38,176 nt of DNA. Origin: Draconibacterium sp. (GTDB taxonomy: Bacteria; Bacteroidota; Bacteroidia; Bacteroidales; Prolixibacteraceae). This document shows positions 1-38,176 of the stretch, one piece after another. Made by a program: the position numbers and the translations under genes. Below the pieces are notes generated by a model, which saw only the letters and a program-made list of their open reading frames with translations, made no database searches and was not told the DNA's origin. Numbering within the stretch: position 1 is the stretch's first letter; each line of letters opens with the position of its first letter. The stretch is taken from NCBI GenBank assembly GCA_027011835.1, contig JALUZN010000088.1:1-38176 (forward strand). Reading direction: 5' to 3'.

Positions 1-57
1 ACCGTCAACATTCCAGAAATGGCAAATGTTGGCGGTTATTTAATTAAAGACGGTTGA
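1..57 (+). CDS. C-terminal fragment of an upstream CDS truncated by the window edge (…TVNIPEMANVGGYLIKDG*)
   Basis: Frame 1 is open from base 1 to TGA at 55-57, with protein-like composition, 15 nt before the tig start codon. Product not identifiable from 18 residues. Confidence 0.5.
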   Translation, partial: TVNIPEMANVGGYLIKDG

Positions 58-72
58 ATAAAAAATATCATC

Positions 73-1425
73 ATGAACATTAGCAAAGAAAATATCGACG
101 ATGTAAATGCGGTAATTAAAGTGCTTATCGAAAAATCTGACTACGAAAAAGAGGTAGCAGGAAAACTTAAAGAGTATCGTCAACAAGCCTCTATTCCGGG
201 GTTCAGACCTGGAAAAGCTCCGGCAGGACTTATTAAAAAACGCTATGGAACAGCCGTTTTAGTTGATGAAGTGAATAAAATTCTTTCAAAAAAATTATCA
301 CAATATCTTGTTGAAGAAAAACTGAATATTTTGGGAGAACCTCTTCCGAACGAAGAACAACAAAAAGCGATTGACTGGGAAAAAGATGATAATTTCGAGT
401 TTGTTTTCGATATTGCTCTGGCTCCCGAAATTAACGTTTCGCTCGATAAAAGAAGCAAATACAATTATTACAAAATAGCTGTTTCCGACGAAATGATTGA
501 CAAGCAGGTTGAGAACGCTGCCATGCAACTGGGGCAAAATGTTCCGACTGATGTTGCCGTTGAAAACAGCACCGTTCGCGGAAATTTTGTACAGCTCGAT
601 GCCGAAGGAAATGAAGTTGAAAACGGAATTAAACCCGAGAATGTAGCTGTTGCCGTTGATATGATTAAAGACGAAGAGATTAAAAAATCGTTTATTGGTT
701 GTAAAAAAGACGACATCATTATTTTCGACCCCGTAAAAGCGTTCGAAAACAGAGTTGAGATTAGCCATATGTTAAATATTTCGAAAGAAGAAGCCGAAGT
801 ATTAAACAGCGAATTTAGGTTTACTGTTACCGAAATCCTTCAATTCGAAAAAGCAGAATTGAACGAAGAGCTTTTCAAAAAACTGTATGGCGAAGAGACC
901 GACATAAAAACAATGGACGATTTCAGAGCAAAAGTAAAAGATGAAATTGCTGCCGGATTGGTACAATCATCTGACTACAAATTTGCTATCGATGCCCGCG
1001 ATACTCTGGTTGAAAAAAGTAAGATGAAATTACCCGAAGCATTTCTGAAACGTTGGTTAATTGCAGTAAACAAAGAGTTAACCGTTGAGCAGGTTGAAAG
1101 CGAATTCGATGCTTTTATTAAAGACCTCGAATGGCAACTTATTAAAGATAAAATTGGAGAAGAAAACGATATAAAAGTTACTCCGGAAGAGGCCAACGAT
1201 TTTGCAAAACAGATGGCCCGGGCACAATACAACCAATACGGAATTTACGATATTCCCGACGAACAACTCGAATCGTTTGCTAAAATGCTGATAGAGAAAC
1301 CGGAAGACAAAGAACGTATTTACAAGAAGCTTTTCGAAGATAAAGTAGTTTCTGTTGTAAAAGAGAAAGTGTCTATTCAGGAAAAAGAGATAAGTCAGAA
1401 AGAGTTCGACGAAATGATGAAGTAA
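73..1425 (+). CDS. tig: Trigger factor (ribosome-associated chaperone/PPIase)
   Basis: 450 aa; N-terminal ribosome-binding signature region (…ASIPGFRPGKAPAGLIKKRYG); directly upstream of clpP-clpX. Confidence 0.93.
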   Translation: MNISKENIDDVNAVIKVLIEKSDYEKEVAGKLKEYRQQASIPGFRPGKAPAGLIKKRYGTAVLVDEVNKILSKKLSQYLVEEKLNILGEPLPNEEQQKAIDWEKDDNFEFVFDIALAPEINVSLDKRSKYNYYKIAVSDEMIDKQVENAAMQLGQNVPTDVAVENSTVRGNFVQLDAEGNEVENGIKPENVAVAVDMIKDEEIKKSFIGCKKDDIIIFDPVKAFENRVEISHMLNISKEEAEVLNSEFRFTVTEILQFEKAELNEELFKKLYGEETDIKTMDDFRAKVKDEIAAGLVQSSDYKFAIDARDTLVEKSKMKLPEAFLKRWLIAVNKELTVEQVESEFDAFIKDLEWQLIKDKIGEENDIKVTPEEANDFAKQMARAQYNQYGIYDIPDEQLESFAKMLIEKPEDKERIYKKLFEDKVVSVVKEKVSIQEKEISQKEFDEMMK

Positions 1426-1446
1426 ACTCTTTCGAAAAGAAATATT

Positions 1447-1476
1447 TTGCTGAAAGAATCAGCAAGCAACTTTTTT
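1447..1476 (+). terminator. First of two tandem hairpin/T-run structures downstream of tig
   Basis: TTGCTGA(1447-1453)-AAGAA-TCAGCAA(1459-1465), a perfect 7-bp stem, with T6 at 1471-1476. Confidence 0.5.
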
Positions 1477-1526
1477 GTAACTTTGTAATTCGTTTTTTAA
1501 CGAAATTTGCAAAGTTACTTTTTTTT
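1477..1526 (+). terminator. Rho-independent terminator between tig and clpP
   Basis: GTAACTTTG (1477-1485) pairs perfectly with CAAAGTTAC (1510-1518); inner TTCGTT/AACGAA also pairs; followed by T8 (1519-1526). Confidence 0.8.
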
Positions 1527-1546
1527 AAAGTCAAAAAGTTATTACA

Positions 1547-2224
1547 ATGGAGAACAACAACGAATTTAGTAAATATGCAGTTAAGCACGCAGGCATCAGT
1601 AGTATAACAATGGACCGGTATACATCGGTTTACGGAAACTATATTTCGCCAACCATTATTGAAGAACGCCAGTTGAACGTAGCTTCTATGGATGTTTTTT
1701 CGCGATTAATGATGGACCGGATTATTTTTCTCGGTGTACCAATCGACGACACCGTTGCCAATATTATTCAGGCACAGTTACTTTTCCTGGAATCGACCGA
1801 CCCCACAAAAGAGATTCAAATCTATTTTAATTCTCCGGGAGGCTCGGTGCATGCAGGATTGGGAATATACGACACCATGCAATATATAACTGCCGATGTA
1901 GCAACAATTTGCACCGGAATGGCCGCATCAATGGCCGCAGTACTTTTAACCGCCGGAACAAAGGGAAAACGTTCGGCACTGAGACACTCGAGAGTAATGA
2001 TTCATCAACCGATGGGTGGCGCTCAGGGACAAGCATCTGATATTGAAATAACAGCCCGCGAGATTAAAAAAATTAAAGACGAACTTTACGCAATTATTGC
2101 TGATCACTCGGGGCAACCAATCGAACAAATTGAAAAAGATTCGGATCGCGACTACTGGATGACCTCGGAAGAGGCAGTAAAATATGGAATGATTGATGAA
2201 ATATTAGTTCGTAATAAAAAGTAA
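1547..2224 (+). CDS. clpP: ATP-dependent Clp protease proteolytic subunit
   Basis: 225 aa; [11 protein letters not shown] (Ser) and [10 protein letters not shown] (His) motifs; followed by clpX. Confidence 0.97.
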
Positions 2225-3456
2225 TGGCAAAAAAGATTAACACCGATAAATGTTCGTTTTGCGGGCGCGAGAGAAAAGAGGTTGACCTCTTAATTGCCGG
2301 AATTAGCGGGCACATCTGCGACCGGTGTGCCGAGCAGGCTCACTCTATTATTCTCGAAGAGATAAAAAAAGAGAGCTCGTTCGACCTCAATTCGGTTAAA
2401 CTTTTAAAACCCCGCGAAATAAAAGAATTTGTCGATCAATATGTTATCGGACAAGATAAGGCGAAAAGAGTTTTAGCCGTTTCGGTTTACAACCACTACA
2501 AACGACTTACTCAACGTATCGACGACGACGAAACCGAAATAGAAAAATCGAACATTATTTTGGTAGGAGAAACCGGAACCGGAAAAACATTGCTGGCACG
2601 AACAATTGCCCGTATGTTACACGTTCCGTTTACCATTGTCGATGCAACAGTACTAACCGAAGCCGGTTATGTTGGCGAAGATATAGAGAGTTTATTAACC
2701 CGGTTGTTGCAAGCTGCCGACTACGACGTGGAAGCGGCGCAACGGGGAATTGTATTTATCGACGAGATTGACAAAATTGCCCGTAAAAGCGATAACCCGT
2801 CAATTACGCGCGATGTTTCGGGCGAAGGCGTTCAACAAGGACTGCTAAAACTATTAGAGGGAGCAATTGTAAATGTTCCTCCACAGGGTGGACGAAAACA
2901 TCCGGAGCAAAAACTTATTCCGGTCGATACAAAAAACATCCTCTTTATTGCAGGAGGTGCTTTCGATGGAATTGAACGGAAAATAGCAAACCGTTTAAAT
3001 ACAAAAGTTATTGGATACAGCGCAGCAAAAGAGGCCGACCGTATTGAACGAGAAAATCTTTTGCAATATATCTCTCCTCAGGATTTAAAATCGTTCGGAC
3101 TAATTCCCGAAATTATTGGCCGGTTGCCTGTGCTTGCTTACCTCGACCCGCTTGACGAAAAAGTTTTGCGTAACATCTTAACTGAGCCTAAAAACTCAGT
3201 AATCAGACAATATAAAAAATTGTTTAAAATTGATGGAATTAATCTCGAATTCGAAGAAGATGCGCTGCAATATATAGTTGACAAAGCAATTGAATTTAAA
3301 TTGGGAGCCCGAGGATTACGGTCTATTTGCGAAAGCATAATGAACGATGCAATGTTTGACGCTCCGTCCGAAAAAATAGACAGTTTATTTATCTCGAAAG
3401 AGTATGCTGAGGGGAAAATAGACAGGTCAATAATTAAGCGACTTAAAGCAAGTTAA
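2224..3456 (+). CDS. clpX: ATP-dependent Clp protease ATP-binding subunit ClpX
   Basis: 410 aa; N-terminal zinc finger CSFCGR…CDRC, Walker [18 protein letters not shown]; start overlaps the clpP stop. Confidence 0.98.
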
Positions 3457-3464
3457 CAATATAG

Positions 3465-3491
3465 ATACCGGATTTTGTCCGGTATTTTTTT
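3465..3491 (+). terminator. Rho-independent terminator after clpX
   Basis: ATACCGGA (3465-3472)-TTTTG-TCCGGTAT (3478-3485), perfect 8-bp stem followed by a T run. Confidence 0.88.
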
Positions 3492-3516
3492 ATCATGAAA
3501 AAAACAAAACTTTATT

Positions 3517-4560
3517 ATGAAAAAAACGATATTTCTGGCCCTGTTTTTATCTTTTAGTTTATCACTGTTTGCTCAAATAGATGTTCTGAATGAATCGAAA
3601 AGCGATTTCGATAACCGAATGCAATGGTTTACCGATGCAAAATACGGAATGTTTATCCATTTCGGGTTGTACAGCCAGTTGGCAGGCGAGTGGAAAGGGA
3701 AAAACTACGACGGTTACGCCGAATGGATAGAAGCAAATGCCGACATCCCCTCGCAGGTTTATGCCATGCTTACAGCAACTTTTAATCCCGTAAATTTCGA
3801 TGCCGATTTTATTGCAAAAACCGCAAAAGAGGCCGGAATGAAATACATTGTTATAACTACAAAACACCACGAAGGCTTTTGTTTATGGGACAGCAAATAC
3901 ACTACTTTTGATGTTGCCAGCACACCATTTAAAGGACGCGATATTCTTGCCGAATTAAGTGCAGCATGTAAAAAATACGATTTGCATTTCGGGACATATT
4001 ATAGTATTATCGACTGGCATCACCCATCGCAAGAACGTAATATAGACGGAGATGACCTTTGGGGACACTGGGGAAATATTCGAATGAAATCGGGGAAAAA
4101 GGCAGAGTATATTGCTTACATGAAAAACCAGATTAAAGAGCTGATTGAAAATTACGATACCGATATTCTCTGGTTCGACGGTGATTGGGTTTATTGGTGG
4201 GACATGGCCTCGGGCGAAGATTTATACCAGTATATTCGCAAATTAAAACCCAGTATTATTATAAACAACAGGGTTGCAAAACGTGCAATTTTCAAAAAAG
4301 ATTTTGGTACTCCCGAACAGGAACATCTCTCGGATGCGGTAGAGTATGATTGGGAAGCCTGCTACACAATGAATAATTCGTGGGGATTTAAAAAGAGCGA
4401 TACCGATTGGAAAGATGCTGATACAGTTTATAATAAACTGAAAGAGATTAACTCGAATGGTGGAAATTTATTGTTGAATATTGGACCAAAAGGCGATGGC
4501 TCGGTTCCCGAAGAGTCGGTAAAAATTTTATTGGAAGTTGGAAAGAAATTAAAGAAATAG
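3517..4560 (+). CDS. Secreted alpha-L-fucosidase-like glycoside hydrolase (GH29)
   Basis: Signal peptide MKKTIFLALFLSFSLSLFAQ; RMQWFTDAKYGMFIHFGLYS, ITTKHHEGFCLWDSKYT, ILWFDGDW (nucleophile Asp region). Confidence 0.88.
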   Translation: MKKTIFLALFLSFSLSLFAQIDVLNESKSDFDNRMQWFTDAKYGMFIHFGLYSQLAGEWKGKNYDGYAEWIEANADIPSQVYAMLTATFNPVNFDADFIAKTAKEAGMKYIVITTKHHEGFCLWDSKYTTFDVASTPFKGRDILAELSAACKKYDLHFGTYYSIIDWHHPSQERNIDGDDLWGHWGNIRMKSGKKAEYIAYMKNQIKELIENYDTDILWFDGDWVYWWDMASGEDLYQYIRKLKPSIIINNRVAKRAIFKKDFGTPEQEHLSDAVEYDWEACYTMNNSWGFKKSDTDWKDADTVYNKLKEINSNGGNLLLNIGPKGDGSVPEESVKILLEVGKKLKK

Positions 4561-4612
4561 AGATTTTAACGGCTCACTTCATAGGGATTTTTAGCAGTAG
4601 AGATAAAAACAC

Positions 4613-4651
4613 AAAAATGGGTAAATTCAATAATTGGATTTACCCATTTTT
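4613..4651. terminator. Bidirectional rho-independent terminator
   Basis: AAAAATGGGTAAAT (4613-4626) and ATTTACCCATTTTT (4638-4651) form a perfect 14-bp stem with an A tract on one side and a T tract on the other. Confidence 0.88.
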
Positions 4652-4865
4652 ATGTTTGGGTTGTTTCCGATTCAGATTTCGGCTGTTTTGGTGTGGCAAA
4701 GTTGACCAAACAGGACATATTTTTCCTATCTGTTTGAAGGTTTTAAGCAGATTTTAATTTTTTATGCTGACACTATCCCAGAAAGTGAGTAAAGTGTATT
4801 TTAATCAACTTTGGAGTTGGTGAAATTTTTAAAAGGCTAATTATGAGATGTATACACTTTGCGAA

Positions 4866-5912
4866 TTAGTTCCCCATTTTTATCTGACTGCTGATTTTAT
4901 CGTTTTTTGCCTGATGGTTCATTTTCAGCGTATAAATCATTGCTTCAACCTGGCGCAACAAATTGCGTTTGTCTTTGCTTGGCGCATAAATATAGCCAAA
5001 GGCAACTACTACCCGTTGGTTGGTTGCATCGAGTTCGGCAAGTTCGATGTAGGGACCACCCATAAAATCGTTTTGTACCCGCCACAATCCACGCATTTCT
5101 GATGCGTAATTTTTGTTGTGCTCAAAAATGTTAAATGTCTGTTTAACTCTTTTTTCGGTGGTCATATAACTCCCTTTTGTTGGCCCGGGAACATCTTTCC
5201 GTAAAACACTATCGCGGTAGTGTACTAAATAATCGACCGTAAAAATGCTGTCGGAAGCATACGGAATTGTATATAATATTATGCCTTGCGAAATTTCGGG
5301 AGTTTCGTATCTGAACCAGATAAAGTTCTTTTTTTGCTCGCTAATAACAAAGCCCGGAGGTACATGCATGGTAACCCCAAAATCTTTTTTCAGTACGTTA
5401 TAAACCGATTTCTCGTAGAACTTTTTATAATTCATTGTAAATCGTTCTTTTTCGGCTGCAAGAAAGTACGATAATATTTTATTGCTGTTTTTATTAAATA
5501 GTTCAATAAATCTTTTTGGAGTTTTTGCCTTTATCTGTACTGTTGCCTGCGGATATGCCCAAACATCGTCGGTAAACGAAATGCCTTCTTTTTTTACATT
5601 CTCCGAGATACTGGTTTGAATAATGTTTCGTGTGCTCTTGAAAATACTTTTAAATGCAGCATTCGGAACATGAATTAAATCGAAAACGGGTTCGTCTTGT
5701 GGCAGACCCACATGCGACTGTGCCAGTGTTTCGCGAATTGTTTTTCCCGGCGTGCCTTCCCACAATTCATCGGAAATTACAACAACTAACTCTCCCGATT
5801 TCCCGGTAATGTTTTTATGAATGGTTTTCCCGTCGTTTTTACACGATTGTAAACTTATTACAGTGAGAACCAGTAAAAACAGAACAATGATTTGTGTGCG
5901 CATTTTATTCAA
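4866..5912 (-). CDS. DUF4837 family lipoprotein
   Basis: 348 aa; lipoprotein signal …LTVISLQSCKND; residues (GELVVVISDELWEGTPGKTIRETLA…) recall the Bacteroidota DUF4837 family. Confidence 0.72.
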   Translation of the reverse strand: MNKMRTQIIVLFLLVLTVISLQSCKNDGKTIHKNITGKSGELVVVISDELWEGTPGKTIRETLAQSHVGLPQDEPVFDLIHVPNAAFKSIFKSTRNIIQTSISENVKKEGISFTDDVWAYPQATVQIKAKTPKRFIELFNKNSNKILSYFLAAEKERFTMNYKKFYEKSVYNVLKKDFGVTMHVPPGFVISEQKKNFIWFRYETPEISQGIILYTIPYASDSIFTVDYLVHYRDSVLRKDVPGPTKGSYMTTEKRVKQTFNIFEHNKNYASEMRGLWRVQNDFMGGPYIELAELDATNQRVVVAFGYIYAPSKDKRNLLRQVEAMIYTLKMNHQAKNDKISSQIKMGN

Positions 5913-5975
5913 ATTTAAGGTTTAATACAACTGCCTTTATCAAAAACCTTACCAGTATTGAAAATGGCATAAAAA

Positions 5976-6010
5976 AATCCCGATTCTGAAAAAGTTTCAG
6001 AAGCGGGATT
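5976..6010 (-). terminator. Terminator downstream of tatA (potentially bidirectional)
   Basis: AATCCCGATTCTGAAA … TTTCAGAAGCGGGATT, 16-nt arms with one mismatch, A-run on the left (U-run of the minus transcript) and T-run on the right. Confidence 0.85.
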
Positions 6011-6032
6011 CTTTTTTATAGGTTACCGACAA

Positions 6033-6233
6033 TTAACTGTCAATTTTTTCAGTCTTCGAGTTGCTTTTTTCAGGTTCATCTTCTTTTGTCGCATTTTTAA
6101 ACTCTTTCATTCCCTTTCCGAGGCCTTTCATAAGCTCCGGAATTTTACGTCCGCCAAAAAGTAAAAGAACAATTATAAGTATTATTATTACTTCTTGTGG
6201 TCCTACAAATCCTGCTATTATAAATAAATTCAT
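6033..6233 (-). CDS. tatA: Sec-independent protein translocase TatA/TatE family
   Basis: 66 aa; [26 protein letters not shown] is a classic TatA hinge/amphipathic helix. Confidence 0.95.
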
Positions 6234-6278
6234 ATCAAAAAAGATAAAATTGGTTTTCTACAAAAATAGAACTTTTTT

Positions 6279-7616
6279 TTAAAAAGTTCCGTTAATAATT
6301 TTTATTATATCGTTTGCGTTTGCATAAAGTACCAAAGCTAACAATAAAATCATTCCGGCAATTTGTGCATACTCTAAAAATTTCTCATTTGGTTTTCTAC
6401 CGGTTATCATTTCTCCCAGCAAAAACATTACATGTCCTCCATCTAATGCCGGAATAGGCAGCAGGTTCATAATGGCCAGAATAATAGAAATAAATGCAGT
6501 CATATTCCAAAACGAGTACCAGTCCCAGTTTCCCGGGAAAATATTCCCAATGGTTGCAAAACCTCCCAACGACTCGTATCCCTTTGTTTTTTTGTTAAAT
6601 ATTAGTTTAAACTGTTTCAGGTAATCTTTTGTTGTTTGAACGCCGCGGTTTATTCCGGCCGGTATAGAAGCAAAGAACCCATATTTTATTGTTTTGAGTT
6701 TAAAAACTTCGGGGGTGTTAAAAACCGGATAAAACCCGATTTTGCCATCTTCGCCAACGGTAACTTTTTTTGTTATTAAACTACCGTTTCGCTCGAGTTG
6801 CATCTCAATCTCTTTCCCTTTTTTTGAATTGAGATAGTGCGAGAACTCATCGTAATAGTCGAATGATTGACCATCTACTTTTTTCAGAATATCGCCTTTT
6901 GTTAACCCTGCAACATTTGCAGGCGAGTCTTTTATTACTTTACCAACACTGTGGTTGAATGGGAATCGCGGATTAATAATCGATTTACTTTTCAGTAAAA
7001 GCGCCAAATCTTCGTCGCTTATATTAATATCTACTTTTTCTCCGTTTCGCTCAACTTGTACGGTTTTTACATTGTCTAAAACAATGGTTGGAACAATTTT
7101 ATTAAAGTTCTCGATATACTTATTGTCAACCGTTAAAATTTTATCTCCATTTTGAAATCCGATTTTTTCTCCGACTTCATTTACCTCAATCCCGAATTTT
7201 GCATTCTCGGTGGGCAGGTACGATTCGCCCCAGGCGTACAAAATACCGATGTAAATAACCAGTGCAGTTATAAAATTCATAATTACCCCGCCAAGCATAA
7301 TCAAGAGTCGCTGCCACGTTTTCTTCGAACGAAATTCCCAGGGTTGTGGCGGTAGTTTCATTGCCTCTTTGTCCATCGACTCGTCTATCATTCCTGAGAT
7401 TTTCACAAATCCTCCCAGTGGCAGCCAGCCAATTCCGTATTCGGTATCGCCTTTTTTAATTTTGAAAAGCGAAAACCAGGGATTAAAAAACAGGTAAAAT
7501 TTTTCGACCCGGGTTTTAAACAGGCGGGCAAACATAAAGTGCCCAAATTCGTGCAGTACAACTAATAACGAAAGGCTTAAAAGCAGTTGTGCTGTTTTTA
7601 TTAGTATCGTTTCCAT
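6279..7616 (-). CDS. rseP: RIP-type zinc metalloprotease (site-2 protease, M50)
   Basis: 445 aa; HEFGHFMFAR, PDZ region, LLPIPALDGGHVMFLLGEMI. Confidence 0.95.
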   Translation of the reverse strand: METILIKTAQLLLSLSLLVVLHEFGHFMFARLFKTRVEKFYLFFNPWFSLFKIKKGDTEYGIGWLPLGGFVKISGMIDESMDKEAMKLPPQPWEFRSKKTWQRLLIMLGGVIMNFITALVIYIGILYAWGESYLPTENAKFGIEVNEVGEKIGFQNGDKILTVDNKYIENFNKIVPTIVLDNVKTVQVERNGEKVDINISDEDLALLLKSKSIINPRFPFNHSVGKVIKDSPANVAGLTKGDILKKVDGQSFDYYDEFSHYLNSKKGKEIEMQLERNGSLITKKVTVGEDGKIGFYPVFNTPEVFKLKTIKYGFFASIPAGINRGVQTTKDYLKQFKLIFNKKTKGYESLGGFATIGNIFPGNWDWYSFWNMTAFISIILAIMNLLPIPALDGGHVMFLLGEMITGRKPNEKFLEYAQIAGMILLLALVLYANANDIIKIINGTF

Positions 7617-7625
7617 TAATTTTTT

Positions 7626-8780
7626 CTAATCTTCTATTAACAATTTTGTTACTCTCCTTGCTTCTGCATTTGTTTCAATCAAGTCGTCTAAACTTGGTTT
7701 TTCAATAAATGCAATGTTGTTCATCGCTTTTTCGATTGTCTCCGACATTTGTAAAAAACCTATCTTTTTCTTCAGAAAAGCATCTACAACTACCTCGTTA
7801 GCAGCATTTAATATGCATGGTTTATTGCCGCCAAAATCGAGTGCTTCGTAAGCGAGTGCAAGGTTACGAAAAATTTTTGTATTTGGCGGCTCGAAACGCA
7901 ACGTTGGATAATCTAAAAAATTGAACCGCTGATAGTTATTTTTTATACGATATGGAAACCCGATTGCATATTGAATGGGCAGTTTCATATCGGGCAGTCC
8001 GAGCTGTGCTTTCATCGACCCGTCTTCGAACTGAACCAGCGAGTGGACAATTGATTCGGGGTGAACAATTACATCGATTTTCGATGGAGCAAGCCCAAAA
8101 AGCCAGTGTGCTTCAATTACTTCAAATCCTTTGTTCATAAGCGTTGCCGAGTCGATGGTTATTTTGTTTCCCATTTCCCAGTTGGGATGTGCTAACGCAT
8201 CGTTAACCGTTACGTTCCGAAGTTCATTTTCTGTTTTTCCACGAAAGGGGCCTCCCGAGCAGGTGATGTAAATTTTTTCAACAGGGTTCATAAACTCGCC
8301 TGCCAAACATTGAAAAATTGCCGAATGTTCCGAGTCGACCGGAAGAATTTCAACTTTTTTCTCGTGTGCTATTTTTGTTATTATTTCGCCGGCAACCACC
8401 AACGTTTCTTTATTGGCAAGTGCAATGTTTTTGCCTGCTTTTATTGCGTGATATGTGGGAATGAGACCTGAATAGCCCACCATAGCTGTCAGTACCAAAT
8501 CAACACTCTCCATTTGCACTACCTGGTTAATGGCATCGGCGCCGGCATAAACTTTAACGGGCTCGTTGGAAAGTGCATCGGCAACCTGTTTGTATTTTTG
8601 TTTGTTAGCAATTACAACGGCGTTTGGCTGAACCTTTTTTGCCTGCTCGATTAATAAATTTACATTGTTGTTTGCGGTTAAAACCTCAACCTCAAATTTG
8701 TCGGGGTTGTGCGAAATAACGTCGAGCGACTGTGTGCCAATGGACCCCGTTGATCCTAAAATAGCTATTCTTTTTTTCAT
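7626..8780 (-). CDS. dxr: 1-deoxy-D-xylulose-5-phosphate reductoisomerase
   Basis: 384 aa; ILGSTGSIGTQSLDVI, LANKETLVVAGE, PVDSEHSAIFQCL, TIDSATLMNKGFEVIEAHWLF. Confidence 0.97.
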   Translation of the reverse strand: MKKRIAILGSTGSIGTQSLDVISHNPDKFEVEVLTANNNVNLLIEQAKKVQPNAVVIANKQKYKQVADALSNEPVKVYAGADAINQVVQMESVDLVLTAMVGYSGLIPTYHAIKAGKNIALANKETLVVAGEIITKIAHEKKVEILPVDSEHSAIFQCLAGEFMNPVEKIYITCSGGPFRGKTENELRNVTVNDALAHPNWEMGNKITIDSATLMNKGFEVIEAHWLFGLAPSKIDVIVHPESIVHSLVQFEDGSMKAQLGLPDMKLPIQYAIGFPYRIKNNYQRFNFLDYPTLRFEPPNTKIFRNLALAYEALDFGGNKPCILNAANEVVVDAFLKKKIGFLQMSETIEKAMNNIAFIEKPSLDDLIETNAEARRVTKLLIED

Positions 8781-8784
8781 AAAA

Positions 8785-9642
8785 CTAAAAATCGATATAC
8801 TGTTGAGGATTTAATGCCGTGCCGTTATACCAGAGTTCGAAATGCAGGTGTGGCCCGGTAGATAATTTGCCTGTGTTGCCAATTATTGCAATGGCTTCGC
8901 CGGCTTTAACTTTGTCGCCGGTATTTTTCAGCAGCTCGGCATTGTGTTTATAAACCGAAATTAAATTGTTACGGTGTTGAATATAAATTACATAACCGGT
9001 TTCCATTGTCCACCCCGAGAAAATTACCGTACCTTCCAAAACCGCCGAAATTACGGTGTTTGGTTTGCTTACCAAATCGACACCAAAATGGTTTGAGCTT
9101 GAATTAAACTTGTTGGAAACAACTCCTTTAACCGGCACAAAGAAATGAATCTGATTCAGCCCTTCTGTTTTATCTTCTTCGGGTTTTATGGAAAGACTCA
9201 GCTGCTCGGCCAATAACTTATCCTGAAATACAGAGTCGTGATTGTATTTTTTCAGGGTAACATCGTTCGATTTTATTGCGGTATTTAAATTCGAATTATC
9301 TTCAGGAACTTCCCCCTCAACAATGGCTTTAATTCCCTTAAAAAATGCATCTCTTTTGGCCAATTCATTTTCGAGCGAATCAACTTTCAGGGCATTTTCA
9401 ATAAGCATTTGCCGGTATTCGGCTTTTGGATAACCCGGAATGTATTCGCGTAATCCGGTGGTTGCAATTAACAAAATAACCAGTATTACTATAATTGCCG
9501 ACAATAAACTTGTTACGGTAAATACTTTTAACCGCGACAATTTCATACTCCAAACCGATTGGAAAGTTGTGTCGTTATAAATAATTAACCGGTATTTATC
9601 TTTTAGCTTACCAAAAAGCTTTTTTCTCTTTTTTTCTTCCAC
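8785..9642 (-). CDS. M23 family metallopeptidase (LytM domain, membrane anchored)
   Basis: 285 aa; N-terminal TM helix; NHFGVDLVSKPNTVI…GTVIFSG…GPHLHFELWYNG. Confidence 0.92.
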   Translation of the reverse strand: MEEKKRKKLFGKLKDKYRLIIYNDTTFQSVWSMKLSRLKVFTVTSLLSAIIVILVILLIATTGLREYIPGYPKAEYRQMLIENALKVDSLENELAKRDAFFKGIKAIVEGEVPEDNSNLNTAIKSNDVTLKKYNHDSVFQDKLLAEQLSLSIKPEEDKTEGLNQIHFFVPVKGVVSNKFNSSSNHFGVDLVSKPNTVISAVLEGTVIFSGWTMETGYVIYIQHRNNLISVYKHNAELLKNTGDKVKAGEAIAIIGNTGKLSTGPHLHFELWYNGTALNPQQYIDF

Positions 9643-9797
9643 ACCTTGCTTTTAAGGCTGCAAATTTAGTAAGAATTGATAAACAACACATTATTTATTT
9701 CTTTTTAACGCTTTTTAAAAGGGGTGCTAAAAGCTAACGAGAACTATTAATACTAAAATTCATTATGAAAGTCATAAATAATAATCGATTGAAAAGT

Positions 9798-9805
9798 TAT
9801 ATTTG
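9798..9805 (+). promoter_or_regulatory. -7 box (TATATTTG) of a Bacteroidota-type promoter for the S46 peptidase gene
   Basis: TATATTTG matches TAnnTTTG; no convincing -33 TTTG at the expected distance. Confidence 0.45.
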
Positions 9806-9829
9806 TGCTTCATTAAAAAGAAAATAACT

Positions 9830-11983
9830 ATGAAAAAATTTAATCTATTGCTGCTGCTTTTTGTATTTATTTACGGGTCGGCAGTTGCCGACGAGGGAAT
9901 GTGGCTCCCCTCATTAATTCAGAAATTGAATATTGCCACAATGCAAAAAATGGGTTGCGAATTAAGTGCCGACGACATTTACAGCATAAACCATTCGAGC
10001 ATTAAAGACGCAGTGGTAGCACTCGACCACGGTTCGTGTACTGCCGAACTTATTTCTAAAGACGGGTTATTATTAACCAATCATCATTGTGGTTTTGGCG
10101 AGATTCAAAGCCACTCGAGTGTTGAACACGACTATTTGCGCGATGGGTTTTGGGCAATGTCGAAAGATGAGGAGTTGCCAAACCCACGAAAAACAGTGTC
10201 GTTCTTGATTAGTATTGAGGATGTTACTGCAAAAGTTTTAGCCGAAGTTACCGATAAAATGAGCGAGGAGGAACGGGCAAAAGCTGTTCGGAAAGTCTCG
10301 TCGGAATTGGAGAAAGAAGCAAAAGGCGACACCCATTACGAAACGTATGTTCGTAGTTTTTTCAACTCGAATAAATATTTTCTTTTTGTTGTTGAAACGT
10401 TTAAAGATATTCGTTTGGTTGGAGCACCGCCACAAGCATTAGGAAAATTTGGCGGCGATACCGATAACTGGATGTGGCCCAGGCATACCAACGATTTTTC
10501 GATGTTCCGTGTTTATTGTGGTCCCGACGGAAAACCGGCAACATACTCGAAAGACAATGTTCCTTATCACCCAAAACATTTCTTGCCCATTTCGTTGAAA
10601 GGTGTTGAAGAGGGCGATTTTGCAATGATAATGGGATATCCGGGAAGTACAGACCGTTATGAAACTTCATTTGGAGTAAAAAATACAATGGAAGTTACCA
10701 ATACAATTCGTATTGAAGTTCGCGAACAGCTGTTGAAAATTTGGGGCGATTATATGAAAACAAGCCAGAAAGCTCGTATTCAGTATGCATCGAAATATGC
10801 ACGCAGCTCGAATTATTACAAATACAGCATTGGTCAGAATAAAGGATTGAAAAGATTAAAAGTTGTTGAAAAGAAACAGAACATAGAAAAGAACTTTACC
10901 GACTGGGTAAATGCTGACAATGCAAGAAAAGAGAAATATGGGAATGCATTAAAATATATTGAAGACTCGTATAAAGATCCGAGAAACGATAGAGCAATAA
11001 CATACCTTTCGGAAGCGATGTTGCGCGGGCCTGAAGTTTTTATGTTTGCATATCGCGCCACCGGTTTGGCAGAGTTACTAAAAGAGAAAAACCCGGATAA
11101 AGAGAAAATTGCAAAAACTGCTGAACGAATTAAAAAGAGTCTCGATGGCTTTTATAAAGATTATAATGCCGCCACCGACCAAAAAGTGGTTGGAAAATTA
11201 TTGAAAATTTATGCCGATGAAAATGCGGCTACTTATTATCCCGAATTCTTTAAAACAGTAAATAAAAAATACAAAGGAGATTTCGATAAATATGCCGAAA
11301 AACTGTTTCAAAAATCGATGTTTGTCGATAAAGATAAATTTACTGCATTTTTAAACAAACCGTCGTTAAAGGCACTAAAAAAAGATATGGCATTTGTTGC
11401 TGCAAGCGATATTGTAACAAAATACCGTGAAATTAGAGCTATGCTTGGCGAGGGCGAAAAAGACCTGGCCAAAGGCCGCCGCCTGTTTCTCGCGGGTCTA
11501 ATGGAGATGGATAAAGACAAAATGTTTTATCCGGATGCCAACTCAACTATGCGTTTAACTTACGGAAAAGTTTTAGACTACATACCACGCGACGGTGTTA
11601 AGTATAACTACTTTACAACGGTTAACGGTTACCTCGAGAAAGAGATTCCCGGTGATGCCGAATTCGATGTTCCGGCAAGAATGAAAGAACTTCTTGTGGC
11701 AAAAGACTACGGACAGTATGCCGATAAGGACGGCTCGTTGCACGCTTGTTTTATTACCAACAACGATATTACAGGAGGTAATTCGGGCAGCCCGGTAATG
11801 AATGGCAAAGGAGAATTAATCGGGATAGCTTTCGATGGAAACTGGGAAGCAATGAGTGGAGATATTGCTTTCGAACCCGAATTGCAACGTTGTATTAATG
11901 TCGATATTCGTTTTGTGCTTTGGATGATAGATACTTATGCGGGTGCTACAAACCTTATCGACGAGATGGATATCAGAAAATAA
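9830..11983 (+). CDS. S46 family serine dipeptidyl-peptidase (DPP7/DPP11 type)
   Basis: ORF opens at 9803, but MKKFNLLLLLFVFIYGSAVADEGMWLPS at 9830 is a proper signal peptide start. LLLTNHHCGFGEIQSHSS (His) and DITGGNSGSPVMN (Ser) motifs. Confidence 0.93.
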   Translation: MKKFNLLLLLFVFIYGSAVADEGMWLPSLIQKLNIATMQKMGCELSADDIYSINHSSIKDAVVALDHGSCTAELISKDGLLLTNHHCGFGEIQSHSSVEHDYLRDGFWAMSKDEELPNPRKTVSFLISIEDVTAKVLAEVTDKMSEEERAKAVRKVSSELEKEAKGDTHYETYVRSFFNSNKYFLFVVETFKDIRLVGAPPQALGKFGGDTDNWMWPRHTNDFSMFRVYCGPDGKPATYSKDNVPYHPKHFLPISLKGVEEGDFAMIMGYPGSTDRYETSFGVKNTMEVTNTIRIEVREQLLKIWGDYMKTSQKARIQYASKYARSSNYYKYSIGQNKGLKRLKVVEKKQNIEKNFTDWVNADNARKEKYGNALKYIEDSYKDPRNDRAITYLSEAMLRGPEVFMFAYRATGLAELLKEKNPDKEKIAKTAERIKKSLDGFYKDYNAATDQKVVGKLLKIYADENAATYYPEFFKTVNKKYKGDFDKYAEKLFQKSMFVDKDKFTAFLNKPSLKALKKDMAFVAASDIVTKYREIRAMLGEGEKDLAKGRRLFLAGLMEMDKDKMFYPDANSTMRLTYGKVLDYIPRDGVKYNYFTTVNGYLEKEIPGDAEFDVPARMKELLVAKDYGQYADKDGSLHACFITNNDITGGNSGSPVMNGKGELIGIAFDGNWEAMSGDIAFEPELQRCINVDIRFVLWMIDTYAGATNLIDEMDIRK

Positions 11984-12006
11984 TGGTTTTATTCTGAAAA
12001 AATTTA

Positions 12007-12046
12007 AAGTAACCTCGTCAAAGTGTTGGCGGGGTTACTTATTTTA
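12007..12046 (+). terminator. Terminator after the S46 peptidase gene
   Basis: AAGTAACC(TCG)…(CGG)GGTTACTT stem (12007-12014/12033-12040) followed by a T-rich stretch. Confidence 0.65.
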
Positions 12047-12081
12047 ATTCTTGTTTTATGCTTGCAACTTATTCCTAACAA

Positions 12082-12543
12082 ATGACACGACCAAAAATTA
12101 CAATTTATACCGATGGAGCAGCCCGCGGAAATCCGGGGCCGGGAGGATACGGAATTGTTATGCTTTCGGGTGAGCACCGGAAAGAAATTTCGCAAGGATA
12201 CCGGCACACAACAAATAACCGAATGGAATTGTTGGCCGTAATTGTTGCTCTCGAATCATTAAAAATTGAAGGTTCGGAAGTTACCATTTATACCGACTCG
12301 AAATATGTTGCCGATTCGGTAACAAAAGGGTGGGTTTTTAACTGGGTGAAAAAACGTTTTAAAGGCAAAAAAAATGCCGACCTGTGGATGCGTTTCCTCG
12401 AAATTTACAAAAAACATATCGTAAAATTTGTTTGGGTTAAAGGGCATGCAAACAATCCGTTAAACGAACGTTGCGACGAACTTGCCGTTGAAGCTTCTTT
12501 CGAGCCAAACTTGCCCGAAGACACAGGATACAAGCCTGAATAG
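12082..12543 (+). CDS. rnhA: Ribonuclease HI
   Basis: 153 aa; YTDGAARGNPGPGGYG, NNRMELLAVIVALE, YTDSKYVADSV, VKGHANNPLNERCDELA. Confidence 0.97.
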   Translation: MTRPKITIYTDGAARGNPGPGGYGIVMLSGEHRKEISQGYRHTTNNRMELLAVIVALESLKIEGSEVTIYTDSKYVADSVTKGWVFNWVKKRFKGKKNADLWMRFLEIYKKHIVKFVWVKGHANNPLNERCDELAVEASFEPNLPEDTGYKPE

Positions 12544-12572
12544 CCGTAATTGCAATCACAAAAAAGAGGGAA

Positions 12573-13448
12573 TTAGTTTATCTCCCAATACAATGTACTC
12601 CCTTTTAATTGCAGATAATCGAAATCGTACCTGTCGTAAATAAAGTTGATTGGGAAGAGTTGCAGGTAATTAACATTTTGCCCGTTTAACATGGCCGGTT
12701 TCCATTCTCCTTTTAATGTTTCAAATGCATTTATTGCTACTTCATCAACACTTTCGGCAAAGCCTTTTACAACTCTTACCCCCGATATTGTGCCATCGGT
12801 ACGAACAACAAAGCCAACCACTATTTTCCCGTTTACATTGTCGCCACTTATTCCGGCCTTTTTAAATGCCTGAACAATATGTTGGTTTAAAATTTCTGTT
12901 CCGGGTTTAAAAAGGGGCACACTATCAACCGAATAGAAAATATTATCGGCATCTTTCTCTCCCGTTGGCAACCAGTTTTTATTCGAAATAAGTTCGTTGT
13001 TTTTATATTGCGAAACCGATTTTATCCGGCCGTTTTTATAAAAGTCGGTTATTTGCCCATCGAAAATTAGTGGAACTTTTGATGTGGAGAAACCGGTTCT
13101 TTTAATTCGCTCCTTTAACCAGTCGGTAAATTTCCACGTTCCGTTTTCCATTTTTTCAAAATGTCGCATAATTCGTCCCGAGAATTCGTCGCCTCTTATT
13201 TTTATCTTTGATATAGTATCCGACAAAACCGTTATTTTCTCGGAGAAAAGAAAATGCCACCCATCGTCATCCAATTTTGAAGTGATAACGGTAATTTTTT
13301 TGAAGATTCCGCGCTTTACCTTTTTTTTAATTACTGCTGTTTCATAATTACAGGTTTTACCATTTACACCAAAATAAAATGTGGTGTCGATTTGGCTAAA
13401 CAGGAGGGTTGGGAAAAGAATAAGAAAAGTAGTTAAAAACGTTTTCAT
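12573..13448 (-). CDS. Secreted protein with TonB C-terminal-like domain
   Basis: Signal peptide MKTFLTTFLILFPTLLFSQ; C-terminal VVGFVVRTDGTISGVRVVKGFAESVDEVAINAFETLKGEWKPAMLNGQNVN. Confidence 0.75.
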   Translation of the reverse strand: MKTFLTTFLILFPTLLFSQIDTTFYFGVNGKTCNYETAVIKKKVKRGIFKKITVITSKLDDDGWHFLFSEKITVLSDTISKIKIRGDEFSGRIMRHFEKMENGTWKFTDWLKERIKRTGFSTSKVPLIFDGQITDFYKNGRIKSVSQYKNNELISNKNWLPTGEKDADNIFYSVDSVPLFKPGTEILNQHIVQAFKKAGISGDNVNGKIVVGFVVRTDGTISGVRVVKGFAESVDEVAINAFETLKGEWKPAMLNGQNVNYLQLFPINFIYDRYDFDYLQLKGSTLYWEIN

Positions 13449-13466
13449 AGGTAACTATTTTATGAA

Positions 13467-14078
13467 TCAGATATCTAATTTTAGTTGCTCGTTAAGCAAT
13501 CTGAATGTCATTCGGTGGTATTTTGTTACACCGTATTTTTTTATTCCTTCGCGGTGTTTTTTTGTTGGGTAGCCCTTGTTTTTATCCCAATCGTAATATG
13601 GAAATTCGTTATGAATTTGTTCCATAAAATCGTCGCGATAGGTTTTTGCCAAAACCGATGCAGCAGCAATAGAGAGGAAACGTCCGTCGCCTTTAATCAT
13701 ACAGGTAAACGGAATATCGGTTTGCGGCCGAAAGCGATTCCCGTCGATGAGCAGATGTTCCGGTTTTATTTTGAGCTTTTTTACAGCGCGGTTCATAGCC
13801 GTAAACGATGCATTTAAAATATTTATTTTATCAATTTCTTCGTTTGTAACTGCTTCTACAGCCCACGCAAGTGCTTCTTTTTCAATAATTGGGCGAAGTT
13901 TGTAGCGCTGTCTCTCGGTCAGTTTTTTCGAGTCGTTTAATAGGTCGTTTTTAAAGTCGGGAGGTAAAATAACTGCTGCCGCATAAACCGGCCCCGCCAA
14001 ACATCCGCGTCCGGCCTCGTCGCAACCGGCCTCAATGGTGTCTTTTTTATGAAAAGGAAGTAGTTGTGTTTTTTTCAT
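13467..14078 (-). CDS. rnhB: Ribonuclease HII
   Basis: 203 aa; [42 protein letters not shown]. Confidence 0.97.
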
Positions 14079-14194
14079 AAACCGTTATTCTTATTTTTCA
14101 ACACACATTTTTTAATTTTATGCCGATTCTCTTTTCAAAACTTGAAAAATATTCCATTTATTATACAACGTATTGAATAAGGAAAAGAACCAAT

Positions 14195-15319
14195 TTATTG
14201 CAAAGCTCTTTCAATACTCAACCACAGCAGCCGGGCAGTTTCGTCCCAGCTAAATTTATCTTTCTGAATATATCCTTTTGCTATTAAGTCGTTTTGTAAA
14301 TCTGTATTGCCAGCCAATTTCAGCATTGCATTGGTTATCTGGTCTATTTTTAGCGGGTCGGCATATAAAACGGCATTTCCGCCAACTTCGGGAATTGAAG
14401 TAGTATTTGAACAGATAACCGGAATTCCTGCGCTCATCGCTTCAACAATTGGTATTCCGAAACCTTCGAAAAAAGGCACAAAAGTGAGTGCTGTTGCCGC
14501 CCCGAAAATATCGTGCAGGTCGGCCGAAGAAACGCGCCCGGTAAATACCACATCGTTTTTAAAGCGCATATTGTCGTAAACGTTGAAAATATCGCCGGTT
14601 TTGTGCATCTGCCCGCCCACAATTACCAGTTTCATTGTGTTGTCGACTACTGTTTTAAAGGCATCGAAAGCTCTTAAAAGTCCACTTATATTTTTACGTG
14701 GATGCAACGCTCCAACAAACAGAAAATACTCGGAGCCACCGGTGTATTTCGTTCTTACTTCAATTTTATTTTCATTCGAAATAGGTTCAAAAATCTGATT
14801 TATTCCGTCGTAAACTACATCAATTTTGTCGTAATCTACCTTAAACGAACGAGTAATATCCTCTTTCGAATAGAACGAAACCGTTGCAATTCGTTTGGCA
14901 ATTCTTGCAAATTTCGGGAAATACTTGTTGTAGTATTTTGCCTTTAACCACGGTAAATCTTTTGGCCGGTGAACAAAGTTAATATCGTGTATTACTGCAA
15001 GTTGTGGTACTTTTGTGCGAAGCGATAAATAACCGTCGGGAGAGAGAAACAGGTCGGCATTGTATTTTTTTAATACCCGTGGAATTTGGTAGTCGAACCA
15101 CAAATACCACAAAACAGGGTGGCGGGTGGGTGGCCCAATTACAACCGGAGTAATGTTGTCGGAAAAAATATAACTTTTGTCGTATGGCCGGTCGAAGATA
15201 AAAATAAACCGATGCTCGGGATGGTTAATGGTAATCCGTTTCAATGTTTCTAATGTAAACCAACCAATTCCTTCGAGTTTGCCTTTTAATAATAACCGGG
15301 TATTTACCGCTATAATCAT
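14195..15319 (-). CDS. Glycosyltransferase family 4 protein
   Basis: 374 aa; FLFVGALHPRKNISGLLRAF and FFEGFGIPIVEAMSAGIPVICSNTTSIPEVGG. Confidence 0.9.
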   Translation of the reverse strand: MIIAVNTRLLLKGKLEGIGWFTLETLKRITINHPEHRFIFIFDRPYDKSYIFSDNITPVVIGPPTRHPVLWYLWFDYQIPRVLKKYNADLFLSPDGYLSLRTKVPQLAVIHDINFVHRPKDLPWLKAKYYNKYFPKFARIAKRIATVSFYSKEDITRSFKVDYDKIDVVYDGINQIFEPISNENKIEVRTKYTGGSEYFLFVGALHPRKNISGLLRAFDAFKTVVDNTMKLVIVGGQMHKTGDIFNVYDNMRFKNDVVFTGRVSSADLHDIFGAATALTFVPFFEGFGIPIVEAMSAGIPVICSNTTSIPEVGGNAVLYADPLKIDQITNAMLKLAGNTDLQNDLIAKGYIQKDKFSWDETARLLWLSIERALQ

Positions 15320-15420
15320 AAAGTTTACTGTTCAATTTGTGGTAAATGTACAAAGTCTGAGCAAATATTTGCTACTTTTATCCGGTCAAATTAAACGAGT
15401 AACTTTTCAATATTTTAATT

Positions 15421-16857
15421 TTGAAACGCAAATTTGTAACCAATCTTATATTATTACTTTCGCTAAATCTGTTAATCAAACCGTTTTGGATTTTCGGAAT
15501 AGACCGGCCCGTACAAAATCTTGTGGGCGACCAGAGTTACGGAATGTATTTTGCGCTTTTTAATTTCTCAATGATTTTAAATATTTTTCTCGATGTTGGA
15601 ATAACAAATTTCAATAACCGGAATATTGCACAACACAATTTTTTACTTCGTAAACACCTTTCGAATATTGTTGGTCTGAAATTTATACTCGCCGGTGTTT
15701 ATGCCCTCTTTAGCCTTTCTATTGCTGCAATTATTGGGTACGATAAAGTCCAGTTTCATCTGCTTTTCTTCTTGATATTCAATCAGTTTTTAATTTCGTT
15801 TACTCTCTATTTGCGGTCCAATATCAGCGGGTTGCACCTCTTCCGCACCGACAGTCTTATTTCGGTTCTCGACCGCAGTTTAATGATTGCTATTTGTAGT
15901 ATTCTGCTTTTTACCGAAATATTAAATCAACCGTTTACCATCGAAATGTTTGTTTATGTGCAAACCGTGGCGTATTTGGCAACTGCGCTTATTACGTTTA
16001 TGGTGGTATTGAAAAAATCGGGAAGAATAAAAATTCGTTTCAATCTGAAATTTTTTGTTGTGTTTTTGCGGAAATCGTATCCGTATGCACTGCTTATTTT
16101 GTTAATGTCGTTTTACAATCGGATTGATTCGGTAATGCTCGAACGTTTATTACCCAATCCGTTGGGAAAAGAACAGGCCGGAATTTATGCACAGTCGTTC
16201 CGGTTGTTAGATGCTGTTTCAATGTTCGGGGTGCTTTTTGCCGGGTTGTTGCTACCCATTTTTGCCAAAATGATAAAACAGAAAGAACCGGTGGGGCAAA
16301 TGGTACAGCTTTCGTACACGCTAATTATTGTTCCGGCCATTATTATTGCCATCTCAAGTGTTTACTATCATAGCCAAATTATGAATCTTTTGTACACATC
16401 GAGCACCGAAGAGTCGTCGGGAATTCTTGGCGTTTTAATGATTGGTTTTACTGGAATTGCAACCACCTACATTTTCGGGTCGCTGCTAACAGCAAACGGC
16501 AGTATGAAACACCTTAATATAATGGCATTTACGGCAATGATTTTAAACATTGTTTTAAATTTTATTTTAATACCCCGTTTTCACGCTTTTGGCTCGGCGT
16601 ATGCGAGTTTAATTACGCAGCTTTTTGCCGGTGTTACACAAATAATTCTGGTCTACTTTATTTTTAAGTTGAAATTTAATCCCGGTTTTATATTCAGGTT
16701 ATTGCTTTTTGTTGGCGTTGTTGCCGTTTTAGGAACGGTTTCTAAAAATATCGACAATTGGTTGACAGGGTACCTGGTAATGATTTTTGCTTCGGTTTTC
16801 TTTGCTATTTTACTGAAATTGTTCAATATAAAAGATTTGTATCATATCATTCGTTAG
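15421..16857 (+). CDS. Polysaccharide flippase / MATE-like oligosaccharide export membrane protein (Wzx-like)
   Basis: 478 aa, many TM helices; first codon of the track ORF is TTG (start needs confirmation); FYNRIDSVMLERLLP… resembles polysaccharide biosynthesis transporters. Confidence 0.82.
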   Translation: MKRKFVTNLILLLSLNLLIKPFWIFGIDRPVQNLVGDQSYGMYFALFNFSMILNIFLDVGITNFNNRNIAQHNFLLRKHLSNIVGLKFILAGVYALFSLSIAAIIGYDKVQFHLLFFLIFNQFLISFTLYLRSNISGLHLFRTDSLISVLDRSLMIAICSILLFTEILNQPFTIEMFVYVQTVAYLATALITFMVVLKKSGRIKIRFNLKFFVVFLRKSYPYALLILLMSFYNRIDSVMLERLLPNPLGKEQAGIYAQSFRLLDAVSMFGVLFAGLLLPIFAKMIKQKEPVGQMVQLSYTLIIVPAIIIAISSVYYHSQIMNLLYTSSTEESSGILGVLMIGFTGIATTYIFGSLLTANGSMKHLNIMAFTAMILNIVLNFILIPRFHAFGSAYASLITQLFAGVTQIILVYFIFKLKFNPGFIFRLLLFVGVVAVLGTVSKNIDNWLTGYLVMIFASVFFAILLKLFNIKDLYHIIR

Positions 16858-17071
16858 GCACAGGCACGAGGAATGAAACAGAATGATACATTTGCTACAA
16901 GAAAACAGATAAATGAAAAGCCCACGCACAAATAGCCCATTTGTTTTTTTTGCCGACACACTGGCACACCCTAAAAAACACAAAAGAGAGCTATTTTTTA
17001 ATCAACGCTCGGACAGAATTAAAAAAAGAAAAAGTAATTTTAAAAACTAAATAAAAGGACAAAAATAATAG

Positions 17072-18871
17072 ATGAAGAACTTTAAAGAAAAGTCAGATAA
17101 AATATGGGAAGTTGCAAATCTTCTCAGAGGCGATTACAAAAGAGCAGATTATGGAAAAGTAATTTTGCCAATGACAGTGCTAAGGCGTTTGGATTGTGTA
17201 TTAAAACCCACCAAACAAGCCGTACTTGATTACTTGCCAACAGTTGAAAAATTAAAAGAAAGTGCAAAAGACATTGCTTTGAACAAAAAAGCAGGGTTTA
17301 ACTTTCATAACCGAAGTCAATTTGACTTTGATAAATTAATTGCCGACCCAAATAATATTGCAGTAAATCTTAGAAACTTTATTAACGGATTTTCTACAAG
17401 TGCAAGGGAGATAATTGAATATTTCAACTTTGACGACCAAATAGACCGTATGGACGACCCCAAAGCTGATATTCTTTTTCGTGTTGTAAAAGCATTTCAG
17501 GAAATAGACTTATCAGACGATGACCCAATGGTTATGGGGTACATTTTTGAAGACCTGATTAGACGATTCTCTGAACAGTCCAACGAAACAGCAGGAGAAC
17601 ACTTTACACCACGAGAAGTAATTCGTTTGATGGTTAATGTGCTTTTTAACGAAGACAGCGATACCCTGACCAAAGAGGGAATTGTAAAAACAATGTACGA
17701 CCCTGCTTGCGGAACCGGTGGAATGCTTTCGGTTGCAGAGCAGTACTTGAACGAACTAAACACAAAAGCAGAACTTAAAGTTTTCGGACAGGAAATAAAT
17801 CCTGAATCGTATGCAATTTGTAAATCGGATATGCTGATTAAAGGGCAAAATCCTTCCAATGTAAAATTTGGAAATACCTTTACGGTTGACGGATTGGAAG
17901 ATGAAAAATTTGATTATATGCTTTCAAATCCGCCTTTTGGAGTGGACTGGAAAAAAGCACAAAAAATAATAAAAGCCGAACACGAAAACAAAGGAATGCG
18001 TGGGCGTTTTGGTGCAGGACTACCACGAATTAACGATGGTTCGCTACTCTTTTTGCAACATATGATTTCTAAAATGAAACCGGACGGAACACGAATAGGA
18101 ATTGTATTTAATGGTTCGCCTCTTTTTTCAGGTGCTGCCGGTAGCGGAGAAAGCGAAATTAGAAAATGGATTATTGAAAATGATTGGTTGGAAACCATTA
18201 TTGCTCTACCCGACCAACTATTTTACAACACCGGTATTTCAACATACATCTGGATTATTACCAACAACAAAAGTGCTGAACGTAAAGGGAAAGTACAGCT
18301 TATAAATGCCACAGGTGCAAAAGATGAAGAACTTGTGAGCGAAGGTAAGCTCGATAGTAACCGTTTTTGGCGGAAAATGGATAAAAGTTTGGGGAACAAA
18401 CGGAAAAAGATTGTTGAAAACGGAACAGAAAACGGAATTGGTTTTATAACGCAATTGTATGGCAACTTTGAAGAAAATGAATTTTCAAAAATAGTACCTA
18501 ATGAATATTTTGCTTACTGGCGTGTAACCGTAGAACAACCTTTAAAAGATGAAAACGGTGAAATTGTAAAAACCAAAGGCAAGCCCAAAGCAGATACAAG
18601 CTTACGAGATTATGAAAATATCCCATTCCTTAAAAAAGATGAAGAAGGAAACCTTGTACCGCAAACTATTGAAGAATATTTTGAGCGCGAAGTTAAACCA
18701 CATTTGTCTGGTGCCTGGATTGATGAAAAGAAAACCAAGATTGGCTACGAAATAAACTTTACCAAATATTTCTACGAGTTTAAGCCCTTGCGTTCTCTGG
18801 AAGAGATAAAAGCCGATATTTTGGCATTGGAAAAAATGTCAGAATTGGGATTAACCCGATTGTTTGATTAA
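17072..18871 (+). CDS. hsdM: Type I restriction-modification system DNA methyltransferase subunit
   Basis: 599 aa; GEHFTPREVIRLMV, YDPACGTGGMLS, LSNPPFGVDW (N6-adenine MTase). Confidence 0.97.
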   Translation: MKNFKEKSDKIWEVANLLRGDYKRADYGKVILPMTVLRRLDCVLKPTKQAVLDYLPTVEKLKESAKDIALNKKAGFNFHNRSQFDFDKLIADPNNIAVNLRNFINGFSTSAREIIEYFNFDDQIDRMDDPKADILFRVVKAFQEIDLSDDDPMVMGYIFEDLIRRFSEQSNETAGEHFTPREVIRLMVNVLFNEDSDTLTKEGIVKTMYDPACGTGGMLSVAEQYLNELNTKAELKVFGQEINPESYAICKSDMLIKGQNPSNVKFGNTFTVDGLEDEKFDYMLSNPPFGVDWKKAQKIIKAEHENKGMRGRFGAGLPRINDGSLLFLQHMISKMKPDGTRIGIVFNGSPLFSGAAGSGESEIRKWIIENDWLETIIALPDQLFYNTGISTYIWIITNNKSAERKGKVQLINATGAKDEELVSEGKLDSNRFWRKMDKSLGNKRKKIVENGTENGIGFITQLYGNFEENEFSKIVPNEYFAYWRVTVEQPLKDENGEIVKTKGKPKADTSLRDYENIPFLKKDEEGNLVPQTIEEYFEREVKPHLSGAWIDEKKTKIGYEINFTKYFYEFKPLRSLEEIKADILALEKMSELGLTRLFD

Positions 18872-18882
18872 AGGATTACATT

Positions 18883-19326
18883 ATGAGTGAAGAAATAAAA
18901 GATGATTTGACCTATAAAATAATAGGTTGTGCAATGAAAGTTCATAGCACACTTGGTAATGGTTTTCAGAAAGTAATTTATCAACGGGCATTGGCTATTG
19001 AAATGCGAAAACAGGGGATTGAATTTGAACGGGAACTGGAAATGCCTTTGTTTTACGAAGGTTACTCAATAGGAAGCAGGAGAGTTGACTTTTTAGTGGA
19101 AAACAAAGTAATGGTTGAGTTAAAAGCATTGGTTAAATTAGAAGATGTGCATTTGGCACAAGGTTTAAACTACTTGGTTGCCTACAAAGTAGATTTAGGT
19201 CTGTTGTTAAATTTTGGTGCACAAAGCCTTGAAATAAAACGATTAAGACACCCGAAAAACAAACAAAACCCTGCAAAACAAATCCAAAAATCAAATCATC
19301 CGAAAAATCCAAATTCTGACAAATGA
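18883..19326 (+). CDS. GxxExxY family protein (putative PD-(D/E)XK-like)
   Basis: 147 aa; LGNGFQKVIYQRALAIEM…RRVDFLVENKVMVELKALVKL…HLAQGLNYLVAYKVDLGLLLNFG. The namesake Glu is Lys here. Confidence 0.85.
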   Translation: MSEEIKDDLTYKIIGCAMKVHSTLGNGFQKVIYQRALAIEMRKQGIEFERELEMPLFYEGYSIGSRRVDFLVENKVMVELKALVKLEDVHLAQGLNYLVAYKVDLGLLLNFGAQSLEIKRLRHPKNKQNPAKQIQKSNHPKNPNSDK

Positions 19327-20681
19327 GATACGAAAAATATAAAGATTCGGGCATTGAGTGGATTGGGGAAATCCCTGAGCATTGGGACGTAAAAAGATTA
19401 GCTTATGTTATTTCAGATAAATTACAATATGGTGCTAATGAAGTAGCTATTGAAGAAAATATAGAACATCCGAGATACATAAGAATAACCGATTTTGGAG
19501 CAGATGGAAAACTTAAAAAAGACACTTTTAAGTCATTACCTCCTGAAAAAGCTAGTGATTTCATTTTAAATGATGGTGATGTATTATTTGCACGAAGCGG
19601 AGCAACTGTGGGTAAAACATTTCAATTTAAAGATTATAATGGGAAAGCCTGCTTTGCAGGATATTTAATAAAGGCATCACCAAATCCAAGACAAATAATT
19701 TCGGATTTTTTATACCTGTTTACAAAATCAGGCTTATATGAAAATTGGAAAAATAGTATATTCAATCAGGCAACTATTCAAAATATAGGTGCTGATAAAT
19801 ATGCTTTTTTGTCTTTGCCAAAACCTTCAATCATAGAACAAACAGCCATAGCCAACTATCTCGACCGCAAAACAGCCGAGATTGACGAACTCATTGCCGA
19901 CAAAAAACGCCTGCTCGAACTCTACGAAGAAGAAAAAACTGCCATCATCAACCAAGCAGTAACTTGCGGTATAGACGAAAAAGGTCAATTAAGGCAAAAG
20001 CCACAATGCCTGCCAGCCTCTGGCTGGAAAGATAGCGGTATTGAATGGTTAGGGGAAATTCCGGAGCATTGGGAGGTGAAAAGAATTAGACACGTTGCTC
20101 AGATATTCGGGAGAATTGGATATAGAGGATATAAAACAACTGATTTAGTCCCAAAAGGAGAAGGAGCAATAACAATTAGTCCATCAAATATGAAATCATA
20201 TCATATGGAATTTGAAAACTGCACTTATTTGTCTTGGAAAAAATATGAAGAATCACCTGAAATTATGATTCATAATGATGACATTCTTTTTGTTAAAACT
20301 GGTTCAACTTATGGAAAAGTATCCTTTGTCAAAAACCTGCCTGAAAAAGCAACAATAAACCCACAAATCATTGTTCTAAAACAAATTTCTTGCAATAATA
20401 AGTTTTTGTGGTATGTGTTAAAATCTACAAATATTATTTATCAAGTAGAAAGAACAGTTGTTGGAGGTACGATTCCTACTATTTCACAAGCCAAAATTAA
20501 TAACTATGAATTTCCAATACCTTCTAATGAAGAGCAAGCAGTAATTGTTTCATTTATTGATAATGAAAGAAATAGAGTTGATAAAGCAATAAATAAAGCA
20601 AAAAAACTAATTGACTTATTAACCGAATACCGCACCGCTTTAATCAGCGAAGTGGTAACGGGAAAGGTTAAAGTTATATAA
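19323..20681 (+). CDS. hsdS: Type I restriction-modification system specificity subunit
   Basis: 452 aa; two TRD half-repeats (KDSGIEWIGEIPEHWDVKRL and KDSGIEWLGEIPEHWEVKRI) and two conserved helical regions; start overlaps the GxxExxY stop (ATGA). Confidence 0.96.
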   Translation: MRYEKYKDSGIEWIGEIPEHWDVKRLAYVISDKLQYGANEVAIEENIEHPRYIRITDFGADGKLKKDTFKSLPPEKASDFILNDGDVLFARSGATVGKTFQFKDYNGKACFAGYLIKASPNPRQIISDFLYLFTKSGLYENWKNSIFNQATIQNIGADKYAFLSLPKPSIIEQTAIANYLDRKTAEIDELIADKKRLLELYEEEKTAIINQAVTCGIDEKGQLRQKPQCLPASGWKDSGIEWLGEIPEHWEVKRIRHVAQIFGRIGYRGYKTTDLVPKGEGAITISPSNMKSYHMEFENCTYLSWKKYEESPEIMIHNDDILFVKTGSTYGKVSFVKNLPEKATINPQIIVLKQISCNNKFLWYVLKSTNIIYQVERTVVGGTIPTISQAKINNYEFPIPSNEEQAVIVSFIDNERNRVDKAINKAKKLIDLLTEYRTALISEVVTGKVKVI

Positions 20682-20692
20682 ATGCAATATTT

Positions 20693-20725
20693 TTTGCTTT
20701 TATATGTTTTTATTCTGTATATTTG
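20693..20725 (+). promoter_or_regulatory. Predicted Bacteroidota-type promoter for the rloA-rloB-hsdR unit
   Basis: TTTG (20693-20696) - 21 nt - TATATTTG (20718-20725), matching TTTG-N(19-21)-TAnnTTTG; start codon at 20754. Confidence 0.6.
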
Positions 20726-20753
20726 AAAACTTTTTACAAAAACAGGACTTAAA

Positions 20754-22022
20754 ATGATATTAGAGATACGTTTAAGTAATTTTTACTCAATTAAAGATGA
20801 AGTGGTTCTTGATATGCGTGCAGCAAATATTAAGAGTAAAAACGCCAAAGCACTTTCCGATAATGTTTTTTCGTTTGACGATACCGAAATACTAAAAACG
20901 GTAACTATTTACGGGGCAAATGCCTCAGGGAAAAGCAATATTATAAAAGCCATTCGCTTTTGTAGTATGATGATTCTGCATTCAGCAAATTACAATGAAA
21001 ATACAATTTTTCCGTATCGTAAATTCAAATTTGCCAATTTCGAAAAAAAGCCCAGCACTTTTTTTATCAATTTTGTGGTTGATGGTATAGAATATGAGTA
21101 TGGCTTTTCTTTAATGCAGGATAAAATTCTTACAGAAACTTTAAATTACTATCCCAAAGGAAGAATTAAGAAGATATTTGCACGAGACGAAAAGGCAGGC
21201 AAAACAAAAAAGGAAAAATACAGTTTCGGGTCGGAAATAAAACGCCCCTTAGATGTTGCAGCAAATACTTCTGCTAAAACTCTGTACCTGTCGCGTGCCA
21301 GCCAAATGGACAGAGATATTGCCAAAGAACTGTTTATGTATTTTAATAGCACTTTTATTTTGGCATATCTGGGGCATAATGCCAGTCAGGTTGATATATT
21401 ATTCAAAACCTACAAAACACATTTGCTAAAAGCATTACAAATAGCCGATAGCGACATTGTAAATATTACCGTAAAAAAAATCAAAACACAAGGTAAATCG
21501 CTAAATGTTAGTTTTACAGGAACAGAATTAAAAGAAGCAAGAGTAGAAGATTCGATACAAGAACAGTTGCAAATAAAAACTTTTCATAAAACAGACCCCT
21601 CAAAAAGTTTCGATTTGTTTGCCGAAGAATCGGAAGGCACAAAAAAACTGTTTGTCATAATGTTAAGTGTTCTTGATATTATTGCTAATGATAAAATTCT
21701 TTTAGTGGACGAAATTGGAGAAAGCCTGCATACCGATATTATTGAGTATATTTTTAACCTGTTTAGGGCAAGTAATAAAGCTCAATTGATTTGCACAACT
21801 CACAATACCCGCTTTCTGGATTTAACAAAGTTCCGTAAAGACCAGTTTTATTTTGTTAATAAAAAAGAAGATGCTTCTTCTGATTTATATTCTCTATATG
21901 ATTATAGTGACTTTCGTGACACAATGGACTTGGAAAAAGCCTATTTACAAGGTCGGTTTGATGCCATTCCTTTTGTAAACGATTCTATCGAAAACTTAAA
22001 ACAGTTAATAGATGGCGAGTAG
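20754..22022 (+). CDS. rloA: AAA ATPase, RloA/AbiLii-like (SMC-type/OLD-like fold)
   Basis: 422 aa; N-terminal LEIRLSNFYSIKDEVVLDMRA, Walker A GANASGKSN, Walker B-like KILLVDEIGESLHTDIIEYIFNLF, LICTTHNTRFLDL. Confidence 0.85.
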   Translation: MILEIRLSNFYSIKDEVVLDMRAANIKSKNAKALSDNVFSFDDTEILKTVTIYGANASGKSNIIKAIRFCSMMILHSANYNENTIFPYRKFKFANFEKKPSTFFINFVVDGIEYEYGFSLMQDKILTETLNYYPKGRIKKIFARDEKAGKTKKEKYSFGSEIKRPLDVAANTSAKTLYLSRASQMDRDIAKELFMYFNSTFILAYLGHNASQVDILFKTYKTHLLKALQIADSDIVNITVKKIKTQGKSLNVSFTGTELKEARVEDSIQEQLQIKTFHKTDPSKSFDLFAEESEGTKKLFVIMLSVLDIIANDKILLVDEIGESLHTDIIEYIFNLFRASNKAQLICTTHNTRFLDLTKFRKDQFYFVNKKEDASSDLYSLYDYSDFRDTMDLEKAYLQGRFDAIPFVNDSIENLKQLIDGE

Positions 22023-22572
22023 AAGCAGAAAAGCATCAAAAGGGAAAAAGATTAATCCTAAATTTTGGGTGTTTTGTGAAGGTAAAACAGAAAAGGCTTA
22101 TGTTGAATATTTAAGAGCCAAATATCGCTTACCGGTAAAAATTATCCCTAAAATAACAGGACAGGACATTGATGAAAGAACAATAGAAAGTCATATTAGC
22201 GAAAAGGAGAAGCACGATAAAGATAAAATATATTTACTTTACGATGCTGATGTTATAGAAGTTTTAGAACGATTGAAACAAATAAAAAGTGCAAAATTAT
22301 TGGCGTCTAATCCAACCATAGAATTATGGTTTCTGTTACATTATAAAAATCAAACAGCAAATATTTCAGAAGAAGAATGTATTAGGCAATTAAGTAACAG
22401 AAATAATAACAAATATAAAAAAGGATTGATTGATGAAAAATTAGGAATACGTTTGAGTAATAAGCAGAATGAAGCCTGCAACAGAGCTAAGCAAACTGAT
22501 TTATATAATAATCCGAGTTCGAATATTTATCAATTTATTGAAGAATTGGAGAACGCAAAGAAAGATAAATGA
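22012..22572 (+). CDS. rloB: RloB-like protein with Toprim-type motifs
   Basis: 186 aa; FWVFCEGKTEKAYVEYL (acidic E motif), IYLLYDADV (DxD motif), SNPTIELWFLLHY (RloB-type motif). Confidence 0.82.
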   Translation: MASRSRKASKGKKINPKFWVFCEGKTEKAYVEYLRAKYRLPVKIIPKITGQDIDERTIESHISEKEKHDKDKIYLLYDADVIEVLERLKQIKSAKLLASNPTIELWFLLHYKNQTANISEEECIRQLSNRNNNKYKKGLIDEKLGIRLSNKQNEACNRAKQTDLYNNPSSNIYQFIEELENAKKDK

Positions 22573-25556
22573 AGATTATCACCGAAAATACATTTGAAAC
22601 AGCCCTTGTACAATCTCTTGTAGAGCAAGGCGGATACACACAAGGAAATGCAGAGGATTACAGCAAAGAACTTGGAATGTTTAAATATGAGGTTATTGCA
22701 TTCTTGCAAGAATCGCAACCTAAAAAATGGGAAAAGATTTCTGCCATTCACGGAGCAGATGCAGACAACCGAATTATTCAGCGTTTGTGCAAAGAACTCG
22801 ATTTAAGAGGCAGTTTAGATGTACTAAGAAATGGTTTTGTAGATTATGGCGTTCGTTTTCAGTTGGCCTATTTTCAGCCAGCTTCGGGGCTTAATCCTGA
22901 TGCAGTTGATTTATACAACAAAAACAGTCTGAAAGTTTATCGACAGGTTTATTACAGCAAAAAGAATAAAAACTCGGTTGATGTTGTTTTGGCGATTAAT
23001 GGAATACCTGTTGCTACCTTAGAATTAAAAAATCAATTTACCGGGCAAAATGTAGGTAACGCTTTAAAACAATACAGCACAACGAGAGACAACAAAGAGT
23101 TGCTTTTTGCTTTCAAAAAAAGAACTTTGGTACATTTTGCCGTTGACCAGGACGAAGTTTTTATGACCACAAAATTAGATGGAAGTAAAACTTATTGGTT
23201 GCCGTTTAACAAAGGCAATAACAACGGAAAAGGAAATCCGCCTAACCCTGATGGTTACAGAACAGCTTATTTGTGGGAATATATCTTACAAAAAGACAGT
23301 TGGATGGATATTGTAAAACAATTTATCCATTTGCAAACAGAAGAAATTGAAACACAGGGAAAGATTTACAAACGAGAAAAACTAATTTTCCCACGCTACC
23401 ACCAATTAGACGCAGTTCGAAAAATTAGTAATAATGTTTTGAAAGTTGAAGCAGGAACAAACTATCTGATTCAACATTCGGCAGGTTCGGGCAAAAGTAA
23501 CTCTATTGCCTGGTTGGCATACCGACTTTCGAGTTTGCATAATGCACAAGACAACAGAATTTTTGATTCGGTAATTGTTGTTACCGACAGGAGAGTACTC
23601 GACCAACAATTGCAAAATACAATTTATCAATTTGAACATAAAACAGGTGTTGTTCAGCGGATAGACAAAGACAGTACACAATTAGCAAATGCTTTGGGAT
23701 ATGGTACAAATATCATTATAACTACTTTACAGAAGTTCCCGTTTGTTGTTGACAAAGTTGGTGACTTGCCAGACAGAAATTATGCAGTAATTATTGACGA
23801 AGCTCATAGTTCGCAAGGTGGCGAAGCCAGTAAAAAAATGAAAGAAGTTTTGGCAGCTAAGTCATTAGAAGAAGCCGTAACCGAAGAAACACAGGACGAC
23901 TACACAGGCGATGATTTTGTAAGAGAACAAATAGAGCGTTCAGCACAGGCAAGAGGTCAACAAAGCAATATTTCGTTTTTTGCATTTACCGCAACACCAA
24001 AGTATAAAACATTACAGGTTTTTGGTCATAAAGATGCCAAAGGTAAACCAAAACCGTTTCACCTTTATTCAATGCGTCAGGCAATCGAGGAAGGATTTAT
24101 ATTAGATGTTTTACAAAATTACACCACATACGAGCTTTATTTCAAATTAACAAAAGCCATTGAAGACGACCCCAATTTAAATAAAAAGAAAGCAGCAAAA
24201 GCTATTGGCAAATTTGTTTCGTTGCACCCACACAATTTAGCCCAAAAAACAGAAATAATAATAGAACATTTCAGGCAAATTGTTGCTAAAAAAATTGGAG
24301 GTAAAGCCAAAGCAATGTTGGTTTGTGGTTCAAGACTGCACGCCAAACGCTATTTTGAAGAATTTAATAAATACATAAAAGAAAAAGGCTATCAAACCGA
24401 TATAAAAATACTCGTAGCATTTTCGGGAAAGGTAATAGATGATAACTTTCCTGATGGAGTTTCTGAACCGCAAATGACAGGGTACAGCGAAAAGGAACTG
24501 CCTGACATTTTTGATAAAGACGAATACAAAATCTTAATTGTAGCCGATAAATATCAAACAGGTTTTGACCAACCTTTGTTACAAACAATGTATGTTGATA
24601 AAAAGCTATCGGGTGTAAAAGCAGTTCAAACACTTTCACGCTTAAACAGAACTTGTGCAGGTAAAGAAGATACATTTGTTTTGGATTTTGTAAACGACAG
24701 GGAAACCATTTTCGCCTCGTTTCAGCCTTATTATGAAATCACAACAGTTACAGAAGAAACAGATGTAAACCATTTGTACGATTTAAAAGCAAGACTTGAT
24801 GAGTTTCAGATTTATTGGGAAACAGAAATAAACGAATTTGCAAATGTTTATTTTAATCCTGATACAAAATTGAATAACCCGAAACAACAAAAATATCTTT
24901 ATTCATTTACCGACCCTGCTGTTGATAGATTTAAGGAAATAAAGGAAGAAGAAAAACAAGACGAGTTTAAAAAAGGTTTGCGTACTTGGACTAATCTTTA
25001 CGCTTTCTTAGCTCAAATTATGCCATTTGTTGACCCTGAATTTGAGAAGTTTTATGCCTATGCAAAACTATTACAAACAAGATTACCCAAAAGAGAACTT
25101 TCTGAAAGTTTGCATTTAGACGATGAAGTCGCATTGGAATATTATCGTTTACAAAAAATAAAAGAAGGTTCAATTGATTTACTTAAAGGAGAGGCAGGGG
25201 AATTAAGCGGAACAACAGAGGCAGGGCTAAAACGGGCAAAAGATGAAGAAGCTTTGCTTTCTGAAATTATCAATGTTTTAAATGACCGTTTCGGAACTGA
25301 ATTTGAAGAAGCAGACCGTTTGTTTTTTGAATCAATTGAAGCGGAATTAATGGAAGATGAAACACTGCAAAAACAGGCGAAAGTTAATAAGATTGATACC
25401 TTCAAATATGCCTTTGAGGACTTGTTCATTACAAAATTGATTGACAGAATGGATATGAATCAAGAAATATTTGAAAAAATACTCGAAGACAAAGTATTTG
25501 GAGACTTAGTAAAAGAACTAATGATGAAAAAAGTATATAAGAAAATGAACGAATAG
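22569..25556 (+). CDS. hsdR: Type I restriction-modification system endonuclease/translocase subunit
   Basis: 995 aa; nuclease motif VDVVLAINGIPVATLELKNQ, Walker A HSAGSGKSNSIAWLAY, VIIDEAHSSQGG, FFAFTATPK, QTLSRLNRT. Start overlaps the rloB stop (ATGA). Confidence 0.97.
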   Translation: MKIITENTFETALVQSLVEQGGYTQGNAEDYSKELGMFKYEVIAFLQESQPKKWEKISAIHGADADNRIIQRLCKELDLRGSLDVLRNGFVDYGVRFQLAYFQPASGLNPDAVDLYNKNSLKVYRQVYYSKKNKNSVDVVLAINGIPVATLELKNQFTGQNVGNALKQYSTTRDNKELLFAFKKRTLVHFAVDQDEVFMTTKLDGSKTYWLPFNKGNNNGKGNPPNPDGYRTAYLWEYILQKDSWMDIVKQFIHLQTEEIETQGKIYKREKLIFPRYHQLDAVRKISNNVLKVEAGTNYLIQHSAGSGKSNSIAWLAYRLSSLHNAQDNRIFDSVIVVTDRRVLDQQLQNTIYQFEHKTGVVQRIDKDSTQLANALGYGTNIIITTLQKFPFVVDKVGDLPDRNYAVIIDEAHSSQGGEASKKMKEVLAAKSLEEAVTEETQDDYTGDDFVREQIERSAQARGQQSNISFFAFTATPKYKTLQVFGHKDAKGKPKPFHLYSMRQAIEEGFILDVLQNYTTYELYFKLTKAIEDDPNLNKKKAAKAIGKFVSLHPHNLAQKTEIIIEHFRQIVAKKIGGKAKAMLVCGSRLHAKRYFEEFNKYIKEKGYQTDIKILVAFSGKVIDDNFPDGVSEPQMTGYSEKELPDIFDKDEYKILIVADKYQTGFDQPLLQTMYVDKKLSGVKAVQTLSRLNRTCAGKEDTFVLDFVNDRETIFASFQPYYEITTVTEETDVNHLYDLKARLDEFQIYWETEINEFANVYFNPDTKLNNPKQQKYLYSFTDPAVDRFKEIKEEEKQDEFKKGLRTWTNLYAFLAQIMPFVDPEFEKFYAYAKLLQTRLPKRELSESLHLDDEVALEYYRLQKIKEGSIDLLKGEAGELSGTTEAGLKRAKDEEALLSEIINVLNDRFGTEFEEADRLFFESIEAELMEDETLQKQAKVNKIDTFKYAFEDLFITKLIDRMDMNQEIFEKILEDKVFGDLVKELMMKKVYKKMNE

Positions 25557-25576
25557 CCAAACCGTTACGAGTAGTT

Positions 25577-26212
25577 ATGGCAAATCCAACCATCGAAGAG
25601 TTACAAAAGAGCAGTGAATTCGAATTGATTGCAAAACTCAGTCACAACGAAATAAAAGAGTTTGTACTGAACCGTTTTTCTGAGGGCGGGAAAATAATTA
25701 CTGCGTTTATGATTTATCAGGTTGTTATGGTTTTGGGCGGTCTGTTTTTCTTTGCCTACGCTGTAATTCTCTTTTTTCGCGGGAATAGCGAACCGTTTTA
25801 TTACTCGCTGGGAGCATTAATTTTTTGCTTTTCGTTGCTTATTGTATTTCACGAACTGTTGCACGGTGTTGCATTAAAAATAGTTGGGGCAAAAAATGTA
25901 CGTTTTGGAGCTTACATAAAAAAGTTTGTTTTTTATGCCGAAGCCAACCGGTTTGTATTAAATCGCCGCCAGTTTGCTTTTGTTGCATTGGCTCCGTTGG
26001 TGGTAATAAAACTAATCTCAATTATTGCAATCTTCTTTTTTATCTCTTCGCCACAACTCTACTTTTTTGTTTTTCTGATGAGTGCGCACAGCCTGTTTTG
26101 TGCCGGCGATATCGGACTGCTTTCGGTCTTTTGTAATTATCCGGGTCGCGAGGTTTTCACATTCGATATAAAAGACGAAAAAACAAGTTTCTATTTTCTG
26201 AGAAACAATTAG
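25577..26212 (+). CDS. DUF3267-like membrane protein with HExxH motif
   Basis: 211 aa; TM helices and IVFHELLHGVALKIVGAKNVRFGAYIKKFVFYAEA. Confidence 0.75.
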   Translation: MANPTIEELQKSSEFELIAKLSHNEIKEFVLNRFSEGGKIITAFMIYQVVMVLGGLFFFAYAVILFFRGNSEPFYYSLGALIFCFSLLIVFHELLHGVALKIVGAKNVRFGAYIKKFVFYAEANRFVLNRRQFAFVALAPLVVIKLISIIAIFFFISSPQLYFFVFLMSAHSLFCAGDIGLLSVFCNYPGREVFTFDIKDEKTSFYFLRNN

Positions 26213-26232
26213 CAGAACAATACACTTCGATA

Positions 26233-26264
26233 TTGCCATTATTTGGTTTAGTGTGTTATTTTTG
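26233..26264 (+). promoter_or_regulatory. Predicted promoter of the TPR gene
   Basis: TTG (26233-26235) - 21 nt - TATTTTTG (26257-26264), matching TAnnTTTG. Confidence 0.45.
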
Positions 26265-26282
26265 CAACAACATAAAAGTAAA

Positions 26283-28169
26283 ATGAGGTATTTCTTTTTT
26301 ATCGTAATAATTCTATTGAGTTTTAACCAGGTGTCGGGGCAGCGTAAGCCAACGGCTTTTCAAACAAAATCGTCGCTTGCTTTGCGGTATTATAATGCCA
26401 AAGATTACGAAAAGGCAGCTCCTCTTTTATTCGATATTTACAAAACCACACACAGCTCAACATACTTTCGTTTATATTTAAACAGTTTAATTCAGCTCGA
26501 AAAATTCGATGAGGCCGAGACTCAAATTCAGAAAGAGATAAAAAAGCAACGTACACCCAAACCCGAGCTTTACATTAGCTGGGGTTATCTTTTAAAAATG
26601 GAAGGTAAAACCGACGAAAGCACCCGGAAATATGACGAAGCACTTGATAAAACAGGGAATACACGGGGGCAGTATTTGTCGGTTGCCAATACTTTTTTAA
26701 ACTGGGGCGATTACGAATATGCCAAGCGAACCTATTTGCGGGGGCGCGAAAAGCTGAAAGACGAAAACTTTAATTACGAACTGGCACGGGTGTATCTCTA
26801 CTTACGCGATTATAAAAATATGATGGAGGAGTATCTCAATCTGTTGCGTAATAGTCCGGGGCAGCTTCCTCGCATTCAAAGTAGTTTGTCGTCGGCAATG
26901 CGGCTCGACATTGATAACGAGATGCGCGATAATTTCCGTTCTCAGGTTTTAAAACGTATTCAGGCCGAGCCACAAATAGTGGGATATAACCGGCTGTTAA
27001 TCTGGTTCTTCTTACAAGAGAAGAAGTTCTCGAGCGCATTGCGTCAGGCAATTGCATTAGACCGCCGAACAGGCGAGGAGACACCTCAGATTTTACAATT
27101 GGGAAGTATGGCTCTGAACAATAAAATGTATTCCGACGCCAAAAAAGCATTTGGTTATGTGTTAGAAAAAGGGGAAAGCAGCAATTATTATTCGCAGGCA
27201 TTTTTATACAATTTGCATACATCGTATTTGCAGTTTATTAACAAATTCCCAACCGATAAAGAGAAAGGAGAGCAACTGGCTACTCAGTTCGAAAGGGGAG
27301 TTGCCTTGTTGGGAATTAGTCCGGCAACCATAAATATGATTATTGAAAATGCCGATTTGCTTGCTTTTTATCTCGATAAATCCGATGCTGCCATCGATAT
27401 TTTAAACAGAGGATTAAAAATTCAGCGAATGAAACCGGAACAGTGGGGGCGATTAAAAACCAAACTGGCCGATATTTATGTTTATATAAACGACCCCTGG
27501 GAAGCAACGCTTATCTATTCGCAGGTTATTGAGGGAAACAAAAAGAATTCGTTGGGCGACGATGTAAAACTGAAAAAGGCAAAACTGGGTTATTATATGG
27601 GAAATTTCAGTTGGGCAAAAGCGCAGCTCGATGTTTTAAAAGCGAGTACCTCGAAACTTACGGCTAACGATGCAATGGCTCTCTCGTTGCTGATTAGCAA
27701 TAACTTAAGCCTCGACACAACGGCTGTTCCGTTAAAAATGTTTGCCCGTGCCGATTTGCTTTTCTTTCAAAATCACGATTCGCTGGCTATGGCAACTCTC
27801 GACTCGATTGCCGAGATTTATCCCTACAACTCGTTGGTCGATAATATCTTGTTCCGGAAAGCAAAAGTTGAAATTTCGCAGCAAAAATATTCCGAAGCGG
27901 CAAAACATCTTCAACAAATTGTCGATGAATTTGGGTTTGGCTTGCTGGGCGACGATGCACTTTTTATGCTTGCCGAACTGTATAATTACAACCTCGATAA
28001 AAAAGAGGAGGCAAAAAAACGATATAAAGAGATGCTCACGCGGTTTCCGGGTAGTGTTTTTACTGACGAGTCGAGAGAGAAATATCGTGAACTGCGAAAA
28101 ATTTACCCCGATAAATTGAATAAGGAAGAGCCGTTTTTGGAAGGTGTTAAAGATGAATCGAACCAATAA
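26283..28169 (+). CDS. Secreted/periplasmic tetratricopeptide repeat protein
   Basis: Track ORF opens at GTG 26253, but MRYFFFIVIILLSFNQVSGQ at 26283 is a signal peptide. TPR-like helical repeats throughout (YNAKDYEKAAPLLFDIYK, KYSEAAKHLQQIVDEFG…). Confidence 0.82.
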   Translation: MRYFFFIVIILLSFNQVSGQRKPTAFQTKSSLALRYYNAKDYEKAAPLLFDIYKTTHSSTYFRLYLNSLIQLEKFDEAETQIQKEIKKQRTPKPELYISWGYLLKMEGKTDESTRKYDEALDKTGNTRGQYLSVANTFLNWGDYEYAKRTYLRGREKLKDENFNYELARVYLYLRDYKNMMEEYLNLLRNSPGQLPRIQSSLSSAMRLDIDNEMRDNFRSQVLKRIQAEPQIVGYNRLLIWFFLQEKKFSSALRQAIALDRRTGEETPQILQLGSMALNNKMYSDAKKAFGYVLEKGESSNYYSQAFLYNLHTSYLQFINKFPTDKEKGEQLATQFERGVALLGISPATINMIIENADLLAFYLDKSDAAIDILNRGLKIQRMKPEQWGRLKTKLADIYVYINDPWEATLIYSQVIEGNKKNSLGDDVKLKKAKLGYYMGNFSWAKAQLDVLKASTSKLTANDAMALSLLISNNLSLDTTAVPLKMFARADLLFFQNHDSLAMATLDSIAEIYPYNSLVDNILFRKAKVEISQQKYSEAAKHLQQIVDEFGFGLLGDDALFMLAELYNYNLDKKEEAKKRYKEMLTRFPGSVFTDESREKYRELRKIYPDKLNKEEPFLEGVKDESNQ

Positions 28170-29046
28170 ATCGTATCTGTTTGCGGGAGTTGCCATATTT
28201 TTCTGGTCGACAGTGGCAACTGCATTTAAAATTGCACTGCGCGAGTTCGATTTTATCCAGCTCATTTTTTATGCCTCGGCAATTACGTTAATCATTCTTT
28301 TTCTTTTCCTGCTATTTCAGAAAAAAACAGGATTACTGTTTCGCCAGTCTCAAAAAGAGATTCTCAGTTCAATGGTTTTAGGTGCTTTAAATCCGCTACT
28401 TTACTATCTTATTCTTTTTAAAGCGTATTCACTTCTGCCCGCACAAATGGCACAGCCTTTAAATATGACCTGGGCAATTGTTTTGGCAATTCTGTCGGTT
28501 CCGTTGCTGGGGCAAAAAATTGGATGGATGAGCTTTGTTGCACTTTTTATAAGTTTTATCGGGGTGGTTTTTATTTCGTCGCAAGGAAGTGTGTCGGGTT
28601 TCGAAAATACAAATTGGCGGGGTGTTTTACTGGCACTCTCGAGCTCGTTAATTTGGGCAATCTACTGGATTTTTCATGTGCGCGACCAACGCGACCAAAT
28701 TGTAAAGTTGTTTCTGAACTTCTTTTTCGGAACGCTCTATCTTTTTCCCGTTGTGTGGCTCTTTTCAACGTTTAAATTCGAGGCGGGTACAAGCTTTTAT
28801 TCGGTAGTTTACATTGGTTTTTTCGAAGCCGGAATAACCTATATTCTTTGGTTGAAAGCGTTGGAGCTGAGTACAAATAATGCAAAAACAGGAACCCTGG
28901 TTTTTGTTGCCCCGTTTATTTCGCTCATTTTTATCCATTTTATTTTGAAGGAGACCATTTACATCAGTACATTTATTGGGTTGATTTTTATTGTTGCCGG
29001 AGTTTTACTTCAGCAATCGGACCGTTATAGAAATAACCTGTTGTAA
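28144..29046 (+). CDS. EamA/DMT family transporter
   Basis: 300 aa, ten TM-like segments; duplicated EamA architecture (MAQPLNMTWAIVLAILSVPLLGQKIGW…). ATG alternative start at 28153. Confidence 0.88.
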   Translation: MLKMNRTNKSYLFAGVAIFFWSTVATAFKIALREFDFIQLIFYASAITLIILFLFLLFQKKTGLLFRQSQKEILSSMVLGALNPLLYYLILFKAYSLLPAQMAQPLNMTWAIVLAILSVPLLGQKIGWMSFVALFISFIGVVFISSQGSVSGFENTNWRGVLLALSSSLIWAIYWIFHVRDQRDQIVKLFLNFFFGTLYLFPVVWLFSTFKFEAGTSFYSVVYIGFFEAGITYILWLKALELSTNNAKTGTLVFVAPFISLIFIHFILKETIYISTFIGLIFIVAGVLLQQSDRYRNNLL

Positions 29047-29066
29047 TAAATCAGTAAATCTGAATT

Positions 29067-29621
29067 ATGAATTCGAAACCACTTAGAATTTTAGGAATCG
29101 ACCCCGGAACAACAATAACCGGTTATGGTTTGGTTGAAATAAGAGATAAGACACCTGTAATTTTACACATGGGCAACATTACTCCCGGTAAATATTCCGA
29201 CCACTACCAGCGGTTGAAATACCTGCACGAACGGGCACTGCATCTTGTAAAAGAGTACCGCCCCGATGTAATGGCAATTGAGGCACCGTTCTACGGAAAG
29301 AACGTACAAAGTATGTTAAAACTCGGGCGCGGGCAGGGCGTTTTAATGGCAGCAGCTTTAATGTTCGATGTGCCAATTCACGAATATGCGCCTCTTTTGG
29401 TAAAGCAGGCAATTACCGGAATGGGGCGTGCTTCGAAAGAGCAGGTCGCCTATTTTTTGCAAAAGGTGTACAACCTAAAAGATTTAGATGCCGGCCTCGA
29501 TGCTACCGATGCAGTGGCCGTAGCCATTTGTCACTTTATTCAGTTAAGTAAACCGGAAAAATCGAAAGAGTATAAAAACTGGAGCGACTTTGTAAAAAAG
29601 AATCCGGGGAAAGTAAAATAG
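29067..29621 (+). CDS. ruvC: Crossover junction endodeoxyribonuclease RuvC
   Basis: 184 aa; ILGIDPGTTITGYG, AIEAPFYGKNVQSMLKLGRGQGV, DATDAVAVAICH. Confidence 0.97.
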   Translation: MNSKPLRILGIDPGTTITGYGLVEIRDKTPVILHMGNITPGKYSDHYQRLKYLHERALHLVKEYRPDVMAIEAPFYGKNVQSMLKLGRGQGVLMAAALMFDVPIHEYAPLLVKQAITGMGRASKEQVAYFLQKVYNLKDLDAGLDATDAVAVAICHFIQLSKPEKSKEYKNWSDFVKKNPGKVK

Positions 29622-29652
29622 TGGAACCGAAAAGCTATTTGGTTTGAGTATA

Positions 29653-30069
29653 TTAATGCAGCAGAACATGTGGGCCGCCGTCCATTATTTTAATTTTCAA
29701 AATATTCTCGACATATTGAAAATAGTAAAATAGCCTGTGGTTGAGTTCAAAACCGTAGTCGATGTTTGGCTCGTAACCACTAATCGGTTCGAAAAAAGAG
29801 CCGTATTGTCCGCTGGCTGCTTTGGCGTTCCATGCTGCAACATATTTTTGATTCCATTGCTCGTAATACTCTTGCGAACGGTCTGTTGCTTTCGATTTTT
29901 GCATTTCGTACCAACTATCGAATTTACCATCGAAAGTCTCCATAGCATATTCTGTACTGTCGTTTTCAATTTGTACATTGCTGGCGCGTTTCGTTTTTTT
30001 TGCAGCCTTTTGTGTTGAACAGGCAACAACAAAAAGAATGGCGATTAAAACCGGAATTACTTTTTTCAT
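29653..30069 (-). CDS. Small putative lipoprotein of unknown function
   Basis: 138 aa; MKKVIPVLIAILFVVACSTQK lipobox. Confidence 0.65.
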   Translation of the reverse strand: MKKVIPVLIAILFVVACSTQKAAKKTKRASNVQIENDSTEYAMETFDGKFDSWYEMQKSKATDRSQEYYEQWNQKYVAAWNAKAASGQYGSFFEPISGYEPNIDYGFELNHRLFYYFQYVENILKIKIMDGGPHVLLH

Positions 30070-30235
30070 CTTTTTTATAACTACTTTTCGGGTGTAAATT
30101 TACTACGATTTTTATTGCAAAATTGGTTTTAAACTTAAAATTGCTGAAATTTATTCCGAAAATGCATCCGGGTTTTATGTTTGATTTGGTTTTGTAAAGT
30201 TGGGGTAACCCACAACTAATTTTTACAATTAAAGA

Positions 30236-31687
30236 ATGTTTATACTAAACGATGTATGGCGGCTTTTTTCTCTGGTATCGCTTTTTACGGCAATTCCGGT
30301 TGCAATAATGATTGTGCTCGAAAAACGTTCTCCATATAAAACCATTGCGTGGATTTTAGTGCTTGTTTTGTTACCAATTATAGGGGTAATTTTCTACCTG
30401 TTTTTTGGCCAGGAGTACCGAAAGCGAAAACTCTTTTCAAGAAAAAATATTAAAAGTCTGGGGAAAGCAAGGCAGCTTTCTTCCGAACAACTTGGGAAAT
30501 TAAATAAATTACAACTCGAATTAAGCGACGATGCGCTGGCAAAAGAGAACCTTATTAAACTGTTGTTGAATAACTCGAACTCGTTGTTAACTACCGGAAA
30601 CAAACTGCAAATATTGGAGGGTGGTGCCCAAACATTTGAAGCTATAATTGAAGCGATAAAGGGGGCAAAACATCATATTCATTTAGAGTATTATATTTTT
30701 TCGGATGACAAAATTGGCAACAAACTGAAAACTCTGCTTATCGAGAAAAGTAAAAGTGGAGTCGAAGTTCGAATTATAATCGACGATGTTGGAAGTTGGG
30801 GATTGAATAAAAAATTTATTGACGATTGTAGAGAAAACGGAGTTGAAATTTACTCTTTTATGGAGGTTCGTTTTCCGCGTTTTACATCGAAAATGAATTT
30901 TAGAAACCATCGGAAAATTGTTATTGTCGATGGTGAAATCGGGTTTACAGGAGGTATTAATGTTGCCGACCGATATATCGACGGGCTGAAAGGAATTGGC
31001 CGTTGGAACGATATGCACTTAAGAATTGAGGGCGATGCAGTATTGTGTTTACAAGTGGTTTTTTCGTCCGACTGGTATTTTATGGTTAACGAAAACCTGT
31101 TGGGTAGGAACTATTTTCCTCCGTTTACCGAAAATGCCGGGGTACCGGTTCAAATTTCGGCAAGTGGCCCCGACTCCGACTGGCAAAGTATTTCGCAGGC
31201 ATTTTTTGCCGCCATTACAAATGCCCGCGAAAAAGTGTATGTTGTTTCTCCCTATTTAATGCCGCCAAAGTCAATTCTGTCGGCACTCGAAATGACGGCA
31301 TTGAGTGGTGTCGATGTACGTATTATTATTCCTGAAAAATCGGATACAATTACTCCAAAATGGAGTTCGTTTTCGTATGTCGAGGAGCTGCTCGAAGCTG
31401 GAGTAAAAGTCTATTTTTACCAAGACGGGTTTATTCACAGTAAATATATGATTGTCGATTCGGTGTTTGCAACCATTGGTACGTCGAACATGGATTTTAG
31501 AAGTTTAGAAACCAATTTTGAGGTAAATGCTTTTATGTACGAAAAGGAGTTTACCAACAATCTTACAAAAATTTTTATGGCCGATTTAGCTAAATCGCGC
31601 CAAATAAAACTTGAAGAGTGGAAACAGCGGCCGTGGCATTTTAAATTGCGCGAATCGCTGGCTCATATTGTTGCACCAATGATGTAA
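30236..31687 (+). CDS. cls: Cardiolipin synthase (phospholipase D family)
   Basis: 483 aa; two HKD motifs, NHRKIVIVDGEIGFTGG and IHSKYMIVDSVFATIGTSNMD; N-terminal TM helices. Confidence 0.94.
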   Translation: MFILNDVWRLFSLVSLFTAIPVAIMIVLEKRSPYKTIAWILVLVLLPIIGVIFYLFFGQEYRKRKLFSRKNIKSLGKARQLSSEQLGKLNKLQLELSDDALAKENLIKLLLNNSNSLLTTGNKLQILEGGAQTFEAIIEAIKGAKHHIHLEYYIFSDDKIGNKLKTLLIEKSKSGVEVRIIIDDVGSWGLNKKFIDDCRENGVEIYSFMEVRFPRFTSKMNFRNHRKIVIVDGEIGFTGGINVADRYIDGLKGIGRWNDMHLRIEGDAVLCLQVVFSSDWYFMVNENLLGRNYFPPFTENAGVPVQISASGPDSDWQSISQAFFAAITNAREKVYVVSPYLMPPKSILSALEMTALSGVDVRIIIPEKSDTITPKWSSFSYVEELLEAGVKVYFYQDGFIHSKYMIVDSVFATIGTSNMDFRSLETNFEVNAFMYEKEFTNNLTKIFMADLAKSRQIKLEEWKQRPWHFKLRESLAHIVAPMM

Positions 31688-31699
31688 CACTGCCGATTT

Positions 31700-32647
31700 T
31701 TAAAACGGTAATCGTTCCAAATCAATATTTCCGCCGGTAAGAATAATCCCAACTTTCTTGTTTTTTATATCAATTTTTTTCTCCAGAATTGCAGCCAGTG
31801 GTACTGCCGACGAAGGTTCGATAATAATTTTCATGCGCTCCCAAATCATTCGCATGGCTGCAATTATATTCTCTTCCGAAACGGTTACAATGTCGTCGAC
31901 ATTGGATAAAATAATTTTAAAATTTCTCTCTCCCAGCGAAGTAAGCAGCCCGTCGGCAATGGTTTTTGGATTTTCGGAGGCGATAAATTTTTTTGAATGG
32001 AACGAACGAAAAGCATCGTCGGCACCGGCAGGCTCGGCAGCAATAATTTTACAGTCGGGCAGCAGTTTTTTTGTTGCAATTGCGGTGCCGCTTAACAATC
32101 CGCCCCCACCAACCGGAGTAATAATAATATCAAAATCTTTCTTCTCTTCAATCATCTCTTTTGCCGCTGTTCCCTGCCCGGCAATTACATAAAAGTTATT
32201 GTACGGATGAATTTCGTAAGCACCGGTTTCTTCAACTACTTTTGCCAGTGTTGTTTCGCGTGCTTGTAATGTGGGAGCGCAAAATGTAATGTTTGCATCG
32301 TAGCCGGCAACCGCTCTCTTTTTTATCTCGGGCGAATTGTCGGGCATTACAATATGGGCTGGAATTCCCCTTAACTTTGCCGCCAGCGCAACTGCTGCCG
32401 CATGATTTCCCGATGAGTGCGTGGCAACGCCTTTTTCTGCTTCCGTTTCCGATAGAGAAAAAATTGCATTTATAGCTCCGCGAAATTTAAATGCTCCCAC
32501 TTTCTGAAAATTCTCGCATTTAAAAAAAAGCCGGCCCCCAACAATACTATCTATTGCCGATGAGGTAAAAACCGGTGTGCGATGTGCATACTTTTTTACA
32601 ATATTGTGTGCTTTTTCAATGTCGGAATAAGTTGGAATAAATGGCAT
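31700..32647 (-). CDS. Threonine/serine dehydratase (PLP fold type II)
   Basis: 315 aa; KCENFQKVGAFKFRGA (PLP Lys), SSGNHAAAVALAAK, TPVGGGGLLSGTA. Confidence 0.9.
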   Translation of the reverse strand: MPFIPTYSDIEKAHNIVKKYAHRTPVFTSSAIDSIVGGRLFFKCENFQKVGAFKFRGAINAIFSLSETEAEKGVATHSSGNHAAAVALAAKLRGIPAHIVMPDNSPEIKKRAVAGYDANITFCAPTLQARETTLAKVVEETGAYEIHPYNNFYVIAGQGTAAKEMIEEKKDFDIIITPVGGGGLLSGTAIATKKLLPDCKIIAAEPAGADDAFRSFHSKKFIASENPKTIADGLLTSLGERNFKIILSNVDDIVTVSEENIIAAMRMIWERMKIIIEPSSAVPLAAILEKKIDIKNKKVGIILTGGNIDLERLPF

Positions 32648-32693
32648 AACTTAATTGTACCTGTTTAAACTTTAGCTTTCAGTTTCTTGCATT

Positions 32694-33638
32694 TTATTTG
32701 TCATCGAAGAAAAATGCGTTAACTCCTTTTGTTCCGGTACGAATTTTAAAAACTCCTCCGGCGTTAGGATATTTCAATAGTTCTTCGTTGCTGGTTCCTG
32801 TTCGGGCAGTTGTAATGTATAGCGTTCCTAAATCTTCGTCGCCAAAAGCACACGAAGTAACATTTTTGGCCGGCACTTCAATCTTTCGAATTAGCTTGCC
32901 GGTCTCCGGATTCCAGCATCCAACGGCGGCACCGCCCCAAAGTGCAATCCACAAATTTCCGTCAGCGTCAATGGTCATTCCATCGGGCGAACCAATCTCT
33001 TTCTGAATCCCAACAGCAACTTTCTTATTGGTAATTTCGCCTGTCGCGTTGTTGTAGTCGTATTGAACAACTTTTTGAGTTGGCGTATCGATATAGTACA
33101 TTTTTGTTTTGTCGGCCGACCAAGCAATCCCGTTCGAGATGGTAACTTTTGCAATCATTTTATGAATGGAACTGTCCGGGTCGAAGCGATACAACGTGCC
33201 TGCCTCTTTCTCCATCTTCAGGCTCATTGTTCCTGCCCAAAACCGGCCGGCAGGGTCGCATTTCCCATCGTTAAAACGGTTGCCGGGGAGGTTGCTTTCC
33301 GGATTTGCAATACGTTTTTTCGAACCTGTTTCCGGGTTTAGCATATAAATGCCGTTTTGCAATGCAATTAGTACCTGCCCGGTTTCGGTGGGTACTGCAG
33401 TGCCAATGCGCTGGCCGGTAAACATCTCTTTGTTGTTCCCGGTTTTCGGGTTATAAAAGTTGAGGATTTTCCCTTCAATATTTATCCAGATGAGTTCTCC
33501 GGTTCTGTAATTCCAAATTGCTCCTTCTCCCAATTCCGATTTCGAATCGATTGCTAACGTAATAGTGTCTGTTTTTTTTGTTGAACACGATAAAAAGAGT
33601 AGCAGAGTTGAAAATAGCAAAAGCGTTGTAATTTTCAT
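32694..33638 (-). CDS. SMP-30/gluconolactonase-like secreted lipoprotein
   Basis: 314 aa; lipobox LLLFLSCSTKK; LGEGAIWNYRTGELIWINIEG, NRFNDGKCDPAGRFWAGTM, ISNGIAWSADKTKMYYIDT, GSPDGMTIDADGNLWIALW. Confidence 0.92.
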   Translation of the reverse strand: MKITTLLLFSTLLLFLSCSTKKTDTITLAIDSKSELGEGAIWNYRTGELIWINIEGKILNFYNPKTGNNKEMFTGQRIGTAVPTETGQVLIALQNGIYMLNPETGSKKRIANPESNLPGNRFNDGKCDPAGRFWAGTMSLKMEKEAGTLYRFDPDSSIHKMIAKVTISNGIAWSADKTKMYYIDTPTQKVVQYDYNNATGEITNKKVAVGIQKEIGSPDGMTIDADGNLWIALWGGAAVGCWNPETGKLIRKIEVPAKNVTSCAFGDEDLGTLYITTARTGTSNEELLKYPNAGGVFKIRTGTKGVNAFFFDDK

Positions 33639-33647
33639 TTTCCGGAA

Positions 33648-34460
33648 TTAAATGCTTTCAATGAGTTTTTTCATTAAAAGTGTCATTTTGGGTTCGGCTT
33701 TCATTGCCACTTCCTGCACCTCTTCGTGCGAAACTTCTACAATTTCGCCCGGAACGCCGCTGTCGGTAATAATTGAAATGCCAAAAACATTCATATTCAT
33801 ATGGCGTGCAACAATTACTTCGGGCACGGTCGACATTCCAACAACATCGGCACCGAGAATGCGGAACATCTTGTATTCGGCCGGCGTTTCGTATGTTGGG
33901 CCCGAAACACCAACGTAAACACCTTCTTTAATGTTGATGTTGTGTTCGAGTGCAATTAATTTTGCTTTGTGTTGCAATCGTTTGTCGTAACATTTACTCA
34001 TATCGGGGAACCGCGGCCCCAGCTCGTCGATGTTTTTCCCGCGTAGCGGGTGTTCCGGGAAAAAGTTAATGTGGTCGTTAATGACCATAATATCGCCTAC
34101 TTTATATTCAGGATTGAGCCCGCCCGAAGCGTTCGAAACAAACAAATTTTTAATGCCTGCAAACTTTAGTACCCGCACCGGAAAAGTAACTTCGGGCATC
34201 GAATAACCTTCGTAAAAATGAAAACGCCCCTGCATGGCAAGTACCTCTTTTTCCCCCAGTTTGCCGTAAATCAATCTTCCGGCATGTCCTTCAACGGTTG
34301 AAACCGGAAAATTTGGAATCTCTTGAAAAGGTATCGAATCGATTATTTCAATTTCGTTTGCCACTCCGCCCAGGCCTGTTCCTAAAATTATTCCAATTTC
34401 GGGCTTACTTTTTATTCTTTCGGTTATAAAGTTCGCGGTTGCTTTTATTTTCTCCAACAT
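33648..34460 (-). CDS. Purine nucleoside phosphorylase (trimeric type)
   Basis: 270 aa; GIILGTGLGG, MQGRFHFYEGY, VSNASGGLNPEYKVGDIMVINDHIN, GADVVGMSTVPEVIVARH. Confidence 0.95.
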   Translation of the reverse strand: MLEKIKATANFITERIKSKPEIGIILGTGLGGVANEIEIIDSIPFQEIPNFPVSTVEGHAGRLIYGKLGEKEVLAMQGRFHFYEGYSMPEVTFPVRVLKFAGIKNLFVSNASGGLNPEYKVGDIMVINDHINFFPEHPLRGKNIDELGPRFPDMSKCYDKRLQHKAKLIALEHNINIKEGVYVGVSGPTYETPAEYKMFRILGADVVGMSTVPEVIVARHMNMNVFGISIITDSGVPGEIVEVSHEEVQEVAMKAEPKMTLLMKKLIESI

Positions 34461-35505
34461 AGTTTAAAATTTTATTATTAAATGCTTTCCCTTCGTCTTC
34501 GAGGAATTTAACTTTTACAGGTAAATAATAGAGTGCTGTTTTTATTTCATCCGGCAAATTGTCGGAATCTTTTAAACGCATTGCATCTTTTTTGGTGGTA
34601 ATAATTATTTTCTTTTCCGAATGAATTGCTTCAAACTTTTTTGTAATAGTAAGAAGATCGTTGTCGGAATAGTTGTGATGGTCGGGGAACGTGAGAATCT
34701 CTATTTTTTCTGAAAACTGTTTCAGGTATTTATGAATATTTTCCGGCGAAGCAATTCCGGTAACAATCAGCAACGAAAAATCTTTTGCTGTATAGAAATC
34801 GTTGTTCAGTTTTCCGGCATTAAAAACGGGTTCCAGTTTTTGATAGTCAAGTGTTGTGAAAAAGAGTTTTTGATATGGTTTCAGGTTTACATCTTTCATC
34901 AAAATTCTCCTCATAATGGGCGATATTTCGTTGGGGCATTTTGTGAAAATAATAATATTTGCCCTTCGCATTTGGAGAGTGCTTTCGCGTAATCTTCCTA
35001 CGGGTAAAAGCGAATCGTTTTTTATTTGCCTCGAATAGTCAATCAATAAAATATTTATTCCGGGCGAAATTCTCCGGTGTTGAAATGCATCGTCGAGCAG
35101 TACAACATCGGGAATGGTTTTGTTTTGTGAACTTAATAAATTCTCGGCTCCAACAACCCGGTTTTCGCAAACCGAAACAGTAATATCGGGAAACTTGTTT
35201 TTAATTTGAAGGGGTTCGTCGCCAACTTCAATGGCAGTGGAACTTGTTTCAACTAACCGGAATCCGGTTGTCTTTCGTTTGTATCCCCTGCTTAATGTGG
35301 CAACTTTAAATTTTTTGCTAAGCAGGTTTACAAGGTACTCAACGTGTGGTGTTTTCCCGGTTCCGCCAACAGTAATATTGCCAATTGAAATAATTGGCAC
35401 GTCGAATTCTTTCGATTTTAACAGGTTTAAATCGAACATTTTATTGCGAACAGAAACAGCAAAACCGTATGCCCACGATAGCGGATAAAGAAAAATTTTA
35501 ATCAT
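34405..35505 (-). CDS. lpxK: Tetraacyldisaccharide 4'-kinase
   Basis: 366 aa; PIISIGNITVGGTGKTPHVEYL, SRGYKR, VLLDDAFQHRRI. Confidence 0.95.
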   Translation of the reverse strand: MIKIFLYPLSWAYGFAVSVRNKMFDLNLLKSKEFDVPIISIGNITVGGTGKTPHVEYLVNLLSKKFKVATLSRGYKRKTTGFRLVETSSTAIEVGDEPLQIKNKFPDITVSVCENRVVGAENLLSSQNKTIPDVVLLDDAFQHRRISPGINILLIDYSRQIKNDSLLPVGRLRESTLQMRRANIIIFTKCPNEISPIMRRILMKDVNLKPYQKLFFTTLDYQKLEPVFNAGKLNNDFYTAKDFSLLIVTGIASPENIHKYLKQFSEKIEILTFPDHHNYSDNDLLTITKKFEAIHSEKKIIITTKKDAMRLKDSDNLPDEIKTALYYLPVKVKFLEDEGKAFNNKILNYVGENKSNRELYNRKNKK

Positions 35506-35544
35506 TAATTTAACTTCTTAACAGGTTGGCTAAGGTACGAAAAA

Positions 35545-35573
35545 AAGGATGTACCGAAAAAAGATACATCCTT
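35545..35573 (-). terminator. Terminator downstream of sppA
   Basis: AAGGATGTA (35545-35553) / TACATCCTT (35565-35573), perfect 9-bp stem, A-run on the left side (U-run on the minus transcript). Confidence 0.85.
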
Positions 35574-35594
35574 CTCTTTGCGAAATAAGTTTAA

Positions 35595-37373
35595 TTAGTT
35601 TACCGAAATATCGTATGGCATTCGTGCAAAAATACCGTTCATTTCCGATGCCTTTTTAAAATAGTCGTAATAGCGATATTTATCTCCTAACTCGCTTTTA
35701 ATAAACCACACTCGAACATTGTCGGAGGTCATTTTAAACAGCTCCTCGAACGGGTCAGACTGTTTGGGCAGCGAAACGGTGCGATAATTGTCGAGATTTT
35801 CCATTTTTGCTGCCAGTTTAATGGCATCTTCAAGACCGCCAAATTCATCAATCAGTCCAATCTCTTTTGCATTTTCGCCACTCCACACGCGGCCTTGCCC
35901 AATTTTATCAACTTCCTCTTTGGTCATTCCCCGTCCTTCGGCAACGTGCGAAATAAAAGTGTTGTAACCTTCCTCAATGTTATTTTGCATCATTTGTCTT
36001 TCGTAATCCGTCATCGGACGCGTTAGTGTAAGCAAATCGGAGTTTTTATTTGTTTTTACAACATCGGTTGTTATTCCGAGTTTGTCGTTTAATAATTCGC
36101 CAATATTCGGAATTTGTCCGAAAATACCAATCGAGCCGGTAATTGTATTGGGGCTTGCAACAATTTTGTCGGCTGCACACGATAAATAATATCCACCCGA
36201 TGCGGCAACATTGCCAAACGAAACTACAACTGTTCTTTCGTCGGCAGCCAGTTTTACCTCGCGCCAAATAGTTTCCGAATCGAAAACAGTACCTCCCGGA
36301 GAGTTAATTCGTAATACAATAGCTTTGTAGCTGCTGTCCTGCCTCACTTTTCTAATTTCCCTCGAGAGTTTGTCGCCATCAATGTAATCTCCCGAGATAG
36401 CCATTCCAATGTTTCCGCTGGCATAAATTACAGCAATTTTATTGCGGCTGTACTTTTTCTTAAATCCTTCTACCGGGGCATCTGCATATTTCGATGCATT
36501 AATAATAGGAATTCCTTTCGTTCCTTTTATTCCTGTAATTTCTCGAAGGTCGTCCAACACTTCATCTTTGTATTTTACTTCGTCAACCAACCCTGTTTCT
36601 ACTGCTTTTTTGCCTTTGTTAAACGTTTGAACCTCGTCGGCTAACTCATTCAATTTTGCTACTGCGATGCCTCTCTTTTCCGAAATTCCTTTTAACATAT
36701 GATTCCATAAACTTCCCATGTAGGTAAGTTGCTGTTCACGATTCTCCTTGCTCATTTTGTCGAGAAGAAAAGGTTCAACAGCCGCTTTAAATTTTCCGTG
36801 TCTCACAATTTGCATTTCAACACCAATCTTTTTTAATGCATTTTTAAAGAACATCATCTCGCCGCTAAGCCCTCTAAAATCGACCGAAACCTCGGGATGA
36901 ATTACAATTTTATCAGCAACAGTGGCCAGATAATAAGCTTTTTGTCCTAAAATATATTTGTCGGCGTAGGCGTAAATGGGCTTGTCGCAACTGTCTTTAA
37001 ATGCAATTAGTGCATTTCTAATCTCTTCAACGGTGGCCATGCCTCCGGCAATTACCGAAAGTTTCAGGTAAACTCCTTTTATCCGGTCGTCGTATGCTGC
37101 TTTTTTTAACGACTTGGTAATGTCGTCCAAACCTACCAGTTTTGTCTTGTTAAATCCCGGAATATCAATGTTCTCGAAAGGGTCTTTTGCAGCCCGGTCA
37201 ACAATTTGCCGGTCTAAATCTAAAACCAGCATCGAGTTGTTTTTTACCGAAACCTCTTTCTCGGTCGATGAAATAATTACGCCGATTACCATAAAAAACA
37301 GGAACAATCCAACAATTGAAATTGCTGCCACACCTACAATTGTTGCAAATATATATTTAAAAAAATCTTTCAT
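35595..37373 (-). CDS. sppA: Signal peptide peptidase SppA, 67K type (S49)
   Basis: 592 aa; LGQKAYYLATVADKIVIHP (Lys region) and FGNVAASGGYYLSCAADKIVASPNTITGSIGIFG (Ser region). Confidence 0.95.
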   Translation of the reverse strand: MKDFFKYIFATIVGVAAISIVGLFLFFMVIGVIISSTEKEVSVKNNSMLVLDLDRQIVDRAAKDPFENIDIPGFNKTKLVGLDDITKSLKKAAYDDRIKGVYLKLSVIAGGMATVEEIRNALIAFKDSCDKPIYAYADKYILGQKAYYLATVADKIVIHPEVSVDFRGLSGEMMFFKNALKKIGVEMQIVRHGKFKAAVEPFLLDKMSKENREQQLTYMGSLWNHMLKGISEKRGIAVAKLNELADEVQTFNKGKKAVETGLVDEVKYKDEVLDDLREITGIKGTKGIPIINASKYADAPVEGFKKKYSRNKIAVIYASGNIGMAISGDYIDGDKLSREIRKVRQDSSYKAIVLRINSPGGTVFDSETIWREVKLAADERTVVVSFGNVAASGGYYLSCAADKIVASPNTITGSIGIFGQIPNIGELLNDKLGITTDVVKTNKNSDLLTLTRPMTDYERQMMQNNIEEGYNTFISHVAEGRGMTKEEVDKIGQGRVWSGENAKEIGLIDEFGGLEDAIKLAAKMENLDNYRTVSLPKQSDPFEELFKMTSDNVRVWFIKSELGDKYRYYDYFKKASEMNGIFARMPYDISVN

Positions 37374-37454
37374 TTTATATTGTGTTGTTAAATTCGTTAT
37401 TAACTTTATTGCATTGGTACATGAAACGTTTAAAAATTACAAATATACAATTCC

Positions 37455-37946
37455 ATGCATAATGTTTTTTTAGGAATTGGTGGAAACACCGGAAATAAAC
37501 AGAAAAATTTCGAAGATGTTTACGCTGTTATTGAAAAAGAGTTGGGGAAGATAGTAGAAGCATCGTCTGTCTACGAAACCCCGCCCTGGGGTTTTCAATC
37601 TGACGATGTGTTCTGGAATAGTGTAATTGAAATCGAATCGTCTTTTTCGCCTGAGGAACTTTTGCAAAAGATACATTCAATCGAAAATCAATTTGGAAGA
37701 ACTCGCAATATGCGCGAAGGTTACTCCTCGCGCCCCATCGATATCGATATTTTATATTTCGACGATTTATACTTGGAAACAGAAGAATTAATTATTCCAC
37801 ACCGCCGCATGCATCTCCGGAGATTCGTATTGGTGCCTCTTAACGAAATTGCTCCGGCATTAAAGCATCCTTTGTTGCGTTTAACAAGTTTCGAGATGTT
37901 AGAAAATTGTAAGGATCAGTCGGTAATTAAAAAAGTCTCGGACTGA
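37455..37946 (+). CDS. folK: 2-amino-4-hydroxy-6-hydroxymethyldihydropteridine diphosphokinase
   Basis: 163 aa; VFLGIGGNTGNKQKNFEDV, SSVYETPPWGF, RPIDIDILYFDD, IIPHRRMHLRRFVLVPLNEIAP. Confidence 0.95.
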   Translation: MHNVFLGIGGNTGNKQKNFEDVYAVIEKELGKIVEASSVYETPPWGFQSDDVFWNSVIEIESSFSPEELLQKIHSIENQFGRTRNMREGYSSRPIDIDILYFDDLYLETEELIIPHRRMHLRRFVLVPLNEIAPALKHPLLRLTSFEMLENCKDQSVIKKVSD

Positions 37947-38176
37947 AAGCCTCTTTTTTTATATTTTTCTCAAGTTTCGTGCCCGATAAACACGAATAAT
38001 TCAGAGTGTTAAAAAAAACAATATGTTATAGCGACACTTCTTTTTTCCTTGAAGAATGATAAAGATAATATAAATAGAGTTTAATTAACTGCTATAAATT
38101 ATAGAGCTGAACTTGAATAGATTAACTGCTTTATGTAAAGTAATTCTAAATTAGTCTCTGCCAATAAGTATTTTAT

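What the first reader, a model, noticed from the sequence alone, without database searches (positions are those of the whole stretch)
22012..22572. RloB-like protein carries Toprim-type E and DxD motifs: candidate nuclease effector
FWVFCEGKTEKAYVEYL followed by IYLLYDADV has the acidic spacing expected for a Toprim fold (Glu in motif 1, DxD in motif 2), as in OLD nucleases and PARIS AriB. With the OLD/SMC-like ATPase upstream this predicts an ATPase-controlled nuclease. Substrate (tRNA, DNA, other) cannot be inferred from sequence.
Basis: partly seen in the sequence, partly recalled or inferred. Interest (0 to 1): 0.65.

Follow-up and report, generated by a model that had tools for sequence, protein, structure and literature searches.

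The report
AbiL-type Toprim nuclease with ATPase partner
The gene encodes the likely toxic nuclease half of a known two-gene anti-phage suicide module (AbiL/RloAB), here tucked inside a DNA restriction operon at a spot where related bacteria carry other defence or toxin genes.

Summary
The 186-aa ORF at 22012-22572 is real. It is a Pfam RloB protein (9e-24) and a PADLOC AbiLii protein. The ATPase ORF upstream (20754-22022), overlapping it by 11 nt, is AbiLi (4e-80). The pair is an AbiL/RloAB module placed between hsdS and hsdR of a type I restriction operon. E27, S99, E104, W106, H110, Y135 and K137 are as conserved, so the site resembles the two-metal site of OLD nucleases. A profile comparison with OLD Toprim domains puts EGxTE and DxD in register (score 31.4; 60 shuffled controls at most 15.5). 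A confident model (pLDDT 90) has Toprim element order, but Foldseek found no significant Toprim structure. All 46 loci checked have the ATPase directly upstream. The relation of RloB to OLD Toprim, and AbiLii as toxic effector, are already published: a new member of a known kind. By-product: the hsdS-hsdR gap of this restriction family is a variable cargo slot (Septu, Fic, PIN-toxin, Schlafen-type, NucC-like genes in relatives). The substrate (tRNA, other RNA or DNA) remains open.

The parts
22012..22572 (+). rloB / abiLii: 186-aa RloB-family (PF13707) protein with Toprim-type active site (E23, E27, D78, D80, S99, E104, K137); predicted nuclease effector
22078..22092 (+). codons for E23-G-K-T-E27 (Toprim Glu motif)
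   Evidence: translation; conservation
22243..22251 (+). codons for D78-A-D80 (Toprim DxD motif)
   Evidence: translation; conservation
22306..22341 (+). codons for S99-NPTI-E104-L-W106-FLL-H110, RloB signature after strand 4; E104 is the candidate second-metal ligand
   Evidence: compared with E508 of B. pseudomallei OLD (PMC6755086)
20754..22022 (+). rloA / abiLi: 422-aa AAA_21 ABC/OLD-type ATPase (Walker A GANASGKSN, Walker B ILLVDE); overlaps rloB by 11 nt
17072..18871 (+). hsdM, type I methyltransferase subunit of the host operon
18883..19326 (+). GxxExxY protein (PF13366 PD-(D/E)XK family), between hsdM and hsdS
19323..20681 (+). hsdS, type I specificity subunit
22569..25556 (+). hsdR, type I restriction subunit; overlaps rloB by 4 nt

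Best explanation
The two overlapping genes 20754-22022 and 22012-22572 are an AbiL (RloA-RloB) abortive-infection module. RloA is an OLD/AriA-type ABC ATPase that most likely assembles with RloB, keeps it inactive and senses infection. RloB is a stand-alone Toprim, two-metal nuclease that is set free or switched on by RloA and damages the cell (RNA, most plausibly tRNA, is the best guess), stopping the infection at the cost of growth. Shown here: family, pairing, conserved acidic site, Toprim-like order of the model, remote homology to OLD Toprim, position in a type I RM operon. Inferred: nuclease activity, gating by RloA, trigger and substrate.
For: Family matches: RloB 9e-24, AbiLii 1.6e-22, AbiLi 4e-80, AriA 3e-30. 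The ATPase is 27% identical over its length (3e-30) to the first of the two genes annotated 'abortive phage resistance protein' in Lactococcus prophage proPhi7. rloA lies directly upstream on the same strand in 46/46 loci, almost always overlapping or adjacent. E23, E27, D78, D80, S99, E104, H110 and K137 are 97-100% conserved in 69 sequences. The MSA-based model has pLDDT 89.8, pTM 0.83, order b-E23-a-b-a-b-DxD-a-b-helix(E104). hhalign to OLD-like Toprim domains scores 31.4 with EGxTE and DxD in register; maximum of 60 column-shuffled controls 15.5, reversed control 12.5, response-regulator control 17.3. B. pseudomallei OLD uses E400, E404, D455, D457, T506, E508 for two metals (PMC6755086). 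PMC10440598 reports RloB as OLD_TOPRIM-related by HHpred and includes a TOPRIM_OLD(D44):AAA pair among its toxicity-neutralisation assays; PMC3985639 reports AbiLii of Fusobacterium nucleatum toxic in E. coli.
Against: Foldseek against PDB gives no match at E<=0.001 and no Toprim in the top 50. In the viral library, beyond an RloB-like protein, DnaG Toprim domains appear only at non-significant E-values. L. lactis AbiLii was not toxic in E. coli, and AbiLi did not neutralise F. nucleatum AbiLii (PMC3985639), so gating by RloA is not settled. Profile comparison with DUF4435 (AriB) members was weak, with only four sequences available.
Confidence: 0.8

Rival explanations
1. RM guardian: RloAB is functionally tied to the type I RM enzyme of its operon, as PrrC is to EcoprrI or PARIS to anti-restriction proteins; it fires when a phage protein inhibits the restriction enzyme.
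For: Embedded between hsdS and hsdR with 11-nt and 4-nt gene overlaps. The rloB-hsdR adjacency recurs in G009 (L134, 4-nt overlap) and G291 (L136). Precedents PrrC and PARIS are reviewed in PMC12707154. In related RM operons the same slot holds Septu, Fic, PIN-toxin or NucC-like genes.
Against: The closest RloAB relatives (L001-L004, 49-64% identity) show no RM genes in the sequence held. Of 46 loci only 7 had any match to the window's Hsd proteins, some of them weak, and only G009 and G291 have hsdR directly downstream. G291's HsdR is a distant one although its RloA is close, so the pair moves independently of the RM enzyme.
Confidence: 0.2
2. DNA-cutting effector: RloB, like OLD, GajA and Retron-Eco8 nucleases, degrades or nicks DNA rather than RNA.
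For: The best profile match is to OLD-like Toprims, whose studied members cut DNA (PMC6755086), and the residue set matches the two-metal OLD site.
Against: The two-gene split architecture is that of PARIS, whose Toprim AriB cuts tRNA (PMC12409363). Fold class does not fix the substrate.
Confidence: 0.3
3. RloB is not a nuclease: the acidic residues bind metal for another purpose, or the copy is inactive cargo.
For: No nuclease assay of an RloB protein was found in the papers read; the invariant W106, H110 and Y135 have no counterpart that I could point to in OLD.
Against: The full set of Toprim metal ligands is kept in the window protein and in nearly all homologues; AbiLii of F. nucleatum is toxic (PMC3985639).
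Confidence: 0.08

Closest known systems
AbiL of Lactococcus lactis (AbiLi + AbiLii), PADLOC AbiLi/AbiLii
   Same: Same two families in the same order, adjacent genes, same key residues; the prophage proPhi7 pair aligns along its length
   Different: 27-28% identity; chromosomal contig and inside a type I RM operon rather than on a plasmid or prophage; from Bacteroidota
RloA/RloB, the 'restriction-linked' ORFs of type I RM operons
   Same: Same Pfam family (RloB) and same kind of place; PMC10440598 cites RloB in type I RM operons
   Different: Campylobacter sequences were not compared here
PARIS (AriA + AriB)
   Same: Split ATPase + Toprim architecture; RloA matches AriA models (3e-30)
   Different: Effector belongs to RloB, not DUF4435; trigger and tRNA target untested
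OLD / Gabija GajA / Retron-Eco8 nucleases
   Same: ATPase plus Toprim, same set of metal ligands, profile similarity far above shuffled controls
   Different: Those are single-chain ATPase-Toprim proteins; RloB is a separate 186-aa protein with its own SNPxxExWxLLH signature
PrrC in EcoprrI
   Same: Effector gene embedded in a type I RM operon (PMC3874165)
   Different: PrrC is a single anticodon nuclease protein; no homology claimed

Membership tests
AbiL (PADLOC) | AbiLii/RloB-family effector | tested here: met
   PDLC02337 1.6e-22; PF13707 9.1e-24, over its cut-off
AbiL (PADLOC) | Adjacent AbiLi ATPase | tested here: met
   PDLC02335 4e-80, 11-nt overlap
AbiL (PADLOC) | Abortive phage defence | not testable with these tools
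   needs phage challenge
Toprim superfamily | Conserved Glu after strand 1 and DxD after strand 3 | tested here: met
   E23 68/69, D78 69/69, D80 68/69; positions in model
Toprim superfamily | Invariant Gly following strand 2 | tested here: inconclusive
   G50 in 36 of 69, aligned with S or T in others; the alignment is loose there
Toprim superfamily | Toprim fold in a structure comparison | tested here: inconclusive
   Element order matches in a confident model; Foldseek PDB gave no significant hit
OLD family nuclease | Homology of the Toprim part to OLD Toprim | tested here: met
   hhalign score 31.4 vs shuffled maximum 15.5
OLD family nuclease | ATPase and Toprim in one chain (classes 1-3) | tested here: not met
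   two separate genes
PARIS | AriB (DUF4435) effector | tested here: not met
   no DUF4435 match in Pfam scan; profile comparison weak
PARIS | Response to anti-restriction protein, tRNA-Lys cleavage | not testable with these tools
   needs experiment
Type I RM-linked guardian (PrrC-like) | Gene embedded in hsd operon | tested here: met
   hsdM-GxxExxY-hsdS-rloA-rloB-hsdR
Type I RM-linked guardian (PrrC-like) | Activity coupled to the RM enzyme | not testable with these tools
   needs experiment; linkage is loose across the family

The most novel reading that the evidence does not exclude
In this type I RM family the interval between hsdS and hsdR is a dedicated swap-in slot for suicide effectors (RloAB here and beside hsdR in G009; Septu, Fic, PIN toxins, Schlafen-type or NucC-like nucleases in relatives), each acting as an RM guardian that fires when restriction is inhibited.
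Probability: 0.2. Interest if true: 0.6.

Novelty: new member of a known kind. Interest (0 to 1): 0.3.

Why it matters
RloB/AbiLii is widespread (67 of 396 sampled genomes of the phylum) and is annotated only as 'RloB-like'. The residue set and the OLD link give a precise mutational test (E23, E27, D78, D80, S99, E104, H110, K137) of whether the family is a two-metal nuclease. The variable slot between hsdS and hsdR is a concrete place to look for RM guardians: 14 of 16 relatives with both genes visible carry an insert.

Tried and rejected
A single-sequence structure prediction was useless (pLDDT 46) and was replaced by the MSA-based model. Sequence searches of PDB with RloB, its profile and RloA gave no relatives. 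Comparison with RecR-type Toprim_4 and DUF3226 domains gave nothing usable, although the weak Pfam DUF3226 hit (0.026) covers the same EG and DxD region. Obligate partnership with the RM enzyme was rejected because the nearest RloAB relatives show no RM genes nearby. Membership in PARIS was rejected on the effector family. Literature searches for 'RloB' and 'AbiLii' returned few relevant papers.

Full report
What is there. It is a Pfam RloB protein (PF13707, 9.1e-24, covering residues 19-179) and a PADLOC AbiLii protein (1.6e-22). The ORF before it, 20754-22022, overlaps it by 11 nt and is an AAA_21 ATPase (2e-33) that PADLOC calls AbiLi (4e-80) and, less well, AriA (3e-30). The next ORF, 22569-25556, overlaps rloB by 4 nt and is HsdR. 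The operon reads hsdM (17072), GxxExxY (18883), hsdS (19323), rloA, rloB, hsdR.

Conservation. Homologues were taken from whole genomes of the same phylum (67 of 396 sampled have PF13707), from genome contigs and from viral contigs. In 69 aligned sequences E23 is kept in 68, G24 in 69, T26 in 67, E27 in 68, Y30 in 69, D78 in 69, D80 in 68, S99 in 67, E104 in 69, W106 in 69, H110 in 69, Y135 in 69 and K137 in 98.6%. The acidic residues are thus the core of the family and not a chance motif. The Gly that Toprim domains keep after strand 2 is less firm (G50 in 36 of 69).

Fold. Without an alignment the model was poor. With 39 aligned sequences it is confident (pLDDT 89.8, pTM 0.83): strand 18-22 followed by E23, helix 25-38, strand 42-45, helix 55-63, strand 72-78 ending at D78, helix 82-89, strand 95-100, then a helix 103-108 holding E104. 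That is the order of a Toprim domain with the motifs in the expected places. The independent structural test is weaker: Foldseek found no significant PDB match, and in the viral library a single significant match, another RloB-like protein (TM-score 0.74, E 4e-8), with DnaG Toprim domains only among non-significant matches.

Link to OLD nucleases. I built a profile of OLD-like Toprim domains from 18 genomic members of PF20469 and aligned it to the RloB profile. The alignment covers 86 columns, puts EG.TE on EG.TE and DxD on DxD, and scores 31.4 (P 5.5e-4). Sixty column-shuffled versions of the OLD alignment reach at most 15.5, the reversed one 12.5, and a response-regulator alignment 17.3. In B. 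pseudomallei OLD the metals are held by E400, E404, D455, D457, T506 and E508, with K562 also important (PMC6755086). RloB offers E23, E27, D78, D80, S99, E104 and K137. The matching of S99, E104 and K137 is by order and conservation only, not by superposition.

Pairing. In 46 of 46 loci examined the ATPase lies directly upstream of rloB on the same strand. A Lactococcus prophage carries the same pair, annotated as abortive phage resistance proteins; its ATPase aligns with RloA along its length (3e-30), and PADLOC calls them AbiLi and AbiLii. An E. faecium conjugative plasmid has the pair too.

The restriction operon. RloAB is not bound to RM systems. The nearest relatives (L001-L004) show no hsd genes in the sequence held, and only G009 and G291 have hsdR directly downstream. 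Looked at from the other side, relatives of the window's HsdR (47-88% identity in those examined) were fetched with their upstream genes. Of 16 with both hsdS and hsdR visible, 14 have one or more other ORFs between them, and none of these is rloAB. The inserts include Septu PtuA-PtuB (L255, L258), a Fic protein (L253), a DUF6602 protein resembling NucC (L249), a DUF433-PIN pair (L251), an ImmA-like protein with DUF4411 (L263), and Schlafen AlbA_2 proteins (L257, L259, L260: the first identified in L256, the others nearly the same by their N-termini); L247, where hsdS is not visible, has SoFic. So this gap is a cargo slot, and rloAB is one of its occupants. The general idea of RM-coupled accessory toxins and guardians is in the literature (PMC12707154; PrrC in PMC3874165).

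What it does. The best-supported account is an AbiL abortive-infection module: ATPase sensor and holder, Toprim nuclease effector. Steps shown here are family, pairing, site and remote homology. Steps taken from relatives are toxicity (F. nucleatum AbiLii, PMC3985639), inclusion of a TOPRIM_OLD:AAA pair in toxicity-neutralisation assays (PMC10440598), and release of the effector from an ATPase assembly (PARIS, PMC12409363). Inferred steps are nuclease activity of this protein, its target and its trigger. In one test AbiLi did not neutralise AbiLii, so the holding role is not secure.

Verdict. It is also already known: PMC10440598 (2023) states that RloB is related to OLD_TOPRIM domains and treats AbiLii as a TOPRIM toxic effector, and PMC12409363 lists AbiL among ATPase-Toprim systems. 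I file it as a new member of a known kind with modest interest; the fuller predicted active site and the cargo slot are the useful additions.

Noticed in passing
window 19323-25556 and L246-L265: The interval between hsdS and hsdR in relatives of this type I RM system is a variable cargo slot: 14 of 16 with both genes visible carry other genes there (Septu, Fic, PIN toxins, NucC-like, Schlafen-type), none of them rloAB.
   Followed up: partly
window 18883-19326: A GxxExxY protein (PD-(D/E)XK_3 family) sits between hsdM and hsdS, overlapping hsdS by 4 nt; the closest RM relative (L246) keeps it. Role unknown.
   Followed up: no
L136 5312-8495 (G291): A close RloAB pair follows a SIR2_2-domain gene and precedes a distant hsdR, another defence-rich arrangement.
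   Followed up: no
L134 1196-3562 (G009): RloAB preceded by a Fic-domain gene and followed by a 60%-identical HsdR, with no Methylase_S match found in that genome.
   Followed up: no
L246 3095-3748 (-): The insert between hsdS and hsdR looks by eye like a REP-associated tyrosine transposase (WWDYGWNGAYFITICT), with no Pfam match; possible means of gene movement.
   Followed up: no
window 22306-22341 (RloB residues 99-110) and all homologues: Family-specific signature SNPxxExWxLLH with invariant W106 and H110, which I could not match to OLD catalytic residues; candidate substrate-binding or catalytic elements.
   Followed up: partly
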